From Natrinema caseinilyticum (lineage in GTDB: Archaea > Halobacteriota > Halobacteria > Halobacteriales > Natrialbaceae), in assembly GCF_024227435.1 (NCBI RefSeq), contig NZ_CP100446.1, positions 62,001 to 126,000 on the forward strand: a stretch of 64,000 nucleotides of DNA. Reading direction: 5' to 3'. The notes beneath the pieces were generated by a model. That model saw nothing but the letters and a program-made list of their open reading frames with translations, made no database searches and was not told where the DNA came from. Within the stretch, counting starts at the first letter, position 1. Every line of letters begins with the position of its first letter. Position numbers and translations under genes: made by a program. This document shows, one piece after another, positions 1-64,000 of the stretch.

Positions 1-572
1 CGCGCTGGATGAGCCAGTACTTCGAGGCGATCGACGTGCTCAGGGACACGGGAAAACCGACGATCGCCGCGATCGAGGGGGTCTGTGCCGCGGGCGGGAA
101 CGAACTGGCGATGGGGTGTGACCTCATCGTCGCGGGCGAGTCGGCCAGGTTCGGCCAGCCGGAAGTCGGCGTCGGCTCCACCGCCGCCGGCGGTGGCGTC
201 CAGTTGCTCCCGCTGCTCGTCGGGGAGAAACGGGCGCGGGAGATGCTGCTGCTCGGAGAGATGTATCCCGCCACCCAGATGCAGGAGTGGGGGCTCGTCA
301 ACCGAATCGTCGACGACGGCGCCGCTCGAGACGCGGCCGCCTCGCTCGCGGACGACGTCGTTTCGAACAAGAGTCCGCAGGCCTACCGCGCGATCAAGAC
401 GATCATGAAGACCTGGACGAACGTCGGCATGCTCAACCAGGAGATGGCTCGAGACATGACGGCCGCCGTCTGGGACTCCGACGAGTTCCGCGACCGAGCC
501 GAGGCGTTCGTCGACAGAGAGGATCAGACCCCGCGGTCGTTTACCGGGTCGCAGCCGGTCGACCACGAGTAA
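1..572 (+). CDS. Enoyl-CoA hydratase/isomerase family protein (5' end outside window)
   Basis: C-terminal three quarters of a crotonase-fold protein; the reading frame is open to the left edge (codons from base 3), so the true start lies upstream. It should act on a 2-enoyl-CoA or cyclic acyl-CoA in the cytoplasm. Numbered from the Met codon at base 9, the oxyanion-hole stretch IEGVCAAGGNE is at residues 22-32, and both acidic residues of classical hydratases are present: E32 in GGNE and E52 in GQPE. Hydration chemistry is therefore possible. The segment GEKRAREM resembles the ring-cleaving hydrolase BadI, but BadI lacks these two Glu residues, so I do not assign it. It lies just upstream of a BadH-like dehydrogenase on the same strand, suggesting a shared alicyclic acyl-CoA pathway. 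Confidence 0.85.
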   Translation, partial: RWMSQYFEAIDVLRDTGKPTIAAIEGVCAAGGNELAMGCDLIVAGESARFGQPEVGVGSTAAGGGVQLLPLLVGEKRAREMLLLGEMYPATQMQEWGLVNRIVDDGAARDAAASLADDVVSNKSPQAYRAIKTIMKTWTNVGMLNQEMARDMTAAVWDSDEFRDRAEAFVDREDQTPRSFTGSQPVDHE

Positions 573-689
573 CGGTTTGAGTCTCTGACGGCACGAGTCA
601 CGGTTTGATGGGGCCGATCGGCGGATTTCCGGCGGTGAGTTCCCGTTCGATCGCAATCGTTATGCGACGTGTTATCATTAGGGTAGATT

Positions 690-1460
690 ATGCGTGGACT
701 CAGCGGCAAGCGCGTCATCGTAACCGGCAGCGGCCGCGGTATCGGTCGCGGTATCGCACGCCGTCTCGCGGCGGAAGGAGCGGTCGTCGTCGTAAACGAC
801 GTCGACGAGTCGAACGCCGAGGAGACGGTCTCGCTGATCGAATCTGAGGGCGGCGAAGCCATCACGGGAATCGCCGACGTGGCGGACTTCGACGCGGTCG
901 AGACGATGGTTTCGGAAACGGTCGACGAACTCGGCGGCGTCGACGTGCTCGTCAACAACGCCGGCTGGGATCGTATCGAGTGGTTCACGGATCAGGATCC
1001 GTCGGTCTGGGATCGCTTGATCGATATCAATCTCAGGGGCCAGATCAACTGTTCGCGAGCAGTCGCCGACTATTTCGTCGACTCGGAGACCGAGGGCACC
1101 ATCGTGAACATCTCGTCGGATGCGGGGCGCGTGGGGAGTTCCGGCGAAGCGGTGTACGCCGGGTGCAAAGGCGGCGTCATCGCCTTCACGAAGACCCTCG
1201 CACGGGAGCTGGCACGGAACAACGTAAACTGCAACGTCATCGCTCCCGGGCCGGCCGACACGCCGCTCGTGGCGGAGATGCGAGAGGACTCGGAGCTCGG
1301 GGACAAAATTCTCGGCAGCATGGAGAACCAGGTTCCGCTCGGCCGCATGGCCGAACCGGCGGACATCGCGGGTGCCGTCGCGTTCATGGCGTCGGAGGAC
1401 GCGGCGTTCGTGACGGGACAGGTGCTGAGCGTCTCCGGCGGGCTGACGATGGTCGACTAG
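690..1460 (+). CDS. SDR dehydrogenase, BadH-like (2-hydroxycyclohexanecarboxyl-CoA dehydrogenase candidate)
   Basis: 256-residue classical SDR that would oxidise a 3-hydroxyacyl-CoA to the 3-oxo thioester with NAD(P). The cofactor motif TGSGRGIG is at residues 12-19, NNAG at 89-92, and the catalytic set is S143, Y156 and K160. The stretches NNAGWD, GSSGEAVYAGCKGG and TGQVLSVSGGLTM match what I recall of Rhodopseudomonas BadH, which oxidises 2-hydroxycyclohexanecarboxyl-CoA before ring opening. General FabG-type reductases share part of this, so the substrate is an inference. It follows a crotonase on the same strand after 117 bases that contain TTATCATT-like promoter sequence, so it may have its own promoter. 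It faces a convergent crotonase downstream. Confidence 0.8.
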   Translation: MRGLSGKRVIVTGSGRGIGRGIARRLAAEGAVVVVNDVDESNAEETVSLIESEGGEAITGIADVADFDAVETMVSETVDELGGVDVLVNNAGWDRIEWFTDQDPSVWDRLIDINLRGQINCSRAVADYFVDSETEGTIVNISSDAGRVGSSGEAVYAGCKGGVIAFTKTLARELARNNVNCNVIAPGPADTPLVAEMREDSELGDKILGSMENQVPLGRMAEPADIAGAVAFMASEDAAFVTGQVLSVSGGLTMVD

Positions 1461-1566
1461 GGAGGAGCCGTCCGTCGAACACACCTCGAGAGAGGGGGCA
1501 ACTCGCGTTCTCACTCATTCGCCGGTTCTCCCCCGCGAGTCGCCGGTTCGCCTCGGCGATCCGCGA

Positions 1567-2361
1567 CTATTCGCCCGTGAATTCCGGATCGCGCTTCTCT
1601 TCGAACGCGGCGACGGCTTCGGCGTGATCGTCCGTTTCGCGACACTCGCCGAGCGCCTCGATCGCGTGTTCGAGTCCGGTTTCCAGGTTGACGTCGTGAG
1701 CCTCGTTGATGAGCTGCTTTGCGTTTCCGAGTGCGACCGAGGGCCCGTTGGCCAGTTCTCGGGCGCGCTCGTGAGCGACTTCGCGAGTGCGGTCTGCGTC
1801 GCCGTCGACGACCGTCGAGGCGATGCCGAGTTCGCCGGCCTCCGTGCCGGAGATGCGGCGCCCGGAGAAGATGAGATCCTTCGCGACCTCTTCGCCGACG
1901 AGACGGGGCAGCATGTACGCGCCGCCGTCGCCCGGCGAGAGACCCACGTCCACGTACGACTGGCTCATCACGGCATCGGCCTTGACGACTTTGATGTCGG
2001 TGCCCAGCGCGAGATCCATCCCGGCACCCATCGCGTATCCGTTTATCGCACCGACGACCGGAAGCGACGACCGTCGGAGCGCCTTGAGAACCCGCTGCGC
2101 CCTGTGGACGGTATCCAACGCGTCCGGCGTCGATTGATTGAGTCCGCCCTCGTCGCCGAGGTCGACACCCGCACAGAACGCCCGGTCGCCGGCGCCCGTG
2201 AACACGACCGCGCGAACGTCGTCGTTCGCCTCGAACGATCGAATCGCATCGTGTAATTCCTCCAAAACGCGGGGCGTGAACGCGTTCATGCTCTCCGGTC
2301 GTTCGATCGTCATTCGGCCGACTCCTTCCGTGACAGTGGCGGTTACTACGTCATCGGACAT
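1567..2361 (-). CDS. Enoyl-CoA hydratase/isomerase family protein, isomerase-like
   Basis: 264-residue crotonase, full length for the family; Met at 2361 was chosen over an upstream in-frame Met because MSDDVVTATV aligns with family starts and a TAATAA-type element lies about 29 bases before it. The oxyanion region reads GYAMGAGMDLALG. The first hydratase Glu is replaced by Asp and the second is absent (SYVDVGLSPGDGG). The downstream Asp in PGDGG sits where PaaG-type and dienoyl-CoA isomerases carry an acidic residue. Double-bond isomerisation or a related enolate reaction is more likely than hydration. It lies convergent to the BadH-like gene and divergent from an ACAD. The exact substrate is unknown. 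Confidence 0.8.
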   Translation of the reverse strand: MSDDVVTATVTEGVGRMTIERPESMNAFTPRVLEELHDAIRSFEANDDVRAVVFTGAGDRAFCAGVDLGDEGGLNQSTPDALDTVHRAQRVLKALRRSSLPVVGAINGYAMGAGMDLALGTDIKVVKADAVMSQSYVDVGLSPGDGGAYMLPRLVGEEVAKDLIFSGRRISGTEAGELGIASTVVDGDADRTREVAHERARELANGPSVALGNAKQLINEAHDVNLETGLEHAIEALGECRETDDHAEAVAAFEEKRDPEFTGE

Positions 2362-2556
2362 GAGAGGGTCCACGAAACCTCGCGGAATAACGTTTTCCCT
2401 CGATCGCCGCCCTCCGTCGTCCGGGGGCGGAGAATCCGGTCGTCCGGTCTCGGCAGGAGTCGTCGCGAGACGTCCGCGGCGCGGGGCTGCGCCGCAATCG
2501 CCCGAGACTGGGTCGAGAGTCGCCCGCGACGGCCGTCCGAAGGTTGCGAAACTACT

Positions 2557-3732
2557 ATGCTGTCGGTCGCGGAACTGTGTATCGTGATAATTGATAGCAA
2601 TCCGTCACTCCGGATGTGGCGGGATATGGTCCACGAGTTCATGGACGAGGAAATCGGCGTCGAGTACTGCCGCGAGTGCTACGCGAATCGGGAGTACCCA
2701 CACCGAATCTACGACGGCGTCGTGGAGAACGACTGGATCGGGATCCTCGTTCCGGAGGAATACGGCGGACAGGGCGGCGATATGATCGAACAGGTTATCC
2801 TGCTCGAGGCGCTCGGAAAGTACGGATACGACCTCGGCGTTCCGGTCGCGATCTCGTCGTTTTCGTACGGGAACCTGATCGAGTACGGTTCCGAAGACCA
2901 GAAAGAGCGACTCGTTCCGAAGTTACTGGACGGCGAGGTGCGGTTCTCGATCGGCGTCTCGGAACCAGATACCGGAAGCGACGCCGCGAGTCTGCAGACG
3001 AGAGCCGAACGGGACGGCGACCACTACGTCGTCAACGGCGAGAAAATGTGGCAGTCGGCCGCACACGTCGACGGCAACATCATCAATCTGTACGTGCGGA
3101 CCGACCCGGACGCGCCGAAACACGAGGGGATCAGCGCGCTCCTCGTGCCGAACGATCTCGACGGGATCGAGATGACCAAACTCGACACGGTCGTCCGGAA
3201 GGCGACCGGCACGAACCAGGTCTTCTTCGACGACGTCCGCGTGCCCGCGGACAACCGCCTCGGTGACGAGGGACAGGGCTGGGAGATACTCACCGACCAC
3301 TTCGCGAACGAACGAACCCAGATCTCGGCCGCGATGGTCGGCAACGCCCAGACGGTGGTCGATACGGCGCTCGAGTACGCGATGGACCGCGAACAGTTCG
3401 GCACCTCGATCTCGGACTTCCAGACCATCAAACACCGGCTCGCGGACATGCAAACGGAGGTCGACGCCGCACGTCAGCTGGTGTACACGACGGCGGAACG
3501 CATCGACGACGGCGATCGTCCGACCCGCCTCGCCGCACAGGCGAAGCTCAAGGCCAGCGAGACGTTCCAGACGGTCGCCCAGCAGGGAATGCAGATCATG
3601 GGCGGCGCCGGCTTCCTCCCCGAGAACGATATGGAACGCTACTGGCGCGAGGGGAAGATATCCACCATCGGTGGCGGAACCAGCGAGATCCAGCGCTCGA
3701 TCATCGCCAGCGATATGATGGAGAACCGATGA
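2557..3732 (+). CDS. Acyl-CoA dehydrogenase (IVD-type catalytic Glu)
   Basis: FAD-dependent enzyme that introduces an alpha,beta double bond into an acyl-CoA. The family segments are all visible: PEEYGG (residues 66-71), SEPDTGSD for flavin/substrate binding (135-142), and the C-terminal IMGGAGF and GGGTSEIQ. The Glu used by medium-chain enzymes is Gly373 here, whereas E252 in ANERT sits at the helix-G position of the isovaleryl-CoA dehydrogenase base. The start is uncertain: ATG 2557, GTG 2584 (which fits a leaderless start) and ATG 2614 are all in frame; Met-Trp at 2614 would cut into helix A. A CoA-transferase follows on the same strand after 117 bases, so the two probably act on one acid. 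Confidence 0.88.
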   Translation: MLSVAELCIVIIDSNPSLRMWRDMVHEFMDEEIGVEYCRECYANREYPHRIYDGVVENDWIGILVPEEYGGQGGDMIEQVILLEALGKYGYDLGVPVAISSFSYGNLIEYGSEDQKERLVPKLLDGEVRFSIGVSEPDTGSDAASLQTRAERDGDHYVVNGEKMWQSAAHVDGNIINLYVRTDPDAPKHEGISALLVPNDLDGIEMTKLDTVVRKATGTNQVFFDDVRVPADNRLGDEGQGWEILTDHFANERTQISAAMVGNAQTVVDTALEYAMDREQFGTSISDFQTIKHRLADMQTEVDAARQLVYTTAERIDDGDRPTRLAAQAKLKASETFQTVAQQGMQIMGGAGFLPENDMERYWREGKISTIGGGTSEIQRSIIASDMMENR

Positions 3733-3849
3733 CTCGCCGTCCCGTCGCACAGCGCGGGACCGAACGACGACGGGGCGGCCCGCGTTCGACCGCCACGACG
3801 CGAGCCGACTCGGAGACGAAACGCACACCCGACTCGGTACGACCACCCA

Positions 3850-5067
3850 ATGACCACTACTGAATCCACATCGCAACTCCCGTTGTCCGGCATCACAGTC
3901 GTAGAACTCGGCAATCTCGTCGCGGCTCCCTTCGCGGGGCTCATGCTCGGCGACCTCGGCGCCGACGTGATCAAAGTCGAGCGACCGGGGACCGGCGACA
4001 TGATCCGCCAGTCCGGCGACTCCGGCGACGCCATTTTCACGGCGCTCAACCGCAACAAACGGAGCGTGGCGATCGACCTCCAGACCGACGCCGGACGCGA
4101 GGCCTACCTCGAGCTCGTCTCGCGGGCCGATATCGTGATCGAGAACCTCCGGTCGGGAGTCACCGACCGGCTCGGTATCGGGTACGACGATCTAAGCGAG
4201 GAGCGCGACGACCTGATTTACGTCTCGATCGGCGGGTTCCTGCAGGGCGGCCCGTACGAGGATCGACCGGGAATGGACGTCGTCGGGCAGGCCATGTCGG
4301 GAATGATGCGGATGACCGGATTTCCGGGCGACAAACCGCTTCGAGGCGGGACGTCGATAATCGACATCGGAACAGGCGTCTACGGCGCGTTCGGGGCGAT
4401 GCTGGCCCTGTGGATGCGAGAAGCGACCGGCACGGGACAGAAGATCGACGCCGGGCTCTTCGAAACGGCTTCGCACTGGACGCACTACTGGACCATCTTC
4501 TCACAACTGTTCGGCGACCACCCGCCGCTTGGCACCTCCCACCCCGCGTTCGGCCTCTACGACGTGTTCGAGACCGAGCCCGACGAGTGGCTGTTCGTCG
4601 GCGTCATCACCAAGCGCCACTGGCCGGCGTTCTGTGAAGCCATCGACGCACCAGCGTTGCTCGAGGACGACCGCTTCGGAACCAACGAGAAGCGACAGGA
4701 GAACGACGAGGTCCTCTACGACCTGATTCAGGAGGCCCTGCGGGGCCGGGATCGGTCGGCGATCGTCGAGGCGCTCCTCGACGGCGGCGTCCCGGCCGCG
4801 CCCATCAACCATCCGTCCGAACTGCTCGACGACCCGCACCTGGACGCGCTCGACCTCCTCGTCGAGACGCAGTCGGGGACCGACGCCGACGTTCAGGCGA
4901 TGCTCACCCCGCTGACGGGCACGGATATCGACGTCTCACACCGCCGCGATCCGCCGTCGCTCGGCGAGAATACGGCGGCCGTGTTCGAATCGTTCGGGTT
5001 GGGCGACCGATACGCCGACCTCGAGGCGGACGGCGCGTTCGGCGATGCATCGAAAGACGACACGTAA
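3850..5067 (+). CDS. CaiB/BaiF family CoA-transferase
   Basis: 405-residue family III CoA-transferase, which moves CoA between carboxylic acids through an aspartyl-CoA anhydride. The N-terminal VVELGNLVAAPFAGLMLGDLGADVIKVE block is typical. The catalytic Asp is D172 in GTSIIDIGTG, matching formyl-CoA transferase D169. It lies 117 bases after the ACAD on the same strand and converges on the MFS carrier gene, so it probably activates the acid that the ACAD then desaturates. Succinyl-CoA or acetyl-CoA is the usual donor in the family; donor and acceptor cannot be read from sequence. Confidence 0.9.
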   Translation: MTTTESTSQLPLSGITVVELGNLVAAPFAGLMLGDLGADVIKVERPGTGDMIRQSGDSGDAIFTALNRNKRSVAIDLQTDAGREAYLELVSRADIVIENLRSGVTDRLGIGYDDLSEERDDLIYVSIGGFLQGGPYEDRPGMDVVGQAMSGMMRMTGFPGDKPLRGGTSIIDIGTGVYGAFGAMLALWMREATGTGQKIDAGLFETASHWTHYWTIFSQLFGDHPPLGTSHPAFGLYDVFETEPDEWLFVGVITKRHWPAFCEAIDAPALLEDDRFGTNEKRQENDEVLYDLIQEALRGRDRSAIVEALLDGGVPAAPINHPSELLDDPHLDALDLLVETQSGTDADVQAMLTPLTGTDIDVSHRRDPPSLGENTAAVFESFGLGDRYADLEADGAFGDASKDDT

Positions 5068-5158
5068 ACGCGAACGGGACCACGTGGTGATCGAAGACGC
5101 CGCACGTTCCACGCCGACGATGACTCGAATCGGGCTGTCGCCCGCGAAAATCGTCCAC

Positions 5159-6439
5159 TTATCGCGCGGTAGCCGGAACCGTCCGGGCCGCGCCGAACAC
5201 ACAGCCCGCTCCGAGTATCGCACCGACCCCGGCGACGGCGAGGGCGGGCGTGTAACTCCCGACCGTATCGAACGTCAGCCCGGCCAGGGGCGGGGCCAGC
5301 AGGCCCGCAAACGCGAAGGAGACGGACATGGCTGCGAACAGCGTGTTGAGGTTGTGGCTGCCGAACAGGTCCGCGACCTGTGGCGAAACGAGTCCGCCAC
5401 AGCCCCCGTATCCGACGCCGAACAGGACCATCAGTCCCGCGAAGGCGCCCGTTCGGATCGACCGCGCGCCGATCCATTCGATACTTCCCAGACCGAGCGT
5501 CGCGATCCCGACCAGGCACGCGCACACGAGAAACGTTCGCGTTCGTCCGAAGCGATCCGACACGGTGCCGACACTGAGCCGCGTCACCGTGGTCGTCAGT
5601 CCGATGATCGTGATCGCGCCCACGGCGATCGATCGCCCGATACCGATTTCGGAGGCGTAGAGGACGATGTGGCTCAAGACGACGTATACCGGCGCGAAAA
5701 CGAACACCCAGCCCACGAACGCGAGGGCGAACGGGAGTGACGCGATAATCGCCCGTCTGCTCCGGACGCCCTCGGTTGCCCCGTCGGCACGCGTCGGCCC
5801 GGACTCAGCCGCGTCGAATTCGACGCTCGTCTCCGCGGCGACCGTCTCGGGGTCGTCCGCAAACAACACCGTCACGACGGACATGATCACGCCGACGCCG
5901 CCGGCGATCACGAGCATCGCTTCTCCCCAGCCGAACAGCGAGATGAAGTGATCCGCGACCGGCGGGACGACGACGAGACCGACGCCGAGTCCCGCCGACG
6001 CGAGGCCGGCAGCCGTTCCGCGTCGTCGGTCGAACCACAGCGGGATAGTGGCGTACGCGACGACGTACAGGCCGGCCATCCCGACCGCCGTCACCACGCC
6101 GAAGGCCGCGAGGAGTTCGGCGTACGAGCGCGCGAACGCCGTCCAGACGAACCCGGCGGTCAACACGACCGTGGAACCGGCGACCACGCGTCGTTGTCCG
6201 TGCCGATCGACGAGCCAGCCGGCCACGACGCCGACGACGTATATGAACACGGTCTGAATGCCGAAGACGAGCGCGAGAACGGACCGCGAGACGGCGAATT
6301 CGTCGACGAAGGCCTCGTAAAAGACGCCGAACGCGTAACTCCCGCCGAACACGACCATCGTCATCAGCAGACACCCCGCCGCGATCACCCACCCGTAGTA
6401 TATCCGTCGCGAGAGAACGAGTCTCGGGTCGGGGGTCAT
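5159..6439 (-). CDS. MFS transporter, monocarboxylate/oxalate-formate antiporter type
   Basis: 426-residue major facilitator with about twelve hydrophobic helices. The opening RRIYYGWVIAAG is typical of monocarboxylate-porter and oxalate:formate-antiporter relatives. The cytoplasmic loop signature DRHGQRRVV follows helix 2, and an acidic central loop separates the two six-helix halves. Met at 6439 was chosen because it directly precedes RLVLSRRIYYGW and a GATAATCG element lies about 29 bases upstream. It heads away from a carboxymuconolactone-like gene on the same strand and probably imports or exports the carboxylic acid handled by the neighbouring CoA-transferases. Confidence 0.85.
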   Translation of the reverse strand: MTPDPRLVLSRRIYYGWVIAAGCLLMTMVVFGGSYAFGVFYEAFVDEFAVSRSVLALVFGIQTVFIYVVGVVAGWLVDRHGQRRVVAGSTVVLTAGFVWTAFARSYAELLAAFGVVTAVGMAGLYVVAYATIPLWFDRRRGTAAGLASAGLGVGLVVVPPVADHFISLFGWGEAMLVIAGGVGVIMSVVTVLFADDPETVAAETSVEFDAAESGPTRADGATEGVRSRRAIIASLPFALAFVGWVFVFAPVYVVLSHIVLYASEIGIGRSIAVGAITIIGLTTTVTRLSVGTVSDRFGRTRTFLVCACLVGIATLGLGSIEWIGARSIRTGAFAGLMVLFGVGYGGCGGLVSPQVADLFGSHNLNTLFAAMSVSFAFAGLLAPPLAGLTFDTVGSYTPALAVAGVGAILGAGCVFGAARTVPATAR

Positions 6440-6598
6440 ACACGGTACCACCGAGTCCTGCGGGATAATCGTTCCCGTTTCACTGTGACCGCAGCGAGAC
6501 CGTCCCGTCTCCGTACCGATGCCGACGGCCGTCGGTCGGCTCCCGTGACCTGCTCACGGGCGCGCATGTCGAGGCCGATCCGTCGGTGTCTCGCCGAC

Positions 6599-7162
6599 CT
6601 ACTCCCGGTCGTACGTCTCGATCCGCTCGTCGTCCGGCTCCCAGCCGACGAACGCGGTCTCCGGCTGTAACTCGAGCGCGTCGATGACGACGGCGGTGCC
6701 GAGGTAGTGGCCGACCAGCGACGCGATCCCCGCGACCGTCTCCTCGTCGAACTGGTCCTCGATCAGATCGTGTGCGTCGTCGTCGACCTCCCGGCGAGCG
6801 GCCCGTCGTGCGTACTCGAGCAACGCGGTGTCGGCGGGGTCGAACGCGTCGAAACGGCCGGCGCTAATCGCTCTGATCTCCTCGTGCTCGACGCCGACGT
6901 CGCGGGCGAGTCCGACGTGCTGGTGCCACTCGTACTCGTTGTCCAGTTCTCGAGCGACCGCCAGGATCGCCAACTCGACGTCCCGCGAGGGGAGGCCGGC
7001 GTGTTTCCACAGCGCGGTCCCGTGGCGCATGTACGTCTGAAGGACCGGCGGGTTCGCGCCGATGGCCTGTAACAGTTCGCGTTCGCCGAGTGCGTCTTCG
7101 CCGAGGAGATACTGGTACTCCTCCGGAAGGTCCGACTGTCGCGGCAGCGTGATGCGAGCCAT
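6599..7162 (-). CDS. Carboxymuconolactone decarboxylase family protein
   Basis: 187-residue all-helical CMD/AhpD-fold protein. The region ELDNEYEWHQHVGLARDVGVEHEEI is the family core. It lacks the CxxC pair of AhpD peroxidase-type members, so a lactone-decarboxylase-like or other non-redox role is expected. Met at 7162 was chosen because ACTTAATTC lies about 28 bases upstream and the residues before it look non-family. It sits between an MFS carrier and a CoA-transferase on the same strand, and a second, distant member lies at 43466-44023. The function is not known beyond the fold. Confidence 0.75.
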   Translation of the reverse strand: MARITLPRQSDLPEEYQYLLGEDALGERELLQAIGANPPVLQTYMRHGTALWKHAGLPSRDVELAILAVARELDNEYEWHQHVGLARDVGVEHEEIRAISAGRFDAFDPADTALLEYARRAARREVDDDAHDLIEDQFDEETVAGIASLVGHYLGTAVVIDALELQPETAFVGWEPDDERIETYDRE

Positions 7163-7391
7163 AGGTGACAGGGCTCGCAAATCGACTTAATTCTTCGGTC
7201 TCCCCCGATTCGAGGATCGTGCTGGAAGCGGGGTCGAGAGGAGGACAGGCGTCGAAACGGAAGCCGGAACTGGAACGAGAGAGACCGGAGGAACGGAAAC
7301 CCGAGACTGGAGGCCGTAGAGACCGGAGGTACTGAAACCGGGACCGAGGGTGTCGTTTTCCGACCCGCACTCGAGTCGCACTCGCCGTCCG
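7163..7391. repeat. Degenerate purine-rich direct repeat between genes
   Basis: Between the CoA-transferase stop and the carboxymuconolactone-like start the sequence is a patchwork of GGAAACC- and GACCGGAGG-like words. The clearest pair, AGAGACCGGAGG followed by a diverged GAAACC, starts near 7280 and again near 7318 (period 38). No gene was seen. Confidence 0.5.
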
Positions 7392-8597
7392 CTACCCGAT
7401 GATACCCTCTTCTCGGAGTCGCTCGAGATCGGCGGCCGAGTAGCCGTGGCGCTCGAGGATCGAATCGGTGCTCTCGCCGAGTTCCTGGGGCGCCACCTCG
7501 AGTTGGGTGCCGAGGTGGGCGAAGTGGACGGGTTGGTCGATCACGTCCGCGTTTTCCCGGCCGTCGCGTTCCATGACCTGGTGGAGCTCGCGCTGTTCGA
7601 CGTGTTCGTCCTCCCAGACCGTCTTCGTGTCGTAGATCGGGCCGGCGGGGACGCCCTCGTCGTGGAACCGATCGATCCAGTAGTCGCTCGATTCCGATTC
7701 CAGGATCGGTTCGATGATGTCGTCTAATTCCGTTCGGTTGTCGACCCGGCCGTCCATCGTGGCGAAGCGCTCGTCCTCGACGAGGTCCGGTCGGTCGATC
7801 GCGCGACAGAAATCGCGCCAGAACGACTGCGTTCCCGCGGCGACGACGATCGGTATATCGGCACAGTCGTACTTGCCGAACGGGAGGATCGACGGGTGGT
7901 GCGTCCCGAGACGAGGGAAGGGGTCGTCGAAGCCGAACGTGTACCCCGCGCGGGCGGTGAGCCACGTTATAGCGGCGTCCAACATGGGTACCTCTATCCA
8001 CTCGCCGTCGATCCGACCCCGCTCTCTGGCGTACAACGCGGCGAGGACGCTCTGGCTGGCGTAGGACCCGGCGATGAGATCGCCGCTCGGAAGGCCAGAC
8101 CACAGCGGTTGCCCGCCTTCTTCACCCGTGATACTCATGATCCCGCTCATACCCTGGATCAGCATATCCCACGCTGGGAGTTCCTCGTACGGGCTGTTGC
8201 GGCCGAATCCGGATATCGAACAGTAGATGAGGTCGGGATTCAGTTCGGACACGGTGTCGTACCCGAGTCCGAACGATTCGGCGCGACCGGGTTTCGTACT
8301 CTCGATGAACACGTCGGCGTCGGCGACGAGACGCTGGGCCGCCTCCTGTCCCGCGTCGCTTTTGAGGTCGATAGCGACGCTGTACTTGTTCCGATTCAGC
8401 GTGTCGAAGTAGGCGGGCCGTGGCTGAATAGACCGACTTCGATCGCCGCGGCCGACGGCTTCGATCTTGATCACTTCCGCCCCGAGGTCGCCGAGTGCCA
8501 TCGTCGCGAACGGGCCGGCGGCGACCTGGGTCAGATCGACGACAGTGATCCCTTCGAGGGGTAATACGTCAGTTTCCGGGGAATTCGCTGACTCCAT
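7392..8597 (-). CDS. CaiB/BaiF family CoA-transferase
   Basis: 401-residue family III CoA-transferase. The N-terminal block GITVVDLTQVAAGPFATMALGDLGAEVIKIE and the catalytic D173 in LPSGDLIAG are present. It is more diverged from the other three members here than the 14074 and 30817 proteins are from each other, so it may use a different acid. It lies in a minus-strand series with DUF35 and thiolase-like genes upstream (93-base gap) and the carboxymuconolactone-like protein downstream, consistent with CoA activation in the same pathway. Confidence 0.9.
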   Translation of the reverse strand: MESANSPETDVLPLEGITVVDLTQVAAGPFATMALGDLGAEVIKIEAVGRGDRSRSIQPRPAYFDTLNRNKYSVAIDLKSDAGQEAAQRLVADADVFIESTKPGRAESFGLGYDTVSELNPDLIYCSISGFGRNSPYEELPAWDMLIQGMSGIMSITGEEGGQPLWSGLPSGDLIAGSYASQSVLAALYARERGRIDGEWIEVPMLDAAITWLTARAGYTFGFDDPFPRLGTHHPSILPFGKYDCADIPIVVAAGTQSFWRDFCRAIDRPDLVEDERFATMDGRVDNRTELDDIIEPILESESSDYWIDRFHDEGVPAGPIYDTKTVWEDEHVEQRELHQVMERDGRENADVIDQPVHFAHLGTQLEVAPQELGESTDSILERHGYSAADLERLREEGIIG

Positions 8598-8690
8598 ACC
8601 CGTCCCTATTCTCGAGTTCGGGTAAGTGTTTGGGAATTACCCACACCGGCCGTCGTCGCTCTCGAGCGAAACCGACGTGGAGAAGAACGG

Positions 8691-9095
8691 CTACTCCGCG
8701 AGTTCGAACTGATAGAGCTGCTGGCCGTCGCGTTCCTCCCAGGTCATCGTGACCGAGTCACCGACCGAAACGTCGCCCGGATCCGCGAGGACGTTCGCCA
8801 TCACCGTCACGTCGGTTTCGGCCCCCATCGTGACGAGTGCGACGACGTACGGCGTGTCCGCTTCGAACGCCTCCGTCGGCGCACGGTGAACGACGGTGAA
8901 CGATTCGACGGTCCCGGTCCCGTCCAGTTCGACCTCCTCGAAGTCCGTGTGCCAGCAGTTCGGGCAGGCCGCCGCCGGGTAGAACCGCTCCGTTCCGCAG
9001 TCGGTGCATCGCTGGACGACGAATCGGTCTTCGTTACAGGCCTCCCAGAATCTGGCGGTGTCTTCGGACGGCGTCGGAACGGGTTTGTCGCTCAT
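8691..9095 (-). CDS. Zn-ribbon/OB-fold (DUF35) protein, thiolase partner
   Basis: 134-residue protein with an N-terminal rubredoxin-like zinc ribbon (CTDCG then CPNC, two CxxC pairs) and a C-terminal OB fold, the DUF35 architecture. Such proteins bind thiolase-fold enzymes or MaoC hydratases and help bind acyl-CoA. Known examples are the archaeal HMG-CoA synthase/thiolase complex and the ChsH2 tail that binds the aldolase Ltp2. Met at 9095 was chosen because it is one base past the thiolase-like stop codon and starts the conserved helix; the longer frame reads back into that gene. Its role here is very likely as obligate partner of the upstream thiolase-like protein. Confidence 0.88.
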   Translation of the reverse strand: MSDKPVPTPSEDTARFWEACNEDRFVVQRCTDCGTERFYPAAACPNCWHTDFEEVELDGTGTVESFTVVHRAPTEAFEADTPYVVALVTMGAETDVTVMANVLADPGDVSVGDSVTMTWEERDGQQLYQFELAE

Positions 9096-9096
9096 G

Positions 9097-10242
9097 TTAC
9101 CACGCCTCCATGAGCAGCGTCGCGTTCGTAGACAGGACGCCGCCGACACCGTGGGCGAGCGCGACATCCGTCTCGACCTGCGTCTCCGCGGCCTCTCCGC
9201 GAATCTGTCTCGCAGCTTCGAGGATGTGGAAGACGCCGGCGCCGGCGTAGGAGAGTTCCCCGCCGTGCGTGTTCACCGGCAGGTCGCCGTCGACCGTGAT
9301 CCCCCGCTCGCGGACGAACGAACCGCCCTCGCCCTTCTCGCAGAATCCGAGATCCTCGAGCAGCATGAGCGGCGTGATCGAGAAGCAGTCGTACAACTGC
9401 GCGACGTCGACGTCGTCGGGCGTTCGGTCGGCCATTTCGAACGCCGTGGAACCGCTTTCGACGGCGGGACTGTACAGCAGATCGTTTCGCCGGTGGATGT
9501 ACTCGGAGCCGTGTCCCTCCCCGTAGCCCGTGAGTTCGACGGGGGCGCGGGTGTCCGCCGCGGCGTCGGCCGAGGAAACGACGACGGCACCGGCACAGTC
9601 GCTGATCAGCGCACACTCCAGTTTGTGAAGCGGCGAGGAGATCAATCCCGAGGAGAGCACATCCTCGACCTCGATCGGATCGGTCTGCTGTCCCTTCCCC
9701 CGCATCGACGCGTGTTCGCGACAGGCGACCGAGACCGTCGCGAGTTCCTCCGCGGTGGTCCCGTACTCCGCCATGTGCTTTCGGGCGATGAGCGCGTACA
9801 ACGACGGAACCATCGGACCGAACGGATTTTCGAACTCGGGGTGGCCGACTTCCGTCGCGAGGTTACTCACCCCGTCCCCTTTCGAGAACCCGGTGCGCCG
9901 ATTGTCGCCGAACGCGATCACGACGTTTTCACACTGTCCCTGCCGGATCGCGTTCGCGGCGTGGCACACGCCCACGAACGGCGTGGCGCCGCCGAGACGA
10001 AGGCTCTCGTTGTACGAGAGATTCAGGCCGAGGTAATCCGCGACGACCGTGCTGTGCATCAATTTCGGGTCGACGAGCGAGTACCCGGTCACGAGCCCGT
10101 CGATATCGTCTTTCTCGAGTCCGGCGTCGTCGACCGCCTCGAGACAGGCGGTCGCATAGAGGTTGATCGAATCCATATCCGGGGTACTCCCGATCGGAGA
10201 CTCACCGATACCCGTCACTGCGACCCGTTGTGTCGATCCCAT
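9097..10242 (-). CDS. Thiolase-fold protein lacking the nucleophilic Cys (Ltp2/SCPx-like, possible retro-aldolase)
   Basis: 381-residue thiolase-superfamily protein of the SCPx/lipid-transfer branch. At the site of the acyl-accepting Cys it reads LRLGGATP (residues 81-88), and the thiolase GHP motif is replaced by NTHGGELSYAG (324-334). It keeps YDCF (284-287) and a Tyr at 332. Loss of Cys with retained Tyr residues is the pattern of the steroid side-chain aldolase Ltp2, which cleaves 3-hydroxyacyl-CoA thioesters by retro-aldol chemistry with a DUF35 partner. A DUF35 gene follows one base downstream. True thiolysis looks unlikely. Met at 10242 is preceded by ATATATACATA at about -25, a good leaderless promoter. 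Databases would probably call it acetyl-CoA acetyltransferase. Confidence 0.82.
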   Translation of the reverse strand: MGSTQRVAVTGIGESPIGSTPDMDSINLYATACLEAVDDAGLEKDDIDGLVTGYSLVDPKLMHSTVVADYLGLNLSYNESLRLGGATPFVGVCHAANAIRQGQCENVVIAFGDNRRTGFSKGDGVSNLATEVGHPEFENPFGPMVPSLYALIARKHMAEYGTTAEELATVSVACREHASMRGKGQQTDPIEVEDVLSSGLISSPLHKLECALISDCAGAVVVSSADAAADTRAPVELTGYGEGHGSEYIHRRNDLLYSPAVESGSTAFEMADRTPDDVDVAQLYDCFSITPLMLLEDLGFCEKGEGGSFVRERGITVDGDLPVNTHGGELSYAGAGVFHILEAARQIRGEAAETQVETDVALAHGVGGVLSTNATLLMEAW

Positions 10243-10366
10243 ACACGCTATTCCAGCACATATATACATAATTCTTGTTGAAGAACGCGTCTCGGTCCAA
10301 AAAGCGGGTCACACGTCGTGGTACCGGTCGAATCGGTCGGCGCGACGAGGCAGGGAATCCGGTCGG

Positions 10367-10810
10367 CTACTCGTCGCCGTACTGGACCATTTTCCGGTGG
10401 TCCCAGACGACACAGACGTCGTCGTCCTGGTTGTAGACGGTCGTTTTGAGCGTGACGACGCCGCCTTTCTCCTTCTCCTCGAGGTCCGTTACCTCCTGGA
10501 CCGTTCGAACGGTATCGCCCGGGAAAACGGGGTTCGGGAATCGCATGTTATCGATTCCGTAGAGACCGATGACGGTTCCTTCCGAATAGCCGATGTGCGT
10601 CGTCAGGCCGAGTCCGATGCTGAACACGAGCGGACCGTGGGCGATTCGCGTTCCGAACATCGTGTCCTCGGCGTACTCCTCGCTGACGTGAATCTCGTTG
10701 TAGTCCCCCGAGAGACCCGCGAAGAACGTCACGTCGGCCTCCGTGACGGTTCGGGTCCTCGATTCGAACGTCTCCCCCATCTCGAACTCTTCGAAGTATT
10801 TGCCTGTCAT
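10367..10810 (-). CDS. MaoC-fold (R)-enoyl-CoA hydratase, complete active site
   Basis: 147-residue hot-dog-fold hydratase. The hydratase motif reads SGDYNEIHV, keeping catalytic D36, N38 and H41, so it should add water to a 2-enoyl-CoA. Met at 10810 was chosen over an upstream Met because GCATATAGAC is centred about 30 bases before it and the protein then starts as its relatives do. It lies upstream of the thiolase-like and DUF35 genes and next to a ligase relic. A second MaoC gene at 11424 has a damaged motif, so the two may form a heteromer with this one as the catalytic chain. Confidence 0.88.
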   Translation of the reverse strand: MTGKYFEEFEMGETFESRTRTVTEADVTFFAGLSGDYNEIHVSEEYAEDTMFGTRIAHGPLVFSIGLGLTTHIGYSEGTVIGLYGIDNMRFPNPVFPGDTVRTVQEVTDLEEKEKGGVVTLKTTVYNQDDDVCVVWDHRKMVQYGDE

Positions 10811-10870
10811 CCACTCGCACAATGCCGACGGAAGCGCATATAGACTTTGGTCTCCCCGAGTTCGGTTGTG

Positions 10871-11254
10871 TCATGGCACCTCACGGAATGGCTTATCAGG
10901 ACTGGTGTGCCTCACGGCATATGTCGTGGCAACTCGCCGAGTTCCCGACGTGCTGGACCGGAAGCCGGCCGTCGGCGGATCGACGCACAACGTCCCGCCG
11001 TACGGGTCGACGGCCGACAGCCGGTCTCGAATCTGCCGTTTGTCGAGGATGGGCACCGTCTCCCGGAAGTCCTCAGCCGATTCGATCGCCGCCAATTCCG
11101 CACGATCCACGTCCGCAACCGCACACCTGTCTTGCCAGATCGACGCGTTCTCGAGAACGTACATCGCCTGCTCTCGGAGTTCGGCCGCTTGCAGTCTGTG
11201 CAGGTCGGCTTTGGCAATCGTTTCGGCCGCCGGATTCCAGTAGTAATTCGGCAT
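10871..11254 (-). pseudogene. N-terminal remnant of a PaaK-like acyl/aryl-CoA ligase
   Basis: 127 codons that match only the first part of phenylacetate-CoA-ligase-type proteins, which normally run to about 430 residues. LHRLQAAELREQAMYVLENA corresponds to the first helix pair. FRETVPILDKRQIRD and DPYGGTLCVD correspond to the conserved stretch before the ATP loop. The sequence then degrades at SSTSGTRR, where the family has SSGTTG, and stops shortly after. No adenylation core or C-terminal domain follows in any frame before the MaoC gene. The fragment is probably non-functional. A separate relic at 13206-13713 has an N-terminus and the C-terminal domain, so two ligase copies, or one rearranged copy, have decayed here. 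Confidence 0.75.
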
Positions 11255-11423
11255 ATGTTAACTCACCACAGGTTCGGGTAAGTCATCCCGGTAAACCTAC
11301 TTAGGCTTTTCTCGGCCTGTGGTGGATACTCCCGGGGGCTGTGACGGAGGAGCGACAGCGACCCCACTCACGACGAGAAGCGGAAACGAACGTACGAGCG
11401 AAACCGGGCCGGCGAATCACCGC

Positions 11424-11867
11424 CTACGAACTGTCGGCGACCAGGACCTTGTGGACGTAGGTCAAAACCAGGGTGTCGTCCTGCGTGTGGGTTTCGGTCC
11501 TGAGGGCGACGACGCCGCCGCAATCCCTCGACTCAGTTTCGATTACCTCCTGTGTTACCTGCAACGTGTCGCCGATGTAGACCGGGTTCGGGAACCGGAC
11601 CCCGTCCATGCCGTAAAAGGCCCTGATGGTTTCCCGAAACGGACTGGCGGCGGTGATCAGCCCGGCCGTGCAGGTCAACGTGAGGAACCCGTTCGCTATC
11701 CGCTCGCCGTAGCCCGTGTCTTCGCACCAGGTTTTGCTCACGTGGCTCTCGTGGTAGGCGCCCATGAGTCCCTCGAAGAGGGTGAACTCGGACTCGGTCA
11801 CGGTTCGCGTACGAGACGTGAACGTGTCGCCGACGGCCAGGTCTTCGAAGCCCACGGATTCCGTCAT
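11424..11867 (-). CDS. MaoC-fold protein with substituted catalytic Asp
   Basis: 147-residue hot-dog protein, close in length and layout to the MaoC gene at 10367. At the hydratase site it reads MGAYHESHV: catalytic Asp is Ala37, Asn is His39, and only the second His (H42) is kept. Alone it is unlikely to hydrate an enoyl-CoA. In the actinobacterial ChsH1-ChsH2 complex one MaoC chain is catalytic and the other structural, and the same division is plausible here. Met at 11867 starts MTESVGFEDL as in relatives; the nine codons upstream are not conserved. It lies 64 bases downstream of an ACAD on the same strand. Confidence 0.82.
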   Translation of the reverse strand: MTESVGFEDLAVGDTFTSRTRTVTESEFTLFEGLMGAYHESHVSKTWCEDTGYGERIANGFLTLTCTAGLITAASPFRETIRAFYGMDGVRFPNPVYIGDTLQVTQEVIETESRDCGGVVALRTETHTQDDTLVLTYVHKVLVADSS

Positions 11868-11931
11868 CGAGACACCACCGTCTCCTCGCTGCATCCCGAA
11901 GTGCCGTCGTCTGTGACGTACTCGATCATGT

Positions 11932-13101
11932 TCAATACGACTTCGGGAGATCCAGTACGTGTTCGCCGACGTAGTTCAGGATCATCTGCTGTGAGACGGG
12001 CGCGATCTCCTGGAGGCGCATCTCCCGCCAGAATCGCTCTACCTCCGAGTCTTTCATGTACCCGCTCCCGCCGAGGGTCTGGATCGCACGGTTTGCCGCC
12101 TTGGTCCCCCACTCGCTCGCGACGAAGTTCGCCGCGTTCGATTCGAAGCCACAGGGCTCGTCGTGGTCGTACTTCCAGGCCGCTTTTCGGTTCGCGGCGT
12201 CTGCCGTCTCGAGGTGAATCTTCGCCTCGGCGAGGGGGAACTGAACCCCCTGATTCTTCCCGATCGGGCGGTCGAACACGACCCGATCCGACGCGTAGTC
12301 CGACGCCAGGTCGAGGACGTAATTGCCCGCACCGATACACGCCGCGGCGACGATCATCCGTTCCGGGTTGAGAATGTCGAGAATGCTCGGCCACCCGTCG
12401 TCGATCGGGCCCAGCGACGACCCCTCCGGCACCCGTATCTCGTTGATATACACGTGGCTGGTGTCGGTGTAGTTCAGCCCGAGTTTGTCCAGAGGCGTGA
12501 CCTCGATGTCGACGTCGTGGGCGTTTCGGTCGACGAGGAACATGGACATCCCGTCCGTTCGGGTATCACCGGACGGTTCGCTCGTCCGCGCCATGACGAG
12601 CATGAGATCGGCTCGAGACGCGTTCGAGATGTACGTCTTTTCTCCCCGAATGACCCACTCGTCGCCGTCTTTCTCCGCGGTCGTCTCCATCGAGAGGGTG
12701 TCGAACCCGGTTTGGGGTTCGGTGAGGAAAAATGCCGAGTTCAGCTCTCCGTTGGCGAGTTTCGGGAGGTACGTTTCCTTCTGGGCCTCCGTCCCGTTGC
12801 GAACGAGTGGAATCGTCACGAGACTGTGGACGATGTAGACGAAGGCAGCGCCGTAACCGGCTCCGGTCTGGGTCATCGCCTTGACCATGGTGAGTTCTTC
12901 GCGCATCGATCCGCCGGCACCGCCGTACTCCTCGGGGATTCGAAGGCCGAGCCAACCGCCCTCGTCGAGCCGGTCCCAGAACTCCGACGGGAACTCGTGG
13001 GCGGCGTCGTGTTCTCTCCAGTACGCTTCGTCGAGTCCGTCGAGCGCCTCGGTGACGGAGTCGTAAATCATCCGTTCCTCCGCGGTTCTATCGAATGTCA
13101 T
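11932..13101 (-). CDS. Acyl-CoA dehydrogenase (IVD-type Glu, APVS subfamily)
   Basis: 389-residue flavoprotein dehydrogenase. It has PEEYGG (56-61), the TEPQTGFD flavin loop (127-134), the KNQGVQFPLAEAK helix and the C-terminal ending HVLDLPKSY. At the medium-chain-type base position it has EIAPVSQQ instead of YEGTSE. E247 in NPERM occupies the isovaleryl-type position. The APVS/GPVS ending is shared with 18816 and 62319, defining one subfamily of three in this window. It leads the minus-strand set MaoC, (ligase relic), MaoC, thiolase-like, DUF35, matching desaturation before hydration and cleavage. A decayed ligase lies directly upstream. Confidence 0.9.
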   Translation of the reverse strand: MTFDRTAEERMIYDSVTEALDGLDEAYWREHDAAHEFPSEFWDRLDEGGWLGLRIPEEYGGAGGSMREELTMVKAMTQTGAGYGAAFVYIVHSLVTIPLVRNGTEAQKETYLPKLANGELNSAFFLTEPQTGFDTLSMETTAEKDGDEWVIRGEKTYISNASRADLMLVMARTSEPSGDTRTDGMSMFLVDRNAHDVDIEVTPLDKLGLNYTDTSHVYINEIRVPEGSSLGPIDDGWPSILDILNPERMIVAAACIGAGNYVLDLASDYASDRVVFDRPIGKNQGVQFPLAEAKIHLETADAANRKAAWKYDHDEPCGFESNAANFVASEWGTKAANRAIQTLGGSGYMKDSEVERFWREMRLQEIAPVSQQMILNYVGEHVLDLPKSY

Positions 13102-13205
13102 CGTGTATGTTCCTCCGTGGTGGAGTCACAGCTCATGTTTCGTCCCACGGCGGGTGAATCACAGCCTTCGTCCACGAGTACAACGTCTCCCTGATACTGT
13201 AAAGA

Positions 13206-13713
13206 TTACTCCGCGCGGGTGGAGACGTTCGGAGCGCGCCCGGACGGCGCCGCGGCGTTCGAGTGGTATCGGTCGTCGACGACGGATCGTTCGACCTCGA
13301 GACCGTCGACGATCTCGATCTCGTCCATCGTAACGAGCAGTTCCTCCGAGAGGCTCCGGCGGATCTCGGCGGGTGACGGCGCCTCCGATTCGTCGCCGCC
13401 GACGCGGAGTTCGATGCGATCGGTGTCGGTCCCCTCTCGACGGAGCACGAACTGGACGCTGGAGGCATCGAGTCCGTCGTATCCAGCGAGATGAAGCGCG
13501 GCCTGCGACGGATAGAGTTTCACGCACTTTCCCTCGTGCATGTCGTCGGTGCGACTCATCACACCGTTGGGGAGGTGCTGGCCCTCGTGGCCGCAGCGAC
13601 AGCGAGTCCAGGTCGGCAGGGTCGAGGTCGCCCGCCTCGAGTTCCTCCCGATAGAACGGATACTACCGATTACGAGACAGTTGGTCCCGCAAGTCCTCGA
13701 TAAGTCCCTCCAT
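13206..13713 (-). pseudogene. Decayed PaaK-like ligase: N-terminus, in-frame stop, large deletion, C-terminal domain
   Basis: From ATG at 13713 the frame reads MEGLIEDLRDQLSRNR, then a TAG stop, then YPFYREELEAGDLDPADLDSL. This is the recognisable start of a phenylacetate-CoA-ligase-type protein, where the motif is normally an uninterrupted PFYRE. The frame then changes, and from about 13562 to 13206 a different frame encodes GKCVKLYPSQ...VQFVLRREG...LLVTMDEIEIV, the family's C-terminal domain. The whole AMP-binding core is missing. Stop codon, frame change and core deletion make this a pseudogene. It lies upstream of the ACAD at 11932 and may once have activated that pathway's acid. Confidence 0.75.
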
Positions 13714-14073
13714 GGCTAGTGGGAAGCGTAAGCACGGCATAAACATTCGGGGGACGCAGAGTGATAGTGAGGGCGCACTAGGCGTTGGCAGGTGCTGGCG
13801 GCCGGAATGCGTGGATTTTGCGTCCCCAATTGTTGGTGTGAGGTTTTCGAAGTTAACTCTACCGGGGAATTGCACCATCAGCAACTGAAAGACGTTCCGA
13901 CCATCGCCAGACTCCGTCCATCGCTCGTTTTCTGTCGCCACCTCGTTTCGATCAGCGTCCCGCTTCGGGTGTCGCTCGGTTTCGGCCGCCTCCGACGGTC
14001 GATTCGGTGCATATCCCGCCGCGGTCAGACGGTGCATATAACTCATTGCGTTCCGTAGCCCGACGTATCCGCT
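13714..14073. other. 360-base gap without a recognised gene
   Basis: It lies between the decayed ligase and the CoA-transferase, which is transcribed to the right. A TATA-like GCATATAACT at 14034-14043 precedes the CoA-transferase start by about 36 bases, implying a short leader. A 9-base inverted pair (GGGGACGCA at 13750 and its complement at 13819) is visible, but the spacing is long and its meaning unclear. No coding sequence was seen. Confidence 0.5.
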
Positions 14074-15255
14074 ATGCAACCACTGAGAGGGATTGACGTA
14101 CTCGACTTTACGCAGTCTATCGCCGGTCCGATCTGTACGCAGTCGTTGGCCGTCCTCGGAGCGAACGTCGTGAAGGTCGAACCGCCCGAAGGGGACGCAT
14201 TCAGGCCCCTCATCGACGGCTCTATGTTCGCGTCGTGTAATCGCGGCAAACGAAGCATCAGCCTCGACCTGAAGAGCGACTCGGGACGAGCGATCGCTCG
14301 CGACCTGGCGGCCGACGCGGACGTCGTCGTCGAGAGTTTCCGACCCGGTGTGATGGAACGGTTCGATCTGGGCTACGGTGACCTCCTCGAAGAAAACGAG
14401 GACCTCGTCTACTGCTCCATCACGGGATTCGGACAGGACGGGCCGTACGAACAATATCCCGCGTACGACCCGGTCGCACAGGCGATGTCGGGACTCATGA
14501 GCGTCACCGGCGACACCGACGGCGACCCGGTCCGCGTCGGAACCAGCGCCATCGATTATACGACCGGGCTGACGGGTGCCATGCTCGTCATGGGCGGACT
14601 GATCCGCCCCGGATCGGACGGCGGGACGCACATCGACCTCTCGCTGTTCGACGTCGCCACGACGTGGATGGGCTACTGGGTCGCACACTACACCTCGACG
14701 GACGACCTTCCCAAACGAGCGGGTGCGGGTCTTTACGGGATGTCTCCCTACGGTATTTTTGAAGCCGGCGACGGGCGGCCGTTCTACCTCGCGACGGCGT
14801 CGGAGAAACTGTACCGACGACTCTGTCGGACCATAGAGCGGGAAGACCTGCTCGAGGACGACCGCTTCGAGACCGCCGCGGATCGATGGGACAACCGCGA
14901 GGTCCTCCGAGCGGAACTCGAATCCGCGTTCGGGCAGTACGACCGTCGGGAACTGGTCGAACTTCTAGCCGGGTCCGGCGTCCCCGCCGGACCGCTGCAG
15001 TCGATCGACGAACTGGTCGAGGACGATCCCCACGCCGACCATCGGGACCTGTTCGTCGACACGTACAACCAGTGGCTCGAGACCGAGTGCCGAACGACGC
15101 GAATGCCGTTTCGGTTCGCGGACGGGTCGCTCGAGGCCGCGTCTCCGCCGCCGAGAAAGGGCGAACACACGCGAGCCGTACTCGGCGAGTACGGCTACGA
15201 CGACGAGACGATTACCGACCTGCTGGACGCGGACGTCCTGCGGGAATCGTCGTAA
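14074..15255 (+). CDS. CaiB/BaiF family CoA-transferase
   Basis: 393-residue family III CoA-transferase with catalytic D161 in GTSAIDYTTG. It is a clear paralogue of the protein at 30817: both open MQPL..ID..D.TQSIAGP.CTQ, share VKVEPP.GDAFRPL, have the catalytic Asp at residue 161, and end in PP.KGEHT. It stands alone on the plus strand between the ligase relic and the TRAP transporter genes, which are convergent. It may have replaced the decayed AMP-forming ligases as the CoA-activating step. The acid is unknown. Confidence 0.9.
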   Translation: MQPLRGIDVLDFTQSIAGPICTQSLAVLGANVVKVEPPEGDAFRPLIDGSMFASCNRGKRSISLDLKSDSGRAIARDLAADADVVVESFRPGVMERFDLGYGDLLEENEDLVYCSITGFGQDGPYEQYPAYDPVAQAMSGLMSVTGDTDGDPVRVGTSAIDYTTGLTGAMLVMGGLIRPGSDGGTHIDLSLFDVATTWMGYWVAHYTSTDDLPKRAGAGLYGMSPYGIFEAGDGRPFYLATASEKLYRRLCRTIEREDLLEDDRFETAADRWDNREVLRAELESAFGQYDRRELVELLAGSGVPAGPLQSIDELVEDDPHADHRDLFVDTYNQWLETECRTTRMPFRFADGSLEAASPPPRKGEHTRAVLGEYGYDDETITDLLDADVLRESS

Positions 15256-15557
15256 TCCCGCGGCCCCTGAGACGACAATTTTCCGATCACTGCACGGAGG
15301 GTAGAAGGGAGATCACGGCGGACCGACGGCGACTGTCACGCCGTCAGCTCCCGGGACGATGACCGGTGGAGAAGGGAACGGCGTCCACTCGAGTCGTCTG
15401 CGAGGGGGCCACGCCGATCCGGACGAGCGCGCAATTCGACCGCGACGAGTACGTCCGCGGATTCGGACACGACGAAAGGAATCGAGCGAGGGGGCGGCTT
15501 CTCTCGCCGTTCTTCGGCGTCCGTATCGACGTCTGCGTTTCGGAAAAAGCGGTGTCC
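15256..15557. other. 302-base convergent gap, nothing recognised
   Basis: Space between the stop codons of the CoA-transferase (plus) and the TRAP permease (minus). No gene, hairpin terminator or repeat stood out; transcription of both genes must end here. Confidence 0.4.
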
Positions 15558-17549
15558 TCAGGCTGGTGCGACCGTTTTCGACGAGTTACGCTCCATGTAG
15601 TGGAACGCGACGACGATGAGGGCGGCCACGGCGAATCCGGCCGCCTGAATCGTGGTCGTGCCCCAGAACATGACGGCGACCAGCGCGCCGCCTGCAACGG
15701 TCTTGATGGCGCCGTTGACGTACTCGTGGTAGCCGAGATTGAAGTGGATGATGGTGACGATCGCGGTGAACGTCGTGAGCAGGTAGACGAACGTCAGGGG
15801 CGTGTCACCGTTCCAGTTCGCGATACTCGGGTGGTAGATGATCGTGTAGGGGAGGATAAACAACGGTGCACCCAGAATCATCGCCTTTTTCGCCACTTTG
15901 AGGAAATCCGCTTCGGCGATACCGCTCGCGATGACGGCCGCGAGTGCGACCGGTGGGGTGATCGCGGACAGGATCGCGAAGTAGAACACGAACAGGTGCG
16001 TGTTGAACTCCGCGATCCCCAGGTCCGCCACGGCCGGGGCAACGAACACGACGACGACGACGTACGCCGCGACCGTCGGCATTCCCAGCCCGAAGATGAT
16101 CGAGAGGATCATCGCGACGAGCAACAGCGGGAAGAGCAGTCCGCCGGAGATGTCAAGCATCATGAACGACAGCACCTGCACGAGGTTCCCGCTGCCGAGC
16201 AGGCTGACGAATATCGCGATCGCGCCGAGGACGACCATGATCTCCGCGCTGGCGATCGCCCCCTTCTGGAGACCGACGCCCAGGTTTCGACCGTAGTCAC
16301 GCAGCGTCTCACCTCGATCGTCGGCCAGTATCATTTTCCAGATGAACTGGAGCACGAGGAGAGACATGACGGAGTGGAAGCCGGACGTCAGCGGCCCGAT
16401 CTGTCTGATCCCGAGGTCGTAGATGAGAACCAAGACGGACACTGCCAGGGGTAAGTAGACGTACCACGCCTGCCCGGACTCCTGTGTCGTCTCGAGGGTA
16501 TGCTCGTCCGACGCGGGTTCGGATAGTTCGTACCCCTTGCTGACGTAGTAGACGGAAATCGAGACGGTGAGATAGAAGATGATCGCCGGGAGCAACGCGC
16601 CGACGATGACGTCGAAATAGCGGATATTCAGGAACGAGGCCATGACGAAGGCTGACGCGCCCATGATCGGCGGAAGCACCTGTCCACCCGAAGACGCGTT
16701 CGATTCGATGGCCGCGGCCGTTTCGCCGTCCATGCCGTAACTCTTCATCAGCGGGATCGTCACGGCACCGGTCGTGGCCGTGTTCGCGGCCGCACTCCCC
16801 GAAATCGAACCCATGATGAAACTCGTGACGACCGCCAGCTGCGGCACACCGGACTGGAGGTGCTGGTTCATCCGCGCACCGAAGTCCATGGCCAGTTGCA
16901 GGGCACCGAACTCGATCAGGAGACTCGCGTAGACCAGAAAGAGGACGATCCACTGGGCACCGACGCCCGGAAGGAATCCGAACAGGCCGATGTCGAACAC
17001 GAGCGCGGTTCGCTCGAGGACTCGGGCGAACTGGATGCTACTGTGGCCGAACTGTCCCGGGATGTACGATCCCAGCATCGCGTATCCGAACGACAGCACC
17101 ACGACGCTCGTGATGAAGACACCGTACCGGCGATACGTAAAGAGGAGAATCGCCCCGACCAGGATGATCGCGAACACGTACTCCTGTTGGGTGTAGTTCA
17201 AAATCCTCGTCAGGATCGTGGAGTAACTCGTCACGAAATAGTACGTGATGTACAGTATCAGTGCCGAACTGACCAACTTCGCGGCGAAGAGGACCTTTCC
17301 GGTCAGTTCGTCGAGATTGGCTTCGACCAACTGGATCATCAGGAAGATGGAGAGACCGAGCGAGATAATCGTGTGCTGGTCACTGTTCACGACGAACGTG
17401 AACGCATACAGAATGTGATAGACGGAGAATGCGATCGCGCTTAGCGTAAGCATCAACCACTGAGCATTATCGAGGGTGAAATCGAGGGCGGGCAACTGCT
17501 CCCCTTTCTCCTCTAACGTCAGCTCCTGGTCGGAGGTTGTGTTCGACAT
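15558..17549 (-). CDS. TRAP transporter fused permease (DctQ-DctM type, TAXI family)
   Basis: 663-residue membrane protein joining the small (DctQ-like) and large (DctM-like) TRAP permease parts in one chain, as is usual in TAXI-type systems. An N-terminal block of hydrophobic helices is followed by the DctM core with GSISGSAAANTATTG, LPPIMGASAFVMA and GLGMPTVAAYV, and by SAITPPVALAA near the C-terminus. It uses ion gradients rather than ATP to import organic acids delivered by the binding protein. Its start lies 25 bases after the binding-protein stop on the same strand, so the two form an operon. The substrate is probably a carboxylate, given the surrounding CoA-transferases. Confidence 0.93.
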   Translation of the reverse strand: MSNTTSDQELTLEEKGEQLPALDFTLDNAQWLMLTLSAIAFSVYHILYAFTFVVNSDQHTIISLGLSIFLMIQLVEANLDELTGKVLFAAKLVSSALILYITYYFVTSYSTILTRILNYTQQEYVFAIILVGAILLFTYRRYGVFITSVVVLSFGYAMLGSYIPGQFGHSSIQFARVLERTALVFDIGLFGFLPGVGAQWIVLFLVYASLLIEFGALQLAMDFGARMNQHLQSGVPQLAVVTSFIMGSISGSAAANTATTGAVTIPLMKSYGMDGETAAAIESNASSGGQVLPPIMGASAFVMASFLNIRYFDVIVGALLPAIIFYLTVSISVYYVSKGYELSEPASDEHTLETTQESGQAWYVYLPLAVSVLVLIYDLGIRQIGPLTSGFHSVMSLLVLQFIWKMILADDRGETLRDYGRNLGVGLQKGAIASAEIMVVLGAIAIFVSLLGSGNLVQVLSFMMLDISGGLLFPLLLVAMILSIIFGLGMPTVAAYVVVVVFVAPAVADLGIAEFNTHLFVFYFAILSAITPPVALAAVIASGIAEADFLKVAKKAMILGAPLFILPYTIIYHPSIANWNGDTPLTFVYLLTTFTAIVTIIHFNLGYHEYVNGAIKTVAGGALVAVMFWGTTTIQAAGFAVAALIVVAFHYMERNSSKTVAPA

Positions 17550-17574
17550 AATTGGGGGAATCTGGCGGCAGCAA

Positions 17575-18621
17575 TTATCCTTCGATCAGGTCGTCGTTCC
17601 AGAGGTCGTTTTCCTTGTACCACTCGACGGCCCCTGGGTGAACCGGCGATTTCGTCATACCACTGACCGCGTACTCCTCGTTGAATAGTCCGAGGGCGTC
17701 GTGAACCTCCTGCAACTGGCTCACGTTGTTGAACGATATCTCACAGAACTCCTTGACGTTCTCGTTGCTGAGGTCGGGGTGGACGTACCACTGGTACTGA
17801 GACGTGGGCGACTTGACCGTATCGACGTTCGTCTCGAACGGGAAGACCTCGTTGACCGGAACCTCACGGACGTTGAGGTACGGGTCCTCCTCGAACGTCG
17901 AGTACTGACTGTCCGAGAACGGCAGGACCCGAAGGCTGTCCTGGTTGGCAAGTTGCTCCGCCCAGCCGGGGAGGGACGTCCCGCTCGCCATCACGTAACA
18001 GTACGCGGCGTCGACTCGTCCTTCTTCCAGCGCGAACGGAATGTCGGACCAGTCACCCTGGACAAGTTCCATGTTGCTCAACATTCCGACGCTATCGAAC
18101 GGGATCGCACCGACGAATCGAGATCCGGCGGCACCGTTGTGAACGGTTTTGCCCTCGAGGTCTTCGATCGACTGGATGCTATCGTCGAGGGTCACCCAGA
18201 ACGGCCGAAGGTCACTGACCGCCATGACCTGTTGTGGAACCGTCGGAATGGCGCTCTCCCCACCGAAGTTCGCCCCCGGTCGGCTCTCCTCGTTGTAGGA
18301 CGCCATCCCCATCGCGCTCGTCCCCCTCGTAATGTGGTTGTCACCCGCAGCGGTGAGTCGATACGCTTCCTCTGATCCGCCAGTCGTGTTGAGAGTCAGA
18401 GAAATATCGGTGTCCGCTTCGTCGAAGACGCGAGCCCACCCAGTGGCTTTCACGTATCCGATCGTTCCTTCACGGGTAATCCCGAAGCTCCATTCGGTAG
18501 CATCGCTATCGACGTTGCTGCTACCGCCGTTGCCCCCACCAATACAGCCTGCGAGCCCTGCTACTCCCGCTACACCTGCAGCCTTGATAAAGTGCCTTCT
18601 GTTGTACGACATCCGTGTCAT
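17575..18621 (-). CDS. TAXI family TRAP transporter solute-binding protein, Tat-type lipoprotein
   Basis: 348-residue extracytoplasmic binding protein. The N-terminus has a twin-arginine motif (NRRHFIK), a hydrophobic stretch and a lipobox LAGC, followed by a Gly/Ser-rich linker, so it should be exported folded and lipid-anchored. The mature part resembles TAXI proteins: GYVKATGWARVF near the start, then GGSEEAYRLTAAGDNHITRG, and a DLEGKTVHNG segment. ATG 18621 is used here; ATG 18612 (MSYNRRHF) is equally possible and leaves the signal intact. A TATA-like TCATAAATAG lies at 18638-18649. It binds the acid imported by the adjacent fused permease. Confidence 0.9.
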   Translation of the reverse strand: MTRMSYNRRHFIKAAGVAGVAGLAGCIGGGNGGSSNVDSDATEWSFGITREGTIGYVKATGWARVFDEADTDISLTLNTTGGSEEAYRLTAAGDNHITRGTSAMGMASYNEESRPGANFGGESAIPTVPQQVMAVSDLRPFWVTLDDSIQSIEDLEGKTVHNGAAGSRFVGAIPFDSVGMLSNMELVQGDWSDIPFALEEGRVDAAYCYVMASGTSLPGWAEQLANQDSLRVLPFSDSQYSTFEEDPYLNVREVPVNEVFPFETNVDTVKSPTSQYQWYVHPDLSNENVKEFCEISFNNVSQLQEVHDALGLFNEEYAVSGMTKSPVHPGAVEWYKENDLWNDDLIEG

Positions 18622-18815
18622 GACTACCCAAGCCAAATCATAAATAGTTATCGATATTTATCACATATGTTCCTGGAGAACTGAAGTATTACGCGGCGAA
18701 TTTTTGCAGTATTACGGTTAAAGGCCGCCAGTATCGCCGAGTGGCCATTTTATAACGGGTCGTTCGGTTACTACGTTCGATTTTTGATAGAAAAAGTAGG
18801 CTGCCGCCCGACCAC

Positions 18816-19982
18816 TCAGTAGGATTTCGGAAGATCCAGTTCCCGCTCGGCGATGAAGGTCTTCGCCAGTTCGTTCGAAACAGGACCGATCTGGAAGAAC
18901 CTGGCATCCCGCCACAGCCGATTGATGTCGTACTCTTCGGTTACGGACCAGCCCCCGAACGTCTGCATTCCGACGTTCGCGGCCTCGTAGGCGGCGTTCG
19001 ATGCAGCGACTTTCGCCGAATTCGCTGCGATTCCGACGTCCTCGCCCCCGCGGTCGTAGACGTCCGCCGCTCGTAGCACCTGAAGCCACGCGCCCGTGAC
19101 GTTCACCTTCGCCTCGGCGAGCGGAAGCTGGATTCCCTGGTTCTTCCCGATCGGGCGGTCGAACACTTCGCGCTCTCGAGCGTATTCGGACGCCATATCG
19201 ATCGCGAGTTCGGCGGCACCGGCGAGACCGGCCGCGAGAGTGATCCGCTCGGTGTTCAGCAGGTCGAGAACGTGGTACCATCCGCGTCCGCGTTCGCCGA
19301 TGAGGTGGTCGTCGGGCACCTCGACGTCGTCGAGGAAGAACTGCGTCGTCGTCTCCGTCCGTATCGCGACCTTGTCGATGGGCGTCACCGTGACGCCGTC
19401 CGCGTCAGTTGGTATCATGAACAGCGAAATCCCGCTGCTCGGACTCGAGTCGTCCTTCGGGGACGTCCGAGCGACGACGAGGACGTGATCCGCGATATCG
19501 GCACCGGAGATGAACACCTTCTCGCCGCTCAGTTCCCACCCCGAATCGGTTTTCGTGGCGCGCGTTTCCATCCCGAGCGCGTCGAACCCCGCGCCCGGTT
19601 CGGTGATCGCGAAGGCCGGAATGGCCTCGCCCGTGACGATATCCTCGAGGAACATATCACGCTGGGCCTCGGTCGTGTAGTTCGCGAGCACCTCACCGAC
19701 GAACATCGTCCGCGCGATCGGTAATACCGGAACGAGACCGGCATCGCACTTCGCCATCTGCTCCAGGACGACCGCCGCGTCCTGAAGGCTGGAGTCGGAC
19801 CCGCCGTACTCTTCGGGGAGGGTCATACTGACCCAGCCCGCTCGAGCGGCGTCCTTCCAGAACGACCACGGGAATTCGTGGTCGTTGTCGTGGGTTCGCC
19901 AGTAGTCGCGGTCGTAATCGCTCATCAGGTCGGCCACAGAGCGACGAATCAGTCGCTGCTCCTCGGAATACTCGAACTCCAT
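18816..19982 (-). CDS. Acyl-CoA dehydrogenase (IVD-type Glu, GPVS subfamily)
   Basis: 388-residue ACAD. Conserved blocks are PEEYGG (56-61), TEPGAGFD (127-134), KNQGIQLPLAEAK and the C-terminus LDLPKSY. E245 in NTERI is the likely base; the C-terminal site reads QIGPVSNE with no Glu at the medium-chain position. It is a close paralogue of the proteins at 11932 and 62319. Met at 19982 was chosen because GATATATTAA at 20003-20012 is centred 26 bases upstream, giving a leaderless transcript; the longer frame reads into non-family sequence. It stands alone between the transporter and the IclR regulator. Confidence 0.92.
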   Translation of the reverse strand: MEFEYSEEQRLIRRSVADLMSDYDRDYWRTHDNDHEFPWSFWKDAARAGWVSMTLPEEYGGSDSSLQDAAVVLEQMAKCDAGLVPVLPIARTMFVGEVLANYTTEAQRDMFLEDIVTGEAIPAFAITEPGAGFDALGMETRATKTDSGWELSGEKVFISGADIADHVLVVARTSPKDDSSPSSGISLFMIPTDADGVTVTPIDKVAIRTETTTQFFLDDVEVPDDHLIGERGRGWYHVLDLLNTERITLAAGLAGAAELAIDMASEYAREREVFDRPIGKNQGIQLPLAEAKVNVTGAWLQVLRAADVYDRGGEDVGIAANSAKVAASNAAYEAANVGMQTFGGWSVTEEYDINRLWRDARFFQIGPVSNELAKTFIAERELDLPKSY

Positions 19983-20467
19983 AGGAGCGTGTTCTGCGCG
20001 ATGATATATTAAACCCCTCGCCAATCTGAGGTGGCGAATGTGAACGCCGAAGGCCGGTGACGTGTGCACCGACGCGAACCGAGAACGGCGATCGGACGGC
20101 GGGTGGGTCCCGAGGCGTTCGCAGTTCCCTGATACCGTTCGACACGGGTTCCGTCGGATCCTCACCGGTTCGTCTCGTCGATTCCTCGAGGGGCTCGGAG
20201 ACGGAACCCGCCACGGAGCGTCCCCTCCGTACGCCGTTCGATCGTCACTGGTATCGGTGGTTCGCGCCGTCGGAAGCTGACCGATTCCTGTCTCGTATTA
20301 CTCGCCCGAAATAGGACGTTACCCCGGTCGACCGTCGGCCGAAAACTCGGCGTCGGTCACCGAACAGACGTCCACCGGCGAGCATGTCGGCGGTCGGACG
20401 GCCAACGGCGAGCATGTCGGCGGTCGGACGGCCTCCATCGTGCCCCGTCGGTCCCCCGACCGACGGC
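19983..20467. other. 485-base gap with promoter and tandem repeat
   Basis: It holds the promoter of the ACAD at its left end and the end of the IclR gene at its right. In between no coding sequence was recognised. The only structure seen is the tandem 28-base repeat at 20376-20433. Confidence 0.5.
20376..20433. repeat. Two perfect 28-base tandem copies, period 30
   Basis: The 28 bases at 20376-20403 (beginning CGGCGAGCATGTCGGCGG) are repeated exactly at 20406-20433, separated by AA. The repeat lies 35 bases after the IclR stop codon, outside any recognised gene. Two copies only, so not a CRISPR array. Confidence 0.85.
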
Positions 20468-21244
20468 TCACGCGTGAGCGATTTCGAGTTCGAGTTCGTT
20501 TACCGTTTCCAGCAGCGCGGTCGAAAGCTGATCGTTCACGCCGCGACGACCGAGTCGGTTCGCCGGCACCGAGACGCTCATGCTCCCGAGGACGCGCTCC
20601 TCGTCGTCGAAGACCGGGGCGCCGACCGACCAAAGTCGCTCGACGTACTCGCCGTCGTTGAACGCCAGTCCTCGCGTGCGTACGTTCTGAAGTTCCTCGC
20701 GGAGATCGTCGGGATCGGTGATCGTGTCGGGCGTGACCGACACGAGGTCGGAGTCGGCGATGACCGACTCGATTCGCTCCGTCGGGAGGTTGGCGAGTAT
20801 CGCCTTCCCGCTCGCGGTCGTATGGAGGGGCACGAAGTCGCCAGGGTGAACGCCAGTCCTGACGGCGTTTTCCCCCGTCTCCGAGTAGAGAAACACGCCG
20901 TCCGTCCCCTCCCTGACGACGTAGTGGGCGCGTTCGCCCGTTCGACGGGCCAGTTCCACCACTTTCTCGCGTACGGCAACCTGGTGTGGCTCCCGACGCC
21001 GGGTGTCCAGGCCGAGCGTGAGAAACCGAAACGAGAGTTCGAGTTCGTCGCCGGATTGGACGAGGTAGCCCGCGTGTTTGAGCGTCTCAACGTGACTGTG
21101 AACGGTACTTTTCGCGAGACCGGTTTCGTCCGCGAGCGCCGTCACGCCAACCCGGTCGCGTTCGTGAACGACCTCGAGGATCGCCAGTGAGTTCTCGGTT
21201 GCGTCGATCATGGATTCCCCGGCAGGGGTCGAACGTGCGTTCAT
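20468..21244 (-). CDS. IclR family transcriptional regulator
   Basis: 258-residue regulator with an N-terminal winged helix-turn-helix (residues about 16-70: NSLAILEVVHERDRVGVTAL then GLAKSTVHSHVETLKHAGYL) and a C-terminal effector-binding domain (GKAILANLPTERI, ending in a LETVNELELEI helix). IclR proteins bind aromatic or acyl metabolites and repress or activate catabolic genes. ATG 21244 was used; ATG 21211 is also in frame. Its promoter region carries two copies of GTTCG-N7-CGAAC, one overlapping the likely transcription start, which suggests autoregulation and control of the divergent ACAD at 21568. Confidence 0.92.
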   Translation of the reverse strand: MNARSTPAGESMIDATENSLAILEVVHERDRVGVTALADETGLAKSTVHSHVETLKHAGYLVQSGDELELSFRFLTLGLDTRRREPHQVAVREKVVELARRTGERAHYVVREGTDGVFLYSETGENAVRTGVHPGDFVPLHTTASGKAILANLPTERIESVIADSDLVSVTPDTITDPDDLREELQNVRTRGLAFNDGEYVERLWSVGAPVFDDEERVLGSMSVSVPANRLGRRGVNDQLSTALLETVNELELEIAHA

Positions 21245-21248
21245 CGCG

Positions 21249-21265
21249 GTTCGCCTCTGCCGAAC
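21249..21265. promoter_or_regulatory. Inverted-repeat operator candidate 1
   Basis: GTTCG-CCTCTGC-CGAAC, perfect 5-base arms. It lies 5 bases before the IclR start codon and about 27 bases after the TTATAAG element on the minus strand, so a bound protein would block the IclR transcription start. Confidence 0.6.
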
Positions 21266-21308
21266 GAGATCGACTTCGTTCAGACGGATTATAAGAGTAC
21301 TGTTTGTC

Positions 21309-21325
21309 GTTCGGCTCTGACGAAC
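21309..21325. promoter_or_regulatory. Inverted-repeat operator candidate 2
   Basis: GTTCG-GCTCTGA-CGAAC, with the same arms and near-identical spacer as the site at 21249 (centres 60 bases apart). It lies on the far side of the TTATAAG element, between the regulator and the divergent ACAD. Confidence 0.6.
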
Positions 21326-21567
21326 GAACCGTCATTCCGGCACCGCTCGTCGGCTGCCACGTCCCGTCTGGAAATCGGTACGACGTCGGGAGGTTGCAGG
21401 CGATGGCGGCCGGAAACCAACCCCCACGTCGGACCTGCTTTCCCGTTCATCCCTTCCGAACGTCGAATCGCTCCGACCCCCGTCCCGTCACGTTATTTTA
21501 CCCGTTTTCCGCAGTTGTTTTATTGCAACGTTTATGGTCCCCGGTCGTGTCGACTGTACCATCCGCT

Positions 21568-22857
21568 ATGATCGGAGAAGACACGTTTCTGACGGACGAG
21601 GAAGAACAGTACCTGGCCGACGCGATAACTACCCTCGAGACCGAGGTGTTCGTCGACGGGCTCGGCTACGACCACTTTCGGGCCTTAGACGAGAACGAGG
21701 TGAGCCGCGAGGACTGGCAGGAGTACGTCAGCCGAATGGGCGAAGCCGGCTTCAATTGCATCTCCGTTCCCGAGGAGTACGGCGGTCCGGGCGGCACCAT
21801 TATCCAGACGGTGCTGGCCGAACAGGCTATCGGCTACTGCGGCAACATCGTTCACGCCTGCCAGACGTCGCTGACCCAACACGTCGGGCGCACGATGTAC
21901 GAACACGGCGATCAGCACATCAAAGAGACCTATCTCGAGCCGATGGCCTCGGGCGACCTGGTCGTTTCGCAGGCCTACACGGAGCCCCGAAGCGGGACCG
22001 ACATCGCCCACCTCGACACGAGCGCCGAGAAGGACGGTGACGAGTGGGTCATCGACGGGGAAAAGCGGTTCATCGACTTCGCGCCATACGCCGATTTTTA
22101 CTTCACGCCCGTGCGCACGAGCGGAGAAGACGGCGACCGCGACGGCGTCTCGATCGTCGTGATCGATCGCGAGACCGACGGAATCGAGCTCGTCGAGGAT
22201 CAGTCCGACTGGCACGGCTTTCGCGGCACCGGGGCATCGTGGATGCAGTTCGACGACGTCCGCGTGCCCGAAGAGAACCTCGTCGGAACCGAAGGCGATG
22301 CGTGGTCGTACATCACCGACGAACTCAACCTCGAACACCTGACCGTCGCCCGTTACTGTCTCGGCGCGAGCCAGCAGGCGCTCGAAATCGCCGCCAACTA
22401 CACGGCGAACCGCGAGGTCAACGAACGACCGGTCTCGCGATATCAGGCGGTCAATCACAAGATCGCCGAAATGACGACGCGTCTCGACGGCGCGTACCTG
22501 CTCAACACCCGGGCGGCGCGAATCATGGACGACCGCGGCGTCTCCACCGGCCGAATGGAGAGCGCGATGGCGAAGTGGCTCGGAAACGACCTGGCTCACG
22601 AAATCGCCGACACCTGCATCCAGATCATGGGCGGAATCGGGACGACGACGTCGTATCCGATCGAGCAGATCCAGCGGGACGTCCGCGCTGGCAGGTTCAT
22701 GGGTGGCGCAACCGAGGTCATGAAGAGCGTCGTCCAGTCCGACGCCTACAAAGAGTTGCTCGACGAGGAGTTCGACGGTGATCTCGTCGGGAACGAACGC
22801 GAGGGACTCCCCTGGTTGAACGCGGACCAGCAGCCGGCGCGGACCGGAGACGAGTAG
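21568..22857 (+). CDS. Acyl-CoA dehydrogenase (long subfamily, GGATEV C-terminus)
   Basis: 429-residue ACAD, longer than the other types here through a C-terminal tail after the dehydrogenase core. Visible blocks: PEEYGGPGG (68-76), TEPRSGTD (138-145), WVIDGEKRFIDFA, MQFDDVRVPEENLVG and IQIMGGIGTTTSYP. The medium-chain Glu site is MGGATEV (Gly), while E256 in NLEHL is at the isovaleryl-type position. ATG 21568 starts the conserved LTDEEEQYL helix; the long upstream extension has no family match. It is a paralogue of 28393 (same length class, same tail ending EGLPW). It is read away from the IclR gene across two operator-like repeats, so it is probably that regulator's target. Confidence 0.92.
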   Translation: MIGEDTFLTDEEEQYLADAITTLETEVFVDGLGYDHFRALDENEVSREDWQEYVSRMGEAGFNCISVPEEYGGPGGTIIQTVLAEQAIGYCGNIVHACQTSLTQHVGRTMYEHGDQHIKETYLEPMASGDLVVSQAYTEPRSGTDIAHLDTSAEKDGDEWVIDGEKRFIDFAPYADFYFTPVRTSGEDGDRDGVSIVVIDRETDGIELVEDQSDWHGFRGTGASWMQFDDVRVPEENLVGTEGDAWSYITDELNLEHLTVARYCLGASQQALEIAANYTANREVNERPVSRYQAVNHKIAEMTTRLDGAYLLNTRAARIMDDRGVSTGRMESAMAKWLGNDLAHEIADTCIQIMGGIGTTTSYPIEQIQRDVRAGRFMGGATEVMKSVVQSDAYKELLDEEFDGDLVGNEREGLPWLNADQQPARTGDE

Positions 22858-22887
22858 GAACGGCCCGCGGCGTCTCGGGGCGACACC

Positions 22888-23802
22888 TCACTCGACGAGT
22901 TCGTTCAACAGACCGCCGGGTTCCGTTTTCGATCGCGGCTCTCCCTCGAGCAGGTCGTCGAACTGTGCGGCGAGATCGGTCGCGTTCCACCCGCCCTCTG
23001 CCGTCAGCGATCGGTCCCACTCGGGATCGGTGACGGTGAAGACAGTATCGCCGCCGATGGCGAACGTCCAGCCGTTGACATCCGTCGCGTCGTCGGCCAG
23101 CAACACGATGGGAAGTGCGACGACTTTCTCGGGCCCCAGCTCGTCCTGTGGAAGTTGCTCGAGGACGTCTTCGGGGACGTTCGCGTCGAGCATTCTGGTG
23201 ATCGCCGCCGGCATCATCGCGTTGACGCGGACGTTGTACCGGTGGAGTTCGCGAGCGGCCGTTCGAGTGAGCCCGAGAATGCCCGCCTTGGCTGCGGAGT
23301 AGTTGATCTGGGACGCGCTCCCTCTGGACGACGCCGACGATACCGACACGAACGAGCGCTGGGAATCGAGGCCCTCGGCCTTGCTACGTTGGCGCCAGTA
23401 GCCACCCAGGTGATGGATGAGATTGAAGTGACCGGTGAGGTGGACGTCGGTCACCGCCTTCCAGTTCTCCGGATCCATATTGAACAGCATGTCGTCCCGG
23501 AGGAAGCCGGCGTAGTTGACGGCCCCGTCGATGCGGCCGTACTCCTCGACCGTCTCCTCGACCAGCGACTCGACGTACTCGTAGTCCGTGATGTCGCCGA
23601 AGCTCGCCATCGCTTCGCCGCCGTTTGCGGTGATTTCGTCGACGACGTCGTGGAGCGGTTCCTCGTCCGCGCCCTCGCCGTGGGGTTTCGACCCGAGGTC
23701 GCTGACGACGACGGACGCACCCAGCTCCGCCATCCGGAAGGCCGTTTCGCGGCCCAGACCGCTCGCACCGCCGGTGATAATCGCCACTTTGCCGTCGATC
23801 AT
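22888..23802 (-). CDS. SDR family dehydrogenase, MFE-2-like (3-hydroxyacyl-CoA type)
   Basis: 304-residue SDR resembling the dehydrogenase domain of peroxisomal multifunctional enzyme 2. TGGASGLG is at residues 10-17, followed by an SDLG segment where MFE-2 proteins have NDLG; NYAG is at 96-99, and Y168 and K172 form the active site. The extra C-terminal segment after the Rossmann core (GGWNATDLAAQFDDLL) is also found in 35924, its paralogue. It should oxidise a 3-hydroxyacyl-CoA. Its ATG overlaps the stop of the citrate-synthase-like gene (ATGA), so the two are translated together. It is the last gene of the operon that starts at 28240. Confidence 0.9.
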   Translation of the reverse strand: MIDGKVAIITGGASGLGRETAFRMAELGASVVVSDLGSKPHGEGADEEPLHDVVDEITANGGEAMASFGDITDYEYVESLVEETVEEYGRIDGAVNYAGFLRDDMLFNMDPENWKAVTDVHLTGHFNLIHHLGGYWRQRSKAEGLDSQRSFVSVSSASSRGSASQINYSAAKAGILGLTRTAARELHRYNVRVNAMMPAAITRMLDANVPEDVLEQLPQDELGPEKVVALPIVLLADDATDVNGWTFAIGGDTVFTVTDPEWDRSLTAEGGWNATDLAAQFDDLLEGEPRSKTEPGGLLNELVE

Positions 23803-24566
23803 CGCGTCTCACCGTCCTGGTACTCGACGTTCTCCTCGACGACGTCCCAGATGTCGCGAGCCATCGGCTCGTGAATCTCCTCGTTTAGGTGCCCGACGAG
23901 TCCCGCAGACCGGGCGACGAGCGCGATCCCGCGAGCGACGATCGGGTCGAGGCCGAGTTCCGACACCCCCACACCGATCGCGCCGGTCGCGTTGATCAGC
24001 GGACGCGAACCGAACTGCTCCTCTGCCGCGTCCTGAACGTCGTAGATGAACTCGAGGTACGGGCCGTCCATCCCTTCCTCCTCGAGAATTTCGAAGATCC
24101 GGTCGGTGCGCGGGTCCGTGGGTTCGTGCTCCGGGTGACCGAAGCCGGGGAGTCGGTCGTGTGCCGCGACGACGTCACGGGCGACGGCCTCGCTCGAATC
24201 GCCGTTTTCGATCCGCGAGACGCCGTCCTGAACGATTTCGGCGACGTCCTGCATCGATCCGAGGAAGGTCTTCCCCGCACCGAGCAAGCCACTCGAGACC
24301 GCACCCTGTACCGCTTCGGGCGCCGAATCGTACGTGAGCCGCGCCGCGATCACGCTCGGGGTGACCCCGTGTTCGACGACCGTGACCAGGAGCGTATTGA
24401 ACACGCGGGACTCGGAGTCGGTCGGCATCTCGCCCGTCAGATGGAAGTAGAAGAATTCGCCGAAATCGAGGGTTCCCATGAGATCGTCCGTGAGATCCGC
24501 CCCTCTGACGGTGATTCGCTGCTCGTCCGATGTCGCTATCGATGTACGTAAGGGTCTCTCACCCAT
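23799..24566 (-). CDS. Citrate synthase-like protein (citryl-CoA-lyase-type family), atypical active site
   Basis: 255-residue protein, about two thirds of a citrate synthase. Family landmarks are VEHGVTPS (64-71), GLLGAGKTFLGS (93-104), PGFGHPEHEPTDPR (140-153) and RPLINATGAIG (188-198). H144 in GFGHP corresponds to the second catalytic His. The first catalytic His (in GPLHG of citrate synthase) and the catalytic Asp (in NVDF) are replaced. Classical citrate synthesis is therefore unlikely; a lyase or hydrolase acting on a CoA ester is possible. It lies 31 bases after a crotonase and overlaps the SDR by four bases. A TATA-like TCTTATACTTA about 28 bases before the start suggests an extra promoter. 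The true reaction is unknown. Confidence 0.7.
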   Translation of the reverse strand: MGERPLRTSIATSDEQRITVRGADLTDDLMGTLDFGEFFYFHLTGEMPTDSESRVFNTLLVTVVEHGVTPSVIAARLTYDSAPEAVQGAVSSGLLGAGKTFLGSMQDVAEIVQDGVSRIENGDSSEAVARDVVAAHDRLPGFGHPEHEPTDPRTDRIFEILEEEGMDGPYLEFIYDVQDAAEEQFGSRPLINATGAIGVGVSELGLDPIVARGIALVARSAGLVGHLNEEIHEPMARDIWDVVEENVEYQDGETR

Positions 24567-24597
24567 GGGGGCGTATTTCCCGCACCGATTCTTATAC

Positions 24598-25395
24598 TTA
24601 CTCCCCCTCGAACTCCGGATCGCGGTCCTCGAAGAAGGCGTCGACGCCCTCTCGGTGATCGTGCGTCGCCCGGAGGAGTCCCTGAGTGGTCGATTCGTTC
24701 CGAAGGGCCGTCGAGAAGTCGACGACGGCCCCGTCGTTCAAGTTCTGTTTCGCCAGCACGAGTGCCTCCGTCGGAGCCGTCGAGAGGTCCGCGACCCACT
24801 CCTCGACCAGTTCGTCGAGTTCCGCCGCCGGAACGGCATCGTTAATCAGCCCCATTTCTGCGGCCTCGGCGCCGGAAATGGGCTCGGCCGAGAACACCAG
24901 TTCCTTCGCCTTGTGGAGACCGACGAGTTGCGGAAGCAAGAACGAGCCCCCGAAGTCGACCGACATCCCGACGTTCGAAAACGACTGGCCGAACGTCGCG
25001 TCGGTGGCGGCGAACACGAGGTCGCCCGCGAGCGCGAGGTTCGCACCGGCACCCATCGCGAAGCCCTCAACTTCGACGATCACCGGTTTCTCGAGGGAGA
25101 ACAGGTGCTCGACCGTGTCTCGCACCTGGAAGATGACCTCGCGTCGCATCTGGGGCGGCGTGACCTCTCGTTTGCGGCGCCGCCGCATTCGATCGATATC
25201 ACCGCCGGCACAGAACGCATCGCCGGCGCTCGATAACACGACGCACCGGACGTCGGGGTCTCGCTCGACCGTCTCGAGAGCGTCCGAGAGGCGAGCGACC
25301 AGGGCGTCGTTCAGCGCGTTGTACTTGTCCGGTCGATTCAACTCGATTCGTGCGGCACCGTCGGATACGTCCAGTCGAACGGGGTCGTCAGTCAT
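24598..25395 (-). CDS. Enoyl-CoA hydratase/isomerase family protein, PaaG-like isomerase type
   Basis: 265-residue crotonase. The oxyanion stretch is GFAMGAGANLALAGD, with Asn where hydratases have the first Glu. The second Glu is also missing (GQSFSNVGMSVDFGGS). The Asp in SVDFGGS aligns with the catalytic Asp of PaaG-type isomerases (PD.GGS). Isomerisation of a double bond is more likely than hydration. Its ATG overlaps the ligase stop by ATGA, and the citrate-synthase-like gene follows after 31 bases, so it works in the ACAD-ligase-crotonase operon. Confidence 0.88.
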   Translation of the reverse strand: MTDDPVRLDVSDGAARIELNRPDKYNALNDALVARLSDALETVERDPDVRCVVLSSAGDAFCAGGDIDRMRRRRKREVTPPQMRREVIFQVRDTVEHLFSLEKPVIVEVEGFAMGAGANLALAGDLVFAATDATFGQSFSNVGMSVDFGGSFLLPQLVGLHKAKELVFSAEPISGAEAAEMGLINDAVPAAELDELVEEWVADLSTAPTEALVLAKQNLNDGAVVDFSTALRNESTTQGLLRATHDHREGVDAFFEDRDPEFEGE

Positions 25396-27047
25396 TGCGT
25401 CTCACCCTCGTCTCGGAGCTGATTCCGTTTTATTTTGCCGGTTATCGTTTTCGGAAGCTCGCCGACGAACTCGATCTCGCGGGGGTACTGGAACGTGGCC
25501 AGATTCGATTTGACGTGTTCCTGCAGTTCGTCGACCAGATCGGCGGACGGCTCGACGCCCGCCGCCGGTTCGAGGACGGCCTTGACGATGTTCGTCCGCT
25601 CGGGGTCGGAAACGCCGACGACCGCCGCCTCCTTCACCGCGGGATGGCCGTTCAGGCTGGATTCGACCTCCGCCGGGCTGATCCGGTAGCCGGAGCTGAT
25701 GATCATGTCGTCCCGCCGACCGAGGTACCAGACGTAGCCGTCCTCGTCGATCGACGCCGTATCGCCGGTTCGATGCCACCGTCCCTCCCGTACCGCCGCC
25801 GTCGCCGCGGGCCTGTCGAAGTACTCGAGGTACATGGTCGGGTTGTCGTCCATCGCGACGGCCAACTCGCCCGATTCGCCCGCCGGGAGTTCGTTTCCGT
25901 CGTCGTCGAGGATCGTCACCTCGAACCCGGGGAGCGGTTTTCCAAGCGCCCCGAGTTTCTCCGCTCGCTCGTCGCCGAGGGGCGGATAGCCGACGCTGTA
26001 ACACTCCGTCTGTCCGTACCCGAGCGTGCCGAACGCGCCGAACGCCGCTTCGGCCCACTCGAGCATATCCGGCGTGACGCGCTCGCCACCGGCCGAGACG
26101 ACGCGAAGGGACACGTCGTACGAGTCGATCGTCTCCGGCGGGAGATCCATCATCTTTCGGAGCGCCGTCGGTGCGGTGACGAAGATCGTCACCCCGTAGG
26201 CCTCGATGAGTTCCAGCGCCCGCTCCGGATCGAATTTGCCGTCGTATTTCACGATCGGCATGCCGAGCGTCCAGGCCTCGAGCAGGTTCGCAAAGCCGCC
26301 CGCCCAGGCGAGGTCGCCCGAGTGCCAGAGGAGGTCGCTCTCGTGGAAATCGCGCATGTACTGGCCGGCGATCCGCTGGCCGATCGCGTACTGGTGGGCG
26401 TGGAGAACGCCCTTCGGATCGCCGGTGGTGCCGGACGTGTAGAACAGCTGTGCCGGATCGGTCGGCGCCGTCTCGACGGGATCGAACGAGCGGGAACAGC
26501 CCTCGACCAGCTCCTCGAACGGAATCGGCCGGTCCCCGGTCTTCGATTCGGACTCGTCGCCGCGGACGAGGACGACGTCCATGGAATCCGCGTAGTCGAT
26601 CTCCGCGAGCTTCTCGAGTCCGCCCTCGTCGGTGACGAGAAGTTCGGGTGAGGCGTCCCGAACGCGATCGGCGACCCCGTCGGGCGCGAACAGGTGGTAC
26701 AGCGGCATGTTGATCGCACCCAGTTTGAGGCCGGCCAGCGTCACGGTCAGGTACTCGGGGAGCGTCGGGAGGAAGATCGCGACGACGTCCCCCCGTTCGA
26801 TGCCGTGGTCGCGAAACGCGTTCGCACACCGGTTCGAGAGCCGAGCGAGTTCGTGAAACGTGTACGATTCCGCGTCGCCGTCGGCGTTCTCCCAGTAGAG
26901 TGCCATCGCGGACCGATCGGTCGCCCACCGGTCACAGATGGCTTCGGCCATGTTGTACGTCTCCGGAACGTCCCACTCGAACGACTCGTAAAGGTCGTCG
27001 TACTGGCCCGGCTCCAGGTTCCGCAGATCGAAGTCGGTGCCCGTCAT
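25392..27047 (-). CDS. AMP-forming acyl-CoA synthetase
   Basis: 551-residue ANL-superfamily ligase that makes acyl-AMP and then acyl-CoA. The P-loop YTSGTTGDPKG is at residues 203-213, the hinge region WYLGRRDDMI precedes the C-terminal domain, and the catalytic Lys is in TITGKIKR near residue 538. It resembles medium-chain/acetyl-type synthetases. It is the only intact AMP-forming ligase in the window; two PaaK-type relatives have decayed. Its ATG shares one base with the stop of the upstream ACAD (TGATG) and its stop overlaps the crotonase start, so it is translationally coupled on both sides. Met at 27047 was chosen from this coupling. Confidence 0.93.
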   Translation of the reverse strand: MTGTDFDLRNLEPGQYDDLYESFEWDVPETYNMAEAICDRWATDRSAMALYWENADGDAESYTFHELARLSNRCANAFRDHGIERGDVVAIFLPTLPEYLTVTLAGLKLGAINMPLYHLFAPDGVADRVRDASPELLVTDEGGLEKLAEIDYADSMDVVLVRGDESESKTGDRPIPFEELVEGCSRSFDPVETAPTDPAQLFYTSGTTGDPKGVLHAHQYAIGQRIAGQYMRDFHESDLLWHSGDLAWAGGFANLLEAWTLGMPIVKYDGKFDPERALELIEAYGVTIFVTAPTALRKMMDLPPETIDSYDVSLRVVSAGGERVTPDMLEWAEAAFGAFGTLGYGQTECYSVGYPPLGDERAEKLGALGKPLPGFEVTILDDDGNELPAGESGELAVAMDDNPTMYLEYFDRPAATAAVREGRWHRTGDTASIDEDGYVWYLGRRDDMIISSGYRISPAEVESSLNGHPAVKEAAVVGVSDPERTNIVKAVLEPAAGVEPSADLVDELQEHVKSNLATFQYPREIEFVGELPKTITGKIKRNQLRDEGETQ

Positions 27048-28240
27048 CAGAGGCCCACCTCCGATGCGATCGTCTCGAGTTGGATCTCGGAGGATCCCTC
27101 CGGAATCCGCATCACCCTCGCGAACCTGAAGATCCGCTGGATCGGATACTCGTGGCTGAGCCCGTTCGCGCCGAAGATTTGCACGGCGTTGTCGGCGGCC
27201 TCGTACAGCTTTTCCGTCGCGTAGTACTTCGCGATCGCCGCGTGTTCGGCGGGATCGGCTCCCTGGTCGATCAGCCACGCCGCCTTGAGAACGAGGTTCT
27301 CGACCGTCGCCCGCCAGGTCGCAATTTCGGCCGCCATGCGGCGAACGTGCTGTCGCTTTCCGATCGGGACCCCCCAGCTCTCGCGCTCGTTCGCGTACTC
27401 GACGACTTGCTCCTGGAGATACTCGAGCAGGCCGGCGCACCGAGCGGCGATTCTGACGCGGCCTTTGTTCAGGAATCCCATCGCGAGATGGAAGCCCTCG
27501 CCGCGCTCGCCGATCAGCTGAGCGTCCGGAACGCGACAGCCGTCGAACGCGACTTCCGCCTGCATGCCGTCGTTGAGCATCGTCTGTGTGATCCGTCGGA
27601 CTTCGAAGCCGGGGTTATCGGTGTCGAACATGAAGGCCGAAATGCCGTCCGCGCCGGACGCGTCGGGATCGGTGACGGCGAATACCTGGCCGAAATCCGC
27701 GTACGGGCTGTTCGTGATCCACATCTTCGTTCCGTCGATCACCCACTCGTCTCCGTCTCGTTCCGCCGTCGTCGCCATGTCGGTCGCGTCCGACCCCGAA
27801 CTGCTCTCGGTGAGGGCGAAGCAGGCGCTTTTCTCTCCGCGGACGGCCGGTTCGACGTACTCGCCAACGAGGTCGTCGTTCAACGTCAGAAAGTTCGGAT
27901 GGGGGCCCGGAGCGCTCTCGATCGCGTGGATATTCAGGCCGTAGCCGTGCGAATACAGACGCGAAACCAGATGCACGAGGCCCACGGTCGTGATACCGTT
28001 CCCGCCGACCGATTCCGGCATATCGGCGCCGTAAAACCCGACGTCACCAGACAGTCGACGGACCTTCCGGACCAACGCCAGCGCGTCGTCCGTCAGTCGG
28101 CCGTCGGAACGCAGGCGATTGTGATCCGGAACGAGGAGATCACGGTTGCGCTCCTCGAGCGGGCGCAGTTCGCGTTCCACGAACTCACCCAGGGTCTGCT
28201 CCATCAGCTGTATCTCCTCGCCAGGTTCGAACGTAACCAT
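27047..28240 (-). CDS. Acyl-CoA dehydrogenase (MCAD-type catalytic Glu)
   Basis: 397-residue ACAD. TESSSGSD (144-151), DEWVIDGTKMWITNSPYADFG and IFGANGLSHEYPIQR are present. The C-terminal site RIPEGSSEIQ keeps the medium-chain-type Glu (E381). At helix G it has NKGR, without the isovaleryl-type Glu. It is one of only two such enzymes of nine in the window. ATG 28240 was chosen because a GCATAAAACT element lies about 30 bases upstream and the long upstream frame is not ACAD-like. It leads the operon ACAD, ligase, crotonase, citrate-synthase-like, SDR. Confidence 0.92.
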   Translation of the reverse strand: MVTFEPGEEIQLMEQTLGEFVERELRPLEERNRDLLVPDHNRLRSDGRLTDDALALVRKVRRLSGDVGFYGADMPESVGGNGITTVGLVHLVSRLYSHGYGLNIHAIESAPGPHPNFLTLNDDLVGEYVEPAVRGEKSACFALTESSSGSDATDMATTAERDGDEWVIDGTKMWITNSPYADFGQVFAVTDPDASGADGISAFMFDTDNPGFEVRRITQTMLNDGMQAEVAFDGCRVPDAQLIGERGEGFHLAMGFLNKGRVRIAARCAGLLEYLQEQVVEYANERESWGVPIGKRQHVRRMAAEIATWRATVENLVLKAAWLIDQGADPAEHAAIAKYYATEKLYEAADNAVQIFGANGLSHEYPIQRIFRFARVMRIPEGSSEIQLETIASEVGL

Positions 28241-28392
28241 CGTGGTACCATTTCCCACATCATCGCATAAAACTAGGCACGTCGGTGCACGACGGCTCGC
28301 CGCCCGAGACACCGGTCCGCTTGCGTGACTCGGGTACCCGGCTCGGTATCGGTCGGCAGGAGGTCCCTCGGTGTCCGTTTCGATACCCGCGG

Positions 28393-29691
28393 TCAATCGT
28401 CGTCGCCGGGAGCCACCGCTTTCGTCCCGTCCAACTCGGTCGTCCACGGGAGCCCTTCGTACTCGGCCCCGACCAACTCCCCGTCGAACTCGTCGTCGGC
28501 GATCCGTTCGTAGACGTCGTGCTGGATGATGTTCTTGATGACCTCGGTCGCTCCGCCGAGGAATCTCCCCGTGCGCATGTCGCGTTGGATCCGTTCGACC
28601 GGGTACTTGTCGGTCGTTCCGATGGCGCCCATCACCTGCATCGACGCGTCCGCGATGTCGAACGCCGCTTCGTTCCCGAAGTAGCTCGTCATCGCCGATT
28701 CCAGTCGGCCGGCGCCCATGCCGCCCTCGTCCAGACACCTCGCCGCCCGGGTGTTGAGCAGGTAGGCGGCGTCGAGTTTCGTCGCGCTTTCGGCGATCTG
28801 ATGGCTGACGGCCTGGTATCGCGAGATGCTCCGTTCGTCGACGTCGCGATGGAGCGTGTAGTTCGCAGCGATCTCCAGGGCCTGTTCGCTCGATCCGAGG
28901 CAGTACCGCGCCATCGTGATGTGTTCCAGGTTCAATTCGTCCGTGATCATCGGCCACGCGGCGCCTTCCTCACCGACGAGGTTCGTCTCGGGGACGGCCA
29001 CGTCGTCGAATCGCAGCCACCGTGCGTCGGACCCCCGATAGCCGTGCCAGGAGCTCTGCTGCTCGATCGTCTCGAGACCGTCGGCGTCCGCGTCGACGAC
29101 GAAATACGATATCCCCTCGTGATCGCCGTCCTCACCGCCGGTTCGAACGGGAACCAGCATGAAGTCGGCGTAGCCCGCGAAATCGACGAACCGCTTCTCG
29201 CCGGTGACGACCCACTCGTCGCCGTTACGCTCGGCCTTCGTTTGCATGTGTGCCAGATCCGTCCCGCTTCCCGGTTCGGTAAAGGCCTGGGCCGCGATCT
29301 TCTCGCCGCGGAGCCACGGCCTGAGGTACGTCTCTTTGACGTGGTCGGTGCCGTACGAGTACAGCGTCCGACCGCCGTGTTGAGACATGGACACCTGACA
29401 CGCCTGCATGATACAGCCGGCGTACGCGACCGCCTGGACGGTCAACGCGGTCTCCAGAAATCCGAGTCCCGCGCCATCGTACGCTCGAGGAACGGGGACG
29501 CCGAGGAGGTCGCGGTCACCGACGCGCCGCATGAACGTCCGCCAGTCCTCGCTCGTCTCCTCGTTCCGATCGAGGTCGCGGAGGTGTCGTTCGTCGAGTT
29601 CGTCGACGAGAACCTCCTCTTGCAGCATCGCCACGGTCGATTCGAGATACTTTCGCTCAGTTTCTGTAAGGGACGTGTCAACACCGATCAT
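28393..29691 (-). CDS. Acyl-CoA dehydrogenase (long subfamily, GGATEV C-terminus)
   Basis: 432-residue ACAD, paralogue of the protein at 21568 with the same architecture. Seen are LTVQAVAYAGCIMQACQ, TEPGSGTDLAHMQT (138-151), WHGYRGSDARWLRFDDV and GRFLGGATEVIKN. The isovaleryl-type Glu is E256 (NLEHI); the medium-chain site is Gly. The tail ends EYEGLPW plus an acidic stretch. The usual PEEYGG motif is changed to PRAYDG. ATG 29691 is preceded by TTGATAAGAG at about -28, a good leaderless promoter. The gene is separated from the operon downstream by 152 bases. Confidence 0.92.
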   Translation of the reverse strand: MIGVDTSLTETERKYLESTVAMLQEEVLVDELDERHLRDLDRNEETSEDWRTFMRRVGDRDLLGVPVPRAYDGAGLGFLETALTVQAVAYAGCIMQACQVSMSQHGGRTLYSYGTDHVKETYLRPWLRGEKIAAQAFTEPGSGTDLAHMQTKAERNGDEWVVTGEKRFVDFAGYADFMLVPVRTGGEDGDHEGISYFVVDADADGLETIEQQSSWHGYRGSDARWLRFDDVAVPETNLVGEEGAAWPMITDELNLEHITMARYCLGSSEQALEIAANYTLHRDVDERSISRYQAVSHQIAESATKLDAAYLLNTRAARCLDEGGMGAGRLESAMTSYFGNEAAFDIADASMQVMGAIGTTDKYPVERIQRDMRTGRFLGGATEVIKNIIQHDVYERIADDEFDGELVGAEYEGLPWTTELDGTKAVAPGDDD

Positions 29692-29913
29692 CGGACGCAG
29701 TTTCCACCCCGGCATTGATAAGAGTACCCATGGTTTGGGAAGGCATAGTAACGTCAGCCGCGCGCCGGCCGACCCGACGAAACCGGCGTCGCGGGCGCGT
29801 TCTCGGTAGTGTGAGTGAAGTGCCGAAGCGCATCGTTCAGTCCCTCGCGTCCGAGATGCACACGAGCGACGAGTCGACTCCCGCATCCGTCGGGAGACCC
29901 GTCGAGTACCGTG

Positions 29914-30696
29914 CTACGGATCTTCGAACGCCGGCTCTCGATCATCGAGAAACGCCGCCATCGCTTCCCGCTGGTCGTGGCTTCCGAACGCCCGGCCGAT
30001 GTCACCGATGCTGGCGGCCATTCCCGACTCGAGGCCGTTCGATCGAAATCGGTTCATAACGCGCTTTTGAAGCGTCATTACGCGTGGGCTCTTCGCCGCG
30101 AGGTCAGAGACGAGGTCGTCCACCGCGTCGGCGTACTCGTCGACCGCGACCGAATCGGTCACGATTCCCAGTTCCGACGCGCGAGCGCCGTCGATCGGAT
30201 CGCCCCTGTAGATCAGTTCGTTCGCGATTCCCTCGCCGACGAGTCGGAGGAGCAAGCCGCCGTGGATCACCGTCGGAAGCCCGACGTTGACTTCGGGGAG
30301 TCCCAGCGTCGCATTGTCAGTCGCAACGCGGAATTCACACGCCATCGCCAGTTCGAACCCCGCGCCGAGCGTGTACGTCCCGCACCCGCAGACCGTGACC
30401 GCCTCGAGGTCTCGGATCGCCTGAATCGTGTCGTAGAACGCGGCCAGGAGATCCTGACCCTCGTGGGGAGTGAGATCCTGCGCCCACTCGAGGTCCAGCC
30501 CGGCAGTCAGACCGCGAACGCCGTCGTCGGGTTGTGGGGCCGCGACCGTGAGGACGGAAACCGCATCCGGTGTCGATTCGATCGCCTCCCGAACGTCGTG
30601 GGCGAGTTCCAGCGAGAGGAGGTTCAGTTCGTTCGCGTCGATTCGAAGGTGTGCGACGTGGGGCCGGTCGGGTTCCTGTGTGAGAGAGACACTCAT
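29914..30696 (-). CDS. Enoyl-CoA hydratase family protein
   Basis: 260-residue crotonase with both hydratase Glu residues: TLGAGFELAMACE (first Glu) and LGLPEVNVGLPTVIHGG (second). The N-terminal domain is more diverged than usual (HVAHLRIDANELNLL rather than the common NRP.. NA motif). Syn hydration of an enoyl-CoA is the likely reaction. It lies between an ACAD and a CoA-transferase on the minus strand, with gaps over 100 bases on both sides, so it may be transcribed separately. Substrate unknown. Confidence 0.85.
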   Translation of the reverse strand: MSVSLTQEPDRPHVAHLRIDANELNLLSLELAHDVREAIESTPDAVSVLTVAAPQPDDGVRGLTAGLDLEWAQDLTPHEGQDLLAAFYDTIQAIRDLEAVTVCGCGTYTLGAGFELAMACEFRVATDNATLGLPEVNVGLPTVIHGGLLLRLVGEGIANELIYRGDPIDGARASELGIVTDSVAVDEYADAVDDLVSDLAAKSPRVMTLQKRVMNRFRSNGLESGMAASIGDIGRAFGSHDQREAMAAFLDDREPAFEDP

Positions 30697-30816
30697 CGTC
30701 GTCGGATTCGAGCGGCGACTCCTTGAATCGTGTGATGTCTCGTCTCCGACGAACGAGTACCGCCGTCGCTGGCGTCGACAAAACGGCTGCGTCCGCGGGT
30801 CTTCGTCCCGCCTCGC

Positions 30817-31992
30817 CTACTCGATAGCGCCGTTGCTTCGGAGGCGTTCGATCTGATCGCCAGAGTACTCGAACTGCTCGAGGACTTCGGCAGTGTGCTC
30901 GCCTTTCTCCGGTGGCGGAGTGCTGTATCCGGGTCGGTCGCCGTCGGAGCCGAACGTGAACGGGAGGGACGCGACGTCGACCGGCTCGTCCGCTTCCGGG
31001 TTGTACGATTCGGTGAGCATGGATCGCGCTTCGAGGTGTGGGAGTTCCACGACTTCGTCGATCGTTCGCACCGCGGCTGCGGGGACGCGCGATTCAAGCA
31101 GGAGGGTTTCCAGTTCCTGGGCCGTGAAGGAGGCGAACGCCTCCTGTAGCTCTTCACGGAGTTCCGACCGGTGTTCGATCCGATCGTCCATCGTGAGATA
31201 CCGCTCGTCGTCGATCAGGTCGGATCGGTCCACGGCCTCACAGACTCGTTCGAACATGGCCTGCGTCATCGTGATCATGTACACGTAGCCATCGGACGCC
31301 TCGAAGAGACCGTTGGGAGCGCTTCCGATGCCTTTCAGACCGTTCCGTTCCGGAATCTCCCCCGTCGTCTCGTAGTTTGCGATCCAGTACGACATCCAGG
31401 AGATACCGACGTCGAAGAGCGAAACGTCGATGTAATCGCCTTCGCCCGTCTGATCCCGCTCGCGGATCGCAGCCATGACCGCGAAGGCCGCGTTGGTGCC
31501 GGTGCCGCAGTCGATCAGGCTCGAGCGGATGCGAACCGGCGGCTGATCCGGATACCCCGTCGTCGCCATCAGCCCCGAGATCGCCTGAATAGCCGGATCG
31601 TAGCCGGGATAGTCGTGATAGGGTCCCGTTTGACCGAATCCGGACAGCGAGCAGTAGACGATCCCCTCGTTGTCTTTCGAGACGGTTTCGTAATCGAGGC
31701 CGTACTCTTCTAAGACACCCGGGCGGAAGCTCTCGACCAGCACGTCCGCTTTGGCAGCGAGATCGCTGAGCAAGTCACGCCCCTCGTCCGTCTTCAAATC
31801 GACGCAAATGCTCTTTTTTCCGTTGTTGTACGCGGTAAAAAGACTTCCGTTCATCAGGGGGCGGAAGGCGTCTCCGCTCGGCGGTTCGACCTTGATTACT
31901 TCCGCGCCCATCTCGCTGAGCATCTGCGTACAAACCGGCCCCGCTATCGACTGAGTGAGATCGACGACATCGATATCCTGTAATGGCTGCAT
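30817..31992 (-). CDS. CaiB/BaiF family CoA-transferase
   Basis: 391-residue family III CoA-transferase. Catalytic D161 is in SSLIDCGTG. It is a close paralogue of the protein at 14074, with shared start MQPLQDIDVVDLTQSIAGP and shared C-terminal PPPEKGEHT. ATG 31992 was chosen because TATATAAATA at 32015-32024 is centred 27 bases upstream, so the message is probably leaderless; the longer frame is not conserved. It is read divergently from a ThDP-dependent lyase-type gene at 32186, and the shared control region suggests joint use, as in the formyl-CoA transferase/oxalyl-CoA decarboxylase pair. Confidence 0.92.
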   Translation of the reverse strand: MQPLQDIDVVDLTQSIAGPVCTQMLSEMGAEVIKVEPPSGDAFRPLMNGSLFTAYNNGKKSICVDLKTDEGRDLLSDLAAKADVLVESFRPGVLEEYGLDYETVSKDNEGIVYCSLSGFGQTGPYHDYPGYDPAIQAISGLMATTGYPDQPPVRIRSSLIDCGTGTNAAFAVMAAIRERDQTGEGDYIDVSLFDVGISWMSYWIANYETTGEIPERNGLKGIGSAPNGLFEASDGYVYMITMTQAMFERVCEAVDRSDLIDDERYLTMDDRIEHRSELREELQEAFASFTAQELETLLLESRVPAAAVRTIDEVVELPHLEARSMLTESYNPEADEPVDVASLPFTFGSDGDRPGYSTPPPEKGEHTAEVLEQFEYSGDQIERLRSNGAIE

Positions 31993-32014
31993 GCGAAGTA
32001 GTCGCCGAGACGGG

Positions 32015-32024
32015 TATATAAATA
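32015..32024 (-). promoter_or_regulatory. TATA box for CoA-transferase at 30817-31992
   Basis: TATATAAATA, centred 27 bases before ATG 31992 on the minus strand, which implies a leaderless transcript. The divergent ThDP gene has CATTATGTACG near 32154, about 32 bases before its ATG. Confidence 0.65.
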
Positions 32025-32185
32025 TTCGGACGTCGGACCGTCCGGGGGTCGCGAGCATACCGTGGTGACACCCGCGAGTGTCCGATCCGAGGACACGACA
32101 CCCGATTCCCGTAGAGACGGCCGCTCTCACCCGACCTCACCGGTACTACCATTATGTACGAGAACGATTAGCGAGGCGAAGCAAC

Positions 32186-33868
32186 ATGAAAGCGCACGAG
32201 GCAGTCATACGACTGTTCGATGCGGAGGGGATCGAGACGATATTCGCGCTGATGAGCGAAGATACGATGAGTACGCTCTCGACGTTACAGGAACACTGGA
32301 GCGGGGAGATGCGCGTCGTCCACTCGCGCCACGAGCAGGGAGCCGTCGCGATGGCCGACGGGTACTCGCGTGCGGGCGACGACGTCGGCGTCTGTATCGT
32401 CGGTCGAGGCCCCGCGATCGCACAGACCGGAACCTCCCTCGTCACCGCTCGAAAGAAGGGATCGAAGCTCCTCGTTCTGGTCCCGGAGCCGCAACTGTCC
32501 GACACCTACGACATCAAAGCGTTCGAACAGGAGTCCTTCCTCGAGTCGACGGTGGGAACCGTCCGCACCGCTCGCAGCGCCGACACGCTGCTCTCGACCG
32601 TAGCGGAGGCCTTCCGGAGCATTCGAGCCGGGGAGGGGCCGATCGCGGTACAGGTCCCGTGGGACGTCCTGGACGGTGAGATTCCGGATTCCGACGTCGA
32701 CCTCGACGTCGAACGAGACCGACCGGCCGACCCGACGAACGCCGTCGGATCGGACGCACGAGTACACCCCGACGAGAGTGCGGTCGACGCGGCTCTCGAC
32801 CTGTATCTCGATTCGGACGCGACCAAAGTCCCGATCGTCGTCGCCGGTCGCGGCGCGATCGAGGCGGACGCGAAGGAGGCGATCGTGTCGTTCGCCGAGC
32901 GGACGAACAGCGTCCTCGCCACCACCCTGCAGGCTCGAGGGTACTTCGACGATCATCCGTTCTCGGTCGGGTTCACCGGCGATTTCGGAAGCAACATCGC
33001 GAACGAACACTTCCACGAGAGCGACTTCGTCCTGGCGGTCGGGTGTCGCCTGACCCCGTACACGACGGACTCCGGCCATCTCATCGACGACGAGGCGAAA
33101 GTCGTCCACATCGATACGGACGTCTCCTCGATCGGCCGGTTCGAATCGGTCGACCTCGGCGTTCGAGGCGACGCCCGGCTGACGGTCGAGGCGTTGACCG
33201 AAAAGCTCGAGGCGCACGGAATCGACCGAAACGGAGAGTTCTGGACGGATCGGCTCGAAACCCGGATCGCGGAAACGCCGACGCTGGACGAGGGTGACTT
33301 CCCGGAACAGGAGGGACGAATCGATCCCCGTGATCTGGTGAGAGGCCTCGATCGGTACCTGCCCGAAAACCGGCTGGTCGTCAGCGACGGCGGACACTTC
33401 TCTCGATGGGTTCTCGACGGGGTCTCGACGCCGGAACCGGGCGATCTGCTCTGGACGCTGGACTTCGCCGCGATCGGGCAGGGGCTTCCACACGGAATCG
33501 GCGCCGCGTTGAACGCGGGCGATCGCACGCCCGTCGCGGTCTGTGGCGACGCCGGCTTCATGATGGCGCTACAAGAGATCGACACGGCCGTTCGCCACGA
33601 GGTCCCGGTGACGATCGTCGTCATGAACGACAGCGCACTCGGAACGGAGTATCACAGCCTGCTGACCAGCGAGTACAGCGCGGACGTCGCCCTGGTCGAG
33701 TCGCCCGACGTGGCCGACGTCGCACGGTCGCTCGGGGCCGACGGGTACACCGTTCGCTCGTCCGACGACCTCGAGGCGATCGGTGACGTTCTCGGCTGCC
33801 ACCCGGACGGACCCGTCGTCGTCGACTGCAAGACGAACAGCGCCGTCCGCCACCGCAGTAAGATGTGA
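32186..33868 (+). CDS. Thiamine diphosphate-dependent enzyme (acetolactate synthase / 2-hydroxyacyl-CoA lyase superfamily)
   Basis: 560-residue three-domain ThDP enzyme. The N-terminal Pyr domain keeps the catalytic Glu (E50 in SRHEQGAVAMADGY), the middle domain is Rossmann-like (VPIVVAGRGAI), and the PP domain has GDAGFMM with Asn about 28 residues later for Mg-diphosphate (454-482). It could be a decarboxylase, a lyase or a carboligase; the family does not settle the substrate. It is transcribed divergently from a CaiB-type CoA-transferase, which would fit a CoA-ester substrate such as in oxalyl-CoA decarboxylase or 2-hydroxyacyl-CoA lyase. ATG 32186 was chosen from the typical MKAHEAVIRLF start. 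Confidence 0.85.
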   Translation: MKAHEAVIRLFDAEGIETIFALMSEDTMSTLSTLQEHWSGEMRVVHSRHEQGAVAMADGYSRAGDDVGVCIVGRGPAIAQTGTSLVTARKKGSKLLVLVPEPQLSDTYDIKAFEQESFLESTVGTVRTARSADTLLSTVAEAFRSIRAGEGPIAVQVPWDVLDGEIPDSDVDLDVERDRPADPTNAVGSDARVHPDESAVDAALDLYLDSDATKVPIVVAGRGAIEADAKEAIVSFAERTNSVLATTLQARGYFDDHPFSVGFTGDFGSNIANEHFHESDFVLAVGCRLTPYTTDSGHLIDDEAKVVHIDTDVSSIGRFESVDLGVRGDARLTVEALTEKLEAHGIDRNGEFWTDRLETRIAETPTLDEGDFPEQEGRIDPRDLVRGLDRYLPENRLVVSDGGHFSRWVLDGVSTPEPGDLLWTLDFAAIGQGLPHGIGAALNAGDRTPVAVCGDAGFMMALQEIDTAVRHEVPVTIVVMNDSALGTEYHSLLTSEYSADVALVESPDVADVARSLGADGYTVRSSDDLEAIGDVLGCHPDGPVVVDCKTNSAVRHRSKM

Positions 33869-33901
33869 GAATTCCTCGAACCGAATCGCATCGACCCCTG
33901 C

Positions 33902-33983
33902 CTCCTCGGTCATCCCCGCTCTCATCGTCATTCGGCGTCCCCGTCTCCTCGGCCATCCCAGCTTGCATCGTCATTCGGCGTCT
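33902..33983. repeat. Two imperfect tandem copies, period 43
   Basis: A segment starting CTCCTCGGTCATCCC at 33902 recurs with a few changes at 33945; both copies contain CATCGTCATTCGGCGTC. It lies in the 273-base gap after the ThDP enzyme. No gene was recognised there. The origin is unclear; it may be local slippage. Confidence 0.6.
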
Positions 33984-34141
33984 CGCGTTCATCGAGAGTT
34001 CGTCGCGGCACGTCTCGAGAACGACTTCCCACACCGTGTGGCCTGCATCAGCGGCTTCCCAAGCGCCGAACAGCGCCGACGGCGAACAGGATCGACACCG
34101 AGCACCGATATGTTTTCGTGCCTGTGCCGAAATGGAGGGGC

Positions 34142-34933
34142 ATGGATCTCGGACTGGACGGACACGTCGCGCTCGTCACGGCCTCGAGTAGCGGACTCGG
34201 AAAGGCGGCCGCCACGGCCCTCGCGAGGGAGGGCGCGAACGTCGTGATAAACGGCAGAGACGAAACGCGACTCGCCGAGGCGGCGGAAGAAATCAGGGCC
34301 GTCGCGTCGGGGGAGGTGGTCGCACAGCCGGGCGACCTCACGGACCCCGAGGATATCGAAACCCTCGTTTCGCGGCCGCTCGAGGAGTTCGGACGCCTGG
34401 ATCACCTCGTCACGAGCGCCGGTGGCCCGACGCCGATGCGTCCGCTGGAACCGAGCGACGAGGAGTGGTACGAAGCCTACGATCTGCTGACGATGAGCGT
34501 CGTTCGGCTCGTCCGCGAGGCGGCCGACCACCTCCGGAGCGGTGACGGTGGCTCGATCGTCGCCATCACCTCGATCGCGACCAAGCGGGCGGGAGCCGGG
34601 AACGTCCTCTCGAATTCGGTGCGAACGAGCGTCGTCGGCTTCGAGAAGACGCTCGCGAAGGATCTCGGACCCGAGGTGCGCGCGAACGCCGTCTTGCCGG
34701 GCGTCCACGAAACGCCACGGTTGCGGGAGGTGTTCGACGCCGCGGTCGAACAGGGCGAATACGATTCGTACGAGGATGCAAAGGCCGCCCGGGTAAAATC
34801 GATCCCGACCGGCCAGATCGGCGATCCGACCGCGTTCGGTGATACGGTCGCATTTCTGTGCTCCGGTCGGGCGAGCCACATAAACGGCGCGGCAGTCCCG
34901 ATCGACGGCGGCGAGAGCGATTCCATTTTCTGA
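34142..34933 (+). CDS. SDR family protein with altered catalytic Tyr and Lys
   Basis: 263-residue Rossmann-fold SDR. The nucleotide motif TASSSGLG (13-20) and SAGG (92-95) are clear, and Ser144 is at the usual site. Where classical SDRs have YxxxK the sequence reads SNSVR: Ser157 replaces Tyr and Arg161 replaces Lys. This matches a known SDR branch with a conserved LSN..R..V.G motif, so it is probably not decay. Such proteins may still reduce or oxidise with other residues, or bind substrate only. ATG 34142 was chosen over 34118 because the conserved start MDLGLDGHVALVTA begins there. It stands alone, converging on a MaoC gene. Confidence 0.82.
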   Translation: MDLGLDGHVALVTASSSGLGKAAATALAREGANVVINGRDETRLAEAAEEIRAVASGEVVAQPGDLTDPEDIETLVSRPLEEFGRLDHLVTSAGGPTPMRPLEPSDEEWYEAYDLLTMSVVRLVREAADHLRSGDGGSIVAITSIATKRAGAGNVLSNSVRTSVVGFEKTLAKDLGPEVRANAVLPGVHETPRLREVFDAAVEQGEYDSYEDAKAARVKSIPTGQIGDPTAFGDTVAFLCSGRASHINGAAVPIDGGESDSIF

Positions 34934-34983
34934 CGGTCCGACCACCCTCGAGCGAATCGAACGCGAACCGATTCACCGACCGC

Positions 34984-35424
34984 TTACTCCCTCGGTATCG
35001 ACGCGACCGTTTCCCCGCTCAATACGACGGTTCCGTCGTCGGTCGTCGCCTCGAGATCGGCAGTGACCACCGCAGCGGCATCGCCGTCTTCCACGTCGGT
35101 GATTTCGCCCGTCACCGCGATCGTATCGCCCGGAAACACCCGGCTCTGAAACCGGATCGTAAATCGGTCGACCCGATCCATCCCGAACCAGTCGGAGACC
35201 ATGTGCGAGGCGAACCCAGCCGTAAGCATTCCCTGTCCGAACACGCTTTCGTTGCCGGCATCCCGCGCGTACGGTTCGTCGTAGTGGATGGGATTGAAGT
35301 CGCCGCTCGCACCAGCGTACCGGACGAAATCTTCCCGTTCCAGTTCTTCGACGACGACTTCCGGACCCGTCTCCCCGACCGCAACGTCGTCGGCGGTGAG
35401 CCGTCGCTCGTGGCGATCAGTCAT
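34984..35424 (-). CDS. MaoC-fold dehydratase, complete active site
   Basis: 146-residue hot-dog protein with the hydratase motif SGDFNPIHYD (D42, N44, H47) and the following RFQSRVFPGDTI segment. It resembles the catalytic subunit of heterodimeric (R)-hydratases. It overlaps the upstream MaoC-N gene by eight bases and starts in its last codons, so the two are almost certainly translated and assembled together. ATG 35424 was chosen; another Met three codons earlier is possible. It should hydrate a 2-enoyl-CoA whose product the SDR upstream could oxidise. Confidence 0.9.
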   Translation of the reverse strand: MTDRHERRLTADDVAVGETGPEVVVEELEREDFVRYAGASGDFNPIHYDEPYARDAGNESVFGQGMLTAGFASHMVSDWFGMDRVDRFTIRFQSRVFPGDTIAVTGEITDVEDGDAAAVVTADLEATTDDGTVVLSGETVASIPRE

Positions 35425-35920
35425 CGTCGTCACCCTGGGCCGCGAGTTCGATTCGCGTGAGCCGTTCCGTGAGAACGTGCTCGCCGTCCGCGTTCCGGTA
35501 CGCGGTCTCGAGCACCGCGAAGGTCATCGTGCCGCCGCGAGACCCGTCTCGTTCGTAGACGTCGACGAGCGTCGTCTTTCCCGACAGCACGTCGCCGGCG
35601 TGTATCTGCTGTTCGTAGATGTACTCCTGCTCGCCGTGGACGACCCGAGACTGATCGAACCCGAGGTCGAACCCGTGATCGAGGCCGATTCCGTCGGGCC
35701 GATAGCGTGGGAAGTAGGCCGTCCGGGTAAACGTAAGCGGTGCGGGAATCGACTCGTACCCCTGCTCTCGCGCGGCGGCTTCGTCTCGAAAGGCCGGGTT
35801 GTCGTCTTTGATCGCCCGTGCGAACTCCTCGACTTTCCCGGGTTCGACGACGAGATCCTCCACCGTGGTCACCGTGCGACCGACTTGCGCTTCCAGCTCG
35901 TCGAGCGATTTCGACGGCAT
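35417..35920 (-). CDS. MaoC N-terminal-type dehydratase subunit (FAS1-like)
   Basis: 167-residue hot-dog protein of the MaoC N-terminal (PF13452-like) type. It has DDNPAFRDEAAAREQGYESIPAPLTF in place of the Asp-Asn-His hydratase motif, so it is expected to be the non-catalytic, substrate-tunnel half of a heterodimer such as mycobacterial HadAC or ChsH. The partner with the full motif overlaps it downstream (34984-35424). Three bases separate it from the SDR stop codon upstream, so the SDR, this gene and the partner form one operon. Confidence 0.85.
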   Translation of the reverse strand: MPSKSLDELEAQVGRTVTTVEDLVVEPGKVEEFARAIKDDNPAFRDEAAAREQGYESIPAPLTFTRTAYFPRYRPDGIGLDHGFDLGFDQSRVVHGEQEYIYEQQIHAGDVLSGKTTLVDVYERDGSRGGTMTFAVLETAYRNADGEHVLTERLTRIELAAQGDDDD

Positions 35921-35923
35921 CGC

Positions 35924-36820
35924 TCAGAACGCGTCCCCCGACTTGTCGAGCGAGAGCCCCCGACCGATCTCGTCGGTGAACCGTTCGGCGATGTCTTCGG
36001 GCGTCCATCCGCCGTTCTGATAGCCGAGTCGGAAAATTTCGGGGTCCGAAACGAAGCCGACCGCGTCCCCGGCGGCCCGGACGGACCAGCCGTTGATCTC
36101 CGACGCCTCGTCGCTGAGCATGTACGCGACGAGCGGAGCGACTTTTTCCGGCGGGAGTTCTTCCTCGGTAAACGGCTGCTTGTCGTCCGGAATATCCTCG
36201 ATCATTCGCGTGTATGCGGTCGGGACGAGGGCGTTTACCCGAATGTTGTATCTGCCGAGTTCCTTCGACGCGGCCCTCGTCAACCCGAGTACCCCCGCCT
36301 TCGCAGCCGAGTAATTGGACTGGCCGACGTTACCAAGCGCCGACCGACTCGAGACGGAGAGGAACGAACGACCGTCCTCGAGATAGTCGTCGGTGTCACG
36401 CGCAACCTCTCGCCAGTGCGCCGCGAGGTTTCGAAGCAGTGCGAAGTGGCCGCGGAGGTGGACGTCGATCACGCTGTCCCACTCCTCGTCGGTCATTCGG
36501 TAGAGTATCGAGTCGTTCAAGATCCCGGCGAAGTTGACGGCGCCGTCGACGCGACCGTATTCGTCGACGGTATCGGCGACCAGTTCTTCGGTGTAGTCCG
36601 TCGAACTGATGTCGCCGAAGTGAGCCATCCCGTCGCCGCCGGCCTCGTTGACGGATTCGACCGTTTCAGCGGCCGGTTCCGTGCTTTCGCCGTCACCGTG
36701 GACGTCGGATCCGAGGTCGTTGACGACGACCGTCGCGCCGGCCTCACCGAGTTCGACGGCAGCACACTCTCCGAGACCGTGACCGCCACCGGCCACGATA
36801 ATAACCTTGTCAGATAACAT
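35924..36820 (-). CDS. SDR family dehydrogenase, MFE-2-like
   Basis: 298-residue SDR, paralogue of 22888. AGGGHGLG is at residues 10-17, NDLG at 34-37, NFAG at 96-99, and Y170 and K174 complete the active site; the C-terminal NGGWTPEDIAERF extension is shared with its paralogue. It should oxidise a 3-hydroxyacyl-CoA made by the two MaoC proteins encoded directly downstream. ATG 36820 was chosen because a CCAATAAATCC element lies about 28 bases upstream; the longer frame adds non-conserved residues. It is divergent from the IclR gene at 37120, which may control it. Confidence 0.9.
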   Translation of the reverse strand: MLSDKVIIVAGGGHGLGECAAVELGEAGATVVVNDLGSDVHGDGESTEPAAETVESVNEAGGDGMAHFGDISSTDYTEELVADTVDEYGRVDGAVNFAGILNDSILYRMTDEEWDSVIDVHLRGHFALLRNLAAHWREVARDTDDYLEDGRSFLSVSSRSALGNVGQSNYSAAKAGVLGLTRAASKELGRYNIRVNALVPTAYTRMIEDIPDDKQPFTEEELPPEKVAPLVAYMLSDEASEINGWSVRAAGDAVGFVSDPEIFRLGYQNGGWTPEDIAERFTDEIGRGLSLDKSGDAF

Positions 36821-37119
36821 CAGTTCCTCAATGCTGTCAGTACCCAATAAATCCCCCAGATACGCGCTCAGACCCGGTCGTTCCGTCATTCGGCACCTGT
36901 CGGATCGTGGAGAGTCCGGGTCAACAACGCCGGTGTGACCGCTGGCGCTCGCGATTCACCCACGCCACTGGAACTGAGTCGGCCATCGAGGAGCGGGACT
37001 CGGGCGCCAAACGTGTGCCGACAGCGTGGATTTCTCTCGTGGAAACCGAGCGCGGAGCGACGACGCTCGCCGTTCGAGCATACGGAATCTTTATCCGCAC
37101 CGATGGGGGAGTGACTCAC

Positions 37120-37887
37120 ATGGCAGCATACACCGATCCCGGGACGGTGAAGGCATCGCGGACGGCCTTCGAGATCATCGAAACGCTCGCTCGAGATGAC
37201 GGCGGTCGAGTCACCGAGATTGCCACGGAACTGGGGCTCGCAAAGAGCACCGTCCACCGGCACCTGACGACGCTCGAGGACCTCGAATACGTCGTCAAAG
37301 ACGGTGACGAGTACCGAATCGGCTTCCGGTTTCTGAAACTGGGCGAGCAGACGAGAAAACGCACCGACGCGTACCAGATGGCGAGAAAGAAAGTTAGGAA
37401 GGTCGCCGAGCAAACCGCGGAACGAGCGCAGTTCGTCGTCGAGGAACACGGAAAGGCAGTCTACGTGTTCGGGGCGACCGGTGAACACGCCGTCAAAACC
37501 AACTCTGAAATCGGCAAATATCGACCGCTCCAATCGATGGCCGCCGGGAAAGCCATCCTCGCTGCGCTCCCCGACGAACGCGTCGAGGAGATTGTTCGCC
37601 AGCACGGACTGCCATCGATGACCGAGAACACGATCACGGACAGGGACGAACTCTACGAGGAACTCGATGCGATCCGGGAGCGAGGATACAGCATCAACGA
37701 CCAGGAAACGCTGCTCGGTCTTCGAGCGATCGGCGTGCCGATCGAGCGCCCGGACGGTGGCGTCTTCGGTGCGCTCAGCGTGTCCGGCCCCACGCATCGG
37801 GTGCAAGGCGATCGCCTCGAGGAATCGATCCCGAACATCCTCCTCGGAACGGCGAACGAACTCGAACTGGACATGAAATACTCCTGA
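37120..37887 (+). CDS. IclR family transcriptional regulator
   Basis: 255-residue regulator. The winged helix occupies about residues 10-75 (SRTAFEIIETLA, GLAKSTVHRHLTTLEDLEYV) and the effector domain follows (YRIGFRFLKLGEQ, SMAAGKAILAALPDERVEEIV, IGVPIERPDGGVFGALSVSGP). ATG 37120 is preceded by CTTTATCC centred about 28 bases upstream, suggesting a leaderless transcript; the in-frame extension upstream is not IclR-like. It is read divergently from the SDR/MaoC operon ending at 34984, the obvious target. A short inverted pair (GAGCG-ACGA-CGCTC, 37055-37068) lies before its TATA element. Confidence 0.92.
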   Translation: MAAYTDPGTVKASRTAFEIIETLARDDGGRVTEIATELGLAKSTVHRHLTTLEDLEYVVKDGDEYRIGFRFLKLGEQTRKRTDAYQMARKKVRKVAEQTAERAQFVVEEHGKAVYVFGATGEHAVKTNSEIGKYRPLQSMAAGKAILAALPDERVEEIVRQHGLPSMTENTITDRDELYEELDAIRERGYSINDQETLLGLRAIGVPIERPDGGVFGALSVSGPTHRVQGDRLEESIPNILLGTANELELDMKYS

Positions 37888-38163
37888 GTCGCTGCCACCG
37901 TCTCGAAAGCGCCCCGCGGACTCGACGGATAGACCCGACCGAAACCCACTCTCCTCCGATCTTCGGTCGTATTCTGCCATCGTTGCCGACCCGTTCGGCG
38001 TCTCAACTGCCGACTCGATTCGATCGGTTTCGACTTTCAGTTTCCCTCGAGTACGGCATCTTCCGATCAGCCTCAGTTCCCTCCGTTCGACTATCCGGTC
38101 GGCACACGTTTCGCGGTAGTTCGTTCCGCGATGGAGAACGAGAGTCGGGTTGCTGTCCCCGAC

Positions 38164-38916
38164 TTACAGGCTGGAATACTTGTCGCGCCGGAACAGGTCC
38201 AACTCGGTTACCGCGTTCGGCGTCTCCTGGCGTGCAGCGAAGGCGATCGCCTCGGCGATGGCTCGCGGCCCGGTGACTTCGCCCGGTTCGAAGCGCTCCT
38301 CCGAGGTTTTCTCGCGATACTCCTTGCCGAACTCCGTTCGGACTTCCGACGGGTTCACGATGCTAACGGCGATGTCGTCGGTGCCGACCTGCCCCGCGAG
38401 GCTCTTCGCGAAGCCGCGGGTCCACCACTTCGTCGCGGCGTAAATCGGCGATTTCGAACGTGGATTCTTACCCGCCGCACTCGCGACGAAAAGGAGCGTT
38501 CCGTCCGTTTCCCGCAGGTGTGGTATCGCCGCACGCGCGGCGTAGAACATACCGTCGACGTTCACGCCCATGACGGTTCGATACTGATCGGTCGGAAACT
38601 CCTCGACGGTCGTCTCGGAGGTGGTCGCGATTCCCGCGTTGTTCACCAGTACGTCCAGCTTCCCGAAAGTCGAGACCGTTTGCTCGACGACGGCCTCGAC
38701 GTCGGACTCGTCGCTCACGTCGGCCGGACAGACGAGCGCCGTCGCATCCGTCTCGGACTCGATTTCGTCCGCCAGTTCTCGCAGCCGCTCTTCCCGACGG
38801 GCGACCAGTGTAACGTCCGCACCGTCGGCCGCGAGAACGCGCGCCGTCTCTTTTCCGATTCCCGCGCTCGCTCCGGTGACGATCGCTGCGGTGCCTGCCA
38901 GTGATTCGGTAACCAT
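38164..38916 (-). CDS. SDR family oxidoreductase, classical type
   Basis: 250-residue SDR with TGASAGIG (14-21), NNAG (92-95), and catalytic Y159 and K163. The ARREERLRELADEI region suggests NADP preference, because basic residues follow the second beta strand. The substrate pocket is not one I can place; relatives include general alcohol and 3-oxoacyl reductases. ATG 38916 was chosen because it starts the conserved MVTESLAGTAAIVTG; upstream frame sequence is not conserved. It lies 276 bases after the IclR gene (convergent), with an MFS carrier upstream on the same strand. Confidence 0.85.
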   Translation of the reverse strand: MVTESLAGTAAIVTGASAGIGKETARVLAADGADVTLVARREERLRELADEIESETDATALVCPADVSDESDVEAVVEQTVSTFGKLDVLVNNAGIATTSETTVEEFPTDQYRTVMGVNVDGMFYAARAAIPHLRETDGTLLFVASAAGKNPRSKSPIYAATKWWTRGFAKSLAGQVGTDDIAVSIVNPSEVRTEFGKEYREKTSEERFEPGEVTGPRAIAEAIAFAARQETPNAVTELDLFRRDKYSSL

Positions 38917-39054
38917 CGTCGGAGGATTATCACGGGAGGTCAAAACAGTACGTGTTATCGCAGCACACGCAGCGAGGTACCGACTCGAATCGACCGATCC
39001 ACCGACCGCCGGCGTCACCGGGGACACTCCACTATCGATCTGTTTCGAGAGCGG

Positions 39055-40233
39055 TCAGAATCCGAGACGGAGGACGCGATTCGCCGCGAGTGCGGCGAGT
39101 GCAACCGACATGATACCAACGAGCAGCGTGAACGAGGCGTCCCAGCCGTACAGGTCGGCGAGCGCACCGACCACGACGCTTCCCGACGCACCGGTCGTCA
39201 TGTACATCGTTCTGACGAGACCGAATCCGGTGCCGCGTTCGGCCGGCGAAAGGAGATCCATGAATCGCGACTGGATGGGCGCCCCCCAACTCATCGCGAG
39301 CCCGACGAACAATACACCGACGCCAAACTCGAGAAGGGTGGCGCCGACGACGAGCAACCCGTATCCGACGATGCCGGCACACATGGTCACGATCGCGGCC
39401 CTGTCGCGCCCGATTCGATCGGAAAGCCCGCCCATCAGCGGTTGCGTGAGGCCATGGATTACGAAGTAGGCCGAAAAGAGTCCGCTCGCGATTGCCGGCG
39501 AAAGCGCCTTGCCTTCGGCGAGAAAGGCGGGCAAGAACGACGCAGTCGCTTGCCAGGTGAACGCACAGAGAAACGAAATGAGCATCGTGTACGTGACCGC
39601 CGGCCGCGAGAGCAGTTCGAACATCGCCCCGAGTTCGATGCGTTCCCGCATTGGCTGTTCGGGTCGGTCCGGCTTCGTCGGTCGAATTCGCCACGCGAAC
39701 AGGGCGAAAAGCGGCGCCGCGGTGAAGAACCCGAGAAGCATGGCCACGCGCCAATCGTACCGAACGGCGACCATCGTCGCGGCGACGGGCGCGAACAGTC
39801 CCGCGATCGGACCGCCTGCGATATGAACGCCGATCGCACGTCCGGTGTCAGCGAATTGTTTCGTGAGGTACGTCGTTGCGACCGTATAATGAAGTCCCGC
39901 GCCGAGGCCGAGGACGACGGTCGAGAGGACGAAAAACTCGTAGGAGGGGGAGACGGCGAGCAGCACGCTCGAAATCGCGGTCAGCCCGAGCGAGACGAGA
40001 ACGACTCGCCGTTCTCCGAATCGGTCGCCCAGAATACCGCTCGGAAACTGCGTCAGCGCGTAGGTGCCCCACATCAACGAGAGTGCGGTCCCGAGGGCCG
40101 CGTTGGAAACCGCAAAATCGTCGGTGATAGCGGGCACGAGCGGGCTGATAACGAGGCGTGCGACCATCGTCGCCATGAACGCAAACGTACAGAGAAGCAA
40201 CGCCGTATGTCGATATCGCCAGTTCACAGCCAC
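39055..40233 (-). CDS. MFS transporter
   Basis: 392-residue major facilitator with about twelve hydrophobic helices and the loop motif GDRFGERRVV after helix 2, repeated in degenerate form as SDRIGRDRAAI in the second half. The start codon is GTG at 40233. The substrate cannot be named. It lies between an SDR downstream (138 bases after its stop) and an ACAD upstream (103-base gap), all on the minus strand, so it probably moves an acid or alcohol used by them. Confidence 0.85.
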   Translation of the reverse strand: MAVNWRYRHTALLLCTFAFMATMVARLVISPLVPAITDDFAVSNAALGTALSLMWGTYALTQFPSGILGDRFGERRVVLVSLGLTAISSVLLAVSPSYEFFVLSTVVLGLGAGLHYTVATTYLTKQFADTGRAIGVHIAGGPIAGLFAPVAATMVAVRYDWRVAMLLGFFTAAPLFALFAWRIRPTKPDRPEQPMRERIELGAMFELLSRPAVTYTMLISFLCAFTWQATASFLPAFLAEGKALSPAIASGLFSAYFVIHGLTQPLMGGLSDRIGRDRAAIVTMCAGIVGYGLLVVGATLLEFGVGVLFVGLAMSWGAPIQSRFMDLLSPAERGTGFGLVRTMYMTTGASGSVVVGALADLYGWDASFTLLVGIMSVALAALAANRVLRLGF

Positions 40234-40336
40234 TATACAGAGACACCTGAAAAACGGTTTGTGGTTTCGGACCGTCCGGCCGAACCGGGAAGTGCCGTTC
40301 CGACGGAACGAAATTATCGGGGCGCGACGGCGCCTC

Positions 40337-41497
40337 TCACGACGAAAGCAAGGAGTCGGCGATGATTCGCTTCTGGATTTCGTTGGTCCCCTCGAAGATC
40401 CGGGTCAGTCGAGCGTCCCGCCAGTATCGCTCGACGTCGAACTCCGTGGTGTAGCCGTATCCGCCGTGAATCTGAATCCCCTCGCTGGTGACTTCCTCGG
40501 CGATATCGCTCGCGAAGAGTTTCGCCATGGCGGCTTCGGCGTCGGCCCGCTCACCGGAGTCGACCGTATCGGCGACGAGCAACATCAACGCTCGCGCAGC
40601 CTCGACCTGCGTCGCCATCTCCGCCAGCTTGAATCGGATCGCCTGGAACTCGGAAATCGGTTCGTCGAACTGGACGCGTTCTTTCGCGTACTGAACCGAA
40701 TCCTCGATCGCGCCTCGCGCTAATCCCACCGACCGAGCGGCCGTGTGGACGCGGCCTTCCTCGAAAAAGTCCATGATCTGATAGAATCCGTTCCCCTCCT
40801 CGCCGCCGACGAGTTTGTCGGCGCTGACGCGTACGTCGTCGTAGTTGACTTCCCAGGTCTTCCAGCCGTGGTAGCCGATTTTGTCGATCGACTGGCCGCT
40901 CAACCCCTCGCGGTCGAACGTCCCGGCCGGCTTCTCGACGATAAATCCCGAGATGCCGCGGTGGGCTGGTTCCGCGTCCGGATCAGTCACCGCATACGTG
41001 AGGATGAAATCGGACCCCTTCGCGAACGTACACCACATTTTCTGCCCGTTGAGCACGTACTCGTCGCCGTCCCGTTCGGCCCGAAGGCGCATGTTCGAGA
41101 CGTCGCTCCCGGCGTCGGGTTCGCTGATCGCGATGCTCTTGAGCATTTCACCACGCGCCATCTTCGGCAGGTATTCTTGCTTCTGGGCCTCCGTCGCGCC
41201 GGCGAGACTTTGCCCGCGCGCGATGATACTGCCGACGCTGAGCCACCCGCGCGAGAGTTCTTCGGCGATCACGGCGTACGATTTCAGATCCATCCCGAGG
41301 CCGCCGTACTCCTCGTCGATGAGAACACCGAAAAATCCCATCTCCGCGAGCTGGTCGACGAGTTCGTCGGACATCTCCTCCTCGTTCGGGTCGCGCTCGC
41401 TCGCCTCGGGGAGCACCTCGTTCTCCACGAATCGCTTCGTTTCGTCGCGCAGCATCTGATGTTCATCCGATAAGATGGTGTCCGAAATGTTGTTCAT
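40337..41497 (-). CDS. Acyl-CoA dehydrogenase (MCAD-type catalytic Glu)
   Basis: 386-residue ACAD. DEEYGGLG (61-68), SEPDAGSD (125-132), LNGQKMWCTFA, IQIHGGYGYTTEFDVERYWRDARL and the canonical IFEGTNEIQ with base E369 are all present; helix G reads EEGRV, with no second Glu. It resembles acyl-CoA dehydrogenases of short, branched or glutaryl-type substrates more than the other eight. ATG 41497 was chosen because ATAATTAAG at 41521-41529 is centred 27 bases upstream. It is divergent from the VOC gene at 41705. Confidence 0.93.
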   Translation of the reverse strand: MNNISDTILSDEHQMLRDETKRFVENEVLPEASERDPNEEEMSDELVDQLAEMGFFGVLIDEEYGGLGMDLKSYAVIAEELSRGWLSVGSIIARGQSLAGATEAQKQEYLPKMARGEMLKSIAISEPDAGSDVSNMRLRAERDGDEYVLNGQKMWCTFAKGSDFILTYAVTDPDAEPAHRGISGFIVEKPAGTFDREGLSGQSIDKIGYHGWKTWEVNYDDVRVSADKLVGGEEGNGFYQIMDFFEEGRVHTAARSVGLARGAIEDSVQYAKERVQFDEPISEFQAIRFKLAEMATQVEAARALMLLVADTVDSGERADAEAAMAKLFASDIAEEVTSEGIQIHGGYGYTTEFDVERYWRDARLTRIFEGTNEIQKRIIADSLLSS

Positions 41498-41520
41498 ACA
41501 GGTACCACGTCTCGCCATCG

Positions 41521-41529
41521 ATAATTAAG
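41521..41529 (-). promoter_or_regulatory. TATA box for ACAD at 40337-41497
   Basis: ATAATTAAG centred 27 bases before ATG 41497; implies a leaderless message. The sequence lies in the short region shared with the divergent VOC gene. Confidence 0.55.
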
Positions 41530-41704
41530 TCTTCTACTCTCTTCCCGGACGGATGGCGCTGGGAGAAGACGATCTGTGACGGACCGATCAGTTCTCGTCG
41601 TCGGCCCGCATCGCCGCCGTGCGAAGATAGCCGTCGACGAATTATAGCTCCCATGTCACATACGAGTAGATACATATACGTGTGGTTCGCATCGACATCC
41701 CGTG

Positions 41705-42166
41705 ATGGAAGAAATCGACCACGTCGCTCACGCGGTGTGGGACGTCTCGGATGCACTGGACAAAATAAACGCTGTCGACGGATTCGAGAACGTCTGGACC
41801 CTCGAGAGCGACAAGTGGCAGTACGAAACGGCGTACAACGTGATGGGGACCACCATGTTCACCCTGATCGCGCCGACGAGCGACGAGAGCTTCATCGCCG
41901 ATTACCTCGAGCAAAACGGCGAGGGACTGCACCACATCGGTGTCAACGTGTCCGACCTCGACGCGGCCGTCGAACAGTTGACCGGGGCCGGCGGCGAGGT
42001 AATCATGGAAGATACCGTCCCCGGCGTCCGAACTGAGGCGACGTTCCACCCGAAAACGCTGTTCGGACTCCAGTTACAACTCATCGAATGGCACGACGAC
42101 GTCGGTCCGACTGCACGGGATCACATCGAGGCGATGCGCGAAGCGGCGGCGGACGATCGCGTCTAG
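41705..42166 (+). CDS. VOC family protein, methylmalonyl-CoA epimerase-like
   Basis: 153-residue vicinal-oxygen-chelate protein with two beta-alpha-beta-beta-beta modules. Metal-ligand candidates are His in EIDHVAHAV, His in GLHHIGVNV and Glu in LQLIEWH, the pattern seen in methylmalonyl-CoA epimerase and glyoxalase relatives. The start is ATG 41705; GTG three bases earlier would add one residue. It could epimerise a 2-methyl acyl-CoA, which would suit branched-chain degradation, but dioxygenase or lyase functions share the fold. It is divergent from the MCAD-type ACAD. Confidence 0.75.
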   Translation: MEEIDHVAHAVWDVSDALDKINAVDGFENVWTLESDKWQYETAYNVMGTTMFTLIAPTSDESFIADYLEQNGEGLHHIGVNVSDLDAAVEQLTGAGGEVIMEDTVPGVRTEATFHPKTLFGLQLQLIEWHDDVGPTARDHIEAMREAAADDRV

Positions 42167-42364
42167 GTTCGATCTCGCGTCCACGGATCGGCCAGGGTAG
42201 CGATACGAACACCGCCGTTCCTCGAGTTGGAGTCACGATCGTCGAACCGATACCGTTGGAGAGGCCACGGACGGCTTCAGCCGCCGTCTATCGATACCCA
42301 CCTCGATGGCCTCCAGGCGGCCGGCAGGCACCCGGAGATTTTTCGGTGGGTTCCGACGGACCGA

Positions 42365-43372
42365 TCACGCAATCGACGAGCCGACGTGTTCGATCGTTTC
42401 TCGCACCTCCTCGACGCTTGCAGTGGTCGGCGGAAGCAGTGCAAGCGTGTCCGCGAGTCCCTCGTATCGCTCGAAGAGGTGGTCGACGGCGTCCGGGCGG
42501 CCGGCGATCGCGATTTCGTCGAGGAGTTCGTCGGTGACCGCCTCCCGGGCAGCCTCCGTCTCGCCGGCCGCCCATCGGTCCCTGATCCGATCGGCAGTCT
42601 CTCGAAAGCCGTGCTCGGCCACCGCATCGTAGTGGAACTCGCCCATCGCGCCGACGTAGAACGCGATCGTCTCTCGGCACCGGTCTCGAGCCCGTTCGCC
42701 GTCTTCGAGGAGACACGTCGTCACCCACGGAATCGTCGCGACCGCCGTCGGGTCGCGGTCCCGCGTCCGAGCACCGCGGTCGACGTGTTCGCGCACGTCC
42801 GCGAGGGACGATACCGGAATGCGGTTCGGCATCCACCCGTCCGCGAACTCGCCCGCGAGTTCCACGTTCGTTTCGCCCTGTGCCGCGACGTAAATCCGAA
42901 CTGACGACCGGAGCGGTTCGAATCGTAATCGAAAGTGCTCGAGGTCGAACAGCGTCCCGTCGTACGTGACGTCGTCGCCCGACAGAACCTGACGGACGAT
43001 CTCGATCGTCTCGCGCTGGCGACGCAGCGCCGGGCGAAACTCCATTCCGTGCCAGTTTTCGATCACCTGCGGGCCAGACAGGCCCAGACCGAGCACGGCC
43101 CGTCCCGCCGTGAGTTCGTCGAGCGTTGCCACAGCTTGAGCGATCAGCGCCGGCGATCTCGAGTGGACGGGAACGATTCCGGTTCCGAGCCGTATCGTGT
43201 CCGTCCGGGCGGCGAGGTACCCGAGGCGGGTAAAGGCTTCTCGACCCCACGTTTCGGGAACCAGTACGAGGTCGTACCCGGCCGTCTCCGCCGCGCTCGC
43301 GAGATTGCTCTGTTCCGACGTGGTGACGTCGCCGGTGGCGGGCAACGGTAGCGCCAGATCGTACGTGACCAT
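42365..43372 (-). CDS. LLM class flavin/F420-dependent oxidoreductase
   Basis: 335-residue luciferase-like monooxygenase-fold protein (TIM barrel). Family landmarks: VLVPETWGREAFTRLGYLAARTDTIRLGTGI, ATLDELTAGRAVLGLGLSGP and GEFADGWMPN. Archaeal and actinobacterial members often use F420, e.g. methylene-H4MPT-reductase-like enzymes. It might be a monooxygenase or a dehydrogenase acting on a ring or branched substrate; I cannot say which. It lies convergent to the VOC gene and divergent from the carboxymuconolactone-like gene at 43466. A CCTAAAAGC element lies about 26 bases before the start. Confidence 0.82.
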   Translation of the reverse strand: MVTYDLALPLPATGDVTTSEQSNLASAAETAGYDLVLVPETWGREAFTRLGYLAARTDTIRLGTGIVPVHSRSPALIAQAVATLDELTAGRAVLGLGLSGPQVIENWHGMEFRPALRRQRETIEIVRQVLSGDDVTYDGTLFDLEHFRLRFEPLRSSVRIYVAAQGETNVELAGEFADGWMPNRIPVSSLADVREHVDRGARTRDRDPTAVATIPWVTTCLLEDGERARDRCRETIAFYVGAMGEFHYDAVAEHGFRETADRIRDRWAAGETEAAREAVTDELLDEIAIAGRPDAVDHLFERYEGLADTLALLPPTTASVEEVRETIEHVGSSIA

Positions 43373-43465
43373 GCTGTGACAGTCGGAGAGGCGTCCTAAA
43401 AGCTGTTGCCCGGTCGACGGGACGCCGGACCATTGATGTGGTCGCCCCTCGCTTTACCGGATAGC

Positions 43466-44023
43466 ATGACGACCGACGGAACGTCACGGATGCCATACAT
43501 CACGTCGACCGAGCAGCTTTCGGACGAGTGGCACGGCCACTTCGACCGGATCGCGGACAGTCGAGGCCACGTCGGCGGGCCCTTCGGCGTCCTCATGAAC
43601 AGCCCCGAAATCGCGACCAGAATCGCCGACGTCGGAACGTACGTCCGATTCGAGGGAACGCTGCCGGGCCCGATGCGGGAACTCGCGATCATCACGACGG
43701 CGCGGGAACTCGAGTGCGCCTACGAGTGGGCGATACACGAGCCGCTGGCCCGAGACGAGGGCGTCAGCGAGGACACGATCGGCGTCGTCGCCGACCGAGA
43801 GCCGACCGAGTCCCTCCCGGCGGCCGACGCGCTCGTCGTCGACTACGGACGCGCGTTGATCTGCGACAACGAGGTTCCGGAGCCGCTGTTCCGGACGACG
43901 AAAGCGCACTTCGGCGTCGAGGGGATCACCGAACTGACGGCCACGTTCGGGTACTACAACATGCTCGCCTGCGTCCTGAACGCGTTCGAGGTCGTCCCTG
44001 GTGACTCCCTCGAGGAGTGGTGA
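43466..44023 (+). CDS. Carboxymuconolactone decarboxylase family protein
   Basis: 185-residue CMD-fold protein. The core GPMRELAIITTARELECAYEWAIHEPLARDEGVSED is recognisable; no CxxC pair is present, so an AhpD-type peroxidase role is unlikely. It is only distantly similar to 6599-7162. The start is uncertain: ATG 43466 (MTTDGTS) is used, ATG 43490 (MPYITST) is also plausible, and 43406 is too far upstream. It lies between the divergent luciferase-like gene and a convergent MFS carrier. Function unknown beyond the fold. Confidence 0.75.
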   Translation: MTTDGTSRMPYITSTEQLSDEWHGHFDRIADSRGHVGGPFGVLMNSPEIATRIADVGTYVRFEGTLPGPMRELAIITTARELECAYEWAIHEPLARDEGVSEDTIGVVADREPTESLPAADALVVDYGRALICDNEVPEPLFRTTKAHFGVEGITELTATFGYYNMLACVLNAFEVVPGDSLEEW

Positions 44024-44132
44024 GTCGGATTCTGACGGCCGAGGGGACGGCCGATATGCCGGGACGGTACCGAACCGCGAGAGGGCACCCCCGACCGGAC
44101 GATCCAGGTCTCGTGATGGACGACCCCCGACG

Positions 44133-45368
44133 TCAGGAGGGCGACCGGAAAACCAGTACCCCAGCGAGAGCGGCACAGAGAACCATCACGGTAGCGAGCG
44201 TTCCGAATAGCGCCGCGACACCGCCGTACTCGAGCGTCGCCCCGGCGAGCGCCGCACCGACGGCGCCGACGCCGAACATTCCCAGGTAGATGTACCCGAA
44301 CGAGAGGCCGTGGCTTTCGGCGGCGACGTATTCCGCGACCAGGCTCTGTGCGATCGGTGCGAACGCGTAGATGAAGAAGCCGAGCGCGACGCAGACGATC
44401 AACAACGGCCCGACGCCCACGGTGGAGGCGGGGACGAACAGGGCGGATGCGATGATCAGCGCGATAAACGTCCCGAGAAGGGCCTGTTCGGAACTCCCCC
44501 TGTCGCTGACCTTTCCGCCGGTGTACTGTCCGAAAATGCCGACCAGCAGGAGCCCCGAGTAGGCGAACTGACCGGCTTCGATCGTTCGATCGCCGACGAC
44601 GACGGCCTCGAAGATCGGTAAGTTGGTGAGGACGTCCGGAAGGAACGTGAATATACCGCGATAGTAAATGCCATAGAGGATCTGTATCGCGAAGACGAGA
44701 ACGAATCCGCCGACGAGAAGCGTGCGCGTGTCCCCCACGACGTCCCGAAGGGAGTTCGAAATCGACTGCAACGAGCTCCGATCGGGGTCGCGTGGCTGTG
44801 AAGCCGACTCGGAGACGGTTTCGTCGAACGACACGCCGAGTCCGACGAGAACGCAGATCGCTGCCGGAACGGTGAGAAGCACCGTCACCGTCCGCCACCC
44901 GTAAAACGCGAGCAGGACGATCGCGGCGAGCGGAACGACGACCATGCCGACGTTCCCACCGGCACCGTGATACGCGAGTACGGTCCCTCGTTTCTCCGCA
45001 CCACGGCTAATGAGCGACAGTCCTGACGGGTGATAGAGACTCGCCATCGCACCCCATATCATCAACGTCACGGTGAGGGTCACGACGGAGTGAAGCACAC
45101 TCAGCGTGGCGAACGAGAGGCCCATCCCGCCGGTCGAGAGTAACACGAGCCGTTTCGAGCCGTATACGTCCGCCAACACGCCCGCGATGGGTGCAAAGAG
45201 ACCGATGAGAGCGTAGCCAGCACCCACGACGAGTCCCAGCGTCGTCGGCGACACGTCGAACGTCGAGAGCCAGATCGGTACGAACAGCGGAATCGACAGC
45301 TCGAAGCCGTGAAAGACACCGTGACCGAGTCCGGTGAAAACCGCGATCGACGAATCGTTTTTCTCCAT
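44133..45368 (-). CDS. MFS transporter
   Basis: 411-residue major facilitator with about twelve helices. The loop ADVYGSKRLV after helix 2 is the family signature. The first half carries GAMASLYHPSGLSLISRGAEKRGT, seen in fosmidomycin-resistance-like and other efflux-type carriers. A CACTAAATATTCC element lies about 31 bases before the start. It stands alone, convergent with the carboxymuconolactone-like gene. Direction and substrate of transport are unknown. Confidence 0.85.
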   Translation of the reverse strand: MEKNDSSIAVFTGLGHGVFHGFELSIPLFVPIWLSTFDVSPTTLGLVVGAGYALIGLFAPIAGVLADVYGSKRLVLLSTGGMGLSFATLSVLHSVVTLTVTLMIWGAMASLYHPSGLSLISRGAEKRGTVLAYHGAGGNVGMVVVPLAAIVLLAFYGWRTVTVLLTVPAAICVLVGLGVSFDETVSESASQPRDPDRSSLQSISNSLRDVVGDTRTLLVGGFVLVFAIQILYGIYYRGIFTFLPDVLTNLPIFEAVVVGDRTIEAGQFAYSGLLLVGIFGQYTGGKVSDRGSSEQALLGTFIALIIASALFVPASTVGVGPLLIVCVALGFFIYAFAPIAQSLVAEYVAAESHGLSFGYIYLGMFGVGAVGAALAGATLEYGGVAALFGTLATVMVLCAALAGVLVFRSPS

Positions 45369-45560
45369 CGTGAGAGTCTCACGAGTGCGACACTAAATAT
45401 TCCGTTGATCACGGCCCGTTCCCGCGACGTCGCAATCGCACCTCCCTCGTCCGTGTCCGACACTATCGGGGACAGACGGACGTCGGGCACCTCGGACACC
45501 AACCAACGGCGGGTCTCGAACTATCGGACCAATCGCGGGGACGAACGAGACGGCGATTTC

Positions 45561-45980
45561 TCAGTCGCTCGTGGCGACGATCACTGGGCGGTCGGACGAG
45601 AGGAGCAACGATTGCGTAACGCTCCCGAAAATTGCCTTTCCGGCGGGGCTTCGCTTGCGCCCGCTGACGGCGATCGAATCCGCGTCGATATCCGCCGCCA
45701 CCTCGAGGATCGTTTCGGTGGGTTCGCCGTGTTCGTGGCGAATCTCCGGATCGATGCCCGCCGACTCGAGGATCTGCGACGCGGTCGTCACGCTCTCTGG
45801 GTAGGCCTCTTCGTCGTATAGTTCGGACGAATCGATCCGGGCCTCCCCGTCGCTTACGGTAAACTTCTCGAACACGTTCAGAACGACGACGTCGACGTCG
45901 CCCGGAAGAGCCGCGACGGCTTCGGCCGCCAGTATCGCACGGTCTTCGTCCGCATCGATCGACAGAAGGACCCTGTACAT
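45561..45980 (-). CDS. Universal stress protein (UspA family)
   Basis: 139-residue single-domain UspA protein. It starts MYRVLLSIDADED, has the hydrophobic central strands, and ends in the ATP-binding motif SGRKRSPAGKAIFGSVTQSLL. It is expected to bind ATP and be made under stress or carbon limitation. A CTTATC element at 46004-46009 lies 26 bases before the ATG, giving a leaderless transcript. Haloarchaeal genomes hold many UspA genes, so the location among transport and catabolic genes may carry no special meaning. Confidence 0.9.
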   Translation of the reverse strand: MYRVLLSIDADEDRAILAAEAVAALPGDVDVVVLNVFEKFTVSDGEARIDSSELYDEEAYPESVTTASQILESAGIDPEIRHEHGEPTETILEVAADIDADSIAVSGRKRSPAGKAIFGSVTQSLLLSSDRPVIVATSD

Positions 45981-46100
45981 ACGCGACGTAGCACGTCCAT
46001 CCTCTTATCTTCCCTGGGAACTCCGACCGCAGTCCCACCGACCCGAATACGTCCACCGATCGCCCGGTCGAGAAGAGGCGACTGCAGGTCGCGAACGGCC

Positions 46101-47051
46101 TCAGCGCTGGTTCGTCATCGTTTCGCGGATCAGCCGGCGCTGACCGCGAATATCCTGGATCCGTTCGGTCACCGTCGCCAGGACCGGATACGTGACGTCG
46201 AGCGCATCGTACAGGTACTGTTGAAGCGCCGGCTTCGACGAGCGTGAGTAGGATCTGTTCTCGCGGTGTATCTCGTGTTGCCGGTCGGCGAGTAACTGTT
46301 CGCATCGGTCCTCGTCCTCGCGGAGGATCGCATCGTATTCCCGCAGCGTCGGCACCGATCGAGTCCGGAGTTGCCGTCTCGGTTTCATCGCCCGCTCGAC
46401 GGCGCGATCGTGTTCGCGGAGCCGCTTTCGCGCGTTCTCGAGGGAAGTCAATTCGTCGTCGATTCCGTCGAGGAGTTTTTCCCGCGACTCTCTCGCCGCA
46501 GTCGCCTGAACCAGCACCGTATTTTTGAGGAGCGGGGAAAATTGCTGGCCGTCGAGGAGCGCCGTTGCGAGGTGGTCGTCGAACTCGAGCGTGAGGCTTT
46601 CGCGGAGATTTTCGTCGTACTCGTCCTCGAAGTGCGGGACGTTCATCACGGTCTCTCGATACGCGTTTCGAACGGTGCACAGGTGTTCCGTACCCGAGTC
46701 GCCACCTCCGGCGAACACCAGTGGCCCGGTGTGCGTGTCCTCCGAAACGGAGATCGATTCGACCAGTCGAGCGAATCGACGAAACGCGTCACGTTCGGTC
46801 GCGACCCGCGTTCGCTCGGTTTCGGTGACCGATTTGGCATCGGTGAGATAGCCACTGGCGGTGAGCGTCGCCGTGGTCAGTTCCGGCAGTCCCTGCGTCA
46901 CCGAGAACGGGAACCAGACCGACGTGTCACCGATTCCAACGACGAACACGAGCAGCGAGAGTCCGAGGAGACGGCTCGCACGGTCCTGGTTCCGCACCAG
47001 CGCCCTCGGCATCCCTTCCGTAGACCTGTTGGGTGATCCCGTATAACTCAT
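46101..47051 (-). CDS. Haloarchaeal coiled-coil protein (DUF7260-like), function unknown
   Basis: 316-residue protein. An N-terminal hydrophobic segment at about residues 28-47 (LLGLSLLVFVVGIGDTSVWF) is followed by a helical part with ERTRVATERDAFRRFARLV and a long charged region (ARKRLREHDRAVERAMKPRR). The pattern recalls the haloarchaeal DUF7260 family, but I am not certain of the match. It probably sits at the membrane with a cytoplasmic or surface helical domain. It has no coding partner: the UspA gene is 120 bases downstream and an ACAD is divergent. ATG 47051 is used; a Met at residue 14 is an alternative. Confidence 0.65.
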   Translation of the reverse strand: MSYTGSPNRSTEGMPRALVRNQDRASRLLGLSLLVFVVGIGDTSVWFPFSVTQGLPELTTATLTASGYLTDAKSVTETERTRVATERDAFRRFARLVESISVSEDTHTGPLVFAGGGDSGTEHLCTVRNAYRETVMNVPHFEDEYDENLRESLTLEFDDHLATALLDGQQFSPLLKNTVLVQATAARESREKLLDGIDDELTSLENARKRLREHDRAVERAMKPRRQLRTRSVPTLREYDAILREDEDRCEQLLADRQHEIHRENRSYSRSSKPALQQYLYDALDVTYPVLATVTERIQDIRGQRRLIRETMTNQR

Positions 47052-47253
47052 TCAACAGCCATTAATTGGCAGTCATTACCTATCATATTTTCTAATAAAC
47101 GTTCTATCACGACCGCGGAGAGACAAACGCTCGACGACCGCGGTCCGCGTCGACGGATCCGTCGCTGGTCGAGCCGACCGGCGAGGCGCAATCTCGGACC
47201 CGTCACGCGAATAAACAGAAGACTTTACTGTGGAAGCTGTGATATTCGGGGTA

Positions 47254-48396
47254 ATGCTATCCCTATCAGCGGAACAGGAGATGGTCGTATCGTCGCTGGA
47301 GGAACTCGCCCGAAAGGAGTTTTCGGACGCTGCGTTCTCGTGGGAGGGGGAACCCCCGATGGAGAACATCGAATTGCTCGCCGACCGGGGCTACCTGGGA
47401 TTGAACATCGCAGAAGAGTACGGTGGCGGCGGCATGGGCGAATTCGAAGCCATGCTCAGCATCGAGGCCGTCGGGCAGGTCTGTCCCGACACGGCAGAAT
47501 ACCTCTACAACCAGCAAATGGTCGCAGCCCGCGCAATCGAGATGTTCGGGAGTGAGGAGGCCAAAGAGCGATACCTCCCGGGAGCAACCGCTGGCGAGGA
47601 AGTCATCGCGATCGCCATTTCCGAACCCGAGGCTGGGTCGGACGTCGGTGCGATGAACACGACCGTCGAAGAGCGGAACGGCGAACTGATCCTGAACGGC
47701 GAAAAGGTCTGGGTGAGCAACATTCCCCACGCGACGGCCGTGGTGGTGTGGGTGAAATTCTCGGACGGTCTCGGCTCGGTCGTGATCGACCTCGAGGACA
47801 ACGACGATAGCATCGAGATCGAGCAACACTACACGAACATGGCGGATCACACCCAGACTCAGTTTCGCATGCACGACGTCGTCGTGCCCGAAACGAACGT
47901 CCTGACACGCGGGAAAAACGGATTCAAACAGCAGTTGCAGGCGTTGAACTGGGAACGGCTCGGGAGCGCAACGCTCTCGAACGCCATCGCCCGCTGTGCC
48001 CTCGAGAAGGCCCTCGAGTACGGACAACAGCGCGAGCAGTTCGACCAGCCGATCGCGGATTTCCAGGGGATCGAGTGGAAACTCGCCGACATGGCGAAGG
48101 AACTCGAGGCGTCGCGCTCGCTTACGTACCGCGCTGCGCTCAACGCGGAAGAGCAAGGTCGGATACCGGACCGCATGGACGCCTCGCTGGCGAAGCTGTA
48201 CTCCGGTGAAATGGTCGAGAACGTGGTCAGCGAATCGCTGCAGATCCACGGCGCGAACGGCTACCAGCAGGGTCACGCGCTCGAGTACCTCTACCGACTG
48301 GCGCGGGGCCGCCGTCTCGCGGCGGGGACCGACGAAATCCAGAAGAACCAGATCGCGGCGGCACTCAAGCGCAACGGCCTCCCCTCGCTCTCGTAA
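47254..48396 (+). CDS. Acyl-CoA dehydrogenase (IVD-type Glu, AAGT variant)
   Basis: 380-residue ACAD, the most diverged of the nine. EEYGGGGMGE (54-63), SEPEAGSD (123-130), LNGEKVWVSN and IHGANGYQQGHALEYLYRLARG are seen. The medium-chain site reads LAAGTDEIQ (Ala), while E234 in NWERL is at the isovaleryl-type position. The lid region between strands is short, which may point to small or polar acyl groups, as in CaiA-type crotonobetainyl-CoA reductases. ATG 47254 is preceded by CTTTACT, centred 28 bases upstream. It stands alone between an unknown gene and a convergent MFS carrier. Confidence 0.88.
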   Translation: MLSLSAEQEMVVSSLEELARKEFSDAAFSWEGEPPMENIELLADRGYLGLNIAEEYGGGGMGEFEAMLSIEAVGQVCPDTAEYLYNQQMVAARAIEMFGSEEAKERYLPGATAGEEVIAIAISEPEAGSDVGAMNTTVEERNGELILNGEKVWVSNIPHATAVVVWVKFSDGLGSVVIDLEDNDDSIEIEQHYTNMADHTQTQFRMHDVVVPETNVLTRGKNGFKQQLQALNWERLGSATLSNAIARCALEKALEYGQQREQFDQPIADFQGIEWKLADMAKELEASRSLTYRAALNAEEQGRIPDRMDASLAKLYSGEMVENVVSESLQIHGANGYQQGHALEYLYRLARGRRLAAGTDEIQKNQIAAALKRNGLPSLS

Positions 48397-48560
48397 CGCG
48401 GACCGGTCGACGATCGAGAGACGACGTATCGTGGCCGACGTCGGCGCGGTCGCTGCTTATCGGCGCGACGACGACGACTCGTCTTGGACCTGCCAGCCCC
48501 CGACTGCCGAGTTCAACCGGGCGCGGAGAACGCGGGGCGTTCCGGGAAGTGTCTCGAGAC

Positions 48561-49832
48561 TCAATCGGAACCCGCAGTCTCGAATTGCTGTGGGAGAGCC
48601 GATGCCGTTCGGGCGACGAGGAGAGAGCCGATGCCGACGACGCCGCCGACGACTCCCATGCCGCCGACCATCAACTGCAGCGATTCAGTCTGGGTAACGG
48701 CGCCGTCGAGGAGTTCGATCCCGATTCCGACCGCGATCGGAGCGACGGTCGCCGAGAGCCGCCCCGAGGACTCGAAGATACTCACGAGTCCGCCCCGGAG
48801 TTGTGTCGGTGCGAATGCCGTTACGACGCTCCGTAACAGCGAGAGCGACAGCCCGAATCCGATCCCGAGAGCTACAGCACCGGGCACTGCCAGAGTGACC
48901 GTCGGAACGAACGCGACGACCACGAGACCGCTAGCCATGAGCAACTGCGAGGCCGCGAGAGGGGCGATCCGTCCGCCGAACGACGAACCGAAGCGGCCGG
49001 CTTGCGTCGCCGAAATCGCGTACGTGAGACTGGTCAGGGCGACCAGCATCCCGGCCTGGCCCGGCGTGCCGCCCATCGATCTCACGACCAGCAACGAAAC
49101 GTACGTCATGAACGTAATGTACAGGAGAATCGGTGTCATGCGGAACACGAGGACAGAAGCGACGCGCGGCCGACGCAGAAGTGACAGCAGCTCTCGAACG
49201 TACGTCCCGCGGTCGGTCGGAGCCGGGTCGGTGGAACGCTCGCGTGAGACGTCGGTCGGCTCGGAAAACGCGAGCGCGAGGACGATCGAAATCGGGATGC
49301 CGATCGCGTACAGTAACAGCGGATACTGCCACGCGATGGCGACCAGGACACCGCCAACCAGCGGAAAGAATCCCTGGGTCAGACCGGAAACCGAAAACCG
49401 AAATCCCTGTCCCGTCGCTTCGGCCTGGCCGGTATAGAGATCGCCGATGCTCGTGATAATGACCGGCGTCACCGCAGCGAAGCTAACGCCCTGGCAAAAC
49501 CGAAGGAACAGCACGAGTCGAAAGTCGGTCGTCGCCGCGAGCGCAGTTCCGGCGACCGAAAAGACGAACAATCCGCCGACGAGGAAGGGCTTCCGCCCGT
49601 AGCGGTCGGCCAGAACGCCGACCGCCGGGATCATCAGAACGCCCGGCGCGGTAAAAACGGTCATGATCAGCCCGATCGTCGCGTCGGATGCGCCATAGGG
49701 TTGCTGCAGGGAGTCCAGCAGCGGTGAGATGAGCGCCGCTCCGAGCGGGGCGACGAGATTCGCCAGCAACAGCAACTGGAAATTCGTGTCGCGCAAGACC
49801 AGCGCCTTCTCACCGAAGAGCGACCGTATCAT
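48561..49832 (-). CDS. MFS transporter
   Basis: 423-residue major facilitator with twelve predicted helices. The loop ADRYGRKPFLVGG follows helix 2; the helices around GVLMIPAVGVLADRYG and QGVSFAAVTPVIITSIGDLY resemble multidrug or sugar-phosphate style carriers. ATG 49832 starts a typical cytoplasmic leader (MIRSLFGEKALVLRDTNFQLLL); the longer frame is not conserved. It is convergent with the ACAD at 47254 and stands downstream of the UGSC operon on the same strand (202-base gap), so it may serve that system. Confidence 0.85.
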   Translation of the reverse strand: MIRSLFGEKALVLRDTNFQLLLLANLVAPLGAALISPLLDSLQQPYGASDATIGLIMTVFTAPGVLMIPAVGVLADRYGRKPFLVGGLFVFSVAGTALAATTDFRLVLFLRFCQGVSFAAVTPVIITSIGDLYTGQAEATGQGFRFSVSGLTQGFFPLVGGVLVAIAWQYPLLLYAIGIPISIVLALAFSEPTDVSRERSTDPAPTDRGTYVRELLSLLRRPRVASVLVFRMTPILLYITFMTYVSLLVVRSMGGTPGQAGMLVALTSLTYAISATQAGRFGSSFGGRIAPLAASQLLMASGLVVVAFVPTVTLAVPGAVALGIGFGLSLSLLRSVVTAFAPTQLRGGLVSIFESSGRLSATVAPIAVGIGIELLDGAVTQTESLQLMVGGMGVVGGVVGIGSLLVARTASALPQQFETAGSD

Positions 49833-50034
49833 CGATTCGTCACCGGATTTCGCGGCGACGACCAAAAAGATTCCCTCCCGATCGGCTGATCGCCGAGTCG
49901 CCGACGGTCGTTCACTTCGATAGCGGTGTCTGCCGGCCGCTTCGATCGGATGCGAATCCGTCCCCTGCCGCCGCAATCGGGACGGGTCGACTCGAGTCCG
50001 GTCCGTCTCCGAACCGCAGAACGCGGGCGGCGAC

Positions 50035-50907
50035 TCACTCGGTCGTCGTTGCGTCCGGAACGAAGACCGATTCCAACGCGGCGAGCATGTCCGTATACGT
50101 CTCGACGTCGAGCGGGCGGTCGGCGGCTTCCTCGTGGACGGCGAGCGTGTGTTCGGTCATCGGTGCGTCGACGCGCGCGTCTCGAGCAGTCGCCAGCACT
50201 TCCCGCAGTTCGTTCCGACGACGTGCGGCGTTCGACGCCATGTCGACGAGGAAGTACCGGGCGAACGCCGCGGGGGTCGTCCCGTCGAACGAGTCGTCGA
50301 CGCTCTCGAGGACGTCTTCGGCCAGTTCGTACCGCTGGGCGGTCAACAGCGTTTCGACGAACAGCGCCATGATGCCCTTGGTGACCATACTTCGGCACAT
50401 CTTCAGCGCTGCGGGACGCTCGACGTCGGTCCCGAACGGCCTGATCGAGAGGCCGGCGTCCGACAACACGGTCGCGTAGGCTTCGACGTCCGGACCGGCG
50501 AGGGAGACGGGGGCGTCGGCACCGTTGACCGCGACGGAATCCATGATCGCTCCCTTGAGGAAGGTCCCGCCAGCGTCGGTGACGGTTCGATCGATCATGC
50601 GAGTCGTTTCCGGGCCGATCGAGTTCAGATCGACGTACGTCGTTTCCGCAAGTCCCGTCGCGAGGTTCTCCGCGACCGGCGCGGCGGTCTGTGGCCAGAC
50701 ACACGAGAGCACGAGATCGCTCTCCGCCGCGAGGTCGACGAACGAGGCTGCGACCCGTGGATCGTCGGCACCGAGGCGAGCGCGAAGATCGTCCGGGGTG
50801 CGGTTCAGAACGACGACGTCGTGCCCTCCCTCGTGCAAACGCGATGCGAACGCCCGTCCGACTTCACCGTACCCGACGATTCCGACCGTCGCGTTCGGCT
50901 CACTCAT
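50035..50907 (-). CDS. NAD(P)-dependent dehydrogenase, 6-phosphogluconate/3-hydroxyisobutyrate family (DUF1932-like C-terminus)
   Basis: 290-residue beta-hydroxyacid dehydrogenase relative. The N-terminal Rossmann motif is VGIVGYGEVGRAF (8-20). The substrate loop reads YVDLNSIGPETTRMID, and a GGTFLKGAIM segment follows where hydroxyisobutyrate dehydrogenases have their GG-containing catalytic region. The all-helical C-terminal domain resembles DUF1932. It likely oxidises or reduces a small hydroxy acid. ATG 50907 overlaps the end of the upstream hydrolase gene by eight bases, so it is the last gene of a coupled four-gene operon with the UGSC protein. The longer frame through the hydrolase gene is a shadow. 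Confidence 0.8.
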   Translation of the reverse strand: MSEPNATVGIVGYGEVGRAFASRLHEGGHDVVVLNRTPDDLRARLGADDPRVAASFVDLAAESDLVLSCVWPQTAAPVAENLATGLAETTYVDLNSIGPETTRMIDRTVTDAGGTFLKGAIMDSVAVNGADAPVSLAGPDVEAYATVLSDAGLSIRPFGTDVERPAALKMCRSMVTKGIMALFVETLLTAQRYELAEDVLESVDDSFDGTTPAAFARYFLVDMASNAARRRNELREVLATARDARVDAPMTEHTLAVHEEAADRPLDVETYTDMLAALESVFVPDATTTE

Positions 50908-51751
50908 CGCGATCGATACCGAGTAACCGAGTCGGCGTTCCGGCGGTGATCGCCTCGAGCGCGTCCGCATCGAGGCCGGTCGCTCGAAGCTCGTCGACGA
51001 ACGATCCGTACGCGTCCGGCGGCGATTCGTTGTCGGCTTGCCCGTGATCGGTCGAGAGGACGCATCGGTCCGGGCCGATCGCTTCGATCGAGGACGCGAG
51101 TTCCGCGAGCGAGACGTCGCCGTGGAGAACCGGGAGATAGCACTTTTCGACGATCGCGCCGCGGTCGGCCATCTCGAGTTGGTCCTCGAGTGACAATCCC
51201 ATGAACCCGAAGTCCGCGTGCGTAACGAGGTACGGAATCGAAAGCCCCATCTCCTCCATCGCGTCCAGTACGGCAACGCTCTCTTCGGGTGCGAGGTGGC
51301 CGTTGCCGAGCGCGACGTGTTCGTCGTGGTCAGCGAGCGTCTCGAGGACGTCCCTGACGTCCGGACGAAGCGTTCCGTCTTCGAGGGCGGTGAGCGACTG
51401 GTTCGAAAACGGAAACCCGCGGCCGATTCCGCTGGGGTCGAAGTTCGCGGCACTGAAGGTCGGCAACCAGACGACGCGCGCCCCCGTCTCGAGGGCGTGT
51501 TCGACGGCGGTTGGATTGAACCCGCCGACGAACGAATTGAGCGTGATCGACGAATAAACCTCGAGAGACGGGACCCGTTCGGCGGCCATCCGCGCGGGTT
51601 TGTGCGTGTCGCCGAAGTGGCTCTTGAGGACGAATCCGCGCATCCCCGCGTCGGCGTACAGTTCCGCGAGGTCGATCGCGTCGTGTTTTCGGTCGAAATA
51701 CGACGGACCGGCGTGAACGTGGATATCGATTGCGCCGTCGACCCCGGCCAT
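50900..51751 (-). CDS. Amidohydrolase-like metal-dependent protein (DUF6282-like)
   Basis: 283-residue TIM-barrel protein of the amidohydrolase/PHP kind. The N-terminal metal motif is DIHVHAGP (9-16). Later candidates for metal or acid residues are KSHFGDTHKP, HLAPEESVAVL, THADFGF and STDHGQADNE. It would hydrolyse or lyse a small substrate, perhaps a cyclic or decarboxylating step; DUF6282-type members are uncharacterised. Its start shares one base with the stop of the gene upstream (TGATG). It sits between the large UGSC partner and the dehydrogenase. Confidence 0.75.
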   Translation of the reverse strand: MAGVDGAIDIHVHAGPSYFDRKHDAIDLAELYADAGMRGFVLKSHFGDTHKPARMAAERVPSLEVYSSITLNSFVGGFNPTAVEHALETGARVVWLPTFSAANFDPSGIGRGFPFSNQSLTALEDGTLRPDVRDVLETLADHDEHVALGNGHLAPEESVAVLDAMEEMGLSIPYLVTHADFGFMGLSLEDQLEMADRGAIVEKCYLPVLHGDVSLAELASSIEAIGPDRCVLSTDHGQADNESPPDAYGSFVDELRATGLDADALEAITAGTPTRLLGIDRDE

Positions 51752-52812
51752 CAGGCACCCCCGTCGATCGATTTGGTCACGGAGTGGGTTTCGCCGAACG
51801 AGTGGATCGCCATCGAGTGTTTGCCGGCGCCGCCAGCGACCAGTACGTTGACCTTCTCGGGGGACTCGACGAGCGGAATGCGAGCGTCGGGATCCTGAAC
51901 GTCGAATCGGTCGGCCCAGTCGTGGATCCCGTACATCCCCCCGGTTTTGAGTTTCGACAGCCGATTCCGCGCGTGATCGTAGACGAAATTCTGAATCTCG
52001 TCGATGGAGTATCCGTCTCGAGCGATCGTCTCGGCGTGTTCGGGGCCGAACACGAGCGTGACCTCGCCTTGCGTGTAGTAGGCGTTGTTGTTGCCGACCG
52101 TCGCGAGGACGTCCGAGGCGACCGTCAGGATCCCGTCGCCGCGCTCGCTCACGTGATCGTTGATTTCGTGGGGAGCCTCCGCTCCGAAGACGGTAACGGT
52201 GCTTTCGTCAGCGTCGAATCCGCGCCGGACGTGAAGCGGCTCCCAGGGAGACTTTCGTTCGTTCTCCGCGATACAGAAGCTGAACTTTCCCGGATGGCCG
52301 TGCGTCGCACGGTCCATCTGGCCGGGTTGACCGCCGCCGACGTTGACGAGGACCAGCCGTATCGCTCGCCCGATCGTGCTGTTTGCCCGCCAGCCCTGAC
52401 CGAAGACGTTGTATCCGTAATTGATGCGGAGATCGTCGACGATCGGTCCGTTGACCGCGACGAGCGGCGCGACGGGGTGGGTCGTCGCGTTGACGCCGTA
52501 CAGGTTGAACGGCTCTTCGGTCATCGCTTCGAACGCAGCGAGCAAGACCGGCATGTACGCCGGCTTGCAACCCGCCATCACGGCGTTGATCGCGATTTTC
52601 TCGACCGTCGCATCACCGTATCGTGGCGGAACCACTCCGACGACGTCGGCCGGGTCTCTGTCGGTTCCATCGATCATCTCCTCAACCCGTTCTCGGGTCG
52701 GTGGGATGACCGGTAAGCCGTCCGTCATATTCTCCCGGTACAGCGCCTGATTTACCGACTCGAAGTCAGATCCGTCGATGTCCAGTAGTTCGGACGTGAG
52801 TTCGGACCCCAT
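51751..52812 (-). CDS. UGSC-associated protein of unknown function
   Basis: 353-residue soluble protein with no assigned enzymatic activity that I recognise. Sequences with the DGLPVIPPTRERVEEMI opening and a PEKIAINAVMAGCKPAYMPVLLAA-like segment (here VEKIAINAVMAGCKP, residues about 70-84) occur next to UGSC-motif selenoproteins in many bacteria. A single conserved-looking Cys is in MAGCKP. GPEHAETIARDGYS and VLVAGGAGKHSM near the C-terminus may form a nucleotide or cofactor site. One base separates it from the UGSC gene upstream, and it shares a base with the hydrolase downstream. The pair probably forms one complex. Confidence 0.7.
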   Translation of the reverse strand: MGSELTSELLDIDGSDFESVNQALYRENMTDGLPVIPPTRERVEEMIDGTDRDPADVVGVVPPRYGDATVEKIAINAVMAGCKPAYMPVLLAAFEAMTEEPFNLYGVNATTHPVAPLVAVNGPIVDDLRINYGYNVFGQGWRANSTIGRAIRLVLVNVGGGQPGQMDRATHGHPGKFSFCIAENERKSPWEPLHVRRGFDADESTVTVFGAEAPHEINDHVSERGDGILTVASDVLATVGNNNAYYTQGEVTLVFGPEHAETIARDGYSIDEIQNFVYDHARNRLSKLKTGGMYGIHDWADRFDVQDPDARIPLVESPEKVNVLVAGGAGKHSMAIHSFGETHSVTKSIDGGA

Positions 52813-52813
52813 C

Positions 52814-53446
52814 TTACAGTGGGCAGTACAGTTCTTCGTCGCCGATCTCCTCGCCGGCGTCGAGGTACTTCTGATCGTACTCCTCGAGCAACCGCTCCCT
52901 GTTCTCGGTGAGAATAGACACGATTTCGTCGACGGCGTCGGCCGCCCGTTCGTGAACGACGTCCTCGGGGACGTCGCCCATCGGGTGTTCGACCGTCAGA
53001 ATCGGGAGCCCCGGCATTCCGAGCGAGCGACTTTCCGACTGGCCGAGGCGGACGAATTCGTCGCTGTTCACGGTGGCGACCGGCGTCCCTCGACCTTCGA
53101 TGTCGACGCTATCGTAGACGCACCACGAGGTACACGACCCGCAGTCGCCGTACGCGTTTACGACCGCGTCGCAGTGCGTTGCCAGATAGGAAGCGATACT
53201 CCCGGCGGGGATGGCCGTGTTGTCCTTCGATCGGTGAACGGTCTCCTCGACGGCGTACTCTTCGGTAAGGATCCGCGAAACCTCCGCGAGGAAGACGTCG
53301 GCGTTCGTCTTCGCGTTGTCGAGGAATCCGATCGTGGTTCCCTCGAGCGACGACAGTCTGGTCGCGATTGGCCGGTCGTCGGTCTGTACCTCGCCGACGG
53401 GGCTGAGAATTTCGTCACGTCGTTGTTTCGTGGTACCAGAACTCAT
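52814..53446 (-). CDS. UGSC family protein, Cys form
   Basis: 210-residue protein with the UGSC redox motif in its cysteine version: AYGDCGSCTSWC, with C102 in place of selenocysteine and C105 as partner, plus C109. The UGSC family was noted as a selenoprotein group with a possible thiol or sulfur chemistry role; its reaction is undefined. The N-terminal half (LEGTTIGFLDNAKTNAD) looks like a flavodoxin- or Rossmann-like alpha/beta fold. It is the first gene of the operon; a CGATAAAAACG element lies about 28 bases before the ATG, which suggests a leaderless operon message. Confidence 0.82.
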   Translation of the reverse strand: MSSGTTKQRRDEILSPVGEVQTDDRPIATRLSSLEGTTIGFLDNAKTNADVFLAEVSRILTEEYAVEETVHRSKDNTAIPAGSIASYLATHCDAVVNAYGDCGSCTSWCVYDSVDIEGRGTPVATVNSDEFVRLGQSESRSLGMPGLPILTVEHPMGDVPEDVVHERAADAVDEIVSILTENRERLLEEYDQKYLDAGEEIGDEELYCPL

Positions 53447-54353
53447 GTGAATGGTCCTTGATCAGCGATCGATAAAAACGTTCCCCGCGCGGACGTATCA
53501 GAAATATTGTCAGTACGTCGCGTCCGACATTACCGTCCGGAGTCAACGCGGTTGTCAGTCCCTGTCGGCCGCAGAAAGTCCGAGTGAAGCGGCCTAACAC
53601 GCCCATATACACCCGCTTCATCGAGATGGTCCGGGTTCGGATCGTCGATGCATCCGGCCGAGTGCACCATATAGCTCGAGGTGATCGTCGGCTCGTTCGT
53701 CACGACCGGAATCGGCTTGGATACCGAAGGCGTAATAATGCAGGAAGAAAGTGTAGTCAGGAACTGACGATGTCGAATCCGCTACCCAGCGTCGAACGGC
53801 CGTTTCCGGACGCTTCCGGACGACCGGTTACGACGGTGATAGCGATTCGTTCGTCATCCGTGAATCGGTGAGTCGCAGTTGTTGGTGCCGAGAGAGGGCG
53901 TTTTGATCTTTCCGGAAACAGGAACACACGATTCTGGCAACCTGAATCGATTCGCTTTCAAATTTCATCCCGAAAATCAGTTCAAATCCGACGAATGAAC
54001 CGATAGTAACGACTAGCCTGCTACTTGCGGTGGAACGCAGTTCCACTGGCGAAGAGTTGTGTGTTCGGTATTATCGAACAGAGGGACCTCCACGACATCG
54101 AACACAAATTCAGACTAGACCCGGCCCAACCGCACGTTCTGAGCCGCCGACGTCGAACCACGATCCATCGACCGAGACTTCGCGATCACCGACGGACGCT
54201 GCGTCAAAGGCGGCTTCCCTCCGTCATCGGCGATTTTGGCGATCGGATTCGGTGCGAACAGCTTTCCACAGGTCGGACCGGAACGGAGACGACGCCCCGT
54301 TTCGAATCGCGGAACGGTCTGTGGTGAACGGAAATGTGGAGATGACGTGCTTT

Positions 54354-54369
54354 CCAAACGTATGTTTGG
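54354..54369. promoter_or_regulatory. Inverted repeat upstream of rdfA
   Basis: CCAAAC-GTAT-GTTTGG, perfect 6-base arms. It ends about 45 bases before the TTTTATCC element at 54414-54421, where an activator or repressor site would be expected. Confidence 0.45.
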
Positions 54370-54486
54370 TAAGCAGACGAGGCGGCGCGGGCGAGTCGTC
54401 GGAAGGGACACTGTTTTATCCGTGACACACCTCGGGGACAGTGAACATGTCGACCCGAAGATGGCGCGGTCACGGACAGATCGTCC

Positions 54487-54492
54487 GGAGGG
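54487..54492 (+). promoter_or_regulatory. Shine-Dalgarno sequence deciding the rdfA start
   Basis: GGAGGG nine bases before ATG 54502. Together with TTTTATCC at 54414-54421 it implies a leader of about 60 bases, unlike the mostly leaderless genes around it. Confidence 0.65.
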
Positions 54493-54501
54493 AATACCTA
54501 G

Positions 54502-55164
54502 ATGAGTGATCCAGTCGAGAGCCAGACGCGTTGCTCGTGCAAAATCGGCCGAAACATCGATCGGTACGATCTCGTCGGACTGAACGACGACCTTCGACAT
54601 CGCCGTAACGAAAAGAACGAGAGCCTTCGAGCCCTTGCCGATTATATCAACAAGCGAATCCTCGAGGCGGCGATCGCCGACGCCGAGACCGACCTCACGA
54701 ACGTCGCGTACGGAGCAGTGAGCACCGACGATGCACTGTCGGCAGTGTACGAAACCCTTACGAGCGACGACGCGCCGGCCGATCGAGAGGCGCGCGTCCG
54801 CAAACGCTTCGAGCAACACGGTATCGATCTCGAACGCATCGAATCGGACTGGGTGACACACCCGACCGTTCGATCCCATCTCAACGACTGCTTACACATC
54901 GATACGACCCGTCAGACCCGAATCACGGCCGAAACGGCCCGAAATACGATCGAGTGGGCGCGAACCCGATGCGGGCGGGTCGTCGAGCAAACGATAGCCC
55001 GGCTCGTAAGCGCAGATATCGTGGCAATCCGTGACGTCGAGGTGTCCGTCCTGATTCAGATCACCTGCTCCGAGTGTGGAACCACGTACAGATTCGGTGA
55101 GTTGCTCGAGGACGGTTCGTGCGCGTGCTATGCCGACGAACAGACCGAGTCGACCACTCACTGA
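54502..55164 (+). CDS. rdfA: Rod-determining factor RdfA family protein
   Basis: 220-residue haloarchaeal protein. The start CSCKIGRNIDRYDLVGLNDDL (residues 11-31), the helix ESLRALADYINKRILEAA (40-57), the central VTHPTVRSHLNDCL and the C-terminal CSECGTTYRFGELLEDGSCAC with four Cys (189, 192, 207, 209) match RdfA, required for rod shape in Haloferax volcanii. The Cys cluster may bind zinc. A DNA-binding role is possible, since the N-terminal part resembles a helix-turn-helix, but this is inference. The archaea-specific SMC-related gene follows after 277 bases, as in other haloarchaea, although the pair has separate promoters. A 19-base direct repeat (55135 and 55163) spans its stop codon. 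Confidence 0.88.
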   Translation: MSDPVESQTRCSCKIGRNIDRYDLVGLNDDLRHRRNEKNESLRALADYINKRILEAAIADAETDLTNVAYGAVSTDDALSAVYETLTSDDAPADREARVRKRFEQHGIDLERIESDWVTHPTVRSHLNDCLHIDTTRQTRITAETARNTIEWARTRCGRVVEQTIARLVSADIVAIRDVEVSVLIQITCSECGTTYRFGELLEDGSCACYADEQTESTTH

Positions 55165-55410
55165 CGAACAGACCGAGTCGATCCCTGGATCAACGCGTCG
55201 CGCTGCTTCGCTTTTCGCCGTCGGTTATCGCCTCGTTCTCACGGTCGGTATTCGATCGTTACACTCGACTGATGACATCGAGTGGAGACGTCTAATTCAG
55301 CCGTCGTTCGGAATCGAGAGACCGTCTCCCAACCCGTATCGGACCCCTCGCTCGATGTGAATTAATTCTGTTCGTACTTATGTTTTTGTAAACAAAGTTC
55401 GCCCGGAGAA

Positions 55411-55420
55411 TATAAATGGA
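55411..55420 (+). promoter_or_regulatory. TATA box for the SMC-related gene
   Basis: TATAAATGGA, centred about 27 bases before ATG 55442, indicating a leaderless message and supporting ATG 55442 over ATG 55430. A TGTTT-TTGT-AAACA inverted repeat lies just upstream (55381-55394). Confidence 0.65.
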
Positions 55421-55441
55421 AGGGGGCCGATGAGACGAATA

Positions 55442-57382
55442 ATGTCACACTCTGATGGGACCCTTCAGAAACCGACCATCGGCGAGAGGGTCGAGTTAGA
55501 TGTCGAAAATATGGGCGGTATCGACGCGTGTTCCGTCGAATTCCAGAGAGGGGTCACTCTGCTCACCGGGAGAAACGCGACCAACAGAACGAGCCTTCTC
55601 CGAGCGGTCAGCGGGATTCTCGGAGGAACGAACGCCACGCTCAAAAGCGACGCGGACGAAGGTCGCGTCACGCTCACCGTCGGCGACAGGGAGTACACCC
55701 GTCGGTACAATCGAACAGCGACCGGCGTTCAGGTGACGGGAGAACCGTACGAGCAGAACAGCGAACTCATCGATCTCTTCATCTCGCTTCTCGAGAACAA
55801 TCCGGCCAGACTGGCAGTCGAGCGCGGCGACGACCTCCGGGAACTCATCATGCGCCCGGTGGACACGACCGAAATCGAGCGACGTATCGACCGGCTGCAA
55901 GACGAACGCGAGAAAATCAGCGCGGAGTTAGATCGCATCGAACAGCAGTCGAAACGGCTCCCGAAACTCGAGGAACAGCGACAAACACTTTCAGCGGAGC
56001 TCGAATCGCTCGAAGATGAGATCGAAACACTCCGTGCGGAAGTCACTAAATACGAGGCCGACGCCGAAATGGCCGAAGAGGCCGAGGAACTCGTCGATAC
56101 GCTCGACGAGCGGCGAAAAGAACGAAGCGAAATCGAAGATCAGATCGATCTGGTGTCGGCCGAAATAGACGCGCTCGAAGGACAGCCAGCGGAACTGCGC
56201 GACGAGCGCGACAACCTGTCCGAATACACGGAGGCGGATCTGGAATCAGTTCGAGAGAAACTCCGATCGGTCCGAAACCGGAAGCGCGAACTCGAGAACA
56301 CGGCATCTGATCTCTCTGCGATCGTCGAATTCAACGAGGACATCCTCTCCGACAGCATCTCGAATTTACCCGAAGAAACCACCGACAACGATCCGGTGAC
56401 GGAACTCGCCCCCGAATCGGACCAGGAGGTAACCTGCTGGACCTGCGGCAACCGAGCGGAACGGGGGGCGATCGCGGATCGACTGGAGAAACTGCGGTCA
56501 GTCGTAACAGAAAAGAGAAACGAATCGTCCAACCTCGAGTCGCAGATTAGCGAGTTGGAGAGCGAACAGGAAGAGATTCGAGAAGCGATCGACGAGCGAG
56601 AACGGCTCGAAGCCGAGATTGACGAGGTAGAACGCAAACTCGAATCCAAAAAGGAACGCAAGGCGTCCCTCGAGTCGAAAGCGGCCGACGTGCGAGAAGA
56701 CATCAGCGAACTCGAAACGGACGTCGCGGAAACCGAAGAGTTGCGCGACAGCGGCCTGATGGAGACCTACGAGCGAATCAGCGAATTACAGTACGAGCAA
56801 GGCCAGAAGCAACAGGAACTCGCGTCCGTCGAAGACGAAATCGAAGAGATCGAATCGTTACCGGACAAGTCCGATCTGCAGACCCAACTCGACGAAGTTC
56901 GCCAGGAACTCAATCGCGAGCGCGGACGAGTGGTGGAACTCGAATCCGACTCCGTCTCGAAATTCAACGAGCACATGGACGAAGTGCTCGAGATACTCAG
57001 TTATCGGAACATATCACGGGTTTGGATCGAGCGGAAAGAGACCGAGACGAGCGGTCACGAGAACACGACGTTCGATCTTCACCTCGTTCGAGAATCCGGA
57101 ACGGGATCGGTATACGAGGACACGGTAGAAAATCTCAGCGAAAGCGAGCGAGAAGTGATCGGCCTGATAGTCGCACTCGCCGGTTTTCTCGTTCACGAAG
57201 TGTATCGAGAAGTGCCGTTCATGCTACTCGACTCGTTAGAAGCGATCGACTCCGAGCGCATCGCTGATCTCATCGAGTACTTTTCCGAGTACTCGCCATA
57301 CCTCGTCGTCGCGTTGCTCCCGGAAGACGCCTCCGGCATTACGGAGCGCTATACGAGGATAACGGCTGACGAACTGAGCTAA
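55442..57382 (+). CDS. Archaea-specific SMC-related protein (Rad50/SMC-like, degenerate Walker motifs)
   Basis: 646-residue ABC-type ATPase-fold protein. The N-terminal Walker A-like loop is GRNATNRTS (43-51), followed by two long coiled-coil arms (about 145-300 and 350-540) around a zinc-hook-like CWTC (332-335). The C-terminal half has a signature-like LSESERE (565-571) and a Walker B-like MLLDSLEA (594-601). The classical Lys and second Gly of Walker A, and the Glu of Walker B, are absent. This pattern recalls the Sph-type proteins of haloarchaea paired with RdfA. It may shape the cell or the nucleoid rather than repair DNA. ATPase activity is doubtful. ATG 55442 is chosen from the TATA spacing. 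Confidence 0.88.
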   Translation: MSHSDGTLQKPTIGERVELDVENMGGIDACSVEFQRGVTLLTGRNATNRTSLLRAVSGILGGTNATLKSDADEGRVTLTVGDREYTRRYNRTATGVQVTGEPYEQNSELIDLFISLLENNPARLAVERGDDLRELIMRPVDTTEIERRIDRLQDEREKISAELDRIEQQSKRLPKLEEQRQTLSAELESLEDEIETLRAEVTKYEADAEMAEEAEELVDTLDERRKERSEIEDQIDLVSAEIDALEGQPAELRDERDNLSEYTEADLESVREKLRSVRNRKRELENTASDLSAIVEFNEDILSDSISNLPEETTDNDPVTELAPESDQEVTCWTCGNRAERGAIADRLEKLRSVVTEKRNESSNLESQISELESEQEEIREAIDERERLEAEIDEVERKLESKKERKASLESKAADVREDISELETDVAETEELRDSGLMETYERISELQYEQGQKQQELASVEDEIEEIESLPDKSDLQTQLDEVRQELNRERGRVVELESDSVSKFNEHMDEVLEILSYRNISRVWIERKETETSGHENTTFDLHLVRESGTGSVYEDTVENLSESEREVIGLIVALAGFLVHEVYREVPFMLLDSLEAIDSERIADLIEYFSEYSPYLVVALLPEDASGITERYTRITADELS

Positions 57383-57833
57383 CGGATTCGCGTGCGAGCG
57401 CGAATTCGGAGTGGGAGAGAAAGAGGAGTCTTCCGGATACGCGAACGATCCGTTACGGTTCGGCGAGAAGGCCCGTGCGGTTCGAGAGAGGGGCGCAGAT
57501 TCTCCACCGACGATCGGCGACGCGAGACTATCTCGGTTTACGCTGTTCGAGGACCGACATCCCTGATGATCCGGTATTGCCGGACGCATCGTCGATACCC
57601 ACGGCCCCCGGGGCGATCCAATATCGGGGTAATCGGTGGAACTACCGGGACAAAATTGCCCATATTAAAATAAATTCGGACAGTTCCTGTATTATATGGC
57701 GAGATAGTGCGCCTATCGTTACGAAAATGCACGTATCCTCCCGGAATCAGACTCCGAACTGGTCAGAGAGCGATACCGGTCTGCGTCCGGCAATGCCGGA
57801 ACACTTTCGTGCGATGAGGTGCATTGGGAAGAC
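57383..57833. other. 451-base gap before the IclR gene
   Basis: An AT-rich part near 57660-57695 (CATATTAAAATAAATTCGG and TATTATATGG) could hold the IclR promoter, but that would give a leader over 100 bases. No gene was recognised. Confidence 0.45.
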
Positions 57834-58592
57834 ATGACGCGGGATCTCCCGATCAAATCCCTCCGCACGGCCTTCGCGATCGTCGAGGAACTCGTCGACC
57901 GAAACGGTGCAGGCGTTTCGGAACTGGCCACGGCGATGGACCGTCCGAAGAGCACGATTTACGATCACCTCGTGACGCTTCACGAACTCGGGTATCTCGT
58001 CGAGCGGGACGAAACGTACTACGTCAGTTCGAATTTTCTCCGAATCGGTGACCTCAATCGTCAAAGTAAGGAAATTTATCAGGCGAGCAGCGAAGAACTC
58101 GAGCGGCTAGCTGCGGAGACGGGCGAGCATGCGAGCCTGACGATCGAAGAACACGGGAAGGCGGTCATCATCGCGACCGAGGAAGGAGACGAAGCGATTC
58201 CCGTAAAGACCTACAGCGGAATCGTCATGGACATGCATACGTCGGCGCCGGGGAAAGCGATTCTCGCCTTCATGGACGAAGACGAGGTGTCCGACATTAT
58301 CGACCGGAACGGGCTGACGAAACGGACCGAGAATACGATACACAACCGAGACGAGCTCCGTGAGGAACTCGCGTGGATACGAGAACACAATTACGCCCTC
58401 GACGACGAGGAGCGGCTTACGGGGATGCGTTCAGTTGCGGCTCCGGTGATCGACCGGGACGACCGCGTCAGGGGGTCGCTCACTATCTACGGGCCGACGA
58501 ACCGGATCAACGATCAGCTCTTTCGCGAGGAGTTTCCGGAACTCCTGATGCGATCCGGAAACATCGTCGAAGTGTTGATGAACTACGATTAA
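57834..58592 (+). CDS. IclR family transcriptional regulator
   Basis: 252-residue regulator. Winged helix at about 8-70 (LRTAFAIVEELVDRNGAGVSEL, MDRPKSTIYDHLVTLHELGYLV). The effector domain contains GEHASLTIEEHGKAVIIATEEGDEAIPV and TSAPGKAILAFMDEDEV. ATG 57834 is used; ATG 57819 adds five residues. It is more similar in its N-terminal domain to the protein at 37120 than to 20468. It is convergent with the SnoaL/E1 operon, so its targets may be those genes or the SMC side; the sequence does not tell. Confidence 0.9.
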   Translation: MTRDLPIKSLRTAFAIVEELVDRNGAGVSELATAMDRPKSTIYDHLVTLHELGYLVERDETYYVSSNFLRIGDLNRQSKEIYQASSEELERLAAETGEHASLTIEEHGKAVIIATEEGDEAIPVKTYSGIVMDMHTSAPGKAILAFMDEDEVSDIIDRNGLTKRTENTIHNRDELREELAWIREHNYALDDEERLTGMRSVAAPVIDRDDRVRGSLTIYGPTNRINDQLFREEFPELLMRSGNIVEVLMNYD

Positions 58593-58828
58593 CTCTCCGG
58601 CACGTCGACTGCGGCCGGGTCCGTCAGCCCGTTGGAATCGGCAGGCGACTCGAGACTCGGAGTTGATACCTGTAACCCGGCATCGGAACCTGTAACCGGG
58701 TTCAGCTCCCTCGACTTCGGAATCCCTCACAGCCGTGATACCCGTCCGTGGGGTCGGGTATCCGCGGTCCAGGATAGCGGACGGAGCGAACGGCACAGAT
58801 AGAGAACAGTTAGAGAACAGTTCCACGA

Positions 58829-59284
58829 TCAGGAATCGGCGACGATTTCGGCCCATCCCTCGTCGTATTCGGCGAAATAGTTGAAGTCGGCGACGATTTC
58901 GGCGAACAACCACTCGTCGTCGACGAGCCGATATTCGTCGTGGTAAATGCCCTGTATCCACCCCGCCGATCCGTCTCGGAACGTACACGGAACCTCGAAA
59001 TACCACGTGCCGGTCGCGGTCTCGCCGTCGATTTCGATGAGCGGATTGTGGACCATATGGGCCAGAAACGGATGTTCCGCTCCGACGACGTTCTCGGCGA
59101 AGTCGCGGACCGCGACACGCCCGTCGTACGTCCCGGTCGGGCCGAAGTCCAGATGCGCGTCCTCGGTGAACAGATCGGCGAACCCGTCCCAGTCGCGGGA
59201 GTCGATCCGGTAACAGTACGCCGCACGAAGTTCGGTAATCGATTCTCGGTGCTCCAGTCGGGTGAGTCGTTCGTCTATGCTCAT
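58829..59284 (-). CDS. SnoaL-like / NTF2-fold protein
   Basis: 151-residue cone-shaped alpha+beta barrel of the nuclear-transport-factor-2 superfamily. Family features are the helix ESITELRAAYCYRIDSRDWDGFADLF followed by TEDAHLDFGPTGTYDGR and the strand block with TGTWYFEVPCTF. Such proteins are often isomerases, cyclases or hydratases; many aromatic and steroid pathways use them. ATG 59284 overlaps the E1 beta stop by four bases (ATGA), so it is the last gene of the E1 operon. Its exact role with the dehydrogenase is not known. Confidence 0.82.
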   Translation of the reverse strand: MSIDERLTRLEHRESITELRAAYCYRIDSRDWDGFADLFTEDAHLDFGPTGTYDGRVAVRDFAENVVGAEHPFLAHMVHNPLIEIDGETATGTWYFEVPCTFRDGSAGWIQGIYHDEYRLVDDEWLFAEIVADFNYFAEYDEGWAEIVADS

Positions 59285-60264
59285 AGTCGGGGAAGTGATC
59301 GAATGGCAGTTTCGATGTCGTCGCCGTCCGGGACGACTGCGTCCGCGAGCGGTGGCGAAAACGGAATCGGCGTATCGTCGACGCCGACTACTTCGATCGG
59401 CGCTTCCAGGTGATAGAACGCTTCCGATTCGATTCGCTTCGCAATGTACGCGCCCGGACCGTTTTGAATCACTGACTCGTCTGCGACGACGACGCGACCG
59501 GTCTTTCTCGCGCTCTCGGCGAGCGTCTCGACGTCCAGTGGCTTGACCGTCCGCGGGTTCACGACCTCGACGCTGATCTCCCCCTCGAGGGACGCGGCGA
59601 CGTCGAGCGCGTCGTAGACCAGCTTCTGGGTCGCAATCACGGTCACGTCGTCGCCCTCTCGCTCGATTGCCGCCTCGCCGAGCGGGAGCGTGTACGACGA
59701 ATCGGGAACCTCTCCCTCGCGATTGTACAGTTCCATGTGTTCGAAGAACAACACGGGATCGTCGCTCCGGATCGCGCTCTTCAGGAGCCCTTTCGAGTCG
59801 TAAGGGGTGGTCGCGAGGACGACGCGGACGCCCGGCATGTGCATGAACAGACCGTGAAGACTCTTCGAGTGCTGCGCGGCCGCGTTGAACCCCGAACCGC
59901 CGTTGACAGTTCGAATCGTCATCGGGACGGAGACGTCGCCGCCGAACATATACTTGAACAGACCCGCCTGGTTCATCACCTGATCCGCGGCGAGCCCCAT
60001 GAAATCGGCGTACATGATCTCGGCGACCGGCCGCGACCCCGTCAGTCCCGCCCCCGCGCTGCTGCCGACGATGGCAGCCTCGCTGATCGGGGTATCGACG
60101 ACTCGGTCGCCGCCAAATTCCTCGTGAAGTCCCCTGGTGATGCCGAAGCTCCCGCCCGGTTTGCCGATGTCCTGACCGATGAGGTAGACGGACTCGTCCC
60201 GGTCGAGTTCTTCGGCTAACGCGTCGTTGATCGCCCCACGCGCCGACTGTTCGTCCACGGTCAC
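59281..60264 (-). CDS. ThDP-dependent 2-oxoacid/acetoin dehydrogenase E1 component, beta subunit
   Basis: 327-residue transketolase-like beta subunit. It has GQDIGKPGGSFGITRGL, RVVDTPISEAAIVGSSAGAGL and the central VPMTIRTVNGGSGFNAAAQHSKSLHGLFMHMPG region, all typical of E1 beta chains (pyruvate, acetoin or branched-chain type). The start is probably GTG 60264 overlapping the E1 alpha stop (GTGA), with another GTG six bases on. With E1 alpha it should decarboxylate a 2-oxo acid or cleave a diketone and pass the acyl group to a lipoyl E2. No E2 or E3 lies in the window, so it must share those encoded elsewhere, or use another acceptor. Confidence 0.9.
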   Translation of the reverse strand: MTVDEQSARGAINDALAEELDRDESVYLIGQDIGKPGGSFGITRGLHEEFGGDRVVDTPISEAAIVGSSAGAGLTGSRPVAEIMYADFMGLAADQVMNQAGLFKYMFGGDVSVPMTIRTVNGGSGFNAAAQHSKSLHGLFMHMPGVRVVLATTPYDSKGLLKSAIRSDDPVLFFEHMELYNREGEVPDSSYTLPLGEAAIEREGDDVTVIATQKLVYDALDVAASLEGEISVEVVNPRTVKPLDVETLAESARKTGRVVVADESVIQNGPGAYIAKRIESEAFYHLEAPIEVVGVDDTPIPFSPPLADAVVPDGDDIETAIRSLPRL

Positions 60265-61241
60265 AACTCCTCCGTGTACACGTCCAGAAACGCCGTTTCC
60301 GCGTCCGGGAGGTCGCTCGTTCGGGCGAACGCGACGGCCTCGTCGATCCGCTCGCTGGCCTCGGCGTGCATCGCTTCGATAGCAGACTCCTCGAGGAGAC
60401 CGGCATCGACGAGCGACGTCTCGAGTGTGTCGATCGGGTCGCGTTCCTGCCACTCGTCGACCTCGTCGTCGGTGCGGTAGGTCGTCGGATCGCCCTCGTA
60501 GTGGCCGCGGTAGCGGTACGTCTCGCAGACGATCAGCGAGGGACCCCCGCCGTTTCGGGCCCGCTCGACGGCCGTCGACGTCGCGTCGTAGACGTCCTGG
60601 ACCGACATCCCGTCGACCGTCTCGGCCGGCATGTCGTAGACGTCGCCTCGAGCCTCGAAACCGTCGACGTGGTGCTGGTCCTCTGCCGGCGTCATCTCGC
60701 CGTACTGATTGTTCTCGCAGATGAATACGACGGGGAGGTCTCGGACGCCAGCGAGATTCATCGACTCGTGTACGGGGCCCTCGGCCATGGCGCCGTCGCC
60801 GAAGAACGAGAGACAAACTCGATCGGCGCCGGACCGTGAGATCGACAATCCGGCTCCGGCCGCCAGCGCCGGCCCCGCTCCGACGATACCGTTCGCGCCG
60901 AGCATGCCACTGTCGACGTCCGCGATGTGCATGCTCCCGCTCTTGCCGCCGCAGTAGCCGTTCGCCTTGCCGAACAGTTCGGCCATCATCCGGTCGGGGT
61001 CCAACCCTTTCGCGATCGAGTGACCGTGGCCCCGGTGCGTGCTCGTGATGTAGTCGTCGGCCTCGATAGCCGAACAGGCACCCGTCGCCACCGCTTCCTG
61101 GCCGATCGAGAGATGGACGAATCCGGGAAGTTCGTTGTTCTCGAACAGCGTCCCGACTCGGCTCTCGAACTCCCGAATGAGTATCATCTCGCGGAGTTGC
61201 TCGACTAATCGATCCGACTGCGCTGCTCCCACGTCTGGCAT
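60261..61241 (-). CDS. ThDP-dependent 2-oxoacid/acetoin dehydrogenase E1 component, alpha subunit
   Basis: 326-residue alpha subunit. ThDP-binding motif GDG at 148-150 with NN at 177-178; STHRGHGHSIAKG at 67-79 includes catalytic-loop His residues; GGKSGSMHIAD follows. This last motif is closer to acetoin dehydrogenase E1 alpha (AcoA) than to branched-chain enzymes. ATG 61241 was chosen because codons upstream (GTG, TTG) have no family match. It lies 51 bases after a crotonase stop on the same strand and overlaps the E1 beta gene, so crotonase, alpha, beta and SnoaL-like protein probably form one operon. Confidence 0.9.
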   Translation of the reverse strand: MPDVGAAQSDRLVEQLREMILIREFESRVGTLFENNELPGFVHLSIGQEAVATGACSAIEADDYITSTHRGHGHSIAKGLDPDRMMAELFGKANGYCGGKSGSMHIADVDSGMLGANGIVGAGPALAAGAGLSISRSGADRVCLSFFGDGAMAEGPVHESMNLAGVRDLPVVFICENNQYGEMTPAEDQHHVDGFEARGDVYDMPAETVDGMSVQDVYDATSTAVERARNGGGPSLIVCETYRYRGHYEGDPTTYRTDDEVDEWQERDPIDTLETSLVDAGLLEESAIEAMHAEASERIDEAVAFARTSDLPDAETAFLDVYTEEL

Positions 61242-61292
61242 GCTCAGAGTTCTCACAGGCGACACCAAAAAACTATGTATGCGGTACGTCCG

Positions 61293-62078
61293 TCAGTCTC
61301 GGGTTCCGAACTCGGGATCGCGTTTCTCGAGGAACGCGCTTAATCCCTCCTCCTTATCGTCCGTCTCGAACAAGAGCGCCGTCAGCGCCGCCTCCAGTTC
61401 CAGTCCGGACTCGAGTTGTGCCCGCGTCTCGTTGATCGACTTCTTCGCGAACCACTGTGCGATGGGCGCCCCGTCCGCGAGTTCAGCAGCTAACTCGTCG
61501 ACCCGGTCCTCGAAGTCGTCGTCTCCGACCACCTCGTTAACGAGGCCGATGTCTTCGGCTTCGCTGGCGGAGATGTGCTTGCCGGTCAGAACCAATTCCT
61601 TCGCTTTGAGGTACCCGACCAGATGGGTGAGTCGCTGGGTCCCGCCCGCACCCGGGATAATACCCAGGCCGATCTCCGGTTGGCCAAACGTGGCGCTCTC
61701 GGCGGCGACGATGAGATCACACATGAGCGCGATTTCGGTCCCACCGCCGAGCGCGACGCCGTTTACCGCGGCGATAACGGGAACGTGACACCCCTCGATT
61801 GCGTCTTCCACGTCGGCCATCGACTCGCGGAACTCGCCGCGGAACCAGACCCCCGACTGGCCCTGGAACTCCTCGATGTCGCCGCCGCCGATGAACGCGC
61901 GCTCGCCCTCGCCGGTCAGAACGACCGTCTGCACCTCAGAAGAGACGGTTTCGATCGCATCCGACAGTTCGGTCAGCACCGTCGCGTTTACCGCATTCAT
62001 CGCCTCCGGACGGGTCACGCGAACGATCCCGATCGAATCGTGTCGTTCCACCGCTACTGTCTGGTAGTCGGATGACAT
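61293..62078 (-). CDS. Enoyl-CoA hydratase, canonical
   Basis: 261-residue crotonase with the full hydratase signature. AAVNGVALGGGTEIALMCD holds the first Glu, FGQPEIGLGIIPGAGGTQRL the second, followed by YLKAKELVLTGKHISA. This is the most classical enoyl-CoA hydratase in the window. It probably serves 3-hydroxyacyl-CoA formation. A GTGTTAATAGTTC element lies about 32 bases before the start. It is the first gene of the operon with E1 alpha, E1 beta and the SnoaL-like protein; an ACAD lies upstream with 240 bases between. Confidence 0.93.
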   Translation of the reverse strand: MSSDYQTVAVERHDSIGIVRVTRPEAMNAVNATVLTELSDAIETVSSEVQTVVLTGEGERAFIGGGDIEEFQGQSGVWFRGEFRESMADVEDAIEGCHVPVIAAVNGVALGGGTEIALMCDLIVAAESATFGQPEIGLGIIPGAGGTQRLTHLVGYLKAKELVLTGKHISASEAEDIGLVNEVVGDDDFEDRVDELAAELADGAPIAQWFAKKSINETRAQLESGLELEAALTALLFETDDKEEGLSAFLEKRDPEFGTRD

Positions 62079-62318
62079 TCGTCCGGTCTTCGAGGTATCG
62101 TGTGTTAATAGTTCCCCATACGATGGGAGTGACGACTCGGAGCGGTCTCGAACCGAAGACCAGACGGTCTCGAGCGGATGATCGTGCAGTCGTGGCGGCT
62201 CCGCTCCGGGGCGTTGACCGCTCCGTCAGTCGCGACGGGTGGTCGCTGGTCCGTTTCGGGAGCGGGAGCTGTGCGGTCGTCGCGACGGGTGTTCGCTTCG
62301 GGGGTGAGAGCCGATTCG

Positions 62319-63482
62319 TCAATACGATCGCGGGAGGTCGAGAACGTTCGTGCTCACGAACGACTTTACCAGTTCGTCGCTGACCGGTGCGACGCGGGCC
62401 AGTCTAACGTCGCGGTACAGGCGTTCGACGTGGTATTCGTCAGCAAAGCCCATTCCACCGTGGGTCTGGATCGCCCGATCGCACGCCTTGAAACCGGCGC
62501 GGGCCGCCATGAACTTCGCCGCATTGGCCTCCATCGAGCAATCCGCGCCCTCGTCGTACAGTGACGCCGCCTTGTAGATCATCAACTTGGCCGTCTCGAG
62601 TTCCATCTTCGATTCGGCCAGTGGGAATTGGACGCCCTGATTCTCGCCGATGGGGCGTTCGAAGGCTTCCCGCTCGTTCGCGTAGTCGACTGCCAGGTCG
62701 AGCGCCAGTTCGCCCGCAGCGAGCGGAATCGCAGCCCAGATTATCCGCTCGGTGTTGAGCGTCCCGAGGACGTGATAGAATCCGTCGTCTTCGGTGCCGA
62801 GCAAGTTCTCGTCGGGCACGTGGACGTCGTCGAAGACGACCTCACAGGAACCGAGACTGCGCATACTGAGTTTATCGATTTTGTTCGTGGTTATCCCATC
62901 CGCATCCGCCGGAACGACGAACAGCGAGATACCGTCGTGGCGAGAGCCCTCATCGATCGGCGACGTCCGGGCCAGCGTGATGATGTAGTCGGAAACGTGT
63001 GCGCCGGTCGTCCAGATCTTCGTTCCGTCGATGCTGTACCCGTCACCGTCTCTCTGCGCAGTCGTCTTGATGCCGGCCGTATCGAGGCCGGCGTCGGGTT
63101 CCGTGAGACCCAGCGAGGCGATCGCTCCGTCGGCGATCGCCGGTAACCAGCGTTCCTTCTGGTCTTCGGTCCCGTGTTCCGTGATCGATATGCCGCCGAA
63201 CACCGGGCCGAGCGTCAACATGTTCGGTCCGCTGACGCCCCCGCCGTTGCGCCCGAGCGCCAGTGCGACCGCAACGACCTCTTCCATGCCGAGGCCCTCA
63301 CCACCGTACTCCTCCGAGACGGTCAGGCCGGCGAACCCGGCCTCGGTGAGATCGTCCCAGATCTCGTGAGGAAACTCACCGGCATCGTCCTTCTCACGCC
63401 AGTATTCGAGATCGTAGTCGGAACAGATATCTTCGACGAGACGTTGCATCATCTGCTGCTCCTGGGAGAGCGCGAAGTCCAT
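62319..63482 (-). CDS. Acyl-CoA dehydrogenase (IVD-type Glu, APVS subfamily)
   Basis: 387-residue ACAD. SEEYGGEGLG (56-65), TEPDAGLD (127-134), ENQGVQFPLAESK and the ending VLDLPRSY are seen. E245 in NTERI is the likely base, and the C-terminal site reads RVAPVSDE, so no medium-chain-type Glu. It is a paralogue of 11932 and 18816. Met 63482 was chosen; a Met one codon earlier is equally possible. It lies upstream of the crotonase/E1 operon on the same strand but with a 240-base gap, so it may be transcribed separately. Confidence 0.92.
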   Translation of the reverse strand: MDFALSQEQQMMQRLVEDICSDYDLEYWREKDDAGEFPHEIWDDLTEAGFAGLTVSEEYGGEGLGMEEVVAVALALGRNGGGVSGPNMLTLGPVFGGISITEHGTEDQKERWLPAIADGAIASLGLTEPDAGLDTAGIKTTAQRDGDGYSIDGTKIWTTGAHVSDYIITLARTSPIDEGSRHDGISLFVVPADADGITTNKIDKLSMRSLGSCEVVFDDVHVPDENLLGTEDDGFYHVLGTLNTERIIWAAIPLAAGELALDLAVDYANEREAFERPIGENQGVQFPLAESKMELETAKLMIYKAASLYDEGADCSMEANAAKFMAARAGFKACDRAIQTHGGMGFADEYHVERLYRDVRLARVAPVSDELVKSFVSTNVLDLPRSY

Positions 63483-63644
63483 CACCGGACTATTTAGGTC
63501 TCCCGGCTTAGTGTTTTTGTAGCGTTTTTATCATTTCGAGTGCTCGAGAGCCCGGCCGATTCGAGTGCGAAGGAGTCAAATCATCAATTTCGTGTCGACG
63601 GCCGTCCGCTATCGAGTCAGCGGCTCCCCATCACCGTCACCGGC

Positions 63645-64000
63645 TCAGCGAAAGTCGATCTCCGGGTCTCGAATCCCCGAGATCGTATCTGCGTACGCCG
63701 AGTCGCGACAGGCCGCGTACGTGAGTCGCTTCATCGTCGCGTCGGAAGCGCCGGCGGGCGATTCGACCGTCACCGACGGATCGCCATCGCCGAGTTCGAC
63801 CTCGAACGACGGGATCTGCCAGTCGTGAGCGGCGGCAATCTCGCGAGCTGTCGCCTCGAGATCCCGTGTGACGGCCGCTTCGACGCTGGTTCCCCGCGTC
63901 GTCGACTGCGCATCAGTCCGAAGGTTCGGTTCCGTGACCTCGTGCGAAGCGCCGCTCGTGGCCGACCGGTCTGCCACGGTCAGCGACGGCGCTTCGACGC
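63645..64000 (-). CDS. Unidentified protein, C-terminal part only
   Basis: The frame on the minus strand is open from the right window edge to a stop at 63645, about 118 codons, with no stop or obvious start inside, so the gene begins outside the window. The visible part ends with a small alpha/beta-looking segment (EAAVTRDLEATAREIAAAHDWQIPSFEVELGDGDPSVTVESP...), after a low-complexity Thr/Ser-rich stretch. I do not recognise the family. It lies on the same strand as the ACAD at 62319 with a 162-base gap. Confidence 0.55.
   Translation of the reverse strand, partial: VEAPSLTVADRSATSGASHEVTEPNLRTDAQSTTRGTSVEAAVTRDLEATAREIAAAHDWQIPSFEVELGDGDPSVTVESPAGASDATMKRLTYAACRDSAYADTISGIRDPEIDFR

Follow-up and report, generated by a model that had tools for sequence, protein, structure and literature searches.

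Genes at the locus

The window analyzed here is a 64,000-nucleotide stretch of Natrinema caseinilyticum DNA. Read on the minus strand, its genes between positions 8691 and 13101 encode an acyl-CoA dehydrogenase (ACAD; 11932..13101), a MaoC protein (MaoC1; 11424..11867), a 5' fragment of a PaaK-like CoA ligase (10871..11254), a MaoC hydratase (MaoC2; 10367..10810), a thiolase-fold protein (Thl; 9097..10242), and a stand-alone DUF35 protein (8691..9095). A preliminary description of the locus had proposed this order, and all of its elements were found. Pfam and NCBIfam models placed ACAD at 11932-13101, MaoC at 11424-11894 and 10367-10822, a thiolase C-terminal domain within 9097-10269, and the expected DUF35 zinc ribbon, together with an OB fold (current names zf-ChsH2/OB_ChsH2_C), at 8691-9095. 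As also described, one base separates the Thl stop codon (TAA) from the DUF35 start codon (ATG). The Thl start is probably at 10242 rather than 10269 because a stop codon sits just upstream of that ATG in one ortholog. Thl is a predicted acyl-CoA retro-aldolase, and DUF35 is its predicted obligate partner.

MaoC2 has an intact Asp36-x4-His41 motif (G-D-Y-N-E-I-H). In its paralog MaoC1 (45%), Ala37 replaces the Asp and His42 is kept (G-A-Y-H-E-S-H), in agreement with the initial reading of one MaoC without its Asp and one that is complete. MaoC1 might be a noncatalytic partner chain. The sequence pattern of the two proteins is consistent with a heteromer in which one chain is catalytic, but no orthologous locus contains MaoC1. 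In the ACAD, the base is predicted to be the Glu of NPERMIVAA in helix G, and the C-terminal Glu site is occupied by Pro. The suggestion that it is ChsE-like was not supported: the cluster contains one ACAD gene, not a ChsE1/E2 heteromer, its best solved relatives are ordinary ACADs, and of the bacterial ACADs in the loci compared, the one closest to it belongs to a Roseovarius module that also contains a sister-group Thl. The ligase had rightly been called a relic. The 10871-11254 fragment matches residues 15-113 of an intact 454-amino-acid haloarchaeal PaaK-like open reading frame (38% identity) and is cut off at the SGTTG loop. A probable 3' fragment of a PaaK-like ligase, covering the C-terminus, at 13206..13562 on the minus strand matches NF041878 weakly (E 4e-4; model positions 323-417 of 427).

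Functional neighbors lie beyond this span. On the minus strand these are a carboxymuconolactone-decarboxylase (CMD, AhpD-like) family gene (6599..7180), CaiB1, a family III CoA-transferase predicted to be the activating enzyme (7392..8597), a large (fused) TRAP transporter permease (15558..17549), and a TAXI-type substrate-binding protein of a TRAP transporter (17575..18636). A divergent family III CoA-transferase gene, CaiB2, is on the plus strand (14074..15255).

Conservation of the gene set

Only Thl, DUF35, and CaiB1 are kept in all three orthologous haloarchaeal loci, with DUF35 adjoining Thl and CaiB1 located 3' of DUF35 in each. CaiB2 and the CMD-family gene are kept in two of the three loci and MaoC2 in one, and the TRAP permease adjoins Thl in one. 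At the threshold used, the entire N. gelatinilyticum genome gave no MaoC2 match, and another Natrinema genome has an 89% identical copy upstream of Thl. The dN/dS ratios for Thl and MaoC2 (0.05-0.12; 0.05-0.08 for Thl versus its three orthologs) indicate purifying selection. All three loci lack the stretch corresponding to 10818-14037, and with it ACAD, MaoC1, and the ligase fragments. The six genes therefore do not form an ancient, fixed unit, and their intact order was not found in 29 genomes of the genus, 292 genomes of the class, or GTDB contigs.

It is possible, with a likelihood somewhat short of even, that the genes between MaoC2 and CaiB2 are an acquired, decaying stretch unrelated to Thl, and that the working unit is Thl-DUF35-CaiB1, with or without MaoC2, served by dehydrogenases encoded elsewhere in the genome. 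The absence of the stretch from the orthologous loci, the broken ligase, and the lost Asp of MaoC1 are consistent with this possibility, as is the lack of any close relative of ACAD or MaoC1 in the genus or the 292 class genomes at the cutoffs used. However, the ACAD and MaoC1 open reading frames are intact with normal codon-position GC, MaoC1 is matched best in the class genomes by MaoC2 of its own cluster, and the closest bacterial ACAD in the loci compared is the Roseovarius gene noted above. Repeats that might flank an inserted element were sought, and just short, imperfect, chance-like ones were found. Decay of this stretch would concern the module and not the reaction of Thl, and is compatible with Thl being a retro-aldolase.

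MaoC, ACAD, and CoA-transferase genes recur near bacterial relatives of Thl in Roseovarius, Rhodococcus, and Achromobacter. For example, the Roseovarius locus combines ACAD, Thl, DUF35, two MaoC genes, and TRAP, and a Sal-like locus in Rhodococcus combines ACAD, two CaiB genes, two MaoC genes, Thl, and DUF35. A MaoC gene is located within 2.5 kb in 8 of 13 loci of the NTHGG type versus 9 of 52 others (Fisher p = 0.003). The closest nonhaloarchaeal MaoC proteins to MaoC2 among those compared are neighbors of sister-group Thl proteins in Achromobacter, Salipiger, and Celeribacter (37-41%). The similarity of these gene sets supports the existence of a genuine catabolic module.

Active site and relationships of Thl

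In alignments with thiolases, Thl has LRLGGATP at the site of the nucleophilic Cys, YDCF at the HDCF site, and NTHGGELSYAG at the GHP site, as first described. Gly85 occupies the position of the nucleophilic Cys, in the same column as Gly89 of CtSal, the bile-acid side-chain aldolase of Comamonas testosteroni. Thl Tyr284 and Cys286 align with Tyr302 and Cys304, which are the catalytic residues in the reported CtSal mechanism (PMC12329534), and Gly368 aligns with CtSal Gly391. CtSal Gln161, Gln347, and Gln352 are not retained in Thl, the last two being replaced by Glu329 and Gly334. Gly334 is near the site of Ltp2 Tyr344, the second Tyr of Ltp2 is missing, and Thl has YDCF rather than YDHF. Judged from these alignments, the active site is of the CtSal type (Tyr and Cys) and not of the Ltp2 type (two Tyr). 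The loss of the nucleophilic Cys and the retention of a Tyr-Cys catalytic pair therefore suggest that Thl is probably a retro-aldol enzyme.

Phylogenetic analysis, which the preliminary description had put forward as a check, placed Thl in a Cys-less aldolase-like clade that is separated from thiolases with 100/100 support and also contains Sal and Ltp2, both proven aldolases that depend on DUF35. In the best tree Thl is outside both the Sal clade, which has 100/100 support without it, and the Ltp2 clade. Approximately unbiased (AU) tests neither supported nor significantly rejected a joint clade with Sal (p = 0.086) or one with Ltp2 (p = 0.13). Placement of Thl within acetoacetyl-CoA thiolases was rejected (p = 5e-6). 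Grouping Thl with all thiolases (p = 0.30) is uninformative because in an unrooted tree it merely shifts Thl to the base of its own clade. The best tree puts Thl in a third, mostly bacterial, uncharacterized lineage beside Sal and Ltp2, in which no characterized member was found. The top solved sequence matches, 4u4e, CtSal, and TcLtp2, are ahead of true thiolases, and Foldseek ranked 4u4e and CtSal first for the AF2 model of Thl (pLDDT 84.9). The clade position and the rejected placement within acetoacetyl-CoA thiolases therefore favor the aldolase interpretation, for which gene content, Cys loss, the dyad, the clade, and purifying selection are all read from sequence.

Thl might instead be another type of thiolase-fold C-C bond enzyme, such as a decarboxylase or an enzyme for aldol or Claisen condensation of CoA thioesters, with the MaoC and CaiB proteins acting in a biosynthetic or other route, but this is unlikely. 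The nucleophilic Cys that Thl is missing is essential to Friedel-Crafts acylases and to condensing thiolases that have a DUF35 partner, and the recurring context of dehydrogenase, hydratase, CoA-transferase, and transporter genes is catabolic. However, aldol reactions are reversible, and a Cys-less SCP2-thiolase-like protein from Trypanosoma, among the best structural matches of Thl (Z 50), shares YDCF and has just very weak malonyl-CoA decarboxylase activity (PMC12329534). Thl is highly unlikely to be an ordinary acetoacetyl-CoA or 3-ketoacyl-CoA thiolase with another Cys as the nucleophile, because although the overall fold is the same and a DUF35-binding methanogen acetoacetyl-CoA thiolase scores structurally nearly as high, Gly is at the nucleophile site, Tyr replaces the His of HDCF, GHP is missing, the tree rejects the placement, and the same genome encodes three other homologs with the Cys and HDCF of genuine thiolases. 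Friedel-Crafts acylases (PhlABC, MucABC) and benzoylsuccinyl-CoA thiolase were rejected as candidates because both rely on a nucleophilic Cys.

Proposed route and comparison with known systems

We consider it fairly probable that Thl pairs with DUF35 in a retro-aldolase complex similar in kind to those of Sal and Ltp2, and that this complex ends a CoA-transferase/ACAD/MaoC route. Complex formation, the order of steps, uptake, and the substrate are inferred. A carboxylic acid would be imported, perhaps through the TRAP/TAXI system, and CaiB1 and/or CaiB2 would convert it to its CoA thioester. The alpha,beta double bond would be introduced by an acyl-CoA dehydrogenase, either the cluster ACAD or one of many encoded elsewhere in the genome, and MaoC2, possibly paired with the Asp-less MaoC1, would add water to give a 3-hydroxyacyl-CoA. 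With Tyr284 as the base on the 3-hydroxyl and Cys286 as the acid to the enolate, Thl would split the C2-C3 bond in a reaction involving neither free CoA nor a 3-keto intermediate, releasing acetyl-CoA or propionyl-CoA together with an aldehyde or ketone. A retro-aldol step is chemically required if C3 carries no hydrogen or the 3-hydroxyacyl-CoA is not oxidizable. The alpha-branched, terpenoid, or steroid substrate suggested earlier gained no supporting evidence. A search of the Natrinema genome for the steroid ring oxygenase domain KshA_C gave no hit, a weak result since no control genome passed the family cutoff.

A broader proposal, which could about equally well be right or wrong, is that Thl represents a third lineage of DUF35-dependent thiolase-fold retro-aldolases in bacteria and haloarchaea, and that this lineage acts in a general nonsteroid catabolic pathway, with TRAP transporters for uptake and CoA-transferases for activation, that handles acids that block beta-oxidation. 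The Natrinema protein would then be the first archaeal thiolase-fold acyl-CoA retro-aldolase; the literature searched contained no archaeal enzyme of this kind and nothing relevant on haloarchaeal DUF35/thiolase proteins or cholesterol degradation. In bacteria, proteins of the Thl type carry the names acetyl-CoA acetyltransferase, thiolase, or lipid-transfer protein despite the missing thiolase nucleophile. If Thl is an aldolase, many haloarchaeal "thiolase" annotations and beta-oxidation reconstructions may be wrong, and chemistry described mainly for the degradation of steroids and ibuprofen would extend to an archaeal, probably nonsteroid route.

The closest parallel in active site is CtSal-CtShy(DUF35) (PDB 9MYR), which shares with the Natrinema set the thiolase fold, Gly at the Cys site, the Tyr-Cys dyad, NTHGG, a DUF35 partner, and a hydratase context. 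However, CtSal is about 35% identical to Thl and forms a separate clade, and its Gln347 and Gln352 are replaced in Thl. The DUF35 of CtShy has a Cys3His1 zinc site and is fused to MaoC, in contrast to the stand-alone C4 zinc protein (CxxC...CxxC) of Natrinema. The cholesterol side-chain aldolase-hydratase Ltp2-ChsH1-ChsH2 (PDB 6OK1) shares the retro-aldol logic, a MaoC pair with one Asp-less chain, and the DUF35 partner closest by sequence, TcChsH2-DUF35 being the best solved match. Ltp2, unlike Thl, has two Tyr (YDHF and Tyr344) and is in a separate clade, ChsH2 is a MaoC-DUF35 fusion, and ChsE is a two-gene ACAD. Thus, the preliminary analogy to a ChsE/ChsH/Ltp2 module stood for the aldolase clade, the adjacent DUF35, and the gene types that recur in bacteria, but not for the Sal-like site, the single ACAD, the unfused DUF35, or the ACAD-MaoC1-ligase stretch that orthologous loci lack.

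The best solved sequence match of Thl, 4U4E, an uncharacterized Sphaerobacter "thiolase," is also Cys-less but belongs to a YDSF/NTNGGG subclass. The known archaeal thiolase-fold protein with DUF35 has, unlike Thl, a nucleophilic Cys and HDCF, and its grouping with Thl was rejected. The ibuprofen retro-aldolase IpfD-IpfE of Sphingomonadaceae, a thiolase-like protein and its partner, releases propionyl-CoA from a nonsteroid acyl-CoA (PMC9195938), and therefore the chemistry is not restricted to steroids. Its substrate, unlike that of the Natrinema set, comes from a ring dioxygenase. Probable IpfD matches on plasmids are 58% to Ltp2, which places IpfD in the Ltp2 branch rather than in the Thl lineage.

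Active site and phylogeny of the thiolase-fold protein

The thiolase-fold protein (Thl; 9097 to 10242, minus strand) has Gly85 at the position of the thiolase nucleophilic Cys, so that its active site is Cys-less, with YDCF in place of the thiolase HDCF and NTHGGELSYAG in place of the thiolase GHP region. In CtSal, the bile-acid side-chain aldolase of Comamonas testosteroni, Gly89 is at the Cys site, and Tyr302 and Cys304 of the YDCY motif are essential (PMC12329534). CtSal residues Tyr302, Cys304, Gly89, and Gly391 are kept in Thl as Y284, C286, G85, and G368, whereas Gln161, Gln347, and Gln352 are not, with Glu329 at the position of Gln347 and Gly334 at that of Gln352. The second Tyr of the cholesterol side-chain aldolase Ltp2 is missing from Thl. 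The solved relatives ranking highest by sequence were 4u4e (a Cys-less "thiolase" of Sphaerobacter), CtSal, and TcLtp2, with true thiolases below them. The predicted fold was thiolase-like (pLDDT 84.9) and near aldolase-like and true-thiolase structures alike. Therefore, the fold by itself cannot tell which reaction Thl catalyzes.

In a tree of 49 proteins, the Cys-less proteins formed one clade opposite the true thiolases (support 100/100), and Sal and Ltp2 formed two distinct clades. Thl and three haloarchaeal orthologues were placed in a third lineage (support 98/94), which also holds bacterial YDCF/NTHGG proteins and a large YDSF/YDAF subclass. Placement of Thl inside the acetoacetyl-CoA thiolases, or with the thiolases of its own genome, was rejected (p about 5e-6). 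The tree and this rejection thus demonstrate that Thl does not cluster with ordinary acetoacetyl-CoA thiolases, the grouping that the preliminary description had named as contrary to its reading. Joining Thl with Sal, or with Ltp2, was neither supported nor rejected; a position outside the Sal clade is favored, though not proven.

Gene cluster and its recurrence

The window lies on a 715-kb haloarchaeal replicon (contig C2 of the source genome, G000). From 13562 to 6599 on the minus strand, the order is a weakly matching, probable C-terminal fragment of PaaK (13206 to 13562), ACAD (11932 to 13101), MaoC1 (11424 to 11867), an N-terminal PaaK fragment (10871 to 11254), MaoC2 (10367 to 10810), Thl, DUF35 (8691 to 9095), the family III CoA-transferase gene CaiB1 (7392 to 8597), and an AhpD-like gene (6599 to 7180). 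CaiB2, a second family III CoA-transferase gene (14074 to 15255, plus strand), is divergent and is followed by genes for a TRAP permease and then a TAXI binding protein. The previously described gene order and motifs were all borne out, down to the one-base gap that separates Thl from DUF35. The two PaaK fragments flank MaoC1-ACAD in circularly permuted order; a search at these fragments for clear repeats or a target duplication found none.

The nearest Thl relative, at 97% identity, is in Natrinema gelatinilyticum, and the matching copy is present in a genome of the same genus. In the three orthologous loci (97, 90, and 86% identity), Thl-DUF35-CaiB1 was unchanged in every case and under purifying selection (dN/dS, 0.05 to 0.29). 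CaiB2, AhpD, and TRAP/TAXI were each kept in two of the three and MaoC2 in one, and the segment from 10818 to 14037 (ACAD, MaoC1, and both ligase fragments) was present in none. The gene order exactly as in the window has been seen nowhere else so far.

Among 292 genomes of the class, the closest relative of MaoC1 was MaoC2 (46%), and the nearest nonhaloarchaeal MaoC proteins to MaoC2, of those compared, adjoin sister-group Thl genes (37 to 41%). The nearest bacterial ACAD among the loci compared was in a Roseovarius sister module, where Thl, DUF35, two MaoC genes, and genes for a TRAP system are likewise present. A Rhodococcus plasmid encoding a Sal-like enzyme (52% to CtSal) has the order ACAD-CaiB-CaiB-MaoC-MaoC-Thl-DUF35. 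A MaoC gene was found within 2.5 kb at 8 of 13 NTHGG-type loci versus 9 of 52 others (p = 0.003, uncorrected for relatedness). Therefore, the module is real as a kind and not pure coincidence.

Proposed function and substrate

Thl and DUF35 probably form an acyl-CoA retro-aldolase complex, for which CoA transfer, then dehydrogenation, and then MaoC hydration would supply the retro-aldol step. The earlier assignment to a ChsE/ChsH/Ltp2-like module is upheld only in part: the system would work like Sal/Ltp2, but the Ltp2 residues, the DUF35 fusion, and the ChsE heteromer were not found. Compared with the Sal family, the proposed Thl complex is without that family's DUF35 fusion. The description that fits the system best is that of an archaeal representative of an uncharacterized sister lineage. 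Aldolases of such a kind also serve nonsteroids, as exemplified by the ibuprofen enzymes IpfD/IpfE (PMC9195938).

In the window ACAD, Pro occupies the site where the C-terminal catalytic Glu usually lies, and helix G contains a Glu (NPERMIVAA). Aligned ACADs with Glu at one of the two positions had none at the other. The helix-G Glu, which is at the base position of the isovaleryl- and long-chain type, hints at a beta-branched substrate. Such a substrate would need a retro-aldol step because a tertiary 3-hydroxyl cannot be oxidized. The alpha-branched substrate proposed in the preliminary description found no support.

Other Cys-less thiolase-fold proteins

Two further Cys-less thiolase-fold genes of the YDSF/NTDGGG subclass, each with an adjoining DUF35 gene, are on the same replicon ca. 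19 to 24 kb upstream of the window (G000 C2:38344-42671; locus L121, 8314 to 13051). In eight aligned homologues of this genome, the nucleophile site was Gly in four, Cys in three, and Ser in one (L008, with HDMF). The motifs of compared proteins L037 to L116 split the Cys-less family cleanly into NTHGG (mostly YDCF) and NT[DNSQ]GGG (YDSF/YDAF). The latter subclass is much larger and has neither the nucleophilic Cys nor that of Sal.

On Salipiger and Celeribacter plasmids (L151, 9001 to 10655; L152, 8989 to 10638), a MaoC gene directly follows Thl; near these two Thl genes no DUF35 gene was annotated or detected. Elsewhere in the window (23799 to 24566), a gene adjoined by ECH, SDR, and AMP-ligase genes encodes a short citryl-CoA lyase-like protein, in which the C-terminal domain is the sole part of citrate synthase present. 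Close to a Martelella Thl locus (L153), too, there is an annotated citryl-CoA lyase.
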